DNA of 64,000 nucleotides. Source: a bacterium. Lineage in GTDB: Bacteria > Bacteroidota > Ignavibacteria > Kapaibacteriales > UBA7675. The stretch lies in the NCBI GenBank assembly GCA_030430495.1, contig JAUIKM010000009.1, positions 70,250-134,249 on the forward strand, written 5' to 3'. Below the pieces are notes generated by a model, which worked only from the letters and a program-made list of their open reading frames with translations, was not told where the DNA came from and searched no databases. Of the stretch, positions 1 to 64,000 are shown piece by piece. The stretch's first letter is position 1, and every line of letters begins with the position of its first letter. The translations under genes were made by a program, and so were the position numbers.

Positions 1-111
1 GGTAAGCGCGTCGTAGTTGACAACGCTGACGTCGGAATTGGCGAGCAGCCAGCGGATAAAATTCGAGCCGATAAATCCGGCGCCGCCGCAGATCAGAAGA
101 GTTTTTGCCAT
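1..111 (-). CDS. rfbB: dTDP-glucose 4,6-dehydratase, N-terminal fragment
   Basis: Only the first 37 codons are in the window; the gene runs off the left edge. The translation begins MAKTLLICGGAGFIGSNFIR and continues to a VNYDALT stretch. The glycine-rich GGAGFIGSN motif at residues 9-17 is the Rossmann NAD-binding start of extended short-chain dehydrogenases. The following VVNYDALT closely matches RfbB/RmlB, which makes dTDP-4-keto-6-deoxyglucose for dTDP-rhamnose and other surface sugars. Another NDP-sugar epimerase/dehydratase is possible because only the cofactor site is visible. It is the last gene of a minus-strand run. Confidence 0.72.
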   Translation of the reverse strand, partial: MAKTLLICGGAGFIGSNFIRWLLANSDVSVVNYDALT

Positions 112-226
112 ATCAGAGTGTGGAATAGCGCCGGCGGGAGCGACGAATCGACGTGGCCGACGCAGCCGGGCGTCAGGGCCGGATGCCGCGCGCCCCACAG
201 CCGCGGCGCCTCAAATGTCGCCCGCT

Positions 227-1180
227 CTAAATCCCGAAATTGAGCGAAAAGCGATGTTGCTCGCCGGCCTGACCGAAGGAAGAGACAGCGTAGTCGAGCA
301 CAAAGGTATCGAACAGAATTCCCAGGCCGCCGTTGAACCCGGCCAGTTTTTTCTCGGAGTCCGGGCTCAGGTCCGAACGCCGCTGATTGTCGTAGCCCAC
401 CCGCACGTGCACCGCTTTGGAGAAGTAGAACTCGCCGCCGATCGCGAAGTTCTGCAGCCGGTCCGCCGCCTCCTCGTAGTCGTCCGCCAGTCGGTGGAAC
501 GACACGTTCAGCAGCAGCGGCAGGCCGCGCAGCCTGTGGTTGAAACCGAGGCGCACGTCAACCGGAAGAGACTCGGAGACGCCGCTCAGGTTGGACAGCT
601 GCGTGCCCAGGTGCAGCACCGCCAGACCGATGTTCACGCGCGATTCCGGGATGCTGTACAGGATGCCCGCGTCGACAGCCACGGCCTGTGAACTTTCGTT
701 CTCCAGCGAATTGGCGATAAACTTGAGCGCCACGCCGTAGGAAACATTCGAGTCCAGCAGGTTGGAGTACGCGCCGCTCAGAGCAAGGTCAAAGGCGCCG
801 AAGCTGCCCGTCACCTGTCCGTTGCGGTCCGCCCGGTCAAAACTGCCGTAGTTGACGTAGTTGGCGCTGACGGCAAAGCGGCCGTCGTCGTCAAAAGCGC
901 TCAAATCGTTCGCGTAGGTAATCACGCCGGAGTTGATGTCGAGGACGTGCTTGAGGAACGTCACCGAGATCTGGGCGCTGTCCACCGTCGAAAGCGTCGC
1001 CGGGTTGTAGGCCACGATCTGCGGATCGCCGGTCAGCGCCACCACGGCGCCGGCCAGTCCCGCGCCGCGCGCGCCGGCGTCGTTGCGCAAAAAGGAATAC
1101 AGCGCCCGCGGTTGGGCCAACAGCGGCGTTGAACAGAACATCAACGCGGCCAGGAGAATCGAAATTTTGGGAATATTCAT
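227..1180 (-). CDS. porQ: PorQ-like outer-membrane protein (type IX secretion)
   Basis: 317 residues with a signal peptide (cleavage after LLAQ, about residue 22). Just after it comes SFLRNDAGARGAGLAGA and then QIVAYNPATLS, the pattern of the PorV/PorQ family (FLxxPxSARxxALGG ... NPAxL). The remainder is a run of amphipathic strands ending in FSLNFGI, as expected of an outer-membrane beta barrel. PorQ belongs to the T9SS attachment apparatus that releases or anchors proteins with C-terminal sorting domains, and five such proteins are encoded in this window. It lies 54 bp downstream of the thioesterase on the same strand. The family is fairly clear; the choice of PorQ over another PorV-like paralogue is inferred from the N-terminal pattern and length. 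Confidence 0.7.
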   Translation of the reverse strand: MNIPKISILLAALMFCSTPLLAQPRALYSFLRNDAGARGAGLAGAVVALTGDPQIVAYNPATLSTVDSAQISVTFLKHVLDINSGVITYANDLSAFDDDGRFAVSANYVNYGSFDRADRNGQVTGSFGAFDLALSGAYSNLLDSNVSYGVALKFIANSLENESSQAVAVDAGILYSIPESRVNIGLAVLHLGTQLSNLSGVSESLPVDVRLGFNHRLRGLPLLLNVSFHRLADDYEEAADRLQNFAIGGEFYFSKAVHVRVGYDNQRRSDLSPDSEKKLAGFNGGLGILFDTFVLDYAVSSFGQAGEQHRFSLNFGI

Positions 1181-1234
1181 AACTGCAAAAATACGACGCC
1201 CGGCTGCGCCTCAAAAAGGTAAAAAAGCGGTTGT

Positions 1235-1675
1235 TCACTCTGCGGCGCTGCGGCGCACGCATTCTGTAAAAAACGCCGGGGGGCGCGTCGGTCGGAACGA
1301 GTCGTTCCGCGCAAAAATGTGCAGGGTGTGCCCTTCGGCAATCCGGTCGGCGTCGCGGCGCAAATCGTAGGACAGTCGCAGCCGCAAGCCGTCGATGTCC
1401 GCGTAGCGCGTCGTCAGCTGCAGCAGGTCGTCAAAACGCGCCGGCAGCATGTATTTGATGTGCGCTTCCAGCAGCGGCAGGCCGTAACCGCGGCGCTCCA
1501 CCTCCGAATAGGGCAGGCCGATGGATCGCAACAGAGACGTCCGGCCAATTTCAAAGTAGGTCAGATAGTTGCCGTTGTACACGATTCCCATCTTGTCCGT
1601 CTCGGCGTAGCGCACACGGATTTCCGTCGTGTACGCCAGCACGTCTTTCACGTCCCTGTCGGCCCCGCCGCTCAA
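1235..1675 (-). CDS. YbgC/FadM-family acyl-CoA thioesterase
   Basis: 146 residues forming a single hot-dog domain of the 4-hydroxybenzoyl-CoA thioesterase family, which hydrolyses acyl-CoA thioesters in the cytoplasm. The active-site segment YAETDKMGIVYNGNYLTYFE lies at residues 23-42, with Asp27 in the position of the catalytic acid. The length is typical (130-150). The start codon overlaps the parB stop as ATGA (1672-1675), implying translational coupling to parB. The natural substrate cannot be told from sequence. The tail after about residue 130 is family-variable. Confidence 0.88.
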   Translation of the reverse strand: MSGGADRDVKDVLAYTTEIRVRYAETDKMGIVYNGNYLTYFEIGRTSLLRSIGLPYSEVERRGYGLPLLEAHIKYMLPARFDDLLQLTTRYADIDGLRLRLSYDLRRDADRIAEGHTLHIFARNDSFRPTRPPAFFTECVRRSAAE

Positions 1676-2655
1676 TAGTCGTCCGATTCAATTTTGGCAA
1701 AGAGATCCAGCAGGCTTTCGAGCTGCTCGGGCGAGTAGTAGTCGATTTCAATCGACCCGCCGCCTTTGGTCTTCGGTTTTACGCGCACCTGCGTGGCCAG
1801 CAGCTGGCGCAGGTTGGACTCAATGTCCTTGATCGCATTGTCCAGTTCCGGGTCCACCGGCTCGGTCGCCGCGGGTTTGGGCGGGGCCGGGGCTTTGTCT
1901 TTTTTGTCGTCCAGACTGACGTCCACCGGTTTGCCGCTCTCGACCAGGCGTACCAGTTCCTCGGTTTTGCGGACGGACAGGCCGTCGGCAAGCACGCGGC
2001 GGTAGACTTCGGCCTGGGTGGCCAGGTCGCTGACGCCCAGCAGCGTGCGCGCCTGCCCCATCGACAGCAGTTTTTCGCGCAGGCCGTTCAGAATTTCCTC
2101 GTCCAGTTTCAGCAGGCGCAGGAAGTTCGTGACGGTGCTGCGTTCCTTGCCGACTTTCTGGGCGACTTCTTCCTGCGTCAGGCCGCACTCTTCAATCAGG
2201 CGCTGGTAGCCTTTGGCCACCTCGACGGGATTGAGGTGCTCGCGCTGCACGTTTTCGATGATGGCCAGCTCCAGCATCTCCGCGTCGCTGCCGACGTCCA
2301 GGATGTAAGCCGGAATTGTGTCGAAGTTGTTTTCCTTGCAGGCGCGGAAACGGCGTTCGCCGGCGATGATCTCGTAGCCGTCATCGACGCGCCGCACGGT
2401 AATCGGCTGGATGACGCCTTTTTCCTTGATCGAATTTTTCAGGTCTTCCAGCGCGCCGGGCTCAAAGTCGATGCGCGGCTGCAGCGGGTTGGGCCGCACG
2501 CGGTCCAGCTCGATCAGCGCAATCACGCCGACGCTTTCGCCGTCGTCCGCCGCGGGTTTATTGAGCGCTCCGCCCGGGTCTTTGAGCACGTTTGACGGCA
2601 GGAGTGCATCGAGCCCCTTGCCCAGACCTATCGCCGATTTACTTCGCTTGGCCAT
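1672..2655 (-). CDS. parB: Chromosome-partitioning protein ParB
   Basis: 327 residues from the ATG at 2655; an in-frame GTG at 2664 with a GGAG just before the ATG is an alternative start. The N-terminus carries the typical GLGKGLDALLP signature. The CTP-binding ParB/sulfiredoxin domain includes LQPR near residue 60 and GERRFRA at 99-105. A helix-turn-helix follows (TQEEVAQKVGKERSTVTNFL), then a basic linker rich in Lys/Pro/Ala and a C-terminal dimerisation segment. ParB loads on parS sites and spreads as a CTP-dependent clamp, working with ParA. It sits 54 bp downstream of parA, the usual soj-spo0J order. No parS palindrome was found by eye in the window. Confidence 0.95.
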   Translation of the reverse strand: MAKRSKSAIGLGKGLDALLPSNVLKDPGGALNKPAADDGESVGVIALIELDRVRPNPLQPRIDFEPGALEDLKNSIKEKGVIQPITVRRVDDGYEIIAGERRFRACKENNFDTIPAYILDVGSDAEMLELAIIENVQREHLNPVEVAKGYQRLIEECGLTQEEVAQKVGKERSTVTNFLRLLKLDEEILNGLREKLLSMGQARTLLGVSDLATQAEVYRRVLADGLSVRKTEELVRLVESGKPVDVSLDDKKDKAPAPPKPAATEPVDPELDNAIKDIESNLRQLLATQVRVKPKTKGGGSIEIDYYSPEQLESLLDLFAKIESDDY

Positions 2656-2709
2656 AAACTCCACATATCTGTCGGAAGAAAACAGGATTATCGCTCCGGA
2701 GCCGGCCGC

Positions 2710-3483
<774 letters not shown>

Positions 3484-3488
3484 AGACC

Positions 3489-4061
3489 TCAACGGATCCC
3501 GGTCCGGACCGTGCGCCCGGTATTGTGGTATCTGCGAAAATAGTAGAAGGTGGTCAACACCAGGGTATGCCGGATGTCGCCGCTGTCAACCAGCGCGTCC
3601 AGCTGATCCAGCGGGACTTCAACCACCTCGATGTCTTCGTGCTGATCAAACGACTGCCGCCCCGTCCGTTCGCAATCCAGCCACATGTACGAGTATGTAA
3701 TGTTGTTCTGAATGGCCGGGTTGGGCTGACAGCTCCCCAGTAAGATCGCCTCATCCTGCGCGCGGAACCCCGTTTCTTCCTCACACTCGCGCTGCGCCGC
3801 CACGCGTGGGTCTTCGCCTTTTTCGACGAGTCCCCCCGGCAGTTCCAGCGTCATGCCGTCCATTCCGTGGCGATATTGACGCACCAGAATGACGGAGTTG
3901 TCGCGAGTGATCGGAATAATATTAACCCAGTCAGGTGAGTCGAGAACAAAAAACCGACCCCGCTGTTTTGTGGATGGATTTTCCCTTTCGGTCGATTCCA
4001 CCGCAAATACGCGGCAGTCCAGTACGCGCTCCCGCTTGTGGGTTAGCCAGGGTTTAAGCAT
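3489..4061 (-). CDS. Nudix hydrolase, ADP-ribose pyrophosphatase type
   Basis: 190 residues. The complete Nudix box runs from Gly77 ([22 protein letters not shown], residues 77-98), with the metal-binding core RECEEETG at 91-98. Flanking features VRQYRHG and LELPGG match the ADP-ribose/NDP-sugar pyrophosphatase branch (NudF-like), which cleaves nucleoside diphosphates linked to another moiety in the cytoplasm. It is the first gene of a tightly spaced minus-strand run with parA-parB. A candidate promoter lies 33-63 bp upstream. Substrate specificity is inferred from the branch only. Confidence 0.88.
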
Positions 4062-4093
4062 AAATTTCTATTTTCCGCCTTGGATGTAGCCGC

Positions 4094-4124
4094 GCAATTT
4101 ACGGGTTTTCCCCTGCCCTGCAAA
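4094..4124 (-). promoter_or_regulatory. Candidate Bacteroidota-type promoter for the Nudix-parAB run
   Basis: Reading the minus strand, TTTG (4124-4121) is followed after 19 bp by TAAATTGC (4101-4094). The Bacteroidota consensus is TTTG, 19-21 bp, TAnnTTTG; the -33 box is exact and the -7 box matches 6 of 8 positions counting the two free positions. The start codon at 4061 lies about 33 bp downstream. Chance occurrence cannot be excluded. Confidence 0.33.
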
Positions 4125-4274
4125 CATTCGGATCACTTGCGACCGCCGCGGGGCGATCCGCCTCCGATACGCAGCGGCCGTACCGCAAAATTTGGCGTTT
4201 CCCGCCGCATGACAAACAAGAAGGCCTTCCTTTCAGGAAAAAACATCGTCCACACTGAATCGCACAGAACTACC

Positions 4275-7244
4275 ATGAAAATTTCGACCAATTCGCCTCA
4301 ATCCTCTCTGGCGGCGCTGACCTTTCTGGCGCTTTTCATGTTTGTCCCGCTCCGGGGGCAGGAACTCGCGCGGCCACAGGTGATCGGCCCGCCGGAACCG
4401 CTGCCGAGTGCGCCGTGGCAAGTCCTTTTTGACGAATGGCAGCCGGCCGACGAGCGGATCAGTCGCGACGGCGACGACTTCCTGATTTCAGGAGAGAAAG
4501 TCCGCTTTTTCGGCACCAGCCTGTTCGGCACGGCGGTATTTCCCGACAGCGCGGACGCCGTCGCGATTGCCGAGCGCATCGCCGCACTTGGATGTAACGC
4601 GGTGCGCATCTCGGGCCACGACTTCACCTGGATTCCGGACGCATCCATATTCCAGGGGCCGCAGGAATCGCAGACAACTCAACTGAACGAAGAACGCATG
4701 CGCCGTTTTGACTGGCTGATTTATCAGCTGAAACAGCGCGGCATTTATATCAGCCTTGTGCTCCAGAGTTATCGGCAGGCGCTGCCGGGCGACGGCGTGG
4801 ACGGATGGGAACAGCTGCCCGGGCAGCTGCGCGTGGTGAAATTCATCGATCCGCAGATAGAACAGCTGGACAAACTGGTGGCGGAGCGCATCCTGGAACA
4901 CGTCAATCCCTTTACGCAGACCGCGTATAAAGACGAGGCGGCGCTGGCCTGGCTGGACGTCACGGAAGACAAGTCGCTCTTCAACGCCTGGGGCTCCGGG
5001 CTGTTCAATCCCGGCTCGATTTTGAGCGATCACTACCGCGACATGCTGCGGGAGCGCTGGCACGAATTCCTGCGCGACAAATACGGCGACGACGCAACGC
5101 TCAACGCCGCCTGGTCAACGACGCCTTCAAGCACGGCCAACCAGGTGAGCAATCCCGGTTTTGAGGACGCCTTTTCGCCCGAATGGCAATTGATTGTTGG
5201 CGAAGGCGCGCAGGCCGTCGCCGATCCGTTTTCCAGCGACCGCGCCGAGGGCGAGCTGGCGATGCGCATCCGCATCAACCAGACCGCCAGCCAGATCGGC
5301 CTGATCCAGTTGCGCAACAGCAGCATCCCGCTGGAGCGGCATCAACTGTACAAACTGACATTCCAGGCCAAATCGGCCGAGGCCGCGCAGACAATCGCCG
5401 TGCACCTGATGAATCCCGCGCCGCCATATCAGCAGTACGGCCTCAATTTTGTGCCGGTGGACATCACGACGGAATGGGACGAGTACACACTCACCTTCCG
5501 CTCCACCGACAACAATGAGCTGGGCGCGCTGCTGATTTTCCTGATGGGCGGCACGGAAAACGACGTGCTTTTTGACGATGTACAACTGCGCATGCTGGCC
5601 GAGAACGGCCTGGCCCAGGGCGAGACGCTCGAAGGCGGCATCGCCCAACCCGCCCCGACGGGAATCACGCTGATTCCCAAAGAGCGCCTGGGCGACTACA
5701 TGGAATACCTTACTTCTTTGATGAAAAATCACTACGAGCGCATGCGCTCGTACGTGCGAGACAACATTGGTTCCGAGGTGATGCTCGGCGCACCGACGAT
5801 TTCGACGGTCGTCAACGACGTCTATGCACAGTCGGGCATGGATTACACGGCCGTCAACGCCGGCTGGGACGGCGTGCGCGAGAACGGCACGCCGAACTGG
5901 TACATCGACAACACCAGTTCGCTGGCGGTGCCCTGGGGCGGCCTGGCGACTCTGGTAGCACGCGGATCGATGCTCGACAGGCCGCATGTGCTTTCGCGCC
6001 TTTTGTATCCCTTCCCGAGCGCGCATCAGCACGAGGCGCTTTCGGCCTGGCCGGTCTACGCCGCTTATCAGGATTGGGACGCCTACTTTACCTGGACTTT
6101 TATCTCATCGCGCGACAACTGGGACGCGCCGAATATTCCGCTCAACGACTACTACAGTTATGCCAATCTGCCGCACATGGTGGCGCTGATGCCGTCGGCC
6201 GCGGCGGCGTTCCGCTACGATCTGATTGCCGAGGCGGAGGACGACGTTGCGGTGGAGCAAACGGCGGAAGCGCTGCGCTACCCGCCGCTTCAGAACGGCC
6301 TGTACTGGATCGAGAGCGATACGGATCCGCGTTTGCCGCTCTTCCGGCGCGTGGGCATCGCCAATTTTGACGCCGACTTCCAGACGCGCAGTCCGCAGCT
6401 CGACATCTTTGAACTGTCCGACGGCAACGTCAATACGAGCGACCTGCGCAGCGACACGCGTGAAATCAGCTGGAATGCCGACGATGCTTACCTGACTGTC
6501 AGCGCGCCGAAATTCAAATCGGTATCCGGCCAGTTCAGCGGCGAGTTGATTGAGCTGGATGAACTTTCGATTATCAGGCAGGACGAGGGCCTGTCGGGCG
6601 CGATCACCTGGATCACGCTGGACCGCGAGCAGACTCTGGCCGCGGCGGACCGCTCGTTTCTGACGATCTGCACGCGCACGGTGAACGAAGGCGCGGTGTG
6701 GAATGCCGAGGCGAATTCCATCGCAATGAACTGGGGCGAGGGCCGCGTCATGATGGAAAGCATGCGCGCCGAGTTGATTCTGGAGAGCGAGCGCGACACG
6801 ATGATTGTGACGCCGCTGGACATGGGCGGCCGCCCGCTGGTGGAACCGGGACCTGTCGCCGTAGCCAACAGCGGCGGATTCTTCCGCATCACCATCGACC
6901 AGAACGCGATGCCGGCACTGTGGTTCGGCGTTGAAATGCGCGACGCCAAAACCACGAGCGCCGCCGAAGACAACGCGGTGGAAAACATGCCGACGCTACA
7001 CATTCTGTCCGAGCACCCTGTGCGGAATCACGCTCTGCTTGAAGTGCGCGCAGGGTTTGACGGGCCGTTCAGATTGAAACTCGTCTCGATGATGGGCGCT
7101 GAAGTGGCGGCGGCCGAAGGATATGTGGCCGGCGGCGCGGATGTGGTGCGGCTGAACACGCGCGGCCTGGCTTCCGGCGCATATGTGCTGCAACTGCAGA
7201 CCGCTTCCGGCGCAGCGACGCAGGCGCTGATCGTTGAACCTTAA
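4275..7244 (+). CDS. Secreted glycoside-hydrolase-like protein with T9SS sorting domain, probably non-catalytic
   Basis: 989 residues from the ATG at 4275, chosen because it starts a good signal peptide (SLAALTFLALFMFVPLRGQ); the frame is open further upstream without one. After the signal comes a clan GH-A-like TIM barrel with the KVRFFGTSLFG entry motif and YKDEAALAWLDV. A carbohydrate-binding-like jelly roll is inserted at about residues 290-450 (SNPGFEDAFSPEW ... LFDDVQLRM). The barrel resumes to about 650, and a T9SS type A sorting domain occupies the last ~85 residues. In related enzymes the acid/base sits in a TNEN-type motif and the nucleophile in an SEYNxPxP-type motif. Here these read TEDK (residues 230-233) and SRLLYPFP (Arg575), so catalysis is doubtful. 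The next gene is a full-length paralogue. It may be a cell-surface glycan-binding protein. Confidence 0.75.
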   Translation: MKISTNSPQSSLAALTFLALFMFVPLRGQELARPQVIGPPEPLPSAPWQVLFDEWQPADERISRDGDDFLISGEKVRFFGTSLFGTAVFPDSADAVAIAERIAALGCNAVRISGHDFTWIPDASIFQGPQESQTTQLNEERMRRFDWLIYQLKQRGIYISLVLQSYRQALPGDGVDGWEQLPGQLRVVKFIDPQIEQLDKLVAERILEHVNPFTQTAYKDEAALAWLDVTEDKSLFNAWGSGLFNPGSILSDHYRDMLRERWHEFLRDKYGDDATLNAAWSTTPSSTANQVSNPGFEDAFSPEWQLIVGEGAQAVADPFSSDRAEGELAMRIRINQTASQIGLIQLRNSSIPLERHQLYKLTFQAKSAEAAQTIAVHLMNPAPPYQQYGLNFVPVDITTEWDEYTLTFRSTDNNELGALLIFLMGGTENDVLFDDVQLRMLAENGLAQGETLEGGIAQPAPTGITLIPKERLGDYMEYLTSLMKNHYERMRSYVRDNIGSEVMLGAPTISTVVNDVYAQSGMDYTAVNAGWDGVRENGTPNWYIDNTSSLAVPWGGLATLVARGSMLDRPHVLSRLLYPFPSAHQHEALSAWPVYAAYQDWDAYFTWTFISSRDNWDAPNIPLNDYYSYANLPHMVALMPSAAAAFRYDLIAEAEDDVAVEQTAEALRYPPLQNGLYWIESDTDPRLPLFRRVGIANFDADFQTRSPQLDIFELSDGNVNTSDLRSDTREISWNADDAYLTVSAPKFKSVSGQFSGELIELDELSIIRQDEGLSGAITWITLDREQTLAAADRSFLTICTRTVNEGAVWNAEANSIAMNWGEGRVMMESMRAELILESERDTMIVTPLDMGGRPLVEPGPVAVANSGGFFRITIDQNAMPALWFGVEMRDAKTTSAAEDNAVENMPTLHILSEHPVRNHALLEVRAGFDGPFRLKLVSMMGAEVAAAEGYVAGGADVVRLNTRGLASGAYVLQLQTASGAATQALIVEP

Positions 7245-7367
7245 AGCGTCGGAGGGAATCGGCGGGCAACATTCCGCGGCGGGGCGATTGCCTTGTGTGA
7301 AAAAATTTGCTAGACTTCCATTTGGCTTCAGTTTTTTCCTGCCCCTTTTTCGCTCTGGAGAGTGCCG

Positions 7368-10337
7368 ATGGTTCGCCTGACTTTTCTGCTAGTTTTGGTG
7401 TTGACAGCCGCTGTGGTCGTATCGCCGGCCCAGACCATGCAGTCCTCGTTTCCCGTATCTGTTCCTCCATTGACAGAACTGAACGACGTACCGCTGCTGC
7501 TGGCAGAACCCGGCGTGGAAATTACCGAGCGCATCAGCGTCAGGGACGGGCACTTCGTCAAACCGGACGGCACGCGCATGCGTTTCTTCGGCACGACGCT
7601 CTGGTATTCGGGCGCGTACCCTGACAGCGCGGAGGCCGTTCTTATGGCGCGGCAACTGCGCAGCTACGGCATCAACGCCGTGCGTTTTAATCTGCACGAC
7701 TATTCCACGTGGACGGTCAGCACCTTCCTGAGTCCCAACGCCGAGCGCTTTGAGTTGAGTGAAAGCCAGATGGCGCGATTCGACTGGCTGATGTACCAGT
7801 TCAAACTGAACGGCATCTACGTGCACTTTGCGCTGCATTCGCGCCGCACGGCCGGCCGCAATGACGCGGTGACCAACTGGGACACCATTCCGGGGCTGCA
7901 GCGCGGCGTGATCTACTTTGATCCGGAACTGAAGGCGGCGCAGCGCACCGTGACGCGCAACCTGCTGACGCACAAAAACCCGCACACGGGCCTGCAGTAC
8001 AAGGACGACCCGACGCTCGCTTTTCTGGATCTGGTTGACAACAACTCTTTTTTCTGGGTCTGGCGCACTTACGGCTTTGAGCCTTATTCCTACGATCGAT
8101 TTTCCTACTATCACTCGCGGCTGCTGCACGCACAGTGGGCCGACTACCTACGCAAAAAATACAAGACGGACCAGGCGCTGAACGCGGCCTGGAGCCGTAA
8201 AGCGACCGGCGCACGCAATCTGATCAGCAGTCCGGGTTTTGAGGATCCGTTTTCAACAGACTGGACGCTGAACGTCAACGGCGGCGCGCAGGCGGCGCTC
8301 GACCCGTACGAATCCGAAAGTTTCAAGGGCGAACTGGCGATGCGGGTGCGCATCGGCACGCCGGGCGGAGCTATTACCAACGTCCAGCTGCGCAACACGA
8401 GCATTGTGCTGGAAGCCGATCGCCTGTACGAAATCGCATTTGCCGCGCGCACGATGTCGCAGTCGGCCAAAACGATCAGCCTGTATCTGACGAATCCGGC
8501 GACGCCTTACAACAACTACGGCATTAACAATGTGCGTTTTCAGGTCATGCCCGAGTGGCAGAAATTCTCATACAAATTCCGCAGCACCGACGACAACGAA
8601 TTCGGCGCGCTGCTGCGCATCATGTGCGGCCAGCAGGCCGGCGATCTGGTATTTGACGACTTCGACGTGCGCATGATCGACGAGGACGGACTCGTAGCGG
8701 GCGAAACGCTGCGCGACGATCAGATCGGCTTTGTGCCATACGGCGAGCTGGCGCAGTTCTCGCAGGCGCGCGTGCACGAAAACATCGAGTTTTTTAACAA
8801 ACTGGTACAGGATCACTTTGAGAGCCTGCACCTCTACATCCGCGATACGCTGGGCTGCGACGCGCTCGTGACGGGCAACAACACGTCTTACATGCTGAAC
8901 GACCTGTACGCTCAGCGCAATCTGGATTTCAACTCGGTGATTCTGAGCTGGGATTACGTCCGCAACTCCGGCACGGATGACAACTGGTTCGTCAGCAATG
9001 TGGGCATGCTGCAGAACACCAACGGCGGCAACATCGCCTACGCCTCGCGGAATGCTGCGGCGGACAAGCCGATGGTCATCTCCCAGATGGTGATGCCCTT
9101 CCCGACGATGCACATGAACGAGATGCTGACGGTCTGGCCGGCCTACGCCAACTACCAGGACTTCGACGGCCTGTATGTAGGCATGTACTCGGACAGCCGC
9201 GACGCGATGTACGCCGACAGCATCCGCTTTAAAAACTGGTATCATACGACGACCAACCCGGCGTTTATGTCGTTGCTGCCGTCCGCCGGATACGCCTTCC
9301 GCAACGGCCTGGTGCGGCCTGCGGAACAGGAGATTCTGCTGGAGCAGACGCCGGACGCCCTGCTGCGGCCCACGCGCCAGGCGAGCAATTACTTTCTGGA
9401 GAGCTCGACGGACAACCGCCTGCCGCTGTTCCGCAAGACGCGCCTGGCGACGTTTGACGCTGACTTCCAGACTTCCTTCCCGCAACGCGACGTCTTTGAG
9501 CTGTCCAACGGCGACGGTGTAAACACCTCGGCGATGGAGAGCGACACGGAAGAATTGTTGTGGAACGCCGATGACGGCTACATCTCGATCAATACAGAGC
9601 GTTACAAAGCGGTCAGCGGCATGTGGTCCGGCGAATTTCTGGAACTTGGCGAATTGACGGTAAACCGCATCGACGCGGCGCCGGTGGGAACTTTTACGTG
9701 GATCAGCCTGGACGCGGACGCGATTGAAGAAGCGGACGAGTCGATGATCACAATTTCCTCGCGCGCCGCCAATACGGATGCAGTCTGGCGCGACCGGCCG
9801 GACGCCGGCGTGGACCTGACGGGCGGCTGGGGCACGGCCCCGACCGTCGTTGAAGCGCTTGAAATGGAGTTCCTGCTGGTCAGCGAGCGCGACACACTTC
9901 TGCTGACGCCGCTGGACAAGCTGGGCAATAAAAACGGCGAGCCGCGCATCATCGAGAATACGGCCGGCGTCTTCCGCATTCGCATCGATCAGGCCGACGA
10001 GCAGGCGCTGTGGTTCCACGTTGAGCTGCGCGACAAGGAAGAAACCTCGACGGACGTGAGCGACGCCGCGACGAACAGACTGGAGCTTTCAGCTCCCTGG
10101 CCCAACCCGGCCGACGCGCGCAGCCAGGTAATTGTGCGCGGCGACGGCAGCGGCGCAGACCTGACGCTCGAACTCGTGTCGGTACTCGGAACGCGGCAGA
10201 ACATCTGGTCCGGCAGATCGCAGGAGACGGCGCAAGTCGTGGCGGTGCCGCTCAACGAACTGGCAAGCGGCGCTTACAGACTGGTGCTGCGCAGCGGCGA
10301 CGCGGTAATATCGCAGCCGCTGAACGTCAGACGATAG
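7368..10337 (+). CDS. Secreted glycoside-hydrolase-like protein with T9SS sorting domain, paralogue, probably non-catalytic
   Basis: 989 residues, the same length as the upstream paralogue and colinear with it throughout. The ATG at 7368 has a GGAG 7 bp upstream (7357-7360) and opens a signal peptide ending near VSPAQ. The barrel starts at RMRFFGTTLWYSG. The position of the acid/base motif reads LDLVDNNSFF (Asp224-Asn225-Asn226) and that of the nucleophile VISQMVMPFP (Gln573), so neither catalytic Glu is present. An inserted carbohydrate-binding-like domain begins at SSPGFEDPFSTDW. The C-terminal sorting domain carries an APWPNPADARS start and ends in LNVRR. Cell-surface or secreted location is expected. 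A glycan-binding or structural role is inferred; no ligand can be named. Confidence 0.75.
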   Translation: MVRLTFLLVLVLTAAVVVSPAQTMQSSFPVSVPPLTELNDVPLLLAEPGVEITERISVRDGHFVKPDGTRMRFFGTTLWYSGAYPDSAEAVLMARQLRSYGINAVRFNLHDYSTWTVSTFLSPNAERFELSESQMARFDWLMYQFKLNGIYVHFALHSRRTAGRNDAVTNWDTIPGLQRGVIYFDPELKAAQRTVTRNLLTHKNPHTGLQYKDDPTLAFLDLVDNNSFFWVWRTYGFEPYSYDRFSYYHSRLLHAQWADYLRKKYKTDQALNAAWSRKATGARNLISSPGFEDPFSTDWTLNVNGGAQAALDPYESESFKGELAMRVRIGTPGGAITNVQLRNTSIVLEADRLYEIAFAARTMSQSAKTISLYLTNPATPYNNYGINNVRFQVMPEWQKFSYKFRSTDDNEFGALLRIMCGQQAGDLVFDDFDVRMIDEDGLVAGETLRDDQIGFVPYGELAQFSQARVHENIEFFNKLVQDHFESLHLYIRDTLGCDALVTGNNTSYMLNDLYAQRNLDFNSVILSWDYVRNSGTDDNWFVSNVGMLQNTNGGNIAYASRNAAADKPMVISQMVMPFPTMHMNEMLTVWPAYANYQDFDGLYVGMYSDSRDAMYADSIRFKNWYHTTTNPAFMSLLPSAGYAFRNGLVRPAEQEILLEQTPDALLRPTRQASNYFLESSTDNRLPLFRKTRLATFDADFQTSFPQRDVFELSNGDGVNTSAMESDTEELLWNADDGYISINTERYKAVSGMWSGEFLELGELTVNRIDAAPVGTFTWISLDADAIEEADESMITISSRAANTDAVWRDRPDAGVDLTGGWGTAPTVVEALEMEFLLVSERDTLLLTPLDKLGNKNGEPRIIENTAGVFRIRIDQADEQALWFHVELRDKEETSTDVSDAATNRLELSAPWPNPADARSQVIVRGDGSGADLTLELVSVLGTRQNIWSGRSQETAQVVAVPLNELASGAYRLVLRSGDAVISQPLNVRR

Positions 10338-10454
10338 GCGATAGATCTGAAGCGGGGCTACAGCCAACTACGCAGAGCAAATATTGTAGTCCCAACGCAG
10401 AAAATCCGACCCGGAATTTGATGCTGCCGACGCGACAACGAACAAGAAAATCAT

Positions 10455-10488
10455 GCCCCTTACCGCAAGGTAGAAGGGGCCATTTTTA
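10455..10488 (+). terminator. Rho-independent terminator after the tandem GH-like genes
   Basis: GCCCCTT (10455-10461) pairs with AAGGGGC (10474-10480). ACC (10462-10464) and GGT (10469-10471) extend the stem around a GCAA tetraloop with a 2-nt bulge. CATTTTTAT follows. It separates the GH-like pair from the sigma-factor operon. Confidence 0.75.
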
Positions 10489-10549
10489 TCCCGGTGACCT
10501 TTGACCGCGTACCGTGTCGATACGCTCAGTCAGAAACATACAGGGCTGG

Positions 10550-11116
10550 ATGAAGCGCAAATACAGTCAACATACTGACCTGGAACTCTTCAATACCTTG
10601 AAAGAGAACACCCATGTCTCCGAGCTCGCGTTCGGGGAACTGTACGCGCGCTATAATCAAAGGATTTACGCCTACTGTCTGCGTGTTACGGGCAACCCTG
10701 ACGAAGCCCGCGACATCTTTCAGGACACCTTTTTGAAATTTTACAAGAGTGCCAAAAGTGACCGCGAGGTATCAAATGTGCCCGGATACCTGCTGACGAT
10801 AGCGCGCAATCTCTGCCTCAATTTCAAGCGCGATCGCAAGGATACGGTGGCATTCGAAGATTACCATAAATCGTATCGGAATGACGGGTCCTACGAAAAG
10901 AAGGAATACCTGGAACTGATACGGAGCGCTCTTGAGCTTCTGGACAAAGACCACAGGGAAGCCTTTATACTACGGGAATATCAAGGCATGTCCTATGCGG
11001 AAATCTCCGATGTAACCGGAGTCAGTGTTTCCGCACTTAAAAACCGGGTCTGGCGCGCCAAGGAAAAAATTAAGAAGATCCTTTCGCGCTACGTGGCCGA
11101 AGTATCCAAACTTTAA
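10550..11116 (+). CDS. ECF-type RNA polymerase sigma factor
   Basis: 188 residues from the ATG at 10550 (AGGG just upstream); the frame also has a GTG at 10514. Region 2 is evident in FGELYARYNQRIYAYCLRVT followed by NPDEARDIFQDTFLKFYKS. Region 4 is a helix-turn-helix, YAEISDVTGVSVSALKNRVW, with a basic tail. There is no region 1 or 3, as in extracytoplasmic-function sigma factors. The next gene, 17 bp downstream, has an anti-sigma-like N-terminus and a membrane helix, so the pair is likely a regulator and its membrane-bound partner. Target promoters are unknown. Confidence 0.92.
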   Translation: MKRKYSQHTDLELFNTLKENTHVSELAFGELYARYNQRIYAYCLRVTGNPDEARDIFQDTFLKFYKSAKSDREVSNVPGYLLTIARNLCLNFKRDRKDTVAFEDYHKSYRNDGSYEKKEYLELIRSALELLDKDHREAFILREYQGMSYAEISDVTGVSVSALKNRVWRAKEKIKKILSRYVAEVSKL

Positions 11117-11133
11117 TTGAGTGATCCCGAGTA

Positions 11134-12513
11134 ATGTCCTACTCAGATTTAATACATCGCTATTTCGAAGGCGAGCTTGAAGGCGAGGAATATCTGGAGT
11201 CCGCGCTCTTCAATGAACTCCACACCAATCCGGAGGCCCGGCAGGACTTCCGCGATATGCTGCAAATCCGGTCACTGTGTCAGGAAGATATGGTGAGCAT
11301 CACGACGCCTTCGGAATGCACCACGACTGTTTTTGCGCAACTGGGATTCCAGATTCCCTCCGCCGCACAGCAGAGCGCCGCGGTAGCCGCGACGGCAGTC
11401 CGCTTCGCCGGTCTGCGTCGCATGGCCTCGTATCTGTTGACGGCCGCACTGGCTTCGGCATTCACCGCCGCCGCCTTCCTCTACATGCAGCCCGACGACG
11501 CCAATGAGTTCAGCAGCGCCGGCAGCGCTCCGGCTGAAGAACTCAGCAGCAACCGCAGGATTGAGCTGGACGAGATGCCGACGGCGCCGGAAAACGTTCC
11601 GCCGGTGGTTTATTCGTACAGCGAAGAATCCGTGGCCGACGGCACGGCGCAACACGCCTTCCGGCAGAATGCGCAGGCGGCGGCAGGAACAACAACCGCC
11701 GCGGACGGCGGACAGACGGGTACGGTGGAACACACAGACGACAACGGCGCAGCGCCGGTCACAGCACAACGGCAAGCGCCTCTGCTGGGCGATGCTTCCA
11801 TGCCGGCGTCGGCCGTGTTTGGACAAAACACTGAAGCGGCGGCGCAGGACGCGCAGACCGAATCGCTGATCGAAACAATTTCTTCCGCGGCGGCACTCGA
11901 CGGCAAACTGCCTGCGGGCGCGGCGGCGGTGCAGGACGGCAACGCGCCGCGCGGTTTTGCGATCGCGGGCATCGACCTTTCTATGCTCGAAAACAAGCGC
12001 ATCCGCGTCAGCTTCCGCCGCATCTCCTCGAACTCGTCATTTGCAACGGACGTCGTCGAAAGCCCGAGCGGCAATACCTTCCTGCTGGACAACGCCATCG
12101 GCGTCAGTTATCAGTTTGACGACTACAACGCTTTCGGCGTCGAATTCGGCCAGGAAATCTACGGCCAGGAATTTGCGACGGAATACCGCGGTCTGCCCGG
12201 CGTGCCGATGCAACAGCGCCCGGCGCTGTACTGGATCGGCGTCAACCACCGCTACGATCTGAACGCTTTCCTGGAACTTCCCGACGATCTGAAGCTGTTC
12301 GAGCAGACCTTGCTCGGCGCGCACAATGCCGGTTCCGGCGCTTTCACGGGCGGCATGGTTCGCGCGATGTTCGGCGCCGAATACACGGTGATGCGCAGCC
12401 TTACGCTCAGCGCGGCGCTGGAATTCAGCGGCATCAGCTACAGCACGGCTGTCAGCGCAATGGAATTCAGCTACAATACGGGCTTCACGTATGGCATTTC
12501 CTACAAGTTCTGA
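11134..12513 (+). CDS. Anti-sigma-like membrane protein with C-terminal outer-membrane beta barrel
   Basis: 459 residues with an unusual order of parts. Residues 1-90 are acidic and soluble and resemble a cytoplasmic anti-sigma segment (YSDLIHRYFEGELEGEEYLE), but without a HxxxCxxC zinc site. One hydrophobic helix lies at about 97-118 (ASYLLTAALASAFTAAAFLY). Residues 120-285 are low-complexity, rich in Ala, Thr, Gln and Glu, and could span the periplasm. Residues 288-459 show alternating amphipathic strands (IRVSFRRIS, AIGVSYQF, YWIGVNHRY) and end in FTYGISYKF, a typical BAM-recognised C-terminal strand with terminal Phe. It lies 17 bp after the sigma factor and is followed at once by a lipoprotein gene. 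The anti-sigma role is inferred from position and layout. Confidence 0.7.
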   Translation: MSYSDLIHRYFEGELEGEEYLESALFNELHTNPEARQDFRDMLQIRSLCQEDMVSITTPSECTTTVFAQLGFQIPSAAQQSAAVAATAVRFAGLRRMASYLLTAALASAFTAAAFLYMQPDDANEFSSAGSAPAEELSSNRRIELDEMPTAPENVPPVVYSYSEESVADGTAQHAFRQNAQAAAGTTTAADGGQTGTVEHTDDNGAAPVTAQRQAPLLGDASMPASAVFGQNTEAAAQDAQTESLIETISSAAALDGKLPAGAAAVQDGNAPRGFAIAGIDLSMLENKRIRVSFRRISSNSSFATDVVESPSGNTFLLDNAIGVSYQFDDYNAFGVEFGQEIYGQEFATEYRGLPGVPMQQRPALYWIGVNHRYDLNAFLELPDDLKLFEQTLLGAHNAGSGAFTGGMVRAMFGAEYTVMRSLTLSAALEFSGISYSTAVSAMEFSYNTGFTYGISYKF

Positions 12514-12514
12514 C

Positions 12515-13174
12515 ATGGACCAGCCGCTTCGGCGGATGCGCGGCACGATTCTGTTCGCCCTGCTGCCGCTGTTGATGCTGGTCCTGTCCGCCTGCGAACT
12601 TGCCGAGGATGTCAACGCACCGCGCGTCATCGACGACCCTTATATCGTCGATAATGTCACGTTCCGCCGGGCCGTGTTTCAGGTATCACAGCCCGGCGAT
12701 CCCGTCGATCGATTTTTTGACCTCAACCTCAAACTCGAGCAGGAAGTCACGATCGACACATCGGCCTCACCGCCTCTGGTTAAACTTTCGATCCGCTACC
12801 GCCGCGCTCCCAACTCGCTTATCAACTCCGACGACTCACTGGCGCGCTACTGGCTTGACGAATTCCGCTTTACGACGGACTTTTTACCGGCCGACAACAG
12901 CATGATCACGAGCCGGATGGAAAACAGCGTCGAAACTGCGCTGCCCTGGACATTTGAATTCCGCGAATGGAACCGCGACCAATCCATCGCATTCAACTCT
13001 TCGGACGCCGGCACGCCGGGCAATTTCAGCCTGCGCCTCAACGATTTCCGCGGCGCGCCGAACAATCCCGTCAAAACGCGCATCATCGAAGCCCAGGCGG
13101 ACTTCGAAACGACGATCGGCAACCAGACTGTGCACGTCACCGGCAGCTTCGACATCGACTACGCCGCATTCTGA
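12515..13174 (+). CDS. Lipoprotein of unknown function in the sigma-factor operon
   Basis: 219 residues. The start at 12515 is one base after the preceding stop (TGAcATG), implying translational coupling; an upstream in-frame ATG at 12491 would overlap the previous gene. A type II signal peptide ends in the lipobox LSAC (Cys at about residue 27), so the protein should be lipid-anchored. The mature part is beta-rich with no cysteine-rich or catalytic motif that I can recognise. Position suggests a periplasmic or outer-membrane partner of the barrel-containing anti-sigma-like protein. No named family was recognised. Confidence 0.72.
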   Translation: MDQPLRRMRGTILFALLPLLMLVLSACELAEDVNAPRVIDDPYIVDNVTFRRAVFQVSQPGDPVDRFFDLNLKLEQEVTIDTSASPPLVKLSIRYRRAPNSLINSDDSLARYWLDEFRFTTDFLPADNSMITSRMENSVETALPWTFEFREWNRDQSIAFNSSDAGTPGNFSLRLNDFRGAPNNPVKTRIIEAQADFETTIGNQTVHVTGSFDIDYAAF

Positions 13175-13714
13175 GCGGGCGCGTCGCTCCTCCCTTTTGT
13201 GCTTCTCCGTTTCATTTCAAGCCTTTTTTACCTGCGTTGATGTTTCGCGGCAACAGCGTGCACCTGCAACAGCCTTGATACTGATCAAATAAGAGCGCCG
13301 TCGTTTGGATTCGGTCCCATTTTCGGGTCGCAGCAGAACTACCGGGCAAATTATTCCCGTTCAACTTGTTTTTTACTACGCTTGGAAGCGAATATCTCCC
13401 GCTCAGTTTTTTCGCTTTGCACGGCCGGCGGACAATGCGGATGTTGCAAGTGTCGAAGCATCCGGAGGCTTTGGCTGCGCCGCGCCGGGACGTCCCGCAA
13501 CCGAGGGGGACGCGCATCGCAGGAATTCACTCGAAAAAATGCCGCGAACGGTCGGGGTCGGTGGAGTGTGTTTTGAGGTGTGAAAATTGGGAATTTTGGA
13601 CAGGCGGAGGCGGGGGTGGGGCCCCTTTGAAGGGGCGAATTCCGTCCAAAAATTTGTTGCCTAAGCAACAATCTTCACCTTGTTTTGCTGCCCAGGCAAC
13701 CATCTTCACTTTTT

Positions 13715-13795
13715 TCTGATCGCTTTGAGGTCTGCGCTGCGCTTGCACTCAGGCTCACTGACTTTTTTGTTTGTCCCCGAGTCTCAAATCCCCAG
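13715..13795 (-). repeat. Dispersed intergenic repeat, copy 1
   Basis: On the minus strand it reads GGGGATTTGAGACTCGGGGA then CAAACAAAAAAGTCAG, followed by GCAAGCGCAGCG. It shares the order GGGAYTT, ACTCG, GACAAACAAAAA with the other copies near 14195, 27024, 51530, 51685, 55752 and 63651. Boundaries are approximate. Confidence 0.5.
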
Positions 13796-14194
13796 CCACG
13801 CAGCCTGATTCTATTAAAAGCGGCTCAAACCAGCAGCCCGTTTAACTCCGGCCAGGTACCCGCCTTCAATCCAGGGAAGACACAGCGCTGCCGCGTTAAA
13901 TGACGCTCTATTGAAACGTCCAAAAATTCCGACCTGAAGGCCGCACTCCCGCCTGTACCGCCGGACGCGGCGATTCACTGTGCTTAAACATTCTCCGCGC
14001 CGAACGCACGCCGCCTCTTCCATTTTCACTTCAGCCAATTGACGCGACACCCGGAACTTGAACATTCTCCGGCGAACGCTCGAAACCTCCTCCATCACAC
14101 CAATGCCGCTGCGCAAGCCAACTGACATGATTCCACGCACTTAAACTCTCTCTGCGCTTCGCGCCGGTGGACGCGAAGACTCACTCTGCGGCCC

Positions 14195-14270
14195 GGGACT
14201 TCTGACTCGCCGGCAAACAAAAGCACAAAGCAAGCCGCCCGCAAAGCGGAGGCGAAGCGCTCAGAAAATC
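14195..14270 (+). repeat. Dispersed intergenic repeat, copy 2
   Basis: GGGACTTCTGACTCGCCGGC is followed by AAACAAAAGCACAAAGCAAG and a GC-rich hairpin part (CCGCCCGCAAAGCGGAGGCG, AAGCGCTC). The second half matches the copies at 55752 and 63651 closely. Confidence 0.55.
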
Positions 14271-14319
14271 AGGTCGGATCCCGCAAGCACAAACAGTCGA
14301 TCCACACAGCTTAAAACAC

Positions 14320-14351
14320 AACAACCCCGCAGCGCAGGCCACGGGGTTGTT
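14320..14351 (-). terminator. Terminator downstream of sdhB
   Basis: AACAACCCCG (14320-14329) pairs perfectly with CGGGGTTGTT (14342-14351) around a 12-nt loop. On the minus strand the stem is followed by GTGTTTTAA. It lies 23 bp beyond the sdhB stop. Confidence 0.82.
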
Positions 14352-14374
14352 ACACTGACAGTTAAAACCAGAGC

Positions 14375-15130
14375 TTAAACAAGCGCCGCTTTTAACAACT
14401 CGCGATTGAGACGCGCTATGTTCTCAACCGAAATGTTTTTCGGACAGGCTTCCTCGCATTCGCCGGCGTTGGAGCAGTTGCCGAAGCCCAGGCTGTCCAT
14501 GGTCGTGACCATGTTTTTAGCGCGGTCGTGTCGCTCCACTTCGCCCTGCGGCAACAGCGAGAGATAGCTGACCTTGGCGCCGACGTACAACATCGCTGAA
14601 GCGTTGGGACAAGCCGCCACACAAGCGCCGCAACCGATACAGGTGGCCGCGTCAAAAGCCTTGTCCGCGTGCTCCTTGCCGATCGGGATGGCATTGGCGT
14701 CCGGCGCACTACCCGTGCGAACCGACACATAACCGCCGGACTGCGTAATCGAGTCGAAAGCCGTGCGGTCCACCACCAGATCGCGAATGACCGGGAAAGC
14801 TTTGGCGCGGAACGGCTCAAGCGTAATCGTCTGGCCGCTGCCGAAGGTGCGCATGTGCGTCTGGCAAAGCGTCGTGCCCTTTTCGGGGCCGTGCGCCTGA
14901 CCGTTGACCACTGCTCCGCAGGTTCCGCAGATGCCCTCGCGACAGTCGTGATCAAAAGCGACGGGCTCCTTGCCCTCGGCGATCAGCTGGTCGTTAAGAA
15001 CGTCGAGCATTTCCAGGAAAGAAGCGTCGGTCGAAATGTTGTCGAGCGTGTATTGTTCAAAGCGGCCGGAGTCTTCGGGCCCGTTCTGGCGCCAGACGCG
15101 CAGCTTGATATTGATCGTATTTGAACTCAT
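14375..15130 (-). CDS. sdhB: Succinate dehydrogenase/fumarate reductase iron-sulfur subunit
   Basis: 251 residues. The [2Fe-2S] ligands are in CREGICGTC plus a later Cys in TTLCQTH. The [4Fe-4S]/[3Fe-4S] ligands are in [13 protein letters not shown] and [13 protein letters not shown]. This subunit carries electrons from the SdhA flavin to the quinone site in the membrane anchor. The sequence type ([20 protein letters not shown]) is that of the B-type enzymes of Bacteroidota, which use a single five-helix dihaem cytochrome b. It starts 17 bp after sdhA, with AAGGAG 9 bp before the ATG. A strong terminator follows. Confidence 0.95.
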
Positions 15131-15147
15131 GTCTGTTGGCTCCTTGC

Positions 15148-17058
<1,911 letters not shown>

Positions 17059-17412
17059 CCACAAACTCCTGAGGGTACGTGCTTTGGTTTCCTGGGAGAA
17101 CGGCAGGGCGCGGAGCGCTCGCCTGGCGGAATCGGCCCCCGGTCTGCCGGATTCCTTTGCTCATAACACCGGGTGTTGCTAATTTTTCGATTGTATCGGC
17201 AACAGAACGAAATCGGATTCGGAGAGACGACTTAACGGCAAAACGGCCTGCGCGCGCTCAGAATCCCACTCCAAACTTTCGTTTTGCCCTGAAATCTTTA
17301 ACGCCGAAATTACGAAAATTTCGCGACTTGCGTAAACCGGCCTCCCTTCCCGACGGCCGCCGCGGCGCACCAATCTGCAATTGCGCCGCCTGAACTCCAG
17401 GAACGACTCAAC
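17059..17412. other. Divergent intergenic region between sdhA and the YfhO-family gene
   Basis: 354 bp that must hold the promoters for both divergent genes. I see no clear TTTG/TAnnTTTG pair, no hairpin of note, and no room for an sdhC gene. Confidence 0.5.
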
Positions 17413-19836
17413 ATGGCAAAACACAGCGCCGGACAGCGTAAGAACCGGTCTCAACGCAGCGCCGGACATAGCGCTCACGGTCCCGACGGCTCGGGGGCGG
17501 AGCGCTCCCGCGGCGGACGGACGTCGCGGCCCCGGCCCTTTGACCTCTCCCCTTCGCTGCAACGCTGGCTGCCGCCGGCTCTTTTTCTGCTCACGACGCT
17601 CATCTTCTTCTGGCCCCAGCTGAGCGGTACGGCATTTTTCTGGGAAGACTTCGTCGAGCAGTTTTTCCCCTGGCAGAGTTTTGCGGCGGCGCACACCGCC
17701 GGATTCACCCTGCCGCACTGGACTCCCTACGCGTTCAACGGCATGCCATTCCTGGCCGACGCGCAGGTGGGCTATTTTTATCCGCCGCACTGGTTTCTGG
17801 CGCTCTTTGTCGGGGCTGAAGGATTGCCGATCGGCGTCCTTCAGGCACTGGTGATCCTGCACTTTTTTGTGGCGCAGTGGGGCATGTACTCTCTGGCGCG
17901 CCATTTTGCTTGCGGCGCTCCGGCGGCGATCGTCGCGGGCATAGCCTACGGATTCTCGGCGCCGCTGGTGTTGCACGCCTTCCATCCGATGATTGTCTAC
18001 CACCTGGCCTGGTTCCCCCTCGTGATCCGCTGCACACATGCGGCGCTGACGCGGGCCGACTGGAGGCAGGCCGTCTGGGCCGGCCTGCTGCTCGGCATGA
18101 TGCTGCTGGCGGGTCATCCGCAGACGAGCCTCTACGCCGTCACATTTCTGGCGGCGATGAGCGTCTGGATCATCGCGGCTCAAATGCGCGCATCGGGCGC
18201 TGAAAACTCATCGACGGCGGCTTCGCCGCTGGGCGGCGTCGCGCGCTTCGGCGCGGTGCTGGCTCTTGCCGTCGGACTCTTCTGCATCCAGTATCTGCCC
18301 ACCAGCGAACTGGCCGACTACTCGGAGCGCAGCGAGATGACCTACGAAGCCGCCGGCGAAGGTTCGCTGCAGTTCGGTCAGCTGCTCGCCGCCGTCACAC
18401 CGAAAGTCACCGGCGAGTCGCTGCCGCGCGACGCCGAAAATGCCGCGCCCTACTTTCTGGAAGGCGGTCAGTACTACTTCTACTGGGAAACCGGATTTTA
18501 CAGCGGCATCGTGGTGCTGTTTCTGGCCATCATCGGCATCGGCCTGCGTCTGCGCAGCCGCGAGGGCGCTTTCCTGCTTGCCGCGGGAATATTTGCGCTG
18601 CTCTTTGCGCTGGGCAGCAACGGCCCGCTCTTCCCGCTGATGTTCCACCTGCCCTTCTTTGGACAGTTCCGCTTCCCGCCGCGCATCATGTTTTTTGTCG
18701 TCGTCGGCCTCTCGCTGTTTGCGGGCTGGGGACTCGACGCGCTGCTTAAACAGGAAGTCGGACTTAAGCGCTCGGCGCTGATCGGCGGAGGCGTCCTGCT
18801 GGTCATTTGTCTGGCGGCCGTCAGCGGCGTCCTGCCGCAGATGTTCGGCGCGCCGACGGAAGAGATTGCCGACGCGGCGGCGGCGGCGGCGCTTCCCGGC
18901 CTGCTGTTGTTGCTGGCGGCGGTTGCCGTGTACTTTCTGGCTGTTAAACGCATTATTCCAGGCGCGGCGGTGTTCGGCGCAATTGCCGTGCTGGTGTTTG
19001 TGGACGCGTTTAACTTCGGTGCGGCGTTTAACCGCAGCGGCAGCGACCCGGAAACGGAATATGCGCTTCAGCCCGAAATGAAGGACATGTTCCGCACGGA
19101 CGAGCCCGACTCACTCTTCCGCGTCAAAATGCGCGAAGGCCCCGTCATTGCCATGAAGCGCAACCAGGGGCTGATCGACTCAATCATGCTGTACGAAGGC
19201 TACAACCCGCTGCTGCTCAAAAACCGCATTCCTCCGGCCGACAGCCTCTCGGTGAGCCTGGACCTGTTAAATATCAAATACGAGGTCAAGTTCGATCCGC
19301 AGCAGGGCGGCTACTGGGCCACGAGGCCGGATGCCATGCCGCGCGCCTGGATGGTGTTTAACGCCGTGACGCTGGCGGATGCGGATGCCGTTGCCGAGCA
19401 CATGAAACACAACCGCATCGACTACCGCTCCAATGTGGTCCTGATGCGGGAACCCGAGCACAAACTCTCCGGAGCCGATGCGCGCAACGTGCGGCACTCC
19501 GTGAAAATTGCCCGCTACGACCACAACTCGATGGAATTCAACGTTGACGCGGCGGAAGCCGGCTTCCTTTGTTTAAGTGAAGTCTGGTATCCGGCGTGGA
19601 CGGCACGCATCGACGGCCGGGAGACGCCCGTGTATCGCGCAAATCACGCCCAGCGCGCCATTAATATTCCGGCGGGCGAGCACACCGTGATTCTGGAGTA
19701 CAACTCGTCCTCGTTTAACACGGGCCGTTTAATCAGCATTCTTACCTTGTTGGTCGCCGTCGGCGCTCTGGTATTCCTTTCCATTCGCCAAAACGGCGCG
19801 GCGCGGCAGCAGGCGGATTCGCCCGCGGCGCGGTAG
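17413..19836 (+). CDS. YfhO-family integral membrane protein
   Basis: 807 residues. Residues 1-45 are strongly basic and rich in Ser, Gly and Arg. Roughly a dozen hydrophobic segments follow (for example PPALFLLTTLIFFW, FAVLALAVGLFCIQYLPTSE region). The first periplasmic loop has FFWEDFVEQFFPWQSFAAAH and HWTPYAFNGMPFLADAQVGYF, typical of YfhO/GT-C-like membrane proteins. A soluble C-terminal domain ends with a last helix near residues 770-790. YfhO proteins are thought to act in glycosylation of cell-wall polymers or lipids, but for this one only the family is supported. It is the first gene of a plus-strand group with the OstA-like gene 70 bp downstream. Confidence 0.85.
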   Translation: MAKHSAGQRKNRSQRSAGHSAHGPDGSGAERSRGGRTSRPRPFDLSPSLQRWLPPALFLLTTLIFFWPQLSGTAFFWEDFVEQFFPWQSFAAAHTAGFTLPHWTPYAFNGMPFLADAQVGYFYPPHWFLALFVGAEGLPIGVLQALVILHFFVAQWGMYSLARHFACGAPAAIVAGIAYGFSAPLVLHAFHPMIVYHLAWFPLVIRCTHAALTRADWRQAVWAGLLLGMMLLAGHPQTSLYAVTFLAAMSVWIIAAQMRASGAENSSTAASPLGGVARFGAVLALAVGLFCIQYLPTSELADYSERSEMTYEAAGEGSLQFGQLLAAVTPKVTGESLPRDAENAAPYFLEGGQYYFYWETGFYSGIVVLFLAIIGIGLRLRSREGAFLLAAGIFALLFALGSNGPLFPLMFHLPFFGQFRFPPRIMFFVVVGLSLFAGWGLDALLKQEVGLKRSALIGGGVLLVICLAAVSGVLPQMFGAPTEEIADAAAAAALPGLLLLLAAVAVYFLAVKRIIPGAAVFGAIAVLVFVDAFNFGAAFNRSGSDPETEYALQPEMKDMFRTDEPDSLFRVKMREGPVIAMKRNQGLIDSIMLYEGYNPLLLKNRIPPADSLSVSLDLLNIKYEVKFDPQQGGYWATRPDAMPRAWMVFNAVTLADADAVAEHMKHNRIDYRSNVVLMREPEHKLSGADARNVRHSVKIARYDHNSMEFNVDAAEAGFLCLSEVWYPAWTARIDGRETPVYRANHAQRAINIPAGEHTVILEYNSSSFNTGRLISILTLLVAVGALVFLSIRQNGAARQQADSPAAR

Positions 19837-19906
19837 GTCTCCCTTTCCCGGCGCTGTTTGATTCAGGCCGATGTGTTCCACGATCGGCACAGGGTGAAAC
19901 GTCCGC

Positions 19907-21430
19907 ATGATAATGCATACACTTCCGCTGTTTTTTGGAAGAGCGCTCAGGTCCTTGCCGGCCCTGGCTTTTTTTCTTTTGTTAACCGGCGGGTTTAACA
20001 TCCTGCAGTCTCCGGGACAAACAAGAGATCAGCTCAAAGTCGAAGCGCGATCGGTTGACAACAGCCGCAACCAACCCGTGGTGCTGCGCTACGCCGACAC
20101 ACTCGAACTGCAGACGCGTGCAAGCGGTGAATTCCGCATCACGTCCGGACGCGTCAGTTTTACGCAGGGAAATGTCGTCGTGCTGTGCGACCGCGCCGTG
20201 CAGGACATCGCGCGCAACCGGGTCAATCTGTACGGCAATGTGCGTTTTCAGCAGGGCAGCGTGACGATGATGACGCCGCGCGCCCTCTACGACGGCAACA
20301 CGAGGGACCTGCGCGGCTACGACTCTGTCATGCTGGTGGATCGCCAGACGGTTCTGCTGGCGCGCAACGGCAGCTACAACTCCGGAACCCGCAAAGCGCG
20401 CTTTGTGGATGACGTGATGGTTGAAAACGACTCCATGCTGATTATCACCGACGTGCTGGAATACGAACGCGATTCGCAGAACAGCTACGCCGTCGGCAAC
20501 GTACTGGCTGTGGCGAAACACAACGGCAGCAAACTCTGGGGCGACACCCTGACAAACGTGCCGCAGCAGCACTACACCGTGGCGCGCGGCAATCCGCTGC
20601 TCTGCCGCGTCGACACACTGCGCGCGGGCAACGACAGCACGGCGACGACGCTGGACTCCATCTGCATCAGGGCGGAGGTGCTGGAGGCTTTCCGCGAGGC
20701 GGAACTGGACCGCTACGTGGCCACGGACAACGTCGAGTTGACGCGCGAGGAGCTGAGCGCGCGCGCCGGACGCCTTATTTTTGAACGCCAGAACGAACTC
20801 ATCCGCCTCTACGACGCGCCGATCATCTGGATGGACTCCACGCAGCTCACGGGCGACAGCATCCTGGTTCTGATTCCGAATCACCAGCTACAGCGCATCG
20901 AAGCGGACGGGGCGGCGTTCGCCGCCACGCGCGGCGATTCCGCCTTTGCCGAGCGCTACGACCAGCTGGCCGGCAATCACATCGACATCCTGGTGCACGC
21001 CGACACGCTGCGCGGTATTCTGGCCGGCGACGAGGCATTCAGTATCACCTTTCGCTACGATGACGGCTACGCCGAGGGCGCCATACGCAACGCCGCAGAT
21101 TCAATTCGCATCTGGTTTGAAGGCGGGCAGGCCGAACGCGCCGTCGCCATACGCGAAGTCGACGCTTCCTTTGTGCCGGAGTTTATCGTAGCGCCGGCGC
21201 TCGAAGAATACAAACTGCTGGATTTCAAGTGGGTAGACGATCGGCCGGCGATCATTCCGCGCCGCGAAAACGAGTTGGCGACGCCCTACGAGCGCCTGCC
21301 GCAATCGTTCAAAGCCGAACACGGAATCGTTTCGCCCGTCCTGCAGTTTCAGGAGTTTCCAGCCGCCGATACTTCGCGTTTCTCTCCCGGTGACGAACAA
21401 AAAAAGGCCGTTGGAGATGAATCAAGGTAA
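19907..21430 (+). CDS. OstA/LptA-like periplasmic protein
   Basis: 507 residues with an N-terminal signal (SLPALAFFLLLTGGFNILQS). Several repeats of the OstA beta-jelly-roll follow: VVLRYADTLELQTR, FRITSGRVSFTQGNVVVLCD, NRVNLYGNVRFQQGSVTMMT. These repeats build the hydrophobic groove of LptA, LptC and the LptD N-domain, which carry lipopolysaccharide across the periplasm. Bacteroidota have long OstA-like proteins of this size in place of short LptA. The C-terminal third (DSIRIWFEGGQAERAVAIRE) continues the theme and the end is unstructured. Function in LPS transport is inferred from the family. Confidence 0.82.
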   Translation: MIMHTLPLFFGRALRSLPALAFFLLLTGGFNILQSPGQTRDQLKVEARSVDNSRNQPVVLRYADTLELQTRASGEFRITSGRVSFTQGNVVVLCDRAVQDIARNRVNLYGNVRFQQGSVTMMTPRALYDGNTRDLRGYDSVMLVDRQTVLLARNGSYNSGTRKARFVDDVMVENDSMLIITDVLEYERDSQNSYAVGNVLAVAKHNGSKLWGDTLTNVPQQHYTVARGNPLLCRVDTLRAGNDSTATTLDSICIRAEVLEAFREAELDRYVATDNVELTREELSARAGRLIFERQNELIRLYDAPIIWMDSTQLTGDSILVLIPNHQLQRIEADGAAFAATRGDSAFAERYDQLAGNHIDILVHADTLRGILAGDEAFSITFRYDDGYAEGAIRNAADSIRIWFEGGQAERAVAIREVDASFVPEFIVAPALEEYKLLDFKWVDDRPAIIPRRENELATPYERLPQSFKAEHGIVSPVLQFQEFPAADTSRFSPGDEQKKAVGDESR

Positions 21431-21850
21431 ATTGTGTCAGGCAGTTAATTATTCGCAAGCAACAATTGACATTCTCGAATGATTTAGCGAACTTCTCACG
21501 TCTTTTGGAGCACAGCGCGGCCGGCTGTTCCGCGCCCAAACAAGACACGAGACAAGCGGACCTCAACGGTACAACAAAACGAGAGACATTTGTATCGATA
21601 GATTACTACGGATTCATCTGCTGATATCTTGATCGAACGCGGCGTGCATTCGACGCCGCAAATCTCGTCCGCTGAACTTTCGCTTCACTCAATGTATCGA
21701 TCGACCCGCCGGATCGATACGTCGACCGCAGAGCCGCCACGCCTGATTGCTGTTGGCCCGCTCTGTTTCGACCGACTACGTCCGAACCTGTCCTGGGCGA
21801 CTTTTTTCGGGAACCTGAGCCCCTGCGTCTCTCAACAATGGGACCAAACT
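21431..21850. other. Intergenic region upstream of the giant secreted protein
   Basis: 420 bp. The downstream reading frame is open from 21629, but this part lacks a signal peptide and the true start is at 21851. No strong hairpin or recognised regulatory motif is visible. Confidence 0.45.
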
Positions 21851-24800
21851 ATGCAAAGAAGCTTATTGACTTCTTGTCTGCTTCTGTGTCTGGCGGCAAC
21901 ATTCGGCATCCAAAGTTTGACGGCGCGTACCATGTACGAAGGCCGTCATTTTTACGTGGGTTTCATGCAAAATGAAGTCAAAACCCGCGGAATCTTTGTC
22001 GAACAGTTGATCATATCAATCTCGATTTCCACCAGCAAAGCCACAAAGGTGCGCCTGAGATCGCCTTTGTTTGCAGGTGAATTCAACTGGAATCTGCCGG
22101 CCAACTCAGTAAAAACGCACTTCTTTGACGCCAACGGCGAAATTGCGCAGGCCGGCGCTCCGCTCGACAAACTATTTGAAATCATTTCCGAAGAACCCGT
22201 CGTCGTCAGTGCGATGAACGCGCGCTCGACCTCGTCGGACGCCATGGCTATCCTGCCGGTGTCGACCTGGGGCAAGGACTACGTTATTGCCTCGATGCCC
22301 TGCGACAGCTACGAATACTCGCCTGAGTTGGATCCGTCCGAACAGCGAGTGCTCTACGAATTGCACTGGGGAACGCCGCGGCCCGGACAGTTTCTGGTGA
22401 TGTCCGCCGAAGACGGCACGACAGTGGACTTCACGCCCAGTTGCAATACCAGTTCGGGCCACGTTGCCGGTCAGACCTATTCGATGGTGCTGGATGAAGG
22501 CGAATGCCTCCTGCTGCAGGCCCAGGGCGGGCCGAACGGTACAAACGACCTGAGCGGAACGCACGTCCGCGCCGACAAAAAAATCGGCGTCATATCCGGC
22601 CACGTGCGCACGTCGATCCCCAACTGGATCAAATTTCCGATCATCAACAACGAGCCGCAGGACACCAAGGACCACCTGTGCGAGATGCTGCACCCGATTC
22701 GTTCCTGGGGCCGCGAGTACGTGTCCGTGCCCTTTTTCAAGGACATATCGCTCGGGGACCACTTTCGCGTTTACGCGGCCGAGCCGAACACAACCGTCAC
22801 GCTGAGCGACGGCACGACTTCCCGCAGCATCACGATCAACAATCAATACGGCGTCGCCGATCTGGCGCTCATCGACAAACCGACGGTCTGGACCGCCGAC
22901 AAGCCGATCATGCTGGTGCAGCACATGTACACGTCTTCGGCCATTCTGCGGATGACGACCGATCCATGGACGCACGGAATCGCCTATGATCCGGCCATGG
23001 TTGTGTTACCTGCGCGCGAGCAGTTTGTCAACACCATCAACTTCCAGGCTCCGCCGACGACCAACCTGACGGCCTATCACGTGCTTGTGACGGTCAACAT
23101 CGCCGGCCTGAGCAACGCACGGCTGAACGGCAAACTGCTTATTACGACCAATCCTGAACTGACCAACCAGCGCATTCCCGGTACGGATCTGTTCTGGGTG
23201 AGCGTGGATATCGATGCGGAAGTGCAGTACATCCTCGAAACCGAGGGCAAGCTTGCCGGGGTGATCTACGCCAACGGACAGCACGACTCATATGCTTTTC
23301 CGCTTGGCACCTCGCTGATCGACCTGAAAAATCCGGACATTGTACCGCCGGTGATTTCCGACGAGGGCAGCGACTACAAATGCGGCCGCCTGCGCGGCTG
23401 GATTCTGGACCAGGGCCACGACCAGGCCGGCATCGCCCTGATTGAGATCAACGAAGAAACGACGGTCAATTTCAACTGGAATATTGCGCCGGTTGAAGAC
23501 TCCACGCACTATGTGACCTTCAACGCCAATGTAGTGGACCCAATGCTGCCGGGACGCATTGAGTACACGGTGACGGACCTGAGCGGCAACACCTCGACCT
23601 ATGAGTACGATTACACGCCGCCGTCCTTCGACGCGCCGACAAATTTTGTTTTTGAGGCCTCGGCGTTCGGCGACCGCGACTGCCAGCCCTACGTGCTGCG
23701 CAACACGGGCAGCGAAGAAATGGTGATCCGCCGCGTCGGACCTTCCGGCGACGTGCGCATCAGCACGCCGGACCTGCCGGGATTCCCCATCCGCCTGCAG
23801 CCGAACGAAACGCTTGAGTTTTTGGTCTGCTACACGCCCAACGGCGAAGCCGACGAACTCTCCGGCCGCATTTTTGTGGAATTTGACTGTCAGGGACGCT
23901 ACTGGGTCGACGTAGAAGGATTTGTGGAAAAACCGCTGATTCGCAGCATCGGCTACAACTTTGGCGAAGTGCGCGTGGGCGATACGGTCTACGCCGACGT
24001 CAAGGTGCTGAACCCCGGCAATGTGCCGCTCGTCGTCAACGGCTTCGACTGTTTCCCCTGCCCCGGCGTATTCCGCTTCCCCGACAATCCATTTCCCTTT
24101 GGGCTGGCCCCGGGCGACACCGTCGAAGTACGCGTCTGTTTCTCGCCGGACAAAACCGACTTTTTCCGCGGCGACTACGAGGCCGCCAACGACCGCGCGC
24201 TGGAAAACGAATTCCTGATTACGGGCACCGGCATTGAGCCGGACATTCTTATCGGGGGCGTCGACTGGCGCGAGCGCCGCGTCGGCACCAGCCACGATTC
24301 AACGGTGACAATTACGAACGACGGCAGCGCTTCGATCAAACTGGTGGACGTGACGCTGGTGCAGCCTTCGGTCTTCAGCCTGGATGCCACGGCGGCGATC
24401 GGCCTGACGCTCGAACCCGACCAGTCCGTTACGCTGCCCGTCAACTTCTCGCCCGATCAGCGCCAGGACTTCAGCGAATTGATTCAGGTGACGACTGACT
24501 GGGCCGTGCGGCCGCAGGTAACGGCCAGTCTGCGCGGTATCGGCACCATGCCGGCTATCGAGCCGATCGACATCGACTTTGGCCTGGTCAAAGTCGACGA
24601 CACCAGCACGCTGACGCGCCCGATTTTCACGGCCGGCGGCAACGAAGAGTTGACGGTTGATCTGATGAAATTCGACGATGAGTCGCAAACATACTTTACC
24701 ATTGACGCGGCCCGCTTTTTCCGTGCCGACCGCTTCGACGTGGGTGCGCAGCACGTCGTGGAAGCCTCATTCACGCCCGACTCCATCGGACCGTTTGAGA

Positions 24801-25924
24801 CGCTCCTGCGCGTGGTGCACGACGCCGCGGCGGCCTACCGGCGCGACACGACCTGGGTCCGACTGATCGGCGAAGGCTACCGGCGCGACACAATTGATTC
24901 CGATGTCATTTTTGACGTGACAACTGAGCTCTTCGCTTGTCTGGATAATTCGACAAAAGTGCGCGTCCACAATCCGGGCAACGTCCCGCTTGAAATCGAG
25001 GCACTTGAAATCGAAGCGGATGCGGCCCTGGATGCGCGCTGGACCGATCAACAGAGTGTCCCGCTGAGCCTTGCAGTTGGAGAAGAGCGCGACATCGCGC
25101 TGTCAATCCTGCCCCAGCGCAGCGGTACATTCAGCATGAAAATCCGCGTAAGGGCGCAGAATGGCTACGAAGCGGAATTCGACACGCAAGTGGAGGTCCT
25201 GCGCGCAAAGCTCGACATAACTTTTGACGAACAGAGCAACGAGGGGCACAGAGTATATCCGGGCGAAGAAATCCCGCTCAAATTCGGCGGGACAATTACA
25301 GGAGGCCCGAGCGTACCTTTCCAGTTTTCGATGGAATTGCGATACAACGGCAGTTCGCTCAGACCGACCATCAATGCGGGAACGCTGGTGCTGACCGACG
25401 CGATGAATCAGGAGATTGTCCTGCCGTTGATAGTCGAAGAAGAATGGGGCATCACGCGGATCTATGCGGACGAAACAGTGGATCTGATCCTGCCGGCGCA
25501 ATGGCGCGCCGAGGCGCCTTTCCTTGCCTACCTGGATCCCCTGCCCCAGCCCAACATGACGGTGCACGTCGCCGAAACGCCATGCATGGCCGGCAGCGAC
25601 GAGCTCATTGAAATCAATCTGAATGAAGTCTGCGCGAACCTGGTCCGTTTTATTACGCTCGTTCCCAGATTATCGGTGACAATTGCGCCCAATCCGGCGT
25701 CTCATGAAATAACGCTGCTGTACGATGCTCCCGAGGATCAAGAAGTTACCGTATCGCTGACAAATGTTCTGGGCCGTTCACCCGTTCATAAAAAGAAAAT
25801 ATTCTTGAAAAAAGGTGAACATTCTTATAAATTAAGCTGCTCAGACTTCCCTGGCGGTATGTACTCGGTGACAATTCGCAGCGGAACCAAAGTACAACAA
25901 CAATCCCTTATCATTAATCGGTAG
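21851..25924 (+). CDS. Giant secreted protein: IgGFc-binding N-domain, choice-of-anchor/ASH repeats, T9SS tail
   Basis: 1357 residues from the ATG at 21851, which opens a signal peptide (SLLTSCLLLCLAATFGIQS). Residues ~30-430 match the IgGFc-binding-protein N-terminal domain, with GRHFYVGFM, AILPVSTWGKDYVIAS and IRSWGREYVSVPFF. After a link region come several ASPM-SPD-2-Hydin-like beta domains, seen from recurring NPGNVPLVV, DTVEVRVCFSPD, TITNDGSASIKL and HNPGNVPLEIE. A T9SS type A sorting domain occupies the last ~85 residues (VTIAPNPASHEITLLYD to the end). Such proteins are large cell-surface or released adhesin-like molecules in Bacteroidota. It is followed after 9 bp by an outer-membrane barrel gene. 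No ligand can be inferred from sequence. Confidence 0.85.
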   Translation: MQRSLLTSCLLLCLAATFGIQSLTARTMYEGRHFYVGFMQNEVKTRGIFVEQLIISISISTSKATKVRLRSPLFAGEFNWNLPANSVKTHFFDANGEIAQAGAPLDKLFEIISEEPVVVSAMNARSTSSDAMAILPVSTWGKDYVIASMPCDSYEYSPELDPSEQRVLYELHWGTPRPGQFLVMSAEDGTTVDFTPSCNTSSGHVAGQTYSMVLDEGECLLLQAQGGPNGTNDLSGTHVRADKKIGVISGHVRTSIPNWIKFPIINNEPQDTKDHLCEMLHPIRSWGREYVSVPFFKDISLGDHFRVYAAEPNTTVTLSDGTTSRSITINNQYGVADLALIDKPTVWTADKPIMLVQHMYTSSAILRMTTDPWTHGIAYDPAMVVLPAREQFVNTINFQAPPTTNLTAYHVLVTVNIAGLSNARLNGKLLITTNPELTNQRIPGTDLFWVSVDIDAEVQYILETEGKLAGVIYANGQHDSYAFPLGTSLIDLKNPDIVPPVISDEGSDYKCGRLRGWILDQGHDQAGIALIEINEETTVNFNWNIAPVEDSTHYVTFNANVVDPMLPGRIEYTVTDLSGNTSTYEYDYTPPSFDAPTNFVFEASAFGDRDCQPYVLRNTGSEEMVIRRVGPSGDVRISTPDLPGFPIRLQPNETLEFLVCYTPNGEADELSGRIFVEFDCQGRYWVDVEGFVEKPLIRSIGYNFGEVRVGDTVYADVKVLNPGNVPLVVNGFDCFPCPGVFRFPDNPFPFGLAPGDTVEVRVCFSPDKTDFFRGDYEAANDRALENEFLITGTGIEPDILIGGVDWRERRVGTSHDSTVTITNDGSASIKLVDVTLVQPSVFSLDATAAIGLTLEPDQSVTLPVNFSPDQRQDFSELIQVTTDWAVRPQVTASLRGIGTMPAIEPIDIDFGLVKVDDTSTLTRPIFTAGGNEELTVDLMKFDDESQTYFTIDAARFFRADRFDVGAQHVVEASFTPDSIGPFETLLRVVHDAAAAYRRDTTWVRLIGEGYRRDTIDSDVIFDVTTELFACLDNSTKVRVHNPGNVPLEIEALEIEADAALDARWTDQQSVPLSLAVGEERDIALSILPQRSGTFSMKIRVRAQNGYEAEFDTQVEVLRAKLDITFDEQSNEGHRVYPGEEIPLKFGGTITGGPSVPFQFSMELRYNGSSLRPTINAGTLVLTDAMNQEIVLPLIVEEEWGITRIYADETVDLILPAQWRAEAPFLAYLDPLPQPNMTVHVAETPCMAGSDELIEINLNEVCANLVRFITLVPRLSVTIAPNPASHEITLLYDAPEDQEVTVSLTNVLGRSPVHKKKIFLKKGEHSYKLSCSDFPGGMYSVTIRSGTKVQQQSLIINR

Positions 25925-25933
25925 GAATTCCTT

Positions 25934-26764
25934 ATGATCAAGAAGATGCTCCGGCTTTGTATCTTCTGCGGACTCCTGACCTTGTCCACGTTTCCCGAGC
26001 TTCTGGCACAAAACGAATCGACCCCGATTATGCCTGCTGCTCAACCTCCGCGCATCTACGTTGGTCCCATCGTTGGATTCAACCAGAACTTCCACAGTGG
26101 TGGATTTACCTCGTTCGTCGCGGACGTCAACTGTCCGAACTTCCGTTCGGGTAATGCGACTGGTTTCTACGTGGGCGGTAGTTTTGAGTATCTGCTTGGA
26201 GATCCCGAAGACGCTCGTTCGTCTATCCTCGCTCGCCTGACCTATGACTCGCGTCCGGCGTCCTTTGAAGAAGAAGATACCGAGTACCCGGTACTTGTGG
26301 TCACGCCAGAAGATCCCGATGGCACGGTGATCTTCCCCGTCGTGAATCACTCCGCGGAAATCGACTACAACATGATTAACCTTGACATCATGTACAAACT
26401 GATGATCGGCAACACGCGTGTCGGCATCATGGTCGGTCCCGCTGTCGGTATGGTGATGGACGCCAACGTCCAGCAAATGTTCAACCTGGTTTCGCCGCTC
26501 GAAGCTCAATTCAAGCCCGACGAAAACACGGACTTCAAGTACGAAAACGACTTCCGTACCATCGTGATTCGCGATGGTGAAGTGCCCGACGCCGCCGGCA
26601 TCCGTGTCGGTGTCAAAATCGGCGCACTCTACGAACTGTCGCTGTCCCGCTTCATCGTCGTTCCGCACGTGATCTATGACTTCGGTCTGACGAAAGTCAC
26701 GACCAACGAAGATTGGCGCGTTAACGCCTTCCAGGCCGGCGTCGATGTTCGTTTCGCTCTCTGA
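25934..26764 (+). CDS. Outer-membrane beta-barrel protein
   Basis: 276 residues with a signal peptide ending at LLAQ (about residue 25). The rest alternates strands such as RIYVGPIVGFNQNFHSG, ATGFYVGGSFEYLLG, TRVGIMVGPAVGMVMD and VNAFQAGVDVRFAL. This is the pattern of small outer-membrane barrels, here with a C-terminal aromatic strand. It starts 9 bp after the giant secreted protein with AGGA before the ATG, and a strong terminator follows, so the two form an operon. It may help display or anchor the partner, but this is inference from adjacency. Confidence 0.78.
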   Translation: MIKKMLRLCIFCGLLTLSTFPELLAQNESTPIMPAAQPPRIYVGPIVGFNQNFHSGGFTSFVADVNCPNFRSGNATGFYVGGSFEYLLGDPEDARSSILARLTYDSRPASFEEEDTEYPVLVVTPEDPDGTVIFPVVNHSAEIDYNMINLDIMYKLMIGNTRVGIMVGPAVGMVMDANVQQMFNLVSPLEAQFKPDENTDFKYENDFRTIVIRDGEVPDAAGIRVGVKIGALYELSLSRFIVVPHVIYDFGLTKVTTNEDWRVNAFQAGVDVRFAL

Positions 26765-26857
26765 TATTATGAACGTGCGGCATCATCGGTCTCGATCATA
26801 AACTGTTGATTGTACCTGCTGCCAACGCATTATTTGTCACGCGAGTACCGCAAGTCC

Positions 26858-26893
26858 AAAGCGTCCGCTTCCCTCAAAGCGGACGCTTTTTTT
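26858..26893 (+). terminator. Strong rho-independent terminator
   Basis: AAAGCGTCCGCTT (26858-26870) and AAGCGGACGCTTT (26877-26889) form a 13-bp perfect stem around a six-base loop, followed by a run of T (to 26893). It ends the operon of the giant secreted protein and the barrel protein. Confidence 0.95.
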
Positions 26894-27023
26894 GTGCCAA
26901 AAAAATTGCTCCTGATTCTGCTTCCGCCGCGTACCGGCCCTCACTGTTGAAACAGCCCTCTAAATCCCCTCTTGTTAGTCGTGCAGAGACAGGCCGGCAG
27001 TTTTTGTACCCGCCGACAGACTG

Positions 27024-27095
27024 CGGGACTTCCGGTTTCACACTCGCCGACAAGCAAAAAAATCATGGCTGCGCCCGCCAGGGCAAGCAGCAGAC
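27024..27095 (+). repeat. Dispersed intergenic repeat, copy 3
   Basis: GCGGGACTTCCGGTTTCACA then CTCGCCGACAAGCAAAAAAA and TCATGGCTGC. Its first half matches copy 2 (14195) and the GCGGGAC start of the 55752 copy. The 392-bp gap it lies in (26765-27157) holds no gene besides this and the terminator. Confidence 0.5.
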
Positions 27096-27157
27096 CGACC
27101 GGACCTTGTGGTCTTTTTGTATTTTAGCGTTTTTGCACATTCAGACGGCCGAAAACT

Positions 27158-27664
27158 ATGCAGCAGATGTGGAGCCCATGGCGTTCGCAGTACATCCAGT
27201 CGTTTAAGGACGAAACCGAAAAACCCGCTTGTTTTCTCTGCGCGGCGCGCGACGCCGTGGATGCGGACGAAGAGCATCTGGTGGTCCACCGCGCTGAAAG
27301 CTGTTTCGTGATCTTGAATCGCTACCCCTACAACAGCGGGCACGTCATGGTTGTGCCACAGCGGCACAGCGGTGCGCTGGAGGAGTTGACAGCCGATGAA
27401 CTGGCCGAGATAATGTTAACAATCCGCGATACGGACCAGGTGCTGCGCACAGTGTTCAGTCCACACGGAATGAATATCGGCGCCAATCTTGGACGCACGG
27501 CCGGCGCCGGACTGCCCGACCACCTGCACTTCCATCTGGTACCGCGCTGGAACGGCGACACGAACTTCATGCCTGTTTTATCGGATGTTAAAGTTGTATC
27601 GGAATCGCTGGAAGACAGCCGGCAAAAAATAAGCGATGCCTATGAAGCGCTCCGCCAGGCCTGA
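27158..27664 (+). CDS. HIT-family hydrolase (AP4A phosphorylase-like)
   Basis: 168 residues; an alternative ATG lies 9 bases in. The histidine triad HLHFHLVPRW is near residues 127-136. Other family marks are MWSPWRSQYI at the start, CFLC near residue 25 and FVILNRYPYNSGHVMVVPQR. HIT proteins of this branch cleave or phosphorolyse dinucleoside polyphosphates or nucleoside phosphoramidates. The 3' end overlaps the ksgA start by 29 bp, so translation is coupled. The exact substrate is unknown. Confidence 0.9.
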   Translation: MQQMWSPWRSQYIQSFKDETEKPACFLCAARDAVDADEEHLVVHRAESCFVILNRYPYNSGHVMVVPQRHSGALEELTADELAEIMLTIRDTDQVLRTVFSPHGMNIGANLGRTAGAGLPDHLHFHLVPRWNGDTNFMPVLSDVKVVSESLEDSRQKISDAYEALRQA

Positions 27665-28538
27665 ACAATCGCGCGGCGAACACATCCAGGCGCGCAAGTC
27701 GCTCGGCCAGAATTTCCTGACCGACCGCAATATCGCGCGTAAGATTGTCGCCGCATTGGACTTAAACAAGGGTGACTGCGTCCTGGAAATCGGCCCCGGC
27801 GAGGGCGCTCTGAGTCGTCTGATCCTGCAACAGCCCGGCGTGAAGTTAAGCGCCATTGAAATCGACAACCGCGCTGTTGAATTGTTAAACAGAACTATTC
27901 CGCAGGAGCGCTTTCCGCAATTCAGGCTCACTGAAGGCGACGCACTGAAGTTAAACTGGGCCGACATTCCAGGCCCTGATAAAAATGAGTCGCAGTTTAA
28001 ACTCGTCGGCAACATCCCCTACTACATCACCGGGCCGCTGCTGTTCCGCGCGCTGGAACACGCCGAGGTGCTGGACCGCGCCGTAATCATGATGCAGCGT
28101 GAAGTAGCCAAACGGATTGTCGCTTCGCCGCGCAGCAAAGACTACGGCATTTTAACAGTTGCAACGGCGCTGCGCGGCAGAGCCAAAATGCTCTTCGACG
28201 TGGCGCCGGGCTGTTTTGTGCCGCGTCCGAACGTGCGCTCCGCCGTCGTGTTGTTTGACTTCAGCCAACCGCCGCTTTGCCCGCCGCAGCAGTACACGAC
28301 TGTTAAACAGCTTGTCGACGCGGCGTTTAACCAGCGCCGTAAGATGCTGTCCAATGCGCTGGAGCGCTACATCAACGCGCGCTGCAAAGTTACGGTTCGC
28401 GAACTGACGAACAATCAGCCGGAACTGGAAGCGGTGTTGAAAAAACGCGCCGAAGAACTGAGTCCGGGAGACTTCATCGATCTGGACAGGCAGTTGTCCG
28501 CTGCGGCGAAGGAAGGCCGGCATGCCTGCGGCGATTAA
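27636..28538 (+). CDS. rsmA: 16S rRNA (adenine1518-N6/adenine1519-N6)-dimethyltransferase
   Basis: 300 residues (KsgA/RsmA); ATGs at 27636 and 27642 are both possible. Motifs in order: ARKSLGQNFLTDRNIARKIV, the SAM-binding EIGPGEGALSRLI, and the catalytic NIPYYITGPLLF. A late PRPNVRSAVV segment and a C-terminal helical domain with FNQRRKMLSNAL complete it. It dimethylates two adenines in helix 45 of 16S rRNA late in 30S assembly. It overlaps both neighbours (HIT upstream by 29 bp, lipoprotein downstream by 17 bp), a tight operon. Confidence 0.96.
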   Translation: MPMKRSARPEQSRGEHIQARKSLGQNFLTDRNIARKIVAALDLNKGDCVLEIGPGEGALSRLILQQPGVKLSAIEIDNRAVELLNRTIPQERFPQFRLTEGDALKLNWADIPGPDKNESQFKLVGNIPYYITGPLLFRALEHAEVLDRAVIMMQREVAKRIVASPRSKDYGILTVATALRGRAKMLFDVAPGCFVPRPNVRSAVVLFDFSQPPLCPPQQYTTVKQLVDAAFNQRRKMLSNALERYINARCKVTVRELTNNQPELEAVLKKRAEELSPGDFIDLDRQLSAAAKEGRHACGD

Positions 28539-29211
28539 CCGATTTTACAGGTTGGCAATTCTCCTGTTCCTGCTGACAGGTGTGGCAGCCTGCTCCGGCA
28601 TCACGCGCGGCCGACACACTCTGGCGCACATGCTGCATCCCGGCATCGCGCGCGACGTACCGCTGATGTTTAACTACCTGCGCGCTCAGAGCCCCACCCC
28701 GCTGACTGAGAACCTCGACACGGCGCGAATTGAACTGGACCGTCAAAGAGTCGACAGCCTCTATCTCTACGCTCTGGACGTGGCGCGTGGCGACTATCTG
28801 CGGGCTTGTGCACTGGCAGGGCTGGCTTGTTTAACGCATCGCAGTATTCCTTTGCGCTTCGGACTGAACGTCCCGCTCACATTTGAGAACGACAGCTTGT
28901 TGAATCGGCGATTCAATCGGATGCCGCGCTATTTGTTCAAGGACTCTCCCACCGAAGGCGACAGCGATAAAATTCAGCACTTTTTCATGTCCGCCTGGCT
29001 GGCGATGCGCAGCGACAGCCCGATGTTGAGCAATTTTGCAGGTCACCTGATCGAAGGCGGCGAGGCATTGCTGATCGACGCGCGCCAGGACGACGAACGC
29101 GACCTGCGCGCCAACGCCCTCGGACGTCGCTTTGCGCGTGCACTGCAATTGGATATAACCACGCTGCCGTCGCAGGTGCTGCGCATGGACGATATGGAAA
29201 CTGTAGAGTAG
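28522..29211 (+). CDS. Lipoprotein with DKxxHxF motif, unknown function
   Basis: 229 residues starting inside ksgA. The signal peptide AILLFLLTGVAAC ends in a lipobox, with lipidated Cys at about residue 24. The central part is helical. A conserved-looking stretch reads DKIQHFFMSAWLAM and later FAGHLIEGGEALLIDARQDD and LRANALG. The same order of residues (DKxxHxF ... E..D ... D..AN..G) occurs in the DUF2279-like protein at 49916, which suggests a distant relationship. No enzymatic role is evident. It is convergent with dnaB across a long palindrome. Confidence 0.72.
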   Translation: MPAAINRFYRLAILLFLLTGVAACSGITRGRHTLAHMLHPGIARDVPLMFNYLRAQSPTPLTENLDTARIELDRQRVDSLYLYALDVARGDYLRACALAGLACLTHRSIPLRFGLNVPLTFENDSLLNRRFNRMPRYLFKDSPTEGDSDKIQHFFMSAWLAMRSDSPMLSNFAGHLIEGGEALLIDARQDDERDLRANALGRRFARALQLDITTLPSQVLRMDDMETVE

Positions 29212-29342
29212 TCGAGGTGAGCTTACGCCGCGCTCGCGCGCTGCGATGCGGTCAGCACAAGAGACAGGGCGTTAAAAGCAGATTCGTGAGCGTTCAGTCG
29301 AAGAGTGGTAGTTCAAAGAGAAAAATTCAGCGAATTTATAAG

Positions 29343-29409
29343 TTTGGCACGGACGATTTTTGAGCTGTGAGCCCTTAGGGATCACAGCTTAAAAATCGTC
29401 CGTGCCAAA
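29343..29409. repeat. 67-bp near-perfect palindrome between convergent genes
   Basis: The left arm starts TTTGGCACGGACGATTTTT (29343-29361) and the right arm ends AAAAATCGTCCGTGCCAAA (29391-29409). The two 33-bp arms pair at 31 of 33 positions around a single central T (29376), with mismatches at the pairs 29362/29390 and 29371/29381. It could act as a bidirectional terminator for the lipoprotein gene and dnaB, since the arms contain A5/T5 tracts. It is much longer than needed for that and would form a cruciform. Confidence 0.93.
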
Positions 29410-29413
29410 AATC

Positions 29414-30868
29414 CTAAAACGCATCCGCAAAGTCGGAATTATCAAATTCGGGCGGTTCGTCGCGTGCGAACTCCGGATTCTCGAAACGAGCGTAATCCTT
29501 CACAAAAGCCAGCTTGACCGCGCCGACGGGACCGTTACGCTGTTTGCCGATGATGATCTCGGCCATGCCCTCCGTCGGCGTGCCGTCCTCAAACGTCACG
29601 ATTTCGTAGTGCTCGGGACGGTGGATAAACATCACAACGTCGGCGTCCTGCTCGATTGAGCCGGATTCGCGCAAGTCGGAAAGCATCGGGCGTTTGTCCG
29701 CGCGCGATTCCACCGAGCGGTTGAGCTGCGAGAGCGCAATAATTGGTACGTCGAGCTCCTTGGCGATTTGTTTAAGTGTACGCGAAATCATCGAGATCTC
29801 GCGCTCGCGGCTTTCGGCCTTGGGCACGTGCAGCAACTGCAGGTAGTCAATGATAATCAGGCCGATGTCGTGTTCGGACTTCAGACGTCGACACTTGGCG
29901 CGCAGCTCCATGACCGAGAGGTAGGGACTGTCGTCGATATACATTTTTGAATCGGCCAGAACGCCAATTTTATTGGCCAGCTTGGGCAGGTCCATTTCCT
30001 TCAGGCGCCCGGTGCGGATGCTCTGGGCGTTGACGCGCGCCTCCGAACTGAGCAAACGAATGACGAGCTGCGCCGCGGCCATCTCCACCGAGAACACGGC
30101 TACCGGCACTTTGGCGCCGACGCAGACATTGCGCGCCATCGACAGCGCAAAGGCGGTTTTACCCATTGAAGGACGCGCCGCAATGATGATAAGGTCGGAG
30201 CGCTGCAATCCACCCAGCATGTCGTCGAGTTTTGTGTATCCCGTCGGAACGCCGCTGATGCCGTTGTCCTGTCCTTCGCGATCGGAGAGCTGCACGATCA
30301 TTTCGAAGGTTTCCTTGGCCAGCCGCTTCATCGGCGCAAAGGACGTGTTGAGGCGTTTTTCGCCCAGCTCAAAAATTTTGCCTTCGGCGTAGTCGATTTC
30401 TTCCAGAGCGTCCGAACCGGCGCTGTAGGAGCGCTCCATAATTTCGGCGGCGGAGTGGATCAACTCGCGCTTGAGGTAGTGTTCCTGAACGATGCGCGCG
30501 TATTTTTCGACATTGGCGGAGGTCGGCGTGCGCGCGTTCAGCTCGGCGATGTAGTAGGTTCCGCCGAGGTCTTCGAGAATTTCCTGTTTGCGCAGTTCTT
30601 CGCTCAGCGTCACAAAGTCGATCGTGATGCTCTTGTCGAACATGTCCATCATCGTTTCATAGATGATGCGATGCGCGGTTTTGTAGAAAGCGTCCGGCTC
30701 CAGGATCTCAACAACCTTGCTGAGCGCGCGTTTGTCGAGCATGATCGCACCGAGGACGGCCATTTCGGCATCCTCCGAGTGCGGCGGAACGCGCTCGTGC
30801 GCCACGGGTAAATTGACCACCTTGGCGCCGCGTTCGCCGCGCTGTCCGATTTGATTGCTTTGAGCCAC
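29414..30868 (-). CDS. dnaB: Replicative DNA helicase DnaB
   Basis: 484 residues from a GTG at 30868 (VAQSN...); the frame continues upstream only to a TTG at 31015 and adds no family-like sequence. The N-terminal domain begins PPHSEDAEMAVLGAIMLD. The RecA-like domain has Walker A ARPSMGKTAF (residues 231-240) and Walker B LIIIDYLQLLHV, followed by ISRTLKQIAKELDVPIIALS. DnaB forms the hexameric fork helicase and interacts with primase. It has no intein, which some dnaB genes carry. It is divergent from hflX. Confidence 0.95.
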   Translation of the reverse strand: MAQSNQIGQRGERGAKVVNLPVAHERVPPHSEDAEMAVLGAIMLDKRALSKVVEILEPDAFYKTAHRIIYETMMDMFDKSITIDFVTLSEELRKQEILEDLGGTYYIAELNARTPTSANVEKYARIVQEHYLKRELIHSAAEIMERSYSAGSDALEEIDYAEGKIFELGEKRLNTSFAPMKRLAKETFEMIVQLSDREGQDNGISGVPTGYTKLDDMLGGLQRSDLIIIAARPSMGKTAFALSMARNVCVGAKVPVAVFSVEMAAAQLVIRLLSSEARVNAQSIRTGRLKEMDLPKLANKIGVLADSKMYIDDSPYLSVMELRAKCRRLKSEHDIGLIIIDYLQLLHVPKAESREREISMISRTLKQIAKELDVPIIALSQLNRSVESRADKRPMLSDLRESGSIEQDADVVMFIHRPEHYEIVTFEDGTPTEGMAEIIIGKQRNGPVGAVKLAFVKDYARFENPEFARDEPPEFDNSDFADAF

Positions 30869-31130
30869 TGCTGACGGTTCCGATCTATGATGCCTTTGGA
30901 AGACGCTTCTAGCCAGGACGCGCGGAATATGCTGCCGGGTCCGCGCGACGTACCGCAAAGATACAAGAATTTCGACAGGCTTCCAGTTGAATTGCAGCAA
31001 ATCAATTCCCTGCAACTATTGCGCCGATTACCGTATTTTTTCGGATTGATTTGCGCGCCCGGCTTGACTATTTTGTTAGTCGTGCAGTGCGGATTCGCAC
31101 ATTTTCAATCACAAAAATCGGCTCTACTCT

Positions 31131-32423
31131 TTGATCGAAACAACTGAAAAACCGCGTGAACGCGCCGTGGCAGTGGCTTTGCAGAGCGGCGGCAAATCAC
31201 GCGCCCTCGTCCGCGAACATCTGGACGAACTGTCTTTTCTGGCCGAAACGGCCGGCGCCGACGTTATCGAATGCATCATCCAGGAACTCCCCAAACCAAA
31301 TTCTTCCACGTATATCGGCAGCGGCAAGGTAGAGGAAGTCAAAGAAGTCATTGAAGCCGAAGACATTCAACTGGCGCTCTTTGACGACGACCTGACGCCC
31401 GCCCAGGTTAAAAACCTCGAAAATGAACTGAAAATCAAAGTCGTTGACCGCAGCGGCATCATCCTCGACATTTTTGCCGCGCACGCGCGCAGCAACGAAG
31501 CCAAAACGCAGGTGGAGCTGGCTCAGCTGGAATATCTGCTGCCGCGCCTGAGCCGGATGTGGACGCACCTTTCGAAACAATACGGCGGCATCGGCATGAA
31601 AGGCCCGGGTGAGACCCAGATCGAAACGGACCGCCGCCTGATCCGCCGCCGCATCACACAGCTGAAAGGCAAGCTGGCAAAGATTGCGACGCAGAAGGCC
31701 ACGCAGCGCAAAGGCCGCGATTCCAAAACGCGCTTTGCCCTGGTCGGTTATACCAACGCCGGCAAATCGACATTGATGAATCTGCTGGCGTCCAGCGACG
31801 TCTACGTGCGCAACAAGCTGTTCGCCACGCTGGACACAACCGTCCGGACCATTGAGTTCGACAACGGGCGCACGGCGCTGCTGTCCGACACCGTCGGTTT
31901 TATTCGCAAGCTGCCGTCGCACCTGGTGGCGTCCTTCCGTTCGACCCTGGCGGAAATCGTCGAGGCGGACGTGCTGATGCACGTCGTCGACGTCTCCCAT
32001 CCCTCGATGGAAGAGCATATTGAGGCAGTCAATGCGACGCTGAAAGCGCTCAAAGTCGACAAAAAAACGACGCTGATGGTCTACAACAAGATCGACTGCC
32101 TGGAATCGGTCGAAGAAATGCGCGAGCTGCTGCTGGAACTGGAGCCGGGAATCGCCATTTCGGCGCAGCGCGGCATCAATATCAATGGTTTGCGCGCGCG
32201 CATGCTGGAGCTGGCTGAAAGCAATATTGACACGGTTTTGCTGGCATTCCCCTACAGTGATATGCGTTCGGTGGCCAAAGCCTACGAACTGGCTGACGTG
32301 ATCGAGCGGCGCGAACTGGAAACCGGAATCTATTTGACAGTGCGCATCGACCGCCGCGAACTGCCGCACGTGGAACAATGGCTCAGTGGACCGCCGCCCG
32401 AAGCAGATGCTCCCGTCGACTAA
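31131..32423 (+). CDS. hflX: Ribosome-associated GTPase HflX
   Basis: 430 residues. The start is taken as TTG 31131 because no ATG is in frame upstream of the conserved N-domain; GTGs at 31167 and 31173 are alternatives. The N-terminal domain has STYIGSGKVEEVK and then RLSRMWTHLSKQYGGIGMKG with GPGETQIETDRR, the HflX signature. The GTPase domain has G1 GYTNAGKS (206-212), G3 DTVGF (253-257) and G4 NKID. HflX splits stalled or stressed 70S ribosomes. It is divergent from dnaB with 262 bp between the starts. Confidence 0.95.
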   Translation: MIETTEKPRERAVAVALQSGGKSRALVREHLDELSFLAETAGADVIECIIQELPKPNSSTYIGSGKVEEVKEVIEAEDIQLALFDDDLTPAQVKNLENELKIKVVDRSGIILDIFAAHARSNEAKTQVELAQLEYLLPRLSRMWTHLSKQYGGIGMKGPGETQIETDRRLIRRRITQLKGKLAKIATQKATQRKGRDSKTRFALVGYTNAGKSTLMNLLASSDVYVRNKLFATLDTTVRTIEFDNGRTALLSDTVGFIRKLPSHLVASFRSTLAEIVEADVLMHVVDVSHPSMEEHIEAVNATLKALKVDKKTTLMVYNKIDCLESVEEMRELLLELEPGIAISAQRGININGLRARMLELAESNIDTVLLAFPYSDMRSVAKAYELADVIERRELETGIYLTVRIDRRELPHVEQWLSGPPPEADAPVD

Positions 32424-32473
32424 CAAAAAGGGATTGGTATTGCCTGGAAAGGCTTCTTAAAATCTCAGTCGAA

Positions 32474-32504
32474 TTTCAAAATCGGCGTCAATTTTGTAGA
32501 TTTC
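32474..32504 (+). promoter_or_regulatory. Candidate promoter upstream of the small membrane protein
   Basis: TTTC (32474-32477), 19 bp, then TAGATTTC (32497-32504). The boxes are one mismatch each from the Bacteroidota TTTG/TAnnTTTG pattern. The core TTTTGTAGATTT is also found in the candidate promoter at 46946. The next start codon is at 32578. Confidence 0.38.
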
Positions 32505-32577
32505 AGTTTGTTGAAGCGCGCAGCGGATTGCTGGGCGGGCGATTCAAACAGTGTACACGAGTGGAACAGCAGCTATC

Positions 32578-32742
32578 ATGTTCATCATTAATCTGATAAT
32601 AATCGCCGTTTTTGTTTTCTGCTTTTCAATTTTCCTGGTTGTCCTCGCGGGCGAGACGCACTTCCTCCTCAGCGTCGGCCTGGCAATCGTGGTTTTCGGC
32701 GCTGTTATCAAGTGGCTGCAACACACACTGACGCGTTACTGA
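32578..32742 (+). CDS. Small two-helix membrane protein
   Basis: 54 residues from the ATG at 32578. Two hydrophobic segments make up most of it: FIINLIIIAVFVFCFSIFLV and FLLSVGLAIVVFGAVIKWL, joined by LAGETH. A candidate promoter lies about 75 bp upstream, and the next gene starts 90 bp downstream and also encodes a small two-helix protein. No family is recognised. The composition is too hydrophobic and well organised for a random frame of this GC content, but such a short gene is uncertain. Confidence 0.5.
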   Translation: MFIINLIIIAVFVFCFSIFLVVLAGETHFLLSVGLAIVVFGAVIKWLQHTLTRY

Positions 32743-32832
32743 ACCGGACGGCAACGCAAAGCTCCGGGCAACACGCCCGCTACCCAGAAGCAAAAGTACG
32801 CCGCTCCTCTTTCTCTCCTCTCCCGGTAGCAC

Positions 32833-33312
32833 ATGGAACAGTCTTCGGACCGGAATAACCGGCTGGACAAACTCGGCGATGCGCAATTGGTGGCCGAGTT
32901 GGTCCGCAGGCAACTCGACGATCCCGACGAAATGCCGGGGCCGGAGCACCACGAATTCGCCGAACTGGTCAGGCGTGGTTTTTCTGCCAAAGACATTCGC
33001 CTCGAAAGCGCACATCTGCTGGGCATCGTACGCGGAGAATCCATGCCGCGCCGTCCCGCAACGCGCTTCGGCATGCTGCGATCCATTTCCAACATCAAAA
33101 AATTCGCGCGGTCGCTGGCCGTAGTAGCCGCACTGCTGTTTGCATTGCTCTTCAGCGGCGCGGCGAACGATTCGGCCGACGGAGCGACCTATATCGGCGG
33201 AACGGCGATCATCGCAATGTTGGCGGCATTTGTCGCCTGGGCTCGCCTCACGCCGGCCCGCCTCAAACTGGCGCGGCACGAAGCGGCGGCAGCCGATACG
33301 GAAGAATCATGA
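32833..33312 (+). CDS. Hypothetical two-helix membrane protein
   Basis: 159 residues. Residues 1-95 are soluble and charged, with LDKLGDAQLVAELVRRQLDD and HHEFAELVRRGFSAKD, which look helical. Two membrane helices follow at about 96-113 (LAVVAALLFALLFSGAA) and 122-140 (GGTAIIAMLAAFVAWARL), then a short basic tail. Its stop overlaps the start of the LD-carboxypeptidase gene by 4 bp (33309-33312), so the two are coupled. A role in cell-wall metabolism is only a guess from that coupling. No named family recognised. Confidence 0.7.
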   Translation: MEQSSDRNNRLDKLGDAQLVAELVRRQLDDPDEMPGPEHHEFAELVRRGFSAKDIRLESAHLLGIVRGESMPRRPATRFGMLRSISNIKKFARSLAVVAALLFALLFSGAANDSADGATYIGGTAIIAMLAAFVAWARLTPARLKLARHEAAAADTEES

Positions 33313-34268
33313 AATCAGCTGATGTCCTGTTTCCGGCCGCCCTGCCGCGGTCGGCACGAATTGGAATCATAGCCCCGGCCGGGCCCATGCGCTCGCCCGA
33401 GAATCTGGAGCACGCACGGCGCTACCTGTCCGCTCGCGGCCACGAGGCGGTATTCGGCGCGCATATCAACGACCGTCACATGCACTACCTGGCGGGCAGC
33501 GACGCGGCGCGTCTGGAAGATTTGCACGCCATGTTCGCGGACAGGGACATCGACGCCATTTTCTGCGCGCGCGGCGGCTACGGCGCGACGCGTTATCTGC
33601 GCGCGCTCGACTTCGGCCTGGTTCGGCGCAACCCGAAAATCTTCGTCGGTTTTTCCGACATCAGCGCGCTGCAGTGCGCCTTTTTTGTGGAATGCGGTCT
33701 GGTGGCTTTCTCGGGCGTTCTGGCCGCGGTGGATTTTGGTCGCGCGGAAGCGGACATCGATCCGCTGACGGAACGCAGCTTCTGGGCGGCGCTGCACGGC
33801 GACGAGCCGAGTGAAGTGTGTAAACAGCCCGAAGCGCCGGAGATATTGATTCCGGGCGCGGTGCGCGGCAGGCTGATCTGCGGCACGCTCAGTCTGTTTG
33901 CAAGCCTTTGCGGTACGCCCTGGATGCCCAACCTGCGCGGAAAAATTCTGTTGCTGGAAGACGTCGGCGAACAGCCCTACGCGGTGGACAGGATGCTCTG
34001 CCAGTTGTTTAACAATGGCGCTTTTGACGAGTTGGGCGGCCTGGCTTTCGGACTGTTTAACGGTCCCAAAAATCGCCCGGCGGCCACGCCGCAGCCCGAG
34101 ATGGAAACGACCCTGCGCGACTGGGCTGTGCGCATAGGCAAACCAACGGTTACTGGTGTCCGCTACGGCCATGTGCCGTCCAAACTGACGCTGCCCTTCG
34201 GCGCAATGGCGGAGATTGATTCCGCCGGCACGGGCTTCCGCCTGCTGGAACGCGGCGTCGCTATCTGA
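33309..34268 (+). CDS. ldcA: LD-carboxypeptidase, peptidase family S66
   Basis: 319 residues, the usual size. The Ser-Glu-His triad of the family is visible: Ser116 in VGFSDISAL, Glu217 in ILLLEDVGE and His288 in GVRYGHVPSKLTLPFG. The N-terminus IGIIAPAGP and CARGGYGATRYL are typical. The enzyme removes the terminal D-Ala from tetrapeptide murein fragments during recycling and is normally cytoplasmic; no signal peptide is seen here. The gene overlaps the preceding small membrane-protein gene by 4 bp. Confidence 0.92.
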   Translation: MKSADVLFPAALPRSARIGIIAPAGPMRSPENLEHARRYLSARGHEAVFGAHINDRHMHYLAGSDAARLEDLHAMFADRDIDAIFCARGGYGATRYLRALDFGLVRRNPKIFVGFSDISALQCAFFVECGLVAFSGVLAAVDFGRAEADIDPLTERSFWAALHGDEPSEVCKQPEAPEILIPGAVRGRLICGTLSLFASLCGTPWMPNLRGKILLLEDVGEQPYAVDRMLCQLFNNGAFDELGGLAFGLFNGPKNRPAATPQPEMETTLRDWAVRIGKPTVTGVRYGHVPSKLTLPFGAMAEIDSAGTGFRLLERGVAI

Positions 34269-34396
34269 GGCACGCCTCCGCCGGCAGGACGCGGATTGTT
34301 TGAGCTGAAAAACTGAACACAGACAACTACACACATACTCACAGTGCGCGGCACTTTTTGTGCCTTATCGCACACGGACATACTCCCGGTACGACT

Positions 34397-37300
34397 ATGA
34401 AACACCTGACAGTGCTTTTACTCATTCTGTGCCTGTTGCCCGCGGATTTACCGGCGCAGGAAACTTTTCACGTCAACGGGGTGCACGACGACCGCCCCGA
34501 CGTGCACGCGCTGATAAATGCGCGCATCGTTACGGCTCCCGGCACGGTGATCGACAAAGGCGTCGTACTTGTCAACGGCGACCGCATCAGCGCCGTCGGC
34601 GCCAACGTGGCGATCCCGGACGGCGCCGTGGTGCACGACCTGGACGGCCTCTATCTCTACCCCGGTTTTGTTGAACTCGACGGCGACTACGGCATGCCGG
34701 AAGTCAAAGAGGCCAAATTCAGCGAAGAGCAGGGACCGCAAATGGAGTCCCAAACCCCGGGCGCGTACAACTGGAACCAGGCGATCCGCGCCGAGGTCAA
34801 CGCGGCCGACATGTTTACCGTCGACAAAGCGGCGGCGGAAGAATGGCGTAAACGCGGCGTCAGCGCCGTGGTGACGCATCGCCACGACGGCATTGCGCGC
34901 GGCGTCTCCATTCTGGTTTCCACGGCCGACAAGGACGTTCACGAGGTGGTGCTCAAAGACGAGGTCGCCGCCCATTACTCCTTTGACAAAGGCAGTTCGA
35001 CGCAGGACTATCCCGGCTCGCTGATGGGCGCAATCGCATTGCTGCGCCAGACCTTTCTCGACGCCGAGTGGTACGCCGACGGCGGCTCGCGCGCTGAGTA
35101 CAACATCACGCTGGACGAGTTAAACAAAACATCCGGCCTGCCGCAGTTTTTTGAGGTGAGCAACAAGCTGGACGTCCTGCGCGCCGCCAAAATCGGCGCG
35201 GAGTTCAACAAACAGTTTGTCGTGCGCTGCGGCAACGACAGCTACCAGCGCATCCCCGAGATTAAACAGAGTAACGTTGCTTTAGTTGTTCCGCTCGACT
35301 TCCCCAAGCCGTTTAAAGTCACCGACCCCTTCGACGCCTACGACATCAGTCTGGCGCGCCTGCAACACTGGGACCTGGCTCCGGCCGGCCCGGCCATGTT
35401 GAATCAGGCCGGTATCCGCTTTGCCCTGACTACGGCGGAACACAAAGCGGCGGAAGACTTCTGGAATCAACTGCGCAAAGCCATTCAGTTCGGCCTTTCT
35501 CCCGAAGAGGCGCTGGCGGCGCTGACGGTTGTGCCGGCCTCGCTGGCTGGAGCACAAAACGACCTGGGCACGATAGCCGATGGGAAAATCGCCAACATCC
35601 TCGTCACAACGGGGCCGCTGGAAAGCAAAGACGCCGAACTTGTTCAGCACTGGGTTCAGGGCAAACAGCACAATCTCGGAGACGTGTCGCTGCTGCGCTT
35701 GCGCGGTTCCTACAACCTCAACGTGGCTTCACTGGGCGAGTTCAAGCTCAAACTGACCGGCGACGCCTCCGGTCTGCAGGCCGATATTGACGGTGAGGAA
35801 GCACGTCTGGATATTGCCGGGCGCTCAATTTCGCTCAGCTTCAGACCGCAAAAGAAAGGCACCGCCCTGCTGTTAAGCGGCACAATCGACGGCGATCGCG
35901 CCATGTCCGGCCGCGCCCAACGCGTCGGCGGTCCCTGGATCAACTGGACGGCAACGTTTAAATCGGCTCACAAAGACAGCAAGCACGCCGCCGTAAAAGA
36001 ACGCCAACCGATCAGCAGCGTCAATTATCCTCTGGGCGCATACGGCTGGGACGAACTGCCTTCGTCCGGTAGTTACCTGATCCGCAACGCGACCGTCTGG
36101 ACCTGCGAAGCCGACGGAATATTAACAAATGCCGACGTGCTGGTGCAGAACGGTAAAATTGCTCAGGTGGGACAAAACCTCAGCGCCGGCGGCGCCACCG
36201 TCATCGACGGCACGGGCAAACACGTTTCTCCGGGCGTCATCGACGAGCACTCGCACATCGCCATCAGCCGCGGCGTGAATGAGTGGACACAGGCCAGTTC
36301 GGCCGAAGTTCGCATCGGCGACGTGGTTAACAGCGACGATGTTAACATTTACCGTCAGTTGGCCGGCGGCGTGACCACTTCTCAGCTTCTGCACGGCTCG
36401 GCCAACCCGATCGGCGGTCAGTCCGCACTGATCAAACTGCGCTGGGGCCAGGCGCCCGAAGCCATGAAGTTTGAAGGCGCGGACGGATTCATCAAGTTTG
36501 CCCTGGGCGAAAATGTTAAACAGTCCAACTGGGGCGACTTAAACACGGTGCGGTTTCCGCAGACGCGCATGGGCGTGGAACAGGTCTACGTGGATCACTT
36601 CACGCGCGCAGTTGAATACGAAAAGGCGTGGAATGACTACAACGCTCTCGGCCCGGCGCAGCAGCGCGCACAGATACCGCCACGCCGCGACCTGGACCTG
36701 GAAACGCTGCTGGAGATCGTCCGCAACGAACGTTTTATCACCTGTCACAGCTACGTGCAGAGTGAAATCTCGATGCTCATGGACGTCGCCGATCGCTTTG
36801 GTTTCCGCATTAACACTTTCACGCACATCCTGGAAGGCTACAAAGTAGCCGACATCATGAAGGAACACGGCGCCGGCGCGTCCTCCTTCTCCGATTGGTG
36901 GGCGTACAAGTACGAGGTAATCGACGCAATTCCACACAACGGCGCAATCCTGCACCGCATGGACATTGTAACGGCGTTTAACAGCGACAGTCCGGAAATG
37001 GCGCGACGCCTGAACCAGGAAGCCGCCAAAGCCGTCAAGTACGGCGCAATCAGCGAAGAAGAAGCATTGAAATTTGTCACGATTAACCCGGCCACGCTGC
37101 TGCATATTGACGACCGCGTCGGCAGCATCAAGGTCGGCAAGGACGCCGACCTCGTGCTCTGGACGGACAACCCGCTCTCGATTTACGCCAAGGTAGAAAA
37201 GACCTTCGTCGACGGCACGCTCATGTACGACCGCGCGCGCGACGCCGAACTGCTCGCCGCGGCGGAGAAACAACGTCACGAACTGATCGAGCAGATGCGC

Positions 37301-37435
37301 GTGGCCCAGGCCAACGGCGAAGACACGGAAGAAGCCGGCGAAGAGGAAGAGGAACACTTCCACTGCGAAGACATCCATGATTTTGGCCGCGAAGAAGTCC
37401 GCCACAATCATCACTCTTCCGGTCATCACGAATAA
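34397..37435 (+). CDS. Secreted double-domain amidohydrolase with His/Glu-rich tail
   Basis: 1012 residues from the ATG at 34397, which opens a signal peptide (LTVLLLILCLLPADLPAQ). There are two amidohydrolase-superfamily modules. In the first (about 30-460) the metal-binding HxH after the first strand is missing: the site reads YPGFVELDGDYGM. The second (about 570-960) keeps it: IDEHSHIAISRG with His618 and His620, plus His784 (TCHSY), His810 (FTHILEG) and Asp864 (NSDSPE), so it should be metal-dependent and active. The last 38 residues carry a Glu run and eight His and may bind metal. Substrates of this exported imidazolonepropionase/dipeptidase-like group are unclear. The next gene encodes a further, degenerate member. 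Confidence 0.83.
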   Translation: MKHLTVLLLILCLLPADLPAQETFHVNGVHDDRPDVHALINARIVTAPGTVIDKGVVLVNGDRISAVGANVAIPDGAVVHDLDGLYLYPGFVELDGDYGMPEVKEAKFSEEQGPQMESQTPGAYNWNQAIRAEVNAADMFTVDKAAAEEWRKRGVSAVVTHRHDGIARGVSILVSTADKDVHEVVLKDEVAAHYSFDKGSSTQDYPGSLMGAIALLRQTFLDAEWYADGGSRAEYNITLDELNKTSGLPQFFEVSNKLDVLRAAKIGAEFNKQFVVRCGNDSYQRIPEIKQSNVALVVPLDFPKPFKVTDPFDAYDISLARLQHWDLAPAGPAMLNQAGIRFALTTAEHKAAEDFWNQLRKAIQFGLSPEEALAALTVVPASLAGAQNDLGTIADGKIANILVTTGPLESKDAELVQHWVQGKQHNLGDVSLLRLRGSYNLNVASLGEFKLKLTGDASGLQADIDGEEARLDIAGRSISLSFRPQKKGTALLLSGTIDGDRAMSGRAQRVGGPWINWTATFKSAHKDSKHAAVKERQPISSVNYPLGAYGWDELPSSGSYLIRNATVWTCEADGILTNADVLVQNGKIAQVGQNLSAGGATVIDGTGKHVSPGVIDEHSHIAISRGVNEWTQASSAEVRIGDVVNSDDVNIYRQLAGGVTTSQLLHGSANPIGGQSALIKLRWGQAPEAMKFEGADGFIKFALGENVKQSNWGDLNTVRFPQTRMGVEQVYVDHFTRAVEYEKAWNDYNALGPAQQRAQIPPRRDLDLETLLEIVRNERFITCHSYVQSEISMLMDVADRFGFRINTFTHILEGYKVADIMKEHGAGASSFSDWWAYKYEVIDAIPHNGAILHRMDIVTAFNSDSPEMARRLNQEAAKAVKYGAISEEEALKFVTINPATLLHIDDRVGSIKVGKDADLVLWTDNPLSIYAKVEKTFVDGTLMYDRARDAELLAAAEKQRHELIEQMRVAQANGEDTEEAGEEEEEHFHCEDIHDFGREEVRHNHHSSGHHE

Positions 37436-37483
37436 ACCGCGCACGTCGGTCCAAATTCAACAACTATCAATTGCGATATAAAC

Positions 37484-38812
37484 ATGAAATACCTGACTCT
37501 GCTTCTGATGATTTCTCTTGTTTGTCCCGCTGCGCTTTGGGCTCAGACGCCCGCGCCCGGCGACCGCCAAACAGAGCCGATCTACTTAACCAACGTCGTT
37601 GTGCACGTCGGCGACGGCACGGTGATTGAAAAAGGCGTTGTGGGTTTCACCGACGGCAAGTTAAGCGCCGTGGGCAGCATTACAACGACGCCGGTGCCCG
37701 ACGGCGCCAATGCACGCGACTTAAACGGAGCGCATGTCTACCCCAGTCTGATAGCGCCGTCGACCAGCCTCGGCCTGGTGGAAATCGGTGCTGTGCGCGC
37801 CACACGCGACGAAAACGAAGTCGGCGCACTCAATCCGAATGTGCGCTCACTTATTGCATTTAACACGGACTCCCGTGTCATCCCGACCATCCGCTCCAAC
37901 GGCATTCTGCTGGCGCAGATTACGCCGACGGGCGGACGCATTCCCGGCACCTCCAGCCTGGTGCATTTTGACGCCTGGAACTGGCGCGATGCGGCGGTTC
38001 TGGCGGACGACGGCATCCACCTGAACTGGCCGCGCATGACGGTTCCGGCCGGCGCAGATGAAGACGAGAAGAAAAAGATGCTCAAGGCCCGCGCGCAACA
38101 GCTGCAGGAGCTCCGCGATCTGTTTGTCGAGGCGCGCGCTTACGGTCAGATCGTCGCGCCACAGAAGCGCAATCTGCGCCTGGAAGCACTCAGCCTCCTC
38201 TGGCCACGCAAAACCGCAACGACAAAAGACCTGCCGCAGCGACGCCTCTTTATCGACGCCAACGATGCGCGTTCAATTCTGGCGGCGCTTAACTTTGCCG
38301 TTGAGTTCGACGTGAAACCGATTATCGTCGGCGGGGCCGACTCCTGGCTGCTGACCGATCAACTTAAACAGGCCGGCGCAGCGGTTGTATATCAGCCGAC
38401 GCACCGCCTGCCGCGGCGGCGTCACGAAGCCGTGGACCAGCCCTACAAAACGCCTGCCATTCTGCACGAAGCCGGAATACCCTTCTGTTTAAGCGGCAGC
38501 GGTAGCTGGGATGTGCGCAACCTGCCCTTCCTGGCCGGCACCGCCGCCGCCTATGGACTGGACCGCGAGCAGGCCGTAGTGGCGATGACCTCCGGCAGCG
38601 CCCAGATTCTCGGCATCGACGACCAGGTCGGCACGCTGCACGTCGGCAAGTCAGCCACTCTGTTTGTATCCGAAGGCGATGTGCTTGACATGCGCAGCAA
38701 TAACGTTCTGCACGCCTTTGTGGACGGCCGCGAAGTCGACCTCTCAAACAAACAGAAGGAACTCTACCTGAAGTTTTCGAAAAAGTATGGTCTCGAATCG
38801 CCAAGACCATAG
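37484..38812 (+). CDS. Secreted amidohydrolase-like protein lacking the metal site
   Basis: 442 residues with a signal peptide ending at ALWAQ. The fold is recognisable from the N-terminal strand set (IYLTNVVVHVGDGTVIEKGV, then ARDLNGAHVYPSLIAPS) and the C-terminal part (VGTLHVGKSATLFVSEGDVL, NNVLHAFVDGREVDL). The expected DxHxH after PxLI is replaced by APSTSLGL, and no NSD-type Asp is seen (SGSGSWD instead), so hydrolysis is unlikely. It lies 48 bp after the two-domain amidohydrolase and probably works with it, as in other Bacteroidota where such genes come in pairs. Complex formation is inference. Confidence 0.8.
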   Translation: MKYLTLLLMISLVCPAALWAQTPAPGDRQTEPIYLTNVVVHVGDGTVIEKGVVGFTDGKLSAVGSITTTPVPDGANARDLNGAHVYPSLIAPSTSLGLVEIGAVRATRDENEVGALNPNVRSLIAFNTDSRVIPTIRSNGILLAQITPTGGRIPGTSSLVHFDAWNWRDAAVLADDGIHLNWPRMTVPAGADEDEKKKMLKARAQQLQELRDLFVEARAYGQIVAPQKRNLRLEALSLLWPRKTATTKDLPQRRLFIDANDARSILAALNFAVEFDVKPIIVGGADSWLLTDQLKQAGAAVVYQPTHRLPRRRHEAVDQPYKTPAILHEAGIPFCLSGSGSWDVRNLPFLAGTAAAYGLDREQAVVAMTSGSAQILGIDDQVGTLHVGKSATLFVSEGDVLDMRSNNVLHAFVDGREVDLSNKQKELYLKFSKKYGLESPRP

Positions 38813-38890
38813 GCAGAGACGCAGTTGGTGGATCTACGTGAGTGTGTGTGTTTAATGTTTTTCTACCAACCTTTAACACGAGACAGAACA

Positions 38891-39421
38891 ATGGAAAAAG
38901 GACTGAAGGACAAAACAGGCAAAACGCTGGAACAGTGGATCGGGATTGTTAAAAAACAACAACTCGAAAAACACTCCGACATTATGAAGTTCCTCAAGAG
39001 CGAGCACGACTTCACACACGGCTTCGCAAACTTCGTCTCGCTCAAAACACGCGAAGCCGACGCCGGATCTTTTGATGCCGACGACCTGGTTGAATTGCAG
39101 TACAAAGGCAAGGAATCGCTGCGGCCGATTTACGAGTCGATCCTGGCGGTGGCAAAACAGTTCGGCGACGACGTGGAAGTCGTCCCGAAAAAGGCGGCGG
39201 TCAGTCTCAAAACCGGGAAACAATTTGCACTGGTACAGCCTTCAACCAAAACGCGCGTCGACCTTGGCCTGAAGTTAAAAGGCGTCGAACCCGACGGCCG
39301 GCTGGAAGGCTCGGGTCCCTTCGGCGCAATGTGCACGCATCGGGTTAAACTGTCGGATGTCAATGAGGTCGACGAGGAGTTGACGGCATTCCTGAAACAA
39401 GCCTACGAGGCGTCGCACTGA
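38891..39421 (+). CDS. DUF4287/DUF5655 domain protein
   Basis: 176 residues from the ATG at 38891; the frame is open upstream but the family starts here. The N-terminal part (TGKTLEQWIGIVKKQQLEKH) fits DUF4287. The rest (YESILAVAKQFGDDVEVVPK, AVSLKTGKQFALVQPSTKTR, THRVKL) fits DUF5655, a domain found next to diverse DNA-related and stress proteins. Molecular function is unknown. It is cytoplasmic by its lack of a signal. A terminator-like hairpin follows. Confidence 0.82.
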   Translation: MEKGLKDKTGKTLEQWIGIVKKQQLEKHSDIMKFLKSEHDFTHGFANFVSLKTREADAGSFDADDLVELQYKGKESLRPIYESILAVAKQFGDDVEVVPKKAAVSLKTGKQFALVQPSTKTRVDLGLKLKGVEPDGRLEGSGPFGAMCTHRVKLSDVNEVDEELTAFLKQAYEASH

Positions 39422-39473
39422 CGCAGCGGCTGAAGCGCTTGCAACCAGACCCGTTGCGGCGACTTAAACGACT

Positions 39474-39518
39474 AAAAACAATGGCTGCTCTTCACTGAAG
39501 GGCGGCCATTATTGTTTC
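39474..39518. terminator. Bidirectional terminator between convergent genes
   Basis: AAACAATGGCTGCTC and GGGCGGCCATTATTGTTT form a stem (with two G-U pairs) around a nine-base loop TTCACTGAA. A T-rich flank follows on both strands. It fits the convergent DUF4287 gene and lipoprotein genes. Confidence 0.68.
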
Positions 39519-39619
39519 AGCGGGTTCGCGCGCAAGTGTACTATATTGCTCTTCCGCGGGTGAGCCAGGAAATGCTCCTGAAAAAACGCAGCGACGGATA
39601 AGGCCCATATCCGACGCCT

Positions 39620-40171
39620 TTACTCTTCCAGGCGACGCACCTGGAACTCCTCGTAGTTACTGTAAACGCTCATCGGCAAAACAAGCATGAAAATCGGGCC
39701 TGCACTGGAGCCCGAACAAATCAGGTTTTGCGATTCGTGAAGACATATCCTGCGACTCCTGGTGTTAAAAGCCCAAAAAAACAGGAGTACTCCCGCCGCA
39801 TCGCGGCAATAGTCGACGCAGAAACAGCCGTCCTCAAAGTGCCCTTCCAAGGTGTGCACCTGAACGCTGCCGTTAAGGTGAGGGAATGAAAATTGCAGTG
39901 TGTGTTCGTCCAGGACTTTCAGCTCGGCCCAGCGAAATCCCTGCGCGTTCTGCGTATGCGCCAGTTCATCCAGCAACACAAAATGAGGAAACGAAAAAAA
40001 ATACTCGCCGGAGTGGGCGCTGTAGCGACCATCGAGCAGCCGAAAGTTGGAATCGTCAAGCGGGATGATGTCGGCGTTCTCGTCCCGCAGCGGGTCCAGC
40101 GACGCGCAGGAGGAGGCTGCGATTAAAAGCGTCACAAACGCAGCGGTTAACAAGACTGGACGAAAATACAT
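39620..40171 (-). CDS. Lipoprotein, twin of the next gene upstream (unrecognised family)
   Basis: 183 residues from the ATG at 40171; an upstream TTG at 40183 adds four residues. The signal ends in AASSC, giving a lipidated Cys. The protein shares with its twin the segments LDGRYSAHS, ELKVLDEHTLQ, GHFEDGCF and RRICLHESQNLICS, and the same length of 183 residues. A short hydrophobic stretch (IFMLVLPMSVYS) lies near the C-terminus. It is last in a minus-strand series that starts with a TonB receptor and a DUF4249 lipoprotein. No known domain was recognised. Confidence 0.72.
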   Translation of the reverse strand: MYFRPVLLTAAFVTLLIAASSCASLDPLRDENADIIPLDDSNFRLLDGRYSAHSGEYFFSFPHFVLLDELAHTQNAQGFRWAELKVLDEHTLQFSFPHLNGSVQVHTLEGHFEDGCFCVDYCRDAAGVLLFFWAFNTRSRRICLHESQNLICSGSSAGPIFMLVLPMSVYSNYEEFQVRRLEE

Positions 40172-40270
40172 GGCAGACCACAATCGATAGTTGCAGGCCG
40201 GGGTTGCTCAAGGTACAAAGAAATCGGCAAACAGGCCGGCGGGACAGCTCCTGGCGCTGCACTGCGCGGC

Positions 40271-40822
40271 CTAGTCGTCGACGCGTTTAATCATGGTGTT
40301 GAATGAGAGATCAGCGGCGAACACCGGAGCAATTATCAGAAAGGCCGCTCCACCTTTGGCGACGGAACAAATGATATCTCGCGATTCGTGCAAACAGATG
40401 CGACGACGTTGAGTACCCCACCCCCAAACCACATAGTACATTTCGGCAAAAACGTGAATCGTATCAAAGTAAAAACAACCGTCGCTGAAATGCCCTTTCA
40501 ATCGCAGAACACGCGCCTCACGGTCAAAATGCGGGACGGTGCACTGCAGGGTGTGTTCGTCAAGAACTTTCAGCTCAACCCAAAGATAGCCGGAGGCCTC
40601 ACTTTCGGAGAGCTCATCCCCCATCAACAGAAATTGCAACAGAGAAAAGTGCGTGGAATCGTCGAAAATTTGGTAGGCGCCGTCCAGTTCTGAATAGTTT
40701 CGCTCGTCGAGATGTTTAAGCTGAGCGTACTCGTCGCTCAGCTTCTGGAATGGGCTGCAAGCGCAAAAAACAAACGCCGACACAAATGTCGCTGTTATGG
40801 CATACACGTGTCGGCGTTTCAT
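40271..40822 (-). CDS. Lipoprotein, first of two paralogues (unrecognised family)
   Basis: 183 residues. The signal TATFVSAFVFCAC ends in a Cys-containing lipobox. Shared with its twin are ELDGAYQIF, VELKVLDEHTLQC, LKGHFSDGCFYF and RRRICLHESRDIICS, followed by a hydrophobic stretch (GAAFLIIAPVFAAD). The conserved Cys pair in DGCF and RRICLHES may form a disulfide. It starts 25 bp after the DUF4249 gene, so it is probably cotranscribed with the TonB receptor. No function can be assigned. Confidence 0.72.
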   Translation of the reverse strand: MKRRHVYAITATFVSAFVFCACSPFQKLSDEYAQLKHLDERNYSELDGAYQIFDDSTHFSLLQFLLMGDELSESEASGYLWVELKVLDEHTLQCTVPHFDREARVLRLKGHFSDGCFYFDTIHVFAEMYYVVWGWGTQRRRICLHESRDIICSVAKGGAAFLIIAPVFAADLSFNTMIKRVDD

Positions 40823-40847
40823 AGCGTCACTTTCCTTGTTTAACGAT

Positions 40848-41741
40848 TCAGGGACTTGTGTTTTTCAGCACAAATATGGTATCCCTTATGACAGACGCCG
40901 CGGCAAACACCCCTGTCCCGTCGCCCTCGACCGAAGCCAGGCGGAAATCGTACTCGGATTGACCGCGGTGCGTCATGCGGAACCACTCGTAATACTCTTC
41001 GTTGGGCGCATACACGGACACGGCCTGCAGACCGTACCATTTAAACGCAAACCAGACGACCGGAGAAGAGTTAATGCCCGCAAAACCCCAACGCACGACT
41101 TCATCATAGTTGGGGGCGTCTTTTTCCCAGAAACGGTAGATGCGCCGGTTGGGCTCTTCCGTCGGCGGATCGAGGTAAACCCCATAGGCCAACGTATCTT
41201 CACAACGCACATTGATCAAATAGGCCGGAGCTTCGTCAACTGCCGTCCATTTGATGTCAAGCGAGTCCGGCGATTCCAGGTTGATCGTATCCAGCGGGTA
41301 CTGCAAAAGCTCATTCGTCTGTTTAACCCACTCCATGGCTGACGGCGTACGCGTCGAACCGGTGATCAACTTTCCGTCCGTCGTGCGCACCTCCAGGTGG
41401 TACAAGGTGTTTGGTTTGACGAGATAGTCCGTATCCGGAAAGTAGTAGTCGCCGCGACCATTTTCGCTGTCGCGCCATACCAGCTGCATCGGAGTATCAC
41501 CTTCCAGCACAACGATGTCGGCATCGCGAACGAGCGACTGTTCATAGCGAAAGGTATCCAGCACGGGCTGGGTTAAACTGACGCGCAATCCTTCGATCGG
41601 ATCGCCGACGTACAGCATGGCTTCGACCAGATATTCCGGTTTGTAGTTGTCCTGCGGCACGGGGTCTTCACAGGCGGAAAGGCCGATTAAACACCAAAAC
41701 AACGCCGCACCCGCCACTACCTTTTTTCCCATGTTTGTCAT
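40848..41741 (-). CDS. DUF4249 lipoprotein paired with a TonB-dependent receptor
   Basis: 297 residues from the ATG at 41741 (AGGA 8 bp upstream; a second ATG lies 9 bases in). The lipobox is LSAC, Cys at about residue 24. DUF4249 features include LVEAMLYVGDPIEGLRVSLT, ADIVVLEGD, YLVKPNTLYHLEVRT and ITGSTRTPS. Members are periplasm- or surface-exposed partners encoded next to TonB receptors in Bacteroidota, presumably in substrate capture. The gene follows the receptor by 15 bp. The substrate is unknown. Confidence 0.85.
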   Translation of the reverse strand: MTNMGKKVVAGAALFWCLIGLSACEDPVPQDNYKPEYLVEAMLYVGDPIEGLRVSLTQPVLDTFRYEQSLVRDADIVVLEGDTPMQLVWRDSENGRGDYYFPDTDYLVKPNTLYHLEVRTTDGKLITGSTRTPSAMEWVKQTNELLQYPLDTINLESPDSLDIKWTAVDEAPAYLINVRCEDTLAYGVYLDPPTEEPNRRIYRFWEKDAPNYDEVVRWGFAGINSSPVVWFAFKWYGLQAVSVYAPNEEYYEWFRMTHRGQSEYDFRLASVEGDGTGVFAAASVIRDTIFVLKNTSP

Positions 41742-41756
41742 CGTGTATTCCTGCGC

Positions 41757-44069
41757 TTAAAATTTCACTTCCAGTGCTACGGTCGGGAGTATCGGCAGCA
41801 GCCGTACGTCGGTTACTTCGGTCGGGTTTTCGTCGGTCTCGTAAAAGCGGAACCAGATATCACGGCGCGAGTAGACGTTAAATACGTCGATGAGCAGTCG
41901 CGCCGGCAAGTCCCACATCGTAAAGTTGTAGTTCACGTTCAGGTTTAACTGGTGCGAGTTCGGCAGACGCAGGCTGTAGCGGTCGGCCGGAATTGTCATT
42001 GTGTTGCCGAACTCTTCGCCGGGCAGGAAACTGGCAAACTGCGAGGTAGAAGGCGTGTAGGACTGTCCCGACTGGAATGTAAATGATCCGCCGATGGTCC
42101 AGTCTTCGTTTAACTCGTAGTTCGCCACCACTTTAAAGTCGTGCCTTCGGTCGTACTTGGGTCGGAAGGACCGTCCCTGGTTGATACTGTCGAAACGCGC
42201 TTCAATCCAGCCGAGCGAATACCCGACCCAGCCGGTCAGTCTGCCTTTTAATTTCTGGACAAATATTTCAGCCCCGTAGGATTCGCCCTCGCCGACAAAA
42301 AAGACGTCGGCCGTTGTGCGGGCATCCACGACAAAGCGATTTAACTCGCTGATGTTGTCAAGCGTTTTGTAATACACGTCCAGATTGAGTGAGTAGTCGC
42401 TCGACAGATCCGTTTCGATTGCGGCAATGTAGTGCGCCGAACTCGAAATAGGCACCGTCGAGTCCGTCGGCAGCCAGGTGTCAAAGAATGTGAAGTCGGG
42501 GTTCGAAGCCAGACGCAAGTGCTGATGAAACACCCCCCAGGCCAGTTTAAGCGCCCAGTCTTCGTCCAGTTGATAACGCAACGCCAGGCGCGGGTCCCAG
42601 GAGAGTTCTTCGCCCAGGTCGATATACCCGAGCCGTAAACCAGCCTGCAACGACAAACGTTGATTCACCTGGTAATTGCTCTGGCCGAAGAGCGCGTAGG
42701 TCATGTCGTTGATTTCCAGATTGGTGCTGCCCGTTTCACTCTCGCCTTCATCGACGGTCGTGCGGTCGCCGCGGAAATTCTGGAAATATCCAAACTCAAG
42801 GCTAGAAATTTCGAAGCCGCCTTTGAGTGTCAGGTCTTCCGACGTGAACCACTCAAAATTGCCCTTGGCCGAATAGTCTTGGATGTAGTTTTCAACCTCA
42901 AACTCAAAGCCGGAGTTTTCGCCGTTAAATCCATTGGTATAACGGCTGCCGGTCAGGTTGAGGATTGTAAAGAAGTTGTCGCCGTAGAGGTGTGTCCAGC
43001 GCAGCGAGCCCGTTCGGTTGGAGATGCCGATGTTAAACTCCAGACCGGCCGCCTCCAGCGTCAGGTCGTCGGCGCTCATGAATCCGCTGAAAAAAATGCG
43101 GTCGTTGTCGGACAGTTTCTGTGAAATCTTGGCGTTGAGATCGTAGAAGGCAAAGTCGGGAAAGGGCTCTTCGGGATCATCGGGAACAAAATTGGCAATC
43201 AGATCCAGATAGGTGCGACGTCCACCCAGGAACCACGAGCCGTTGCCGATGGGGCCTTCCATCGACAGGCGCGACGAGACCAATCCCAACGAGGCCAGGC
43301 CGCCGAATTCATTCTGGTTGCCGTCTTTCTGCGTCATGTCCAGCACGGCCGAAAGACGCCCGCCGTAGGTGGCCGGGAAACCGCCCTTGATCAACTCCAC
43401 GTCCTTGATGGCGTCTGTGTTAAACGTCGAGAAAAAACCAAAAAGGTGCGAAGGATTGTAAACGGTCGTGCCGTCGAGCAGAACCAGATTCTGATCAGGC
43501 GAGCCGCCGCGTATGTAGAGGCCGCTTGACAGCTGTGAGGATGTTAACACGCCGGGAAGATATTGCAGCGAGCGGAACACGTCCGCCTCGCCGCCGATGC
43601 GCAGTTGTTTTAACTGTTCAACCGGAATGTTGACCTTGCTGATCGTTATCTGGCGCTTTTCCACTTCTTTCTCAGCGATCACCTCAACACTTTCCGTTTT
43701 GAGGCCCTGCTGACTCATTTCCACTTCGACGGAGGTGGCCTGGTCGGCTTTGACGCTTACCGCGACTTCGCGCGGCTTGTATCCCAGGAAAGTAACAATC
43801 AGGGTGTAGTCGCCGGGCGGAACGTCGGCAATCGAAAAGAAACCGGCTTTGTTCGTAAACGCACCCAGGCGCGTGCCCTTCAGCGCCACCGTAGCGGAGA
43901 TCATCGTCTCGCGAGAGAGGCTGTCGACAACATAACCGTTAATGACGCCGACTTCGTTGACGAGAGCGGGCGGTTCGGGAGATTCAGGCGTGGGACCGGC
44001 AGCAAGCAGCAGAGCCGAACTTGCAAATAACAATCCACATGCGACCATTAACAATGACCGCTGTACCAT
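41757..44069 (-). CDS. TonB-dependent outer-membrane receptor with carboxypeptidase-like regulatory domain
   Basis: 770 residues from the ATG at 44069 (AGGA 9 bp upstream), chosen for the signal peptide SLLMVACGLLFASSALLLAA. An N-terminal carboxypeptidase-regulatory-like beta domain (GVINGYVVDSLSRETMIS ... GDYTLIVTFLGYK) is followed by the plug (LQYLPGVLTSSQLSSGLYIR, GSPDQNLVLLDG, GGFPATYGGRLSAVLDM) and a 22-strand-type barrel ending in VALEVKF. It imports an unknown ligand using TonB energy. It is coupled to a DUF4249 lipoprotein and two novel lipoproteins downstream. Confidence 0.9.
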   Translation of the reverse strand: MVQRSLLMVACGLLFASSALLLAAGPTPESPEPPALVNEVGVINGYVVDSLSRETMISATVALKGTRLGAFTNKAGFFSIADVPPGDYTLIVTFLGYKPREVAVSVKADQATSVEVEMSQQGLKTESVEVIAEKEVEKRQITISKVNIPVEQLKQLRIGGEADVFRSLQYLPGVLTSSQLSSGLYIRGGSPDQNLVLLDGTTVYNPSHLFGFFSTFNTDAIKDVELIKGGFPATYGGRLSAVLDMTQKDGNQNEFGGLASLGLVSSRLSMEGPIGNGSWFLGGRRTYLDLIANFVPDDPEEPFPDFAFYDLNAKISQKLSDNDRIFFSGFMSADDLTLEAAGLEFNIGISNRTGSLRWTHLYGDNFFTILNLTGSRYTNGFNGENSGFEFEVENYIQDYSAKGNFEWFTSEDLTLKGGFEISSLEFGYFQNFRGDRTTVDEGESETGSTNLEINDMTYALFGQSNYQVNQRLSLQAGLRLGYIDLGEELSWDPRLALRYQLDEDWALKLAWGVFHQHLRLASNPDFTFFDTWLPTDSTVPISSSAHYIAAIETDLSSDYSLNLDVYYKTLDNISELNRFVVDARTTADVFFVGEGESYGAEIFVQKLKGRLTGWVGYSLGWIEARFDSINQGRSFRPKYDRRHDFKVVANYELNEDWTIGGSFTFQSGQSYTPSTSQFASFLPGEEFGNTMTIPADRYSLRLPNSHQLNLNVNYNFTMWDLPARLLIDVFNVYSRRDIWFRFYETDENPTEVTDVRLLPILPTVALEVKF

Positions 44070-44251
44070 AACACAAAATCCTCGATGCGTGTGTGTATGC
44101 CGGGAATTCAGACCGTATCTCACGGTGTCATTCAGAAATCGAGTTTCCGCCGGTGTGGGGGGAATCTCCTGACCGCGGCACAAGACGACTGCATCCGGCG
44201 ATTGTTGCGATATTCTTTCAGCAAAAACAGACCGCAATCCGGAAAGAGGCG

Positions 44252-45850
44252 TCACGCCGGATTGCGTCGCATGCGGGCGATAAAAAATCCATCGGTGCCG
44301 TGCAGATCCGGTGAGAGCGTGATGCTGAAGGCATCCTTGTCGAGTTTCGGCACAATGACGCTATGGCGTTTAAAAAACGGTTCAAGCGCTTCGGTGGTAA
44401 AATTGCGGTTCTCCAGCAGAAACCGATCGACAACCGCACCGTTTTCGGTGTGCATCAGGGAGCAGGTGGAGTAGATCAACACGCCGCCGGGTTTGACGCA
44501 GCGCGCATACATGTGCAGCAGCTCCAGCTGCCGGGCCGCCAGGCGTTTCAGCAGCGACGGCGTCAGCCGCCATTTGAGCGAGGGAGCGCGCCGCACGGTG
44601 CCCATGCCGCTGCAGGGCACGTCCACGAGAACGGCATCACAGCTCTCGCGGTGGGCTTCCAGTTGCGGCGGAAATCCGCCTTCTTTTTCTTTTTTGCGGC
44701 TTTTGAGCAGCATGGTTTCTATCGAGCGAATGGTCGCACGGCGGGCGCGGCGCGGCAGTTCGCGCAGGCGTTTGTTTTCAATGTCTGCCGCAATAATTCT
44801 GCCCTTGTCGTTCTGCAGTGCGGCAATGTGCAGTGTTTTGCCGCCGGCGCCGGCACAGGCATCGAGAATTTTCCAGTGCGGTTCCGGATCGAGCGCGTAG
44901 GCCAGCATTTGGCTGGCTTCGTCCTGCACTTCAATCAGCCCGCGTGTGTAGGCGTAGGTTTCCGCGAGGTTGCGGCGGCGGTCCAGTATGATGGCCGTCG
45001 GCGCCAGGCGGCCTTCGCCGGCGGGGATTTTGTCATCGGCCAGGGACTTCAGGGCGTCGCTGCGTTTGGCCACGAGTGTATTGACGCGCAGTCCGACGGG
45101 CGCGGAGTGCAGCAGCGCTTCGGCGCGCGACGCGACGGTGGACCAGCGCACGCTGCTCGTGCCCAGCCCGAATTCTTCTTTCCAGGAGCGCAGAATCCAG
45201 ACGGGCATGGCCAGGCGGTTCGACAGGAAGTTGATATCCGCATCGCTGATCTGATCGCGTTTGGCGAGCATGTTGCCGCGTTCGAACATCGCCTGCCAGC
45301 GCTCCAGCGTACGCCAGGCCCATTCGTGGCCGACGCCTTCCTGCCAGTTCATCTGTTCTTCCAGCGCCGAGGCAACCACGGCGACGACTTTGTCGATGTC
45401 GTCCGGGTCGTCCGATTTGAAGTTGATCGCTTCGGCTAATTTTTCGTTGGTCTCAAAGATTGAAGCGCGCTCGCCCAGCAGGACCACGGCGGCAAGAACG
45501 CAGAGCTCCCAGCCATAACTGTCGTCCCGTTCGCCGGCCATGCGCATTGCGATGGTGTTTTCCAGCGCGGCAATGTGATTGGTGCTGGGCGGATGCAAGG
45601 GTTTGTCTACGTGGCGACGCTGGCGATTGCGGTCCTGCATCACTGTCACGACGCCGACGCCGCACCATTCTACCAGGGACAGCGTGCGGAATGCCGCAAA
45701 CACGGCGGCCGAAATAAACCGGCGCTCGCGTGCGCCGAGATATTTTTTGGACCGAAAATAATTTGAAGCCAGGGCGTCCGACGGACGCATTGACTTGACG
45801 ACGGTGCGCAGCAAACGGGCGCCGTGTCCAAGGAGCGAGGCAAGTCTCAT
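44252..45850 (-). CDS. RsmB/NOP2/Sun-family rRNA cytosine-C5 methyltransferase
   Basis: 532 residues. The SAM site is DACAGAGGKTLHIAAL, followed by DVPCSGMGTVRRAPSLKW and YSTCSLMHTENGAVV, which hold the two cysteines of the RNA m5C mechanism. The N-terminal ~230 residues are helical, with a NusB-like appearance as in RsmB, and a PUA-like part precedes the Rossmann domain. It probably methylates 16S rRNA (C967 in E. coli numbering). The start is 6 bp after the MDR oxidoreductase stop. The specific target is inferred. Confidence 0.88.
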   Translation of the reverse strand: MRLASLLGHGARLLRTVVKSMRPSDALASNYFRSKKYLGARERRFISAAVFAAFRTLSLVEWCGVGVVTVMQDRNRQRRHVDKPLHPPSTNHIAALENTIAMRMAGERDDSYGWELCVLAAVVLLGERASIFETNEKLAEAINFKSDDPDDIDKVVAVVASALEEQMNWQEGVGHEWAWRTLERWQAMFERGNMLAKRDQISDADINFLSNRLAMPVWILRSWKEEFGLGTSSVRWSTVASRAEALLHSAPVGLRVNTLVAKRSDALKSLADDKIPAGEGRLAPTAIILDRRRNLAETYAYTRGLIEVQDEASQMLAYALDPEPHWKILDACAGAGGKTLHIAALQNDKGRIIAADIENKRLRELPRRARRATIRSIETMLLKSRKKEKEGGFPPQLEAHRESCDAVLVDVPCSGMGTVRRAPSLKWRLTPSLLKRLAARQLELLHMYARCVKPGGVLIYSTCSLMHTENGAVVDRFLLENRNFTTEALEPFFKRHSVIVPKLDKDAFSITLSPDLHGTDGFFIARMRRNPA

Positions 45851-45856
45851 GTAGGG

Positions 45857-46864
45857 TTAGTCTTCTATACGAATCGCAAGCTTACCGAACTGTGCGTTTG
45901 TGCGCATGCGCTCATATGCTTCAAGAATAGAGGTCAACGGTCGCACAGAATCAATCACTGGTTTAATCTTATGGTGTTGTACAAATTCGATCATTGCGGC
46001 AAAGTCGCGCGGGCTGCCCATAGTGCTGCCCATGATGTTTAACTGTCGCCAGAAGATGCGATGTGTGTCCAGCCCTTCCGGCCGTCCCAGCGTCGAGCCG
46101 TACATGACGAGGCGGCCGCCGGGATTGAGACTGCGCAGAATGCTGTCGATCCCGTTGCCGCCGGCGCCGTCGACCGCCAGGTCGATCCCGCCGCTCATAC
46201 CGCGCAATTCCGCGCTCCAGTTGTCCGCATGATACAGAACGCCGCCGGCTGCCCCTGAAGCCATGGCGTACTCAATTTTTTCTTCCGTGCCGGTCGTAAC
46301 GTAAACGCGGGCGCCGTGCGCCGCCGCAAATTGCAGAATGAATTGCGCCACGCCGCCGCCGGCGCCGCTCACAAGAACACTCTCGCCTTCCTTCAGTTGT
46401 CCGCGCGAAAACAGAGCGCGGTACGCCGTTACGCCCGCCAGCGGCAACGCGGCTGCCTCGATGTCGTCCAGGTGTTCGGGTGCGGCATACAGTGAAGTGC
46501 TGTCGGCCAGCATGTATTGGGCAAAACTGCCGTCGCGTTGCATGCCGGTGATGCCGTAGTCGCCGCCCTGGTATTTTTCGGACGCGCCCCAGTTAAAGCC
46601 CGGATCGATCACAACGCGCCGGCCGAGCCAGGCGGCATCGGCGTCGGAAGCGACGGCGTCGACGATGCCGCAGACGTCGGATCCCTGAATGGAGTCGTAG
46701 CGAATGGCGGCGTACTGCCCGCGGCTGATGTAGTAGTCGCGCCGGTTGAGCGCCGCCGCTTTGACCCGCAAACGCACCTGTCCAGGCGCGGGAACGGGCG
46801 CCTCCACCTCCCGCAGTTCCAGCGGGTTTGAGCGGTCATTCGTGAGTATGAGTGCTTTCATCAT
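45857..46864 (-). CDS. Zinc-binding-type MDR oxidoreductase (quinone oxidoreductase-like)
   Basis: 335 residues; two adjacent ATGs at 46864 and 46861. The GroES-like part has VRLRVKAAALNRRDYYISRG and IQGSDVCGIV. The Rossmann part has VLVSGAGGGVAQFILQFA, in which AGGGVAQ replaces the usual AxxGxxG, and later GGRLVMYGSTLG. The catalytic Cys-His-Glu zinc ligands of alcohol dehydrogenases are not obvious, so it is more likely an NADPH-dependent quinone/enal reductase. Substrate unknown. It forms a tight pair with the methyltransferase gene. Confidence 0.87.
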   Translation of the reverse strand: MMKALILTNDRSNPLELREVEAPVPAPGQVRLRVKAAALNRRDYYISRGQYAAIRYDSIQGSDVCGIVDAVASDADAAWLGRRVVIDPGFNWGASEKYQGGDYGITGMQRDGSFAQYMLADSTSLYAAPEHLDDIEAAALPLAGVTAYRALFSRGQLKEGESVLVSGAGGGVAQFILQFAAAHGARVYVTTGTEEKIEYAMASGAAGGVLYHADNWSAELRGMSGGIDLAVDGAGGNGIDSILRSLNPGGRLVMYGSTLGRPEGLDTHRIFWRQLNIMGSTMGSPRDFAAMIEFVQHHKIKPVIDSVRPLTSILEAYERMRTNAQFGKLAIRIED

Positions 46865-46945
46865 GGATTGCGACGCTTTCGGCGAGTATACGACTGTCGG
46901 ACCGGATGCACTTAGTGTAGGCCCAACGTTTATGCCATTAAATTA

Positions 46946-46977
46946 TTTGTTGCCGCCTGCCCTTTTTTGTAGATTTT
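46946..46977 (+). promoter_or_regulatory. Bacteroidota-type promoter of the SprA-related gene
   Basis: TTTG (46946-46949), 20 bp, TAGATTTT (46970-46977). The -33 box is exact, the spacer is ideal and the -7 box has one mismatch to TAnnTTTG. A start at about 46984 would give a leader of roughly 15 nt before the ATG at 46999. This is the best promoter match I found. Confidence 0.55.
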
Positions 46978-46998
46978 CTCCGCTAAAAGAATCGCCCC

Positions 46999-47751
46999 AT
47001 GCAGATCAATCCAGCCATATCGCGGCCCGCCGGTCTCCGTTTGATCACGGAACTTCCGGCTAATAAGTTTTCACGGGAAAACCCATCGCGTACGGAATAT
47101 GACAGGCCCTCCGGCCGGAACGACTCCGATCCGGGAGCCGCCGGCGGCGACAGCCTTGAAATCAGCCGCCTGAGCGAAGAAGAACAGGAAAAGGTCCGCG
47201 AGCTCAAAACCACCGATCGCGAGGTGCGCGCGCACGAAGCCGCACATGCCGCCGCCGCGGGCTCGCTCGGCAGCTCGCCGTCTTTCACCTTCAAGACCGG
47301 GCCGGACGGTCGCCGTTATGCCGTCGCCGGCGAAGTCAAGATCGACACGAGCGAAGTTCCAAACGATCCGGAAGCGACGATCCGAAAAATGCGGAAAGTG
47401 CGGCGAGCCGCACTGGCGCCCAGCGAACCGTCGGCGCAGGACCGCTCCGTCGCCGCCCAGGCATCGCGCATCGAAGCGCAGGCGCGCGCCGAGCTCCTGG
47501 ACGGCTCACCCGATGACAAACAAAAAAATCAAGCGGGCATCAGGGAAGTTTCGACAAGTGAACATGCCCGGGTATTCGCGCCGCAGGACACAGCCGCCGC
47601 GCCGCAATTCGATGAACGCGCAGCCCGCCGCCGCGCCGCCCTGATTGGAAGTCCCGCCTTCCTTCCCAATGTACATGCACGCCAATCCAGCCGCTACGCC
47701 GCAGCCGATGTTGCCGCAACAGGTGGAAATCTGGTCGATGTTTTTGCCTGA
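46999..47751 (+). CDS. SprA-related putative metalloprotease (PF12118-like)
   Basis: 250 residues. The conserved core is [20 protein letters not shown], with a HExxH-like HEAAH at 79-83, then [40 protein letters not shown] and [14 protein letters not shown], the hallmark order of the SprA-related family of putative metalloproteases. Residues 1-50 and the C-terminal third are low-complexity. The segment [10 protein letters not shown] (DNA 47511-47540) resembles the core of the dispersed intergenic repeat in the same frame. There is no signal peptide. It is convergent with the TPR-kinase with only 9 bp between stops. Protease activity is not proven for the family. Confidence 0.83.
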
Positions 47752-47760
47752 TGAAGTTCT

Positions 47761-49785
47761 TCAGTGTTCCTGGCTGATCTGGCCGGCCCCGTCTTCATGC
47801 AGCGCGCCATGCAACGGCAGGCTGACGGTAAACAGTGCGCCGCCGCCCTCCGCATCGCGGTATTTGATTGTGCCGCCCATCCGGTCCAGCAGTAATTTTA
47901 CAATCCAGAGGCCCACCCCCGTTGAGCTTTCGCCGGCGGTCGGTCGGCTGCTCAGACGCCCGAATTTGCGGTAGAGTCGGTCGCGGTCGGCGGGACGAAC
48001 ACCCGGTCCTTCATCTTCAACGGACAGCATAAATCGACCGGACATGCGGTTCAGGCGCACGCGCACCAGACTGCCCGGCGGTGAATATTTGATTGCGTTT
48101 GAAATCAGGTTGTCGACCACTTGTATCAGCCCGCGGCGGTCGGTGCTGACGACGCACTCGTCCTCCGGCATGTTCAGGTTGAGCCGCATGCGTTTGTTTT
48201 CGAGTTTGTCGCTGAAACCGGTGACCAGCTGGCGCAGCAGAATTGTAATGTCGAACGTCTCTTCGTTGATCGGCACGCCGTCGGATTCAAGGCGGCTGGC
48301 TGTCAACAATTCGTCAACAAAGTCGAGCATCTGACGCACGGTAAATTCTACGTCGCGCGTAAATTCGATCAATTCCTGGCTGGCCTCGCCGAAACGCAGC
48401 ATCTGGCGAACCTGCAGCAGGATGTTCGACAGCGGATTTTTCATGTCGTGGGCCACGACGTCGATGAGGTTGTTGCGCTCGCGGTCGACCTTCTGCAGTT
48501 TTTCATTGGCGTAGTTGAGCTCGTGCAGCGCGCGGTTCAGTTCCACGTTGCGCAGGCGGTAGATTTCCTTTTCCTTGCGCTCGTGTTCCAGGTCATACCT
48601 GGATTGCAGACGCTGCGTGGCAACGCGCAGACTCTGGTCGCGCACGCCCTCCCGCAGGGCCGCGTACCTTTTGTGGTGCGTCAGGGCCTGCCCCATGTCG
48701 CCCAGGCGCTCGTGGTAGCGCGAAAAACTTAGATGCGCGCGCGAGCGCAGCTCGGCGTGGCGCAGGCGCTCGGCCATACCGATAGAAGTGCTCAGGTGCG
48801 CGTGCGCGTCTTCCATGCGACTTTCCTGCAAGGCAATGTCTCCCAGCAGGTGCTCCAGCTGTGCAATCGTCATTTCGTCGGCGTGGATGCGCGCCAGACG
48901 CAGCGACTCTTCGGCCGCAACGCGCGCCTCCTCGGTGCGTCCGCGCTGAGCGTCGATTTCCGCCTGGACCGAGAGAATGCTGAGTATGCAGCGGTGATCG
49001 CTCAGAACGCGCGCCAGATCCAGCCCGCGCGCCAGAAAGTGCAGCGCGGACTCGCCGTCGCCCAGCTCAAAATAGGCGTAGCCGATGTTGCAGAGCGTTG
49101 TCGCTTCCGTCTGACGATCGGTCTGGCCGTTGTTCAGCTCCAGGCTGCGCTCGTAGTATTCCAGTGCCTGCTGGTATTCCTCCAGCGTAAAATAGACGTT
49201 GCCGATACTGTGCAGCGCCAGTATCTGGCCGTAGACATCTTTGAGGTCTTCGCTGATCTTCAGGCCGGCCAGAAAACGCTCCAGCGCCTCGTCAACGCGA
49301 CCGGTCTGGCGCAGCAGATTGCCGATGGAAACGTCCAGTTTGCTGATGCCGCGTTTGTCGTTCAGCGCCCGCCGCACTTCCAGGCTGCGCGCATACCACT
49401 CCAACGCGGCGTCGTAATTGCCGCGCTTTTTGTGGACAATGCCGATTGATTGCGCCGCGCCGGCCTGATCGCGCTGCGAGCCGCAGTCGCGGAACATTTT
49501 TTCAGCTTCGGTAAAATTGCGGAGGGCGGCCTCGACGGTGCCGAGGATGTCGCAGCAGTGGCCGATCTGCATCATGCTGCGCGCCATCCACAGGCGGTCG
49601 CTGTTGCGCGTGGCAATATCCAGCGAGCGACGCGCCAGTTCCAGCGCGCGGTGCGGGTTGTTGCGCCGGATCGACTCGTTCAGCTCATAGTAGAGCGCCA
49701 GCGTGCGCCGGGCGTCGGACTCAGGTCCGGAATCGCCCGTCTGCGCTTCGGCATTCGCGCCGATATTACGATGCTCTTTACTCAC
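47761..49785 (-). CDS. TPR-containing cytoplasmic histidine kinase
   Basis: 674 residues from a GTG start at 49785. Residues ~30-390 are about nine tetratricopeptide-like repeats (ALRNFTEAEKMFRDCGSQRD, ALEWYARSLEVRRALNDKRG, ALEYYERSLELNNG). A coiled coil at ~395-440 leads to the kinase core: H-box VVAHDMKNPLSNI with His446, N-box DNLISNAIKYSPPG, G1 DEGPGV and G2 GVGLWIVKLL. It has no membrane helix and no receiver domain, and no response regulator is adjacent, so it is an orphan sensor acting on a distant partner. TPR arrays in such kinases sense protein or peptide ligands; here that is inference. Confidence 0.9.
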   Translation of the reverse strand: MSKEHRNIGANAEAQTGDSGPESDARRTLALYYELNESIRRNNPHRALELARRSLDIATRNSDRLWMARSMMQIGHCCDILGTVEAALRNFTEAEKMFRDCGSQRDQAGAAQSIGIVHKKRGNYDAALEWYARSLEVRRALNDKRGISKLDVSIGNLLRQTGRVDEALERFLAGLKISEDLKDVYGQILALHSIGNVYFTLEEYQQALEYYERSLELNNGQTDRQTEATTLCNIGYAYFELGDGESALHFLARGLDLARVLSDHRCILSILSVQAEIDAQRGRTEEARVAAEESLRLARIHADEMTIAQLEHLLGDIALQESRMEDAHAHLSTSIGMAERLRHAELRSRAHLSFSRYHERLGDMGQALTHHKRYAALREGVRDQSLRVATQRLQSRYDLEHERKEKEIYRLRNVELNRALHELNYANEKLQKVDRERNNLIDVVAHDMKNPLSNILLQVRQMLRFGEASQELIEFTRDVEFTVRQMLDFVDELLTASRLESDGVPINEETFDITILLRQLVTGFSDKLENKRMRLNLNMPEDECVVSTDRRGLIQVVDNLISNAIKYSPPGSLVRVRLNRMSGRFMLSVEDEGPGVRPADRDRLYRKFGRLSSRPTAGESSTGVGLWIVKLLLDRMGGTIKYRDAEGGGALFTVSLPLHGALHEDGAGQISQEH

Positions 49786-49915
49786 GATTCAATCGCGTAA
49801 ATTGAGGGTCGAAAAAACGCCTTGAAAGGCCCCTCGGTACTGCTGTAATACGACTGTAATTGTTCAGACACTCTCCAACGGCTATCGAAGCTAGGAATTT
49901 TGTCGGTTGATTCAA

Positions 49916-50809
49916 ATGCACATGCCCCGATTAATATACCTGACAGCGCTTTTTGTTTCCATGACGGCGCTTTTTGCTCCCGATTCCCGGGCAGTGCAAA
50001 CGGCGCAGTCCGTCGAAACGTTCCGGCAGGCCGACAGCAGCGGACCCGGTCCGGAACGCATCCTGATTGTCGGCGGCGTCACCCTCGGCGGATTTGTCTA
50101 CGGCCACGTCCTGCAGAACGACCTGTGGTGGAAAGGCGCACGCAGCGACTTCCACTTCAACTGGGAAGCGGACTGGGAGTACGCCCTCGGCGCGGATAAA
50201 ATGGGGCATGCCTTTTTTCCCTATCTGGTGACCAATGTCTACCGCGACCTGTTCACCTGGAGCGGCGTCGACACAACTGCGGCGGTCTGGCTGGCCGGCG
50301 GCCTGGCATTTTCCTATCAAAGTTACATCGAGGTGCGCGACGGCTTCTCGGCGGAATGGGGCTTTTCCTGGGGCGATATGGGCGCCAATTTTATCGGCGC
50401 GGCCTGGCCCGTGGCGCAGCACTACTGGCCTGCTCTGGATGCGGCGCGGCTGAAAATCAGCTTCAACCCGACGGACGACTTCCGCGGCGGATCACATGCG
50501 GCCATTATCGACGACTACGAAAGCACGACGCACTGGATCAGCCTGGGCGTCCACGACATGTTGCCGGGCGCGTGGCGGGACGCATGGCCGCGCTGGCTGC
50601 GCATCGCCCTGGGACACAGCGTGCGCGGACTGGACGGAGCGGGCGGCGGCGAACACCTGCTCTACCTGTCGCTCGACTACGGCATCGCCGATCTGCCCGG
50701 CGAAACACAGCCCTGGCGCGCCATCAAAAATCTGCTGGAATTTTATCACCTTCCCGCCCCCGCAGTACGCATCTACCCGAATGTGGTGTGGTACGGCCTG
50801 CGCCTCTGA
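49916..50809 (+). CDS. DUF2279-like membrane-associated protein
   Basis: 297 residues from the ATG at 49916 (another at 49922). A signal-like N-terminus (RLIYLTALFVSMTALFAP) is followed by short hydrophobic segments. The conserved core is GADKMGHAFFPYLVTNVYRD, then SYIEVRDGFSAEWGFSWGD and MGANFIGAAWPV, as in DUF2279 (YfiM-like) proteins. The later part is enriched in Trp and Tyr and may be periplasmic. The His and acidic residues might bind a metal, but no activity is known. A terminator follows at 50838. The gene is divergent from the TPR-kinase. Confidence 0.78.
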   Translation: MHMPRLIYLTALFVSMTALFAPDSRAVQTAQSVETFRQADSSGPGPERILIVGGVTLGGFVYGHVLQNDLWWKGARSDFHFNWEADWEYALGADKMGHAFFPYLVTNVYRDLFTWSGVDTTAAVWLAGGLAFSYQSYIEVRDGFSAEWGFSWGDMGANFIGAAWPVAQHYWPALDAARLKISFNPTDDFRGGSHAAIIDDYESTTHWISLGVHDMLPGAWRDAWPRWLRIALGHSVRGLDGAGGGEHLLYLSLDYGIADLPGETQPWRAIKNLLEFYHLPAPAVRIYPNVVWYGLRL

Positions 50810-50837
50810 CTCGGACGGGCATCAAAACGGCCGGATA

Positions 50838-50877
50838 AAACAAACCCCGATACCATTGCTGATACCGGGGAATGTTT
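50838..50877 (+). terminator. Terminator after the DUF2279-like gene
   Basis: AAACAAACCCCG (50838-50849) pairs with CGGGGAATGTTT (50866-50877) with small interruptions, and the stem is extended inward by TA/TA pairs. The loop is about 12 nt. The flanks TGTTTAAT and AAACA give T/A-rich tails on both strands. Confidence 0.6.
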
Positions 50878-51529
50878 AATCTGCGACGGCCTGACAACGG
50901 GTTATGCTCCCCGCTCTCGCCTACATGCCTTCTATTTGTATCGACCAAACCGGGGCAATTGCTCGCTCCGGCTTACCCTTCCAACCGAGTGTTCTCTTCC
51001 GTCAAGCCGTTCGCACGATTTTTCAGGTTCGGTCCCGCACCCATTCAACATGGCCGCCGCCTCACCCTCTAAGACTTAAATTTTCACGGCTGCGCGGTGG
51101 AGGGCGCCTTGCAGTGCCTCCCGCGAAATTCGCCGGCCGTAATGTTTTGTTAACGTCTTAAACTGGACGTTGTCTCTCTCGGAACCCGATGCACCCGGCA
51201 TCGGCTTGTCCACGTGGCAGCAATGAGCCTATACGCCAAAATCCGTCAAATCTGTGATACAAAACCAATGGTTGTACGTGTCTTCCAGCGGCGCCGTACG
51301 ATCAACAGAATCGCAATTTACGAATTAACGCCAACATTTTCAGCATTGGCTCGGCAACAATTTTTCCACAGGTTTGTCCGGTCTCGCAAACGGCTGATGT
51401 GGAAAACTCAATTGCCGGCAATCCACTCGGCGGCATTTTGTCACAAAACAAACATTCAAGATGTATGCTCCGATTGCTCCGGACCCGGCGCCGCAAGTTT
51501 CCACCACGGCGCGACCCGGGGCTTATACC

Positions 51530-51575
51530 TGAAAAAAGACCGCTTTTGTTTGTCAGCGGGATTGAAGCCCCATGC
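51530..51575 (-). repeat. Dispersed intergenic repeat, copy 4 (short)
   Basis: On the minus strand: GGGGCTTCAATCCCGCTGAC followed by AAACAAAAGCGGTC. It has the core element but lacks the downstream GC hairpin of the long copies. Confidence 0.42.
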
Positions 51576-51684
51576 CGCCGAGTTGTGCGAAGTCTCAGGG
51601 CGCATTGTTAACATACTCGCGTGGAGTTGATCGGCGTCGGGCCGGTGCAGAGATTCGAAACTTTGCAATCGGAGATTAACTTGA

Positions 51685-51755
51685 GGCTTGAAACCTGGCA
51701 CTCCAGGACAAACAAAATGATCAGGCAAGCCACCGCAGGTGAGCGCAGTCAGAAA
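51685..51755 (+). repeat. Dispersed intergenic repeat, copy 5
   Basis: GGCTTGAAACCTGGCACTCC then AGGACAAACAAAATGATCAG and GCAAGCCACCGCAGGTGAGC. It is colinear with copy 2, including AAACAAAA, GCAAGCC and a GAGCGC-type end. Confidence 0.5.
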
Positions 51756-51785
51756 GTCGTCGGGCCGCGTCAAATATTCAGCTGT

Positions 51786-52661
51786 TTAACTGCGCGGTCG
51801 ACGGCCGGCAAGTGCAAAAGCTATCAGAACCAGAAGTAAACCAAACAGCAACTCGGGCGATAATCCGTCGACGACATCGCGGCGGAACAGGCCGCCCCAG
51901 TCCTTTAACACATACAAACCGCCCAGCAACAGCGTCACGGCGCTCAACAGCTGTATGCGCGTCGCAGCCGGATGCAGACACAACAGTAAAACAAGCAGCG
52001 ACAAAAGTAAAACACGAGTGCCGGGAAACACGGTCATGGCCGTGGCCAGCGAAGTCAACAGCGCGTTAAAACCGGGCAGCGCAATCGTCGTGACGCCATC
52101 GGCGTTGTTAAACGTGGCTTCGGCGCGTGGCCCCATAATCTCAAAAGTATCGACCGCCGCCCACATGTGGTTGGCGTTGCCGACCAGATGCGCCGAATGA
52201 AAACCGTGCGCCCGCAGCAGGCTGACGGCCAGAATTGCGCGGCCGTCGCAGTCCTCCACCCCGCGCCTGAATACCTGCTCCGCCGGCGGCCAGTAATCGA
52301 CACAGCCCCAGGAATGCCAGTCGTAGGAATACTTAACGCGATCGTACACAAACTGTTCCACCGCCGCCAGCACCGCGGCCGAATCCGGAGCGTCGCCCGC
52401 CAGACTGTCGATGCTGTGCAGGGCCGCGTCGACGCCCTCAAAATCGGTCTGGATGCACTGCTCGGGCTCGTTGAAATGAGCAATTTGTTTAATCAGAAGG
52501 AAGGGGTTCGGGAAAAGGATAAACAAGAGCGTGAGCAGAAAAACAGCGCTTTTGATGCTCAATCGCGGCAGGCTGTGCATTGCATTCAGCGCGCCAAAAA
52601 GGCGCAGAGCGGCGTTCAATATTCGCCGCGGAACAGATCCGTCGCGCGGGTCGGGAGTCAT
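51786..52661 (-). CDS. Membrane protein with transglutaminase-like cysteine domain
   Basis: 291 residues. One N-terminal helix (~39-55, AVFLLTLLFILFPNPFLL) is followed by a domain of ~130 residues with the transglutaminase-like order Cys-His-Asp: Cys138 in GVEDCDGRAILAVSLLRAHG, His165 in GNANHMWAAV and possibly Asp171. Three or four C-terminal helices follow (LLLSLLVLLLCLHP, LLSAVTLLLGGLYVL, LLFGLLLVLIAFALAG). The Cys/His domain would face the periplasm. Family members are proposed peptidases or cross-linkers, but the activity here is unknown. It starts 3 bp after the OmpA-family gene stop, so it is coupled to it. Confidence 0.72.
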   Translation of the reverse strand: MTPDPRDGSVPRRILNAALRLFGALNAMHSLPRLSIKSAVFLLTLLFILFPNPFLLIKQIAHFNEPEQCIQTDFEGVDAALHSIDSLAGDAPDSAAVLAAVEQFVYDRVKYSYDWHSWGCVDYWPPAEQVFRRGVEDCDGRAILAVSLLRAHGFHSAHLVGNANHMWAAVDTFEIMGPRAEATFNNADGVTTIALPGFNALLTSLATAMTVFPGTRVLLLSLLVLLLCLHPAATRIQLLSAVTLLLGGLYVLKDWGGLFRRDVVDGLSPELLFGLLLVLIAFALAGRRPRS

Positions 52662-52664
52662 ACC

Positions 52665-54734
52665 TCAACCTCCGCCGTCGGGATCGATCGGCGTCTCGAT
52701 AAACACTTCCACCGTCCGCGAATAGAAGCGGCCTTCGGGCAGGTCGTTGTTAAACAGATCTTCGGTTTCGCCGGCGCCGCTGCTGTTGACGGGATCGACG
52801 TTTAACATTTGTGCGACGCTGCGCGCGCGTTCCGCCGAGAGTCTGCGGTTGTAATCGGCCTCGCCGAGCACGTCCGTATAACCGACGATGCGCACGCGCG
52901 ACTCGGGACCGATGCGATCGGCGATAAAAGAAATGCTGTAGTTGTTAAGCTCGTCAATGCCGGACGAACGATAAGGAAAGAGCACGGTGTAGCGCTCGTA
53001 GGAGACGTCGCCGCGGCGCTGCAGATTGCGCCGGCGCACCGTAACGCGTCGCACGGGCAAAGTTTCCGGCCGGGACTGCGCCTCCGCGCCTTCTTTGGTG
53101 GACACAAAAACACGCACCTGAAGATCGCCCGCATCGGGATCAAGATCGCTCGGAAGGCGCCAATCCAGGCTGTCCGGCAGGCGCTCCGTTCCGCTGAATT
53201 GTTTAAGCTGGACGCCGTCCCGTTCAACGCTGACGCTCCAGACGGGCAGTGAGTCGAAGCGATTCACAAGCGGGAAAATGCGCATGGCCGGCGGCGACAT
53301 TTCGCGAACCGTATCCTGCACAATCACCGGCCCGAGGATGTCGGGATGGCTGGAGGAAATCTCCACGCGGCGGTTTTCCTGCCGTCCCTGTTCGCTGGTG
53401 GTGGACGAAGCGTTGGGCGGCAGCGCACCGCCGCCGACGTCAATTCGATCGGTTGCAATTCCCCAGGCATCAACCAGGTACTGTTTAACTGCCGCCGCAC
53501 GCCGCTGAGCCAGTCGTGCACCGTCCGCTGCGCGACTTTCGCCGGGCGTTGTATAACCGCGCAACATCAGTCTGGATTCCGGCACGAGTTGCATGCGGTA
53601 GCCGATGACGTTTAACTCGTGATAATACGACTCGAGAATGGAGCCGCCCGGCAGCTCCGCCGGCGAGAAGCGCGCCGCGCCGGCTCTGTCGAGCAGTTTG
53701 TAGCGCAGCGGCAGCGCGGCCGAAGACTGCTCAAAAAAGATGTAGGGCAGCAGCGGTTGGAAGTGCTGCGTCAGTCGTTCTTCCTGCATAAAAACGGCGT
53801 CCTCGCGCGTGCTGCCGTCGCTTTCAAGCGAGCGCACTTCCACCGTCACATATGGCGGCGGAGGAGGAGGAGGGGTTTCCGCCTCGACCACGATTGTCGT
53901 GTCGGGCGGCGGAGGAGGAGGAGGAGGCGCGGGTGCAGCCGGAGCGGGCGCAAAAACGATCCCCACGCCCAGGCGCAGATGATGCGGCGACCAGTCGATG
54001 CCGTCGACCAGGGAATTCAGGGCGTACATATAACTCAGCTGCGGCGCCAGTCGCCATTCGCGCTCGGGAGCGGCGCTGAGCGGCAGTTCCCAGGAAGCGC
54101 CGACGCGCAGGAACAGAACGGAAGATTCGAGTTGCGGAATGTCGCCGCTGCTTTCGTTGCGCACGCCGCGGCCGTCTTCAAACGTGCCGCCGGCGGGCTC
54201 CAGCAGAACCTCGCGCTGAGCGTACTCCGCGGACAGCGGAAACAGGATCGACCCGCCGCCAAAGATTTCAAGTTTATCGGGGCCAAGCGGTTCCCAGCCC
54301 AGCAAGAGTGAGGCGTCCCACGCGGCCATATCGGCATCGATCCGGTGTTCAATCGTGGCGATCTGTTCACGTTTGTCCGCATCCAGAACGGGTTTTATCT
54401 CGGTGGCTCGGAATTCGGGTGCGTGTGTGCCGGCGCCGGCGCGCGCCTGGAGGCGCAGCCAATCAATGATCGGCCAGGAAAACAGCGCCTCGCCGTAGGG
54501 ACCAAAGCCGCTTGCGCTGCTGAAGCCTGGGCAGCAGGACGGAATGCCCGGCAGCGCGCTGAATTCAGCGCTGTGCTGGTCAAGGGCCAGGCCGCCGACC
54601 AGGCCGTACTTGACGCGCGGCTCCGCGTAGCGCGCCGCGCTGTCGGCAGTATCAGTGGCGCGGCCGCTGAACTGCGCACAGACGGACATGGCGCTGAGGC
54701 ACCACAAAATCACAACACAATACCATGTTGCCAT
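52665..54734 (-). CDS. OmpA-family protein with two OmpA-like domains and poly-Pro linker
   Basis: 689 residues. The signal is VVILWCLSAMSVCAQ. Residues ~25-270 are strand-rich and may form an N-terminal barrel (LRLGVGIVFAP). A linker has two proline runs (encoded by GGA/CGG-type repeats at 53850-53935). The first OmpA-like domain has LMLRGYTTPG, QRRAAAVKQYLVDAWGIATD and QENRRVEIS. After an Ig-like stretch, the second has VRIVGYTDVLGEADYNRRLS and ERARSVAQML, then LPEGRFYSRTVEV. These domains bind meso-DAP peptidoglycan through conserved Asp and Arg. Two such domains in one protein is unusual. It may tether the outer membrane to the wall. Confidence 0.83.
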   Translation of the reverse strand: MATWYCVVILWCLSAMSVCAQFSGRATDTADSAARYAEPRVKYGLVGGLALDQHSAEFSALPGIPSCCPGFSSASGFGPYGEALFSWPIIDWLRLQARAGAGTHAPEFRATEIKPVLDADKREQIATIEHRIDADMAAWDASLLLGWEPLGPDKLEIFGGGSILFPLSAEYAQREVLLEPAGGTFEDGRGVRNESSGDIPQLESSVLFLRVGASWELPLSAAPEREWRLAPQLSYMYALNSLVDGIDWSPHHLRLGVGIVFAPAPAAPAPPPPPPPPDTTIVVEAETPPPPPPPYVTVEVRSLESDGSTREDAVFMQEERLTQHFQPLLPYIFFEQSSAALPLRYKLLDRAGAARFSPAELPGGSILESYYHELNVIGYRMQLVPESRLMLRGYTTPGESRAADGARLAQRRAAAVKQYLVDAWGIATDRIDVGGGALPPNASSTTSEQGRQENRRVEISSSHPDILGPVIVQDTVREMSPPAMRIFPLVNRFDSLPVWSVSVERDGVQLKQFSGTERLPDSLDWRLPSDLDPDAGDLQVRVFVSTKEGAEAQSRPETLPVRRVTVRRRNLQRRGDVSYERYTVLFPYRSSGIDELNNYSISFIADRIGPESRVRIVGYTDVLGEADYNRRLSAERARSVAQMLNVDPVNSSGAGETEDLFNNDLPEGRFYSRTVEVFIETPIDPDGGG

Positions 54735-54834
54735 ACCTGGACACTCGCAATCGTACTACAGCCGCCGGCCCACCGCCCGCATGCGGAGCCGGCTAAATGT
54801 GCGACACGTCAGCACAAAATACGTCCGCAAAGCT

Positions 54835-55605
54835 CTAAAAGCCCGCAATCGACATGCCGCCGTCGATTGCAAGAATTTGACCGCTAATATAGGCAGCGCC
54901 GGGCATGCACAAAAAAGCGACGGCGGCGGCTACCTCGCTCGCCTCTCCGACGCGCCCCAGCGGCGTGCGGTCAATGACGGCCTGCGCGTAACTTTTGTCC
55001 CGCAGCACCTGTTCGGCCAGCGGCGTGCGGATGTACCAGGGCGCCAGGGCGTTGACGCGAATCCCATCCGGTCCCCACTCGCCCGCCAGGTTGCGGGTCA
55101 ACTGGTTGAGCGCCGCCTTGGTCATGCCGTACACCGCCCCGGTTCTGACGTGCGTGGCCGCGGCTGTGGAGGACATGTTGACCACGCCGGCTGCTTTTGA
55201 GCGGCGCAGATGCGGATAAGCCAGACGGCAGAGTTCAAAGGCGGACACGAGATTGGTTTGCAGCAGAAAATCCAGTTCGCCCTCGCGGTATTCGTCCATC
55301 CGGCGACGAATATTGGTGCCGACATTGTTGACGAGAATATCTAGGCCGCCGAGACTTGCGACGCTCTGTTCAATCAAAGCGCTGCGTTGCGCCTTGTCCG
55401 TTACGTCAAACGCCGCGCCGTACAACTTGCCGCCGTCGTTGCGGCTGCGCTGGACAAAGGCCTGCACATCATCCGCAGTGCGAGCCGTCAGAAAGACGTC
55501 CGCGCCGCGTTCCTGCAGCACGTCCACGACGGCCGCACCGATGCCCTTGGTCGCGCCGGTAACGAGCGCTTTTTTACCGTCAAGCCGCCAGAAAGAGGAA
55601 TTCAT
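54835..55605 (-). CDS. Short-chain dehydrogenase/reductase, tropinone-reductase-like
   Basis: 256 residues. The NAD(P)-binding TGATKGIG is at residues 16-23. NNVG near 93-96 follows. The active site is Ser145/146 (NMSS), Tyr159 and Lys163 (YGMTK). A basic residue after the glycine motif and the TARTADDV turn are compatible with NADPH. The C-terminal GGMSIAGF is typical of the tropinone-reductase/FabG-like branch. It likely reduces a carbonyl in secondary or lipid metabolism, but the substrate is unknown. It is flanked by short intergenic regions and not clearly in an operon. Confidence 0.92.
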   Translation of the reverse strand: MNSSFWRLDGKKALVTGATKGIGAAVVDVLQERGADVFLTARTADDVQAFVQRSRNDGGKLYGAAFDVTDKAQRSALIEQSVASLGGLDILVNNVGTNIRRRMDEYREGELDFLLQTNLVSAFELCRLAYPHLRRSKAAGVVNMSSTAAATHVRTGAVYGMTKAALNQLTRNLAGEWGPDGIRVNALAPWYIRTPLAEQVLRDKSYAQAVIDRTPLGRVGEASEVAAAVAFLCMPGAAYISGQILAIDGGMSIAGF

Positions 55606-55751
55606 GTTGGGTCGTTCCAGGTTGGATTAGTTCAAACACTCCGCCGGGCTGCGCACGGCTGTGTCGGAGCAGGAGTACATTCACGACGCTCAGGAACGAA
55701 ACAACCGACTGATGATTGAACGATTCGACATCGGTGAACCGGCGCCAACCT

Positions 55752-55820
55752 GCGGGACGTCAAATGCAATGACAAACAGGAGGAAAAAGCAAGCCGCCCA
55801 AAAGCGGCGAAGCGCTCATG
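55752..55820 (+). repeat. Dispersed intergenic repeat, copy 6
   Basis: GCGGGACGTCAAATGCAATG then ACAAACAGGAGGAAAAAGCA and AGCCGCCCAAAAGCGGCGAA followed by GCGCTC. The second half is nearly the same as copy 2 and as the reverse complement of the 63651 copy. After it lies a direct repeat CGACTTAAACA (55836 and 55853). Confidence 0.55.
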
Positions 55821-55864
55821 TATTCGACTTAAACAGAAGCCCTGCAACCCGACTTAAACAAAGC

Positions 55865-57925
55865 CTATTTTGATTGTATTTCAACTACCCGGTAATGAAC
55901 GCGGCCGTCGGCCTCCAGCAGTACAACAACAATGCCGGTGTGAATTTGATCGGTGTGGAGCTCGGCATGCAGGCGTCCCTCCGCGACAGGCGTCAAGTTT
56001 CGATGAATGAGCTCGCGGCCGGCCAGATCACAGATGCGCAGATCCGCGGGTGCGCCGGAAGTCGACCGCGCCTCGACGTGTAAAATATCAAGGGCGGGAT
56101 TGGGATACACGGAAAAGCCGTTCTCCGGCGCGGAAGCCCAGAGATCGACATCTGTTAAGTGAAGTGTTTCAATCGCAATATTGTCGACAAACAGATTGTT
56201 GGCGCCACCGGCAACGCAGCGAAAACGCAGTTGCACCGCCTGCCTTCCGGCGAGAATGTTTAAAGACACTTTGTGATGCCGCCATTCGGAAGCCGTCGGC
56301 AGGAACGAGATGGAATTCGGCGCAGCCGTCCAGATTTCAGGCCCCGACATCTGATCCAGGATATACCAGGTGCGGCCGCAATCCCCTGAGTATTCGATAA
56401 AAAGCGTATCGCTCAGGTCTTCAAACGAGCTGGCGTTGGCGCAGTCGAAACTCAGCTCGGCGCGCGAGAATTCGGGCTTGATATCGATGGCGGGTACAAC
56501 AAGCGAGGCCTCCGAGCCGAATTGGGCGTTGTAGTTGTTTAACCAGATGCATTCGCGGTGGTCGAGCCCGCGGTCAAAGCTGTGATGCAACCAGCGGTAA
56601 CGCCCCGTGCGCGGCTCAAGCCCGAAGTCGGCGGGTATCTCATCGATGTTGTTGAAGTTCGCGTAAAACGGCAAGCCCCGCTGCGCCGTTGGAAGTTGCA
56701 CAACAACAAAGTCCTGCACTCGTAGCGTATCCGCGCCGAATTGATTGTACACCGCCAATTCCACGTCGTACAGCCCCTCGCCGGGAAAGGTAAAACAAGG
56801 CGTCAGGTCGGTCGAGGTCTCGGGCACGGCGCCGGGAATGCGCCAGTGTACCGCAGCGACCGCGTTGTGTTCAACAACGGTTAAACAGACCGGACGTCCG
56901 GGACAGACGGTCCGCACATCGGCATGCAGAGCGGCATGCGGCGCAAGCAAGGTGTTCTCGCTCTCGTAATAACCGCTGCGCCGCAGATTCTCCTCCGTCC
57001 AGATGTGGCTGCGCACCTGGCTTAACACGGCGTGCATGCGTTTAATCTGCCCCGGAGTAAACACGTTTTTGCATTCGTCGGGCAGGTAGTCCATGTAGTT
57101 TTCAAGTTGATCATCCAGATCAGGGAAGTCGTTGTGGCAGGAATTGTCGCTCTCGTCGCAGTTGAGATGCGGGTTGGCCGCGGGCGGCGTGTCGCAGACG
57201 CGGTCGCCGTCGTTGCAGGGATCTTCGCCGCAGCCGTCGTGAAACGTGTGGTAGAGTCCCAGCCAATGGCCGACTTCATGTGTGCAGATGCGCCCTTCGA
57301 CGCCCGGACGATCGCCGGTGCCGCTGCGCCCGAACAAGGCGTGGCGAACCACAAGACCGTCTTCTTCCGGCACGCCAAGCGGGAAGGTGGCGTAACCGGA
57401 AATCAACGGCGTAATTGTGTGAACAACATAGATGTTGAGATAACGCGCAGGATCCCAATGACTTAAACGCGTCAGTTGCGCGTGATCGGTGAAGTTGAGA
57501 TCGGTGAGCGGGCTTTTGATGCGCACGACTCCGTCGCAGGGCTGTCCGGCCGGGTCGCGACGAGCCAGAAAAAACTCGATATGCGTGTCGAATCCCTTGC
57601 CGAAACCGGGCGTGTCGACTATGCGGCGGTAGTCTTCGTTTAACACATCGATCTGGCTTTGTATCTGCTGACGCGAGATATTTTCAAGCTCCGACATGTA
57701 CACAACGTGAACCACAACGGGAATGCGATAAACCCTTTCAGATGCCGTTACATCGGCCGATGACCTGGCCCGGTAGTCGGCCGCGATTGCATCCAGACGC
57801 GCGGCGCGGCGCACGTGTTCCGCCCGCCTGAATCCTTCATCAAAGCCGCACTCCTGCGCGTGGACAGCCCTCGCACTTAACAATAACATCACAAGTAAAA
57901 GACCGCACAGAAAGGTGCGGCACAT
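55865..57925 (-). CDS. Secreted M43-family (pappalysin-like) metalloprotease with T9SS tail
   Basis: 686 residues from the ATG at 57925, which starts the signal peptide FLCGLLLVMLLLSARAVHAQ; the frame extends upstream without one. The propeptide/strand VYRIPVVVHVVYMSE is typical of M43. The zinc site is THEVGHWLGLYHTF with ligands His216, His220, His226 and base Glu217, followed by the Cys-rich loop DPCNDGDRVCDTPP. A PKD-like domain (ALHADVRTVCPGRPVCL ... FTFPGEGLYDVELAV) comes next, then a jelly-roll-like domain and a T9SS sorting domain (FSVYPNPALDILHVEAR to the end). It should be an active extracellular protease. Its own targets are unknown. Confidence 0.9.
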   Translation of the reverse strand: MCRTFLCGLLLVMLLLSARAVHAQECGFDEGFRRAEHVRRAARLDAIAADYRARSSADVTASERVYRIPVVVHVVYMSELENISRQQIQSQIDVLNEDYRRIVDTPGFGKGFDTHIEFFLARRDPAGQPCDGVVRIKSPLTDLNFTDHAQLTRLSHWDPARYLNIYVVHTITPLISGYATFPLGVPEEDGLVVRHALFGRSGTGDRPGVEGRICTHEVGHWLGLYHTFHDGCGEDPCNDGDRVCDTPPAANPHLNCDESDNSCHNDFPDLDDQLENYMDYLPDECKNVFTPGQIKRMHAVLSQVRSHIWTEENLRRSGYYESENTLLAPHAALHADVRTVCPGRPVCLTVVEHNAVAAVHWRIPGAVPETSTDLTPCFTFPGEGLYDVELAVYNQFGADTLRVQDFVVVQLPTAQRGLPFYANFNNIDEIPADFGLEPRTGRYRWLHHSFDRGLDHRECIWLNNYNAQFGSEASLVVPAIDIKPEFSRAELSFDCANASSFEDLSDTLFIEYSGDCGRTWYILDQMSGPEIWTAAPNSISFLPTASEWRHHKVSLNILAGRQAVQLRFRCVAGGANNLFVDNIAIETLHLTDVDLWASAPENGFSVYPNPALDILHVEARSTSGAPADLRICDLAGRELIHRNLTPVAEGRLHAELHTDQIHTGIVVVLLEADGRVHYRVVEIQSK

Positions 57926-58179
57926 GTTTTTGACTTTGCACCGAGCGGTGGGTCGGGGCGTCCTTGGCCTGCAATCGGGCGGAATGATCATGTCCGGCTC
58001 CAACAGAACTGAAATCCGCGGCCGTCAACCGGAGTATCCGGCAACAACTGTTAACACTCCGGCGCAGGGCGTCGGGACAGAGTGCTGTTGGTCAACGGCG
58101 CACGAAACAAGTGCACGTGTTCGGATGAAGACAATAGAGGCTGCGACAGGTTACAATACGCGTCGGTGAGCAGGCGGCC

Positions 58180-58524
58180 TCAGTTCGGCTGCGAGCGTGT
58201 TACAAACCCAATCCGGGAAAGACGGCCGGGGCCAAAATCCATCCAGAGAATTCCCTCGACGTGCGCGGGGTTTTGCTGCGGACGCACGTTGGCGGCGACA
58301 AAAGACCCATATGGTCGCGGATCCTCAATCAGAAGTCGCACGTTGAGCTGCGAACGCAGCACTTCCGGCAGTCGACCGCGCGGCACGCGCTGCGGCGTCG
58401 TTGATGTCGGGAAATAGGTCTCGATTTCTTCCTGCAGAGTCTCACCCATTGCTTCAAATGCATGGGGACTGGTTCCGGCGTTGTGAGCGGCGACGATGGA
58501 GAGAAACAATTGACGCGTATTCAT
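58180..58524 (-). CDS. Hypothetical protein
   Basis: 114 residues. The start MNTRQLFLSIVAAHNAGTSP and the LQEEIETYFPTSTTPQRVPR segment look like a small soluble alpha/beta domain, possibly SnoaL-like. It ends in GRLSRIGFVTRSQPN. It has no signal peptide and no named family that I recognise. It stands alone between the M43 protease and a MarR regulator, all on the minus strand. Codon use looks like neighbouring genes, but the call rests on the open frame alone. Confidence 0.5.
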   Translation of the reverse strand: MNTRQLFLSIVAAHNAGTSPHAFEAMGETLQEEIETYFPTSTTPQRVPRGRLPEVLRSQLNVRLLIEDPRPYGSFVAANVRPQQNPAHVEGILWMDFGPGRLSRIGFVTRSQPN

Positions 58525-58905
58525 AGTGTTCCCGATTGTTGACCCACGTCACAATTGCGCTGTGTTTTACTGGGAGACGGCGGCAAGCTAAGGCCGGGGG
58601 CACTGGCGATCAATCTCAGCCCGGGAAGGCCGGCCCCGGTTTTCACGTACGTTACGAAATGGTAAACTGCTCCTGTCCCGCAGATGCTGTCACACAGCAC
58701 CTGGCATGGCCGATTGTCGTGCGGCGGCACAGTGTTTTCAGCTCGGCAGCGATAGAGCCACGATGCGTTCGACGCAGAGCAAGGTCGACGCATAAACACC
58801 AGTTCAAAACAATGGCAGTTGAAATCTCCGGTTCAGCTTGCGCCTCTGAAGCTGCCGGACACCTCGGTAGCGGCAGCGGAGTCTAAACATACGTTGAAGC
58901 GACAC
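58525..58905. other. Intergenic region with no gene seen
   Basis: 381 bp between the MarR gene and the hypothetical gene. Frames here are short and without family features, and no strong hairpin or operator palindrome stands out. Confidence 0.45.
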
Positions 58906-59358
58906 TCAATCCAAATTGTCCGCCAGGCGGCGCAGCAGTCGGAGGAATTGACGACGTTCGACGGCGGGCACACCCTGGAGCATTTTCTGTTCGACTTCGG
59001 CCGCCAGGGCGCGCGCTTCACTTTCCAGTTCGCGGCCTGCGGCGGTAATGCGCACGGTGTAGCGCCTTTTGTCTTCCAGGTGAGCGTCGCGTTCTACCAG
59101 TCCGGCATGTTCAAGCGAATCGAGAATGCGCGTGACGTTGGCGCGGTCCTTGTCCATGTGGTTGCTCAAATCCGACTGCGACACCTCTTCGGCGCCGGCC
59201 AGAACAGTCAGGGTTTGCCACTGCGGCAGCGTCATGCGCAGTCCGGCGCGATTCAACGAGCGCTGGACGGCCAGTTGCAGACGTTTGGTTGCCAGGTGCA
59301 GGAGCCGTCCAAATTCGTACGGTCCTGTTTTTGAACTTCGTCGGTTTTTCTTTTCCAC
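58906..59358 (-). CDS. MarR-family transcriptional regulator
   Basis: 150 residues from a GTG at 59358, chosen because GAGG lies 5 bp upstream. The winged helix is clear: LPQWQTLTVLAGAEEVSQSD, then LSNHMDKDRANVTRILDSLE and HAGLVERDAHLEDKRRYTVR (the DxRxY wing). Helices at both ends make the dimer. MarR proteins repress nearby or distant genes and are released by small aromatic ligands or oxidation; the ligand here is unknown. No close target operon is apparent. Confidence 0.92.
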   Translation of the reverse strand: MEKKNRRSSKTGPYEFGRLLHLATKRLQLAVQRSLNRAGLRMTLPQWQTLTVLAGAEEVSQSDLSNHMDKDRANVTRILDSLEHAGLVERDAHLEDKRRYTVRITAAGRELESEARALAAEVEQKMLQGVPAVERRQFLRLLRRLADNLD

Positions 59359-60051
59359 TTCAGCCTCGGAATATCAATGGGGACATGAGAGCAGGCGTGC
59401 TTCCTGCAAGCACGCTGCCATCCGGGGCCTTGGGGGGGCGAGAGGCCGAATGTTGCGGCCACAACACGTGGCCGACAGACAACACTTCACGACACTTGTT
59501 GTCCGACGCAAATATCGGAAATGTATCAGATGCCTGCAAAAATAATTTACTGTCACAGTGCTCGCTCCGGAGATTAATGACTTAGCTGCGGCAAGCCGAC
59601 TGACTGTCAATTCACAGGAGCGCACAGCGGTCTTTGTGGACTCCAGGGAGGGACCAACAGGCTTTTTTATAAACCGATTCGAATACGTATATTTTGGTTT
59701 GGTCCCAGGCGAATCAGCATAGTACGGCACCCGTGGCTTTCACGGCTTTTGAAGGGTTGTCAGGCTTTCCCTCGTCGTTCCTGTGTATTGTGAACTACGT
59801 CAGCCGCACTAAGGACAACTGCGGGAAAATTGCGCGCTTATACGTCGGCTCCGGCGGGTTGCGCTTGTTAAGAGTCATCTCCGGCAGCTATTTGCAGCCC
59901 GGTAAAAGAAATTGAACGGCATTCAGCCAAAAGGACAATGGTCAGGACACAAAACAACAAAACCATGCAAACGATGCGGTGAACTGCAAGATTAATGCGC
60001 CGCAGTGCAAGACAAACGTGCAGTCGGGAAGAGCCGCACACAAACAAACGC
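59359..60051. other. Non-coding region between divergent regulator and kinase genes
   Basis: About 0.7 kb. No gene that I can support, no tRNA-like fold and no repeat copy. It should hold the promoters of the divergent marR and kinase genes. Confidence 0.45.
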
Positions 60052-61251
60052 ATGAAAAGTATATCTCATAAAAAAGTTGCCGCTGTTGTTGAAAGCGACC
60101 ACCTGTGGTCAGACCTGCAAAGCACGATTACACCGCTCGTGGGGTCGTTGAAAGTCCTTTCACGCGATGCGGTGAACGATCCGCAATCACTGTCCGGATT
60201 TGACTTTATCGCCTACATTGCCAACCACCAGACAGGTTCAGAGATCGACGGCGACATCCTGGACGATTTACACCGACTTTCTGCGGACCACGCCGTGGTC
60301 TTCATCGCGCCCAATCTCTCCTTTCCCTGCCGCGTTGCTTTATTCGACGTGGGAGTGTCCGAGTGTATCGACTGCGCTTACCATGTGGGATTCGGCGTGT
60401 TGTTTCTGCACGCCGGAATCGACGCAATGGCGCGACGTGCCGTTCTCCACGAGCAGAAAGCCGTGGAAGCCGTGCACCACAGTGCTCCGCGCGGCAAAAA
60501 TGCCGAAGCAGTCGACCTGAAGCAGCGCAATCAAAAATTGCAGGAATTTGTCGGGCTCGTCGCCCACGACCTGCGGGTGCCGCTCGACAATATTGTCGCC
60601 CTGGCAAACTACATGCTCAAACCGTCGCCCGATACGGATGCGCAGGCGATGGCGCAGGAAATACACGACAGCGGCAAGATTGCACTGGACCTGGTCAATG
60701 ACCTGCTGGACCTGACGGCCATCGAAACCGGCTTGCTCGTGCTGGATGTGGAACCCTTCGACGTGCAGGACTTCCTGCGTCACGTGGTTCGTCTGCACGA
60801 AACGCCGCTGCGCCGCAAATCGCTGTCGCTGGAAATCGATATGCAGGGAACCCCGGTGGCCGGCGGCGACCGCAAGCGCATCGCCCAGGTTGTCCACAAC
60901 CTGCTGTCCAATGCCATCAAGTTCACGCCGATCGGCGGTACAATCACGCTGCGCGCGCGCGTCGAGCAGGACGGCGTGCGGATCGAAATTGCCGACAGCG
61001 GCATCGGCATCAAAACCGAATCGATTCCGCGTTTGTTCGACAAGTTTGAAAAAGTCTCCACGCCCGGCACCAACGGCGAAGCCGGTACGGGATTTGGTCT
61101 GCCGCTATCACAGGAAATCGTGCTGGCGCACGGCTCAAGCCTGTCTGTCGAAAGCTCGCACGAAACCGGCACGCGCTTCTGGTTCTTCCTCCCCATCGCT
61201 ATCGGTGTCGGCGCTCAACAGGAAAACGAGGCCGACTCCGTCGACTCCTGA
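60052..61251 (+). CDS. Histidine kinase with degenerate receiver-like N-domain
   Basis: 399 residues from the ATG at 60052. Residues ~8-133 resemble a response-regulator receiver in secondary-structure order (VAAVVES ... FDFIAYIAN ... AVVFIAPN ... VSECIDCAY), but the phospho-acceptor Asp and the conserved Lys are not there. A coiled coil leads to the kinase core: H-box LVAHDLRVPLDNI with His172, N-box HNLLSNAIKFTPIGG, G1 DSGIGI, F-box LFDKFEKV and G2 GTGFGLPLS. There are no membrane helices, so it is cytoplasmic. No response regulator gene is adjacent. The receiver-like reading is by eye. Confidence 0.85.
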   Translation: MKSISHKKVAAVVESDHLWSDLQSTITPLVGSLKVLSRDAVNDPQSLSGFDFIAYIANHQTGSEIDGDILDDLHRLSADHAVVFIAPNLSFPCRVALFDVGVSECIDCAYHVGFGVLFLHAGIDAMARRAVLHEQKAVEAVHHSAPRGKNAEAVDLKQRNQKLQEFVGLVAHDLRVPLDNIVALANYMLKPSPDTDAQAMAQEIHDSGKIALDLVNDLLDLTAIETGLLVLDVEPFDVQDFLRHVVRLHETPLRRKSLSLEIDMQGTPVAGGDRKRIAQVVHNLLSNAIKFTPIGGTITLRARVEQDGVRIEIADSGIGIKTESIPRLFDKFEKVSTPGTNGEAGTGFGLPLSQEIVLAHGSSLSVESSHETGTRFWFFLPIAIGVGAQQENEADSVDS

Positions 61252-61439
61252 CATGCCGCCACGTTTTCCACAACAATAAACCAGTCACGCGGCGACACCA
61301 GCCTGACTCCTCTTATTCAAACACGCGAAATATTGCCTTTTTTGTCACGCCGCCATTTTGTATTCTCGCAGCGTTTACTGAGTCCAATTCAACATACAAC
61401 GCAAACGACGGGCACTTCAACGCTCACTGGCCACGCTAC

Positions 61440-63611
61440 ATGCGCTCAACATTTTCACGCCTGATTCCGGTCCTTTTTCCTGTTGCATTATTCATTTGTC
61501 ACGCGCTCCATGCGCAAACCATCCGGCTGATGGAATTTCCATCGTCATATCAGTTGTTTCCGCGCGGCGACGACAACAACGTTGTGGTTCACGCCCGCGG
61601 TGAAATTGACGACCCGACACAAACCGACACGCTGATTTTTGAAGTCAAACGCGAGGGTGAAACCGTCGAGCAGCTCGGCAGACCGCTGAGCGCCTACTCC
61701 CCGGAAAATCGCTTTGACTTTCGTTTCACCCTGCCGGCTGAGCTGGCCAACTACAGTTTTGAACTGCGGCACAACGGCATCGGCTTCAGTAAACAACTGG
61801 CATTTGCGGACAGCGTGGTCGCGGGCGATGTCTTTATTGTTAACGGACAATCCAACGCCAATGAAACATCCAGCGAACAGATTTTAAACAATTCATTCTG
61901 CCGCACATTTGGCGAGGGCGATCAGGGCTGGAACCTTGCGAACCACACATATCGTCCGGCATTCAACACCGGCGTGATCGGTTATGCGATTCAGGACTAT
62001 CTGGTTCAGGATCTGAATATTCCGATTTGTTTAATCAACGGCTCCGTCAGCGGCAGCTGGATGGCCATTCAACGGCCGAACCCGGACAACCGCGGCGACC
62101 TTGAGTCCATTTACGGCCGCCTGCTGGATCGCATGGAACGCTCGGGAACACGCCGGCACGCCAAAGCACTCTTCTGGTTCCTGGGTGAAGCCGAGACCGA
62201 CCGCGGCATTCACAGCTATCACTACAACTGGGAGCTGCTCTACAACGCCTGGCGCGAAGACTTTCCCGGCATCGAAAAGTTCTACGTCTATCAGATTCGC
62301 CCCGGCTGCGTCAGCTGGAATAAAACACATGCCGAAATTCGCGAGGCGCAGCGCCGCCTGGATTCGCTGGACGATGTGGAGCTGATCAGTACCAACGGCC
62401 GCCCCGGCTTTGACAACTGCCACTATAGCTTTGACGGTTATCGCGATATTGCACGCAACTCGGCCGACCTTGTCCTTAAACAACTCTACGGCATTGAACC
62501 GGCCCGACGTTTTATACACTCGCCCAACGTGACGGCGGCCTGGTACAGCTCGCCTGCAAACGACAAAATCACTATTAAATTCGACTACCCGGTTGAGTGG
62601 CCGTTTCCGCTCGACTCCAACGGGGCGCGCATGCGCGACTACTTTTTACTCGACGATCAGAATGCTGTAGCGGACTGGGGCGTGGCGATCGACTCGATGG
62701 TCTATCTCAATCTGCGTGCACCGTCGGACGCGCGCGAATTAACATATTTGCCGAATGCCTACTATGACGAACAGATTTTTGGACGCGACTCGGTGATTTA
62801 TCACGGTCCTTTTCTCGTTAACCCCGACGGCATCGGCGCGCTGTCGTTCTGGCGCTTCCCCATCGCGGAATACAGTCCGGAGCGCCCCGAATTCAAACAG
62901 GAGATTACGCTGAAAGGCGGCGGCAGCTATTGCCCCGGCGACTCGCTGGACGCAGTTGCGCCCGAGGGTTTCACGCGTTACACCTGGTCTCATGGCGGAC
63001 AAGGGCGCGAGTTCCGCACTCCCGCCTTAAACACAGTCCTGGGTCTTGCGGCGTTCGACTCTGTGGGGAACTATGTCGTTGGCCGCCTGCCCGCGCGGCT
63101 GGATACTGCACCGGCGCCGCATTTGTTGTACGATACTCTGGTTCAGCGCTTAAACAGCAATGTTATTGCCGCCGACTTCAGGTGGTTCCGAAATGGCGAA
63201 GAGTTGGAGGATTTCCGCGGACTTAACGCCATTTTCATCGCGGATTCCGGTGCGTATCACGTGGAGGTTGTTTACCTGAACGGCTGCACGGCCGCCTCTG
63301 AATCCAGGGAGATCAGCCCGCCCGGCAAAGGCACATCGGTTCGGTTGTTCGACCGGGCGGACAATCAACTTCAGGTATTCCCGAATCCCGCCGGCGGGTT
63401 CGCGCAAGTATTGTGGCAGGGCCACTATCTGACTAACGTCAGACTTCGAATTCTCGACGGTTACGGCCGACTAATTCTCGAACGGCGCATCGAATATTTA
63501 CAACAAACAGACATAGTGGACATTAACGTCGGCGCGTTGGCCGCCGGCATGTACCACATTGAACTGCGGTCCGGCGACTACACCAGCGGAGCGCTGTTTA
63601 TTAAACTTTAA
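61440..63611 (+). CDS. Secreted SASA-type esterase (sialate O-acetylesterase-like) with T9SS tail
   Basis: 723 residues with signal peptide FPVALFICHALHAQ. Residues ~100-345 carry the SGNH/SASA motifs: VVAGDVFIVNGQSNA with Ser138, INGSVSGSWMAI, LFWFLGEAETD, and DNCHYSFDGYRDIA with Asp325 and His328. This family removes acetyl groups from sialic acid or other sugars. A middle beta domain and an Ig-like part follow, and the last ~80 residues form a T9SS sorting domain (VFPNPAGGFAQVL to SGALFIKL). It should act outside the cell on glycans. The exact substrate cannot be told. Confidence 0.82.
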   Translation: MRSTFSRLIPVLFPVALFICHALHAQTIRLMEFPSSYQLFPRGDDNNVVVHARGEIDDPTQTDTLIFEVKREGETVEQLGRPLSAYSPENRFDFRFTLPAELANYSFELRHNGIGFSKQLAFADSVVAGDVFIVNGQSNANETSSEQILNNSFCRTFGEGDQGWNLANHTYRPAFNTGVIGYAIQDYLVQDLNIPICLINGSVSGSWMAIQRPNPDNRGDLESIYGRLLDRMERSGTRRHAKALFWFLGEAETDRGIHSYHYNWELLYNAWREDFPGIEKFYVYQIRPGCVSWNKTHAEIREAQRRLDSLDDVELISTNGRPGFDNCHYSFDGYRDIARNSADLVLKQLYGIEPARRFIHSPNVTAAWYSSPANDKITIKFDYPVEWPFPLDSNGARMRDYFLLDDQNAVADWGVAIDSMVYLNLRAPSDARELTYLPNAYYDEQIFGRDSVIYHGPFLVNPDGIGALSFWRFPIAEYSPERPEFKQEITLKGGGSYCPGDSLDAVAPEGFTRYTWSHGGQGREFRTPALNTVLGLAAFDSVGNYVVGRLPARLDTAPAPHLLYDTLVQRLNSNVIAADFRWFRNGEELEDFRGLNAIFIADSGAYHVEVVYLNGCTAASESREISPPGKGTSVRLFDRADNQLQVFPNPAGGFAQVLWQGHYLTNVRLRILDGYGRLILERRIEYLQQTDIVDINVGALAAGMYHIELRSGDYTSGALFIKL

Positions 63612-63650
63612 CGTTCTCCGCGGCCCGACACCACCCCTGAGCAGAGCACT

Positions 63651-63712
63651 TCGCCGCTTAGGCGGCTTGTTTATTTTTTTTGTTTGTCAGCGTATTTACA
63701 GCCGCATGTCAG
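63651..63712 (-). repeat. Dispersed intergenic repeat, copy 7, overlapping a terminator
   Basis: Minus strand: GCTGACAAACAAAAAAAATA then AACAAGCCGCCTAAGCGGCG followed by AAG. This is the same layout as copies 2 and 6: GACAAACAAA, then GCAAGCCGCC hairpin. It lies between the esterase gene and the OmpA-family gene. Confidence 0.55.
63653..63681 (+). terminator. Rho-independent terminator after the SASA-type esterase
   Basis: GCCGC (63653-63657) and GCGGC (63662-63666) with a four-base loop TTAG, followed by TTGTTTATTTTTTTT. It is built from the GC-hairpin half of the dispersed repeat. Confidence 0.75.
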
Positions 63713-64000
63713 TCTTCTACCGGCGTTTCGACTTCAACTTCCACCGTGCGGCAGTAGAAACGCCCTTCCGGGAAGCTGTTGTCAAAAAGCAGAACATCCT
63801 CGCCGTAACCGACCGCCGTGCTGCCGTCCAGTCCGAGGGCCCGTTCCGTGTTAATGGCGCGGCGGCCGGACAAATCCAGGTTAAACTGAGCGTCGCCCGT
63901 GCGATCCGTGTACCCTTCAATTCTTACGGTCGACCGTTCATCCACGCGATTCTGAATCAACGAAACAATTTCTCGGTTGCGCTCGCCCAGCTCGGCGGAG
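63709..64000 (-). CDS. OmpA-family protein, C-terminal fragment
   Basis: 97 residues to the right edge of the window; the gene continues beyond it. The OmpA-like core reads VDERSTVRIEGYTDRTGDAQ, then FNLDLSGRRAINTERALGL, with Asp and Arg at the peptidoglycan-binding positions. The end LFDNSFPEGRFYCRTVEVEV is close to that of the double-OmpA protein at 52665 (LFNNDLPEGRFYSRTVEV), so the two are paralogues. It is convergent with the esterase gene across a terminator. Confidence 0.82.
   Translation of the reverse strand, partial: SAELGERNREIVSLIQNRVDERSTVRIEGYTDRTGDAQFNLDLSGRRAINTERALGLDGSTAVGYGEDVLLFDNSFPEGRFYCRTVEVEVETPVED

Follow-up and report, generated by a model that had tools for sequence, protein, structure and literature searches.

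A secreted tandem pair of GH5-like putative pseudoglycosidases in the Kapaibacteriales, probably maintained after a single ancestral loss of the catalytic nucleophile

The gene pair and its catalytic columns

The window, that is, the whole stretch of 64,000 nucleotides analysed in this study, encodes on its forward strand two adjacent secreted proteins of 989 amino acids each, P1 (4275..7244) and P2 (7368..10337). P1 is interpreted as a pseudo-GH of GH5-like, clan GH-A fold and P2 as its paralogue; the two share 40% identity over 940 columns, and a spacer of 123 bases separates their genes. No homologue of the P1/P2 barrel was found elsewhere in their own genome, where the remaining matches were the sorting tails of other proteins, and scans for promoters and terminators gave chance-level results only.

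The initial annotation had proposed that both proteins lack both catalytic glutamates, and the translation places the residues it cited exactly where they were claimed to be: TEDK at 230-233 (4962..4973) and Arg575 (5997..5999) in P1, VDNN at 223-226 (8034..8045) and Gln573 (9084..9086) in P2, all on the forward strand. Alignment with intact relatives confirmed that both glutamates are gone in both proteins; the acid/base column is still acidic in P1, where it holds Asp232, and is occupied by Asn225 in P2. The Asn-Glu acid/base pair of barrel strand 4 is represented by Glu231-Asp232 in P1 and by Asp224-Asn225 in P2. Arg575 and Gln573 fall in the nucleophile column at the end of strand 7, both in that alignment and in the structural models. 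The strand-6 site of P2 is altered as well, Ser523, Ile525 and Ser527 (8934..8948) replacing the Asp, His and Tyr that are invariant in intact relatives.

Domain architecture and predicted fold

AlphaFold2 models built from a 39-row family alignment reached a mean pLDDT of 90.6 for P2 and 88.1 for P1. They begin with a helix where a signal peptide would lie and continue as a (beta/alpha)8 barrel, which is followed by a large and then by a small, C-terminal beta-domain; a CBM4-type beta-sandwich sits inside the barrel between strands 4 and 5 (residues ~286-445 of P1, 5130..5609; residues ~284-438 of P2, 8217..8681). CBM4 modules headed the Foldseek matches, followed by GH5 mannanases and mannosidases (8gf3, 4qp0, 1uuq, 7odj). 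GH5 enzymes were also matched on sequence by the family profile as far as the acid/base site, and in the profile of the intact relatives the NE motif aligns with ELANEP of GH5 mannanases. Structure prediction, which had been suggested as a check on the first reading, therefore gave a GH5-mannanase-like barrel for both proteins, and together with the profile matches it upholds the assignment to clan GH-A.

Against Pfam, the barrel of P1 scored 12.5 bits with PF00150 (gathering threshold 23.5) and 14.1 bits with PF02449 (gathering threshold 21), and that of P2 had no match. A profile search of the PDB using the C-terminal half of the intact relatives' barrel also found no match, so the nucleophile assignment is based on the intact relatives and on strand position. 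The insert of P2 scored 31.0 bits with CBM_4_9 (cut-off 25.9) and that of P1 slightly below the cut-off at 23.8; the CBM4 fold is retained in the family, 38 of 39 members matching at E 0.01.

P1 and P2 share with the GH5 beta-mannanases and mannosidases (8gf3, 4qp0, 3pz9, 1uuq/7odj) a common barrel fold, recognisable on sequence in the N-terminal half and with the NE column aligned, but lack the catalytic Glu pair and carry in addition the CBM4 domain within the barrel, the beta-domain and a T9SS-type tail. The same whole architecture was seen in unassigned GH5-like clan GH-A proteins with a CBM4 insert and the motifs TNENS and SEYNHxxPN (L072-L079, L116 and others), which have the full catalytic set, whereas members of the window's clade never do.

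Loss of the catalytic residues

Intact relatives of this TNENS/SEYNH type occur in the same class outside the order, in Armatimonadetes, Planctomycetia/Thermoguttaceae, Lentisphaerae and others; a search of 123 genomes of the order and of the window's own genome found none. Invariant in the 26 intact relatives are the strand 2 Arg, the strand 4 Asn-Glu, the strand 6 Asp/His/Tyr and the strand 7 Glu. The last of these, the nucleophile, is present in 26/26 intact relatives and in 0/44 aligned homologues of the window's clade, which argues against chance loss, and it is also absent from 12/12 further members of the order that were read at the nucleophile column. The alignment of homologues called for by the earlier reading thus extends the loss to the whole clade. 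Other positions, each invariant in the intact set, have survived in a minority of the 44 clade homologues: the acid/base Glu in 13, the Asn preceding it in two, the strand-6 Tyr in two and the strand-6 His in one, the alignment of strand 6 being uncertain for about ten members of family f2 that have a gap there.

Could P1 and P2 still be glycosidases whose nucleophile has been misaligned or has moved? The acid/base Glu kept by those 13 members, neither P1 nor P2 among them, would fit such a reading, which is nevertheless very unlikely: the strand-7 stretch contains no Glu in either protein, the other catalytic-site residues are gone too, and hhalign joined the intact and pseudo profiles over 929 columns (E 4.5e-151) without any shift of the site. 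The loss of both catalytic glutamates instead points to a non-enzymatic role, and P1 and P2 are predicted from their sequences to be biochemically inactive.

Two minor observations concern individual records. L100 and L106 share a very similar nucleophile-less protein (SDLTS / VEGYGHIFPN) in records that are labelled Chlorobiota and Armatimonadetes; one of these labels may be wrong, or the gene may have been transferred. In L156 and L158 (G431 and G049), the enzyme-profile match crosses one in-frame TAG, upstream of or inside the frame.

Distribution and ancestry

Dozens of full-length homologues, often in tandem pairs, were found in 61 genomes of the order. The family was present in 47 of 123 genomes of the order, and whole families were without it. 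In a profile scan of genome contigs with a 14-row alignment, named records with the family were metagenome assemblies of Candidatus Kapaibacterium, Kapabacteria and Ignavibacteria, which marks the window as Kapabacteria-type. Viral contigs held no relatives, and plasmids gave weak partial matches only, at about 24% identity, in Ensifer/Sinorhizobium.

After removal of the CBM insert and of the catalytic positions, 413 columns of the barrel from 68 proteins were used for a maximum-likelihood tree. All 42 nucleophile-less proteins formed one clade (support 100/100), and the tree required one change at the nucleophile and seven at the acid/base site. The nucleophile was thus lost once, in an ancestor of the window's lineage, and only the acid/base site varied repeatedly. 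P1 and P2 group with their orthologues in a related genome (100/94), indicating that the pair was duplicated after the nucleophile loss. Independent losses in the two copies, as had first been proposed, are excluded by the single clade and single nucleophile change, the pair being a later duplication within a clade that was already nucleophile-less.

Tandem pairs have at least three separate origins: one in the window's family, one in G252 (100/99) and an earlier one in families f4/f9. The intergenic gaps in G252 and f4/f9 are tiny or negative, suggesting co-production of the two proteins.

Selection and newly fixed features

Divergence of P1 and P2 is too great for estimates of dN/dS, which were therefore taken from close relatives in the clade. 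Close pairs gave values of 0.04-0.16 in both barrel halves and 0.04-0.12 in the CBM; the sorting tail, where it allowed the calculation, gave 0.17-0.68. With an overall value of about 0.1, the proteins of the pseudo clade are maintained by purifying selection rather than encoded by decaying genes. The reading that these genes are heading for loss could draw on the absence of the gene from several families of the order and on the long branch of P1 (0.96, compared with 0.36 for its orthologue). It is nonetheless the most improbable of the alternatives, being contradicted by the selection test, by full-length open frames in nearly all clade members, by the repeated formation of tandem pairs and by the fixation of a new motif.

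That motif, DxRxPLFR, lies after the barrel (DNRLPLFR at residues 682-689 of P2, 9411..9434; residues 684-691 of P1) and is confined to the pseudo clade, its key residues being present in 38-40 of 44 members and absent from the intact relatives. In the comparison with the intact group, the mean identity of the post-barrel segment is elevated relative to the barrel.

The scaffold residues G75, P85, G101, N103, G149, N204 and F475, invariant in the enzymes, were retained in 40-42 of 42 clade members. The entropy at the catalytic columns is high in the clade (about 1.9-3.3 bits), and the residues at the dead site differ even among orthologues of the pair (Gln573 against Arg, Asn225 against Val). 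Conversion of the barrel to another catalytic function, served by an active site elsewhere, is improbable in our view. In its favour are the strong purifying selection, the near-invariance of Asp111, Asp166, Asp172 and Asp600, and the recurrence of Trp528 and Asp529 on strand 6 in 28/44 and 31/44 members. However, no new polar set has been fixed clade-wide in the pocket, where the catalytic columns are among the variable ones. The invariant Asp residues were considered as a new active site and rejected; they are equally conserved in intact relatives of the class, which marks them as ancestral and probably structural.

The CBM4 cleft and sugar binding

The cleft-lining Trp, a residue with an established sugar-stacking role in CBM4 modules, occurs in 8/8 of the close intact relatives and 1/42 of the clade members; P2 has Thr337 (8376..8378) and P1 Gly342 in this column. 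The insert has the same fold as known CBM4 (CBM_4_9) modules such as the Rhodothermus xylanase CBM4-2 and the Lam16A CBM4, but differs from them in this replacement, which affects 41 of 42 members.

It had been suggested that P1 and P2 serve as glycan receptors displayed by the T9SS. In that case polysaccharide would still be bound by the dead barrel, the CBM4 domain or both, as in chitinase-like lectins. The non-enzymatic part of that proposal agrees with the lost catalytic residues; the receptor part is weakened, since further losses affect the Asn preceding the acid/base residue, Asp/His/Tyr of strand 6 and the Trp of the CBM4 cleft. A glycan-binding role is possible but somewhat doubtful. 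It is favoured by the near-universal CBM4 fold and the lead of CBM4 structures in Foldseek, by partial retention of the cleft (Tyr381 of P2, Tyr385 of P1) and by the frequent binding of glycans by known pseudoglycosidases (PMC7828330). On the other side, the stacking Trp is almost always missing, the Tyr381 column in the second aromatic loop is gapped in 10/44 members, the residues of the catalytic pocket are not constant even among orthologues of P1 and P2, and no glycan-degradation genes were seen adjoining the pair. With both ancestral sugar sites dismantled, a glycan receptor is not favoured, and we infer that function may have shifted to surfaces other than the old sugar sites.

Export

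Both proteins end in a weak match to the T9SS type A sorting domain (residues ~905-989 in each; 6987..7241 in P1, 10080..10334 in P2), scoring 17.3 and 17.0 bits, below the cut-off of 23. The tail of P1 resembles other tails of its own genome, in which a PorU-type sortase (872 bits) and SprA (935 bits) are encoded along with at least 150 T9SS sorting tails, and 22 of 39 family members match PF18962. Export by the T9SS, as in the initial annotation, is thus probable from the machinery and the family as a whole, the tails of P1 and P2 being weak when taken alone.

Proposed role and known pseudoglycosidases

Taken together, P1 and P2 are probably maintained pseudoglycosidases with a single ancestral loss that act non-catalytically as structural or partner-recognition proteins of the cell envelope. 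The ancestor would have been an exported GH5-like beta-glycosidase carrying an inserted CBM4 domain, whose retaining catalytic machinery was lost once in an ancestor of the lineage. The dead protein would then have kept its fold and its export by the T9SS, ending up on the cell surface or outside the cell, with P1 and P2 acting as a pair from one tandem locus without catalysis. It may act through surfaces away from the old sugar sites, namely the beta-domain, the DxRxPLFR segment after the barrel and the outer face of the barrel, as suits a structural or partner-recognition protein rather than a receptor working through the ancestral sugar cleft.

Pseudoglycosidases are already known as a kind, and include YKL-39 (GH18), klotho (GH1) and CyRPA (GH33) (PMC7828330). 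Like P1 and P2, these are inactive descendants of glycosidases that have been retained, and klotho has inactive GH1-like repeats in tandem. They differ in being eukaryotic and of other families, whereas the P1/P2 family is bacterial, order-wide, GH5-like, probably T9SS-exported and without an intact paralogue in the genome. More tentatively, and by analogy with klotho, the order may have swapped a secreted glycosidase for a dead, T9SS-exported, tandem-encoded hetero-pair that recognises a partner by new surfaces. No description of the P1/P2 pseudoglycosidase family was found in the open literature, and the family is apparently undescribed so far. Described pseudoglycosidases are mostly single eukaryotic cases. 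An order-wide clade with the dead form alone, alongside an intact sister clade, allows direct tests of how an enzyme became a non-enzyme and of what the dead fold was later used for. Moreover, automatic labels such as cellulase, GH5 and CBM4 would inflate the count of polysaccharide degradation functions for this lineage.

Gene neighbourhood

Directly downstream of the pair (10550-13171) lie a gene for an ECF-type sigma factor and two genes for proteins without a Pfam match; the first two of these, the sigma factor gene and the one after it, also accompany the pseudo-GH in G001 and G002. At 21692-26761, some 11 kb downstream from the pair, the window encodes an IgGFc_binding/ASH-domain T9SS protein together with an outer-membrane beta-barrel-like gene, and genes of the same two kinds adjoin the pseudo-GH in family f4 (L045, L053). 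A putative PorV/PorQ-like outer-membrane protein, judged by eye from its sequence pattern, is encoded at 227-1180, and its conserved counterparts in G002 and G011 also lie close to the pair. Five loci of family f2 (L041, L042, L043, L044 and L052) have the pseudo-GH directly 3' of, and in the same orientation as, a DUF1501 gene with a T9SS tail. A DUF1800 gene usually adjoins the DUF1501 gene at the f2 loci, and a DUF1501-DUF1800 pair of unknown function has been reported (PMC5122149).
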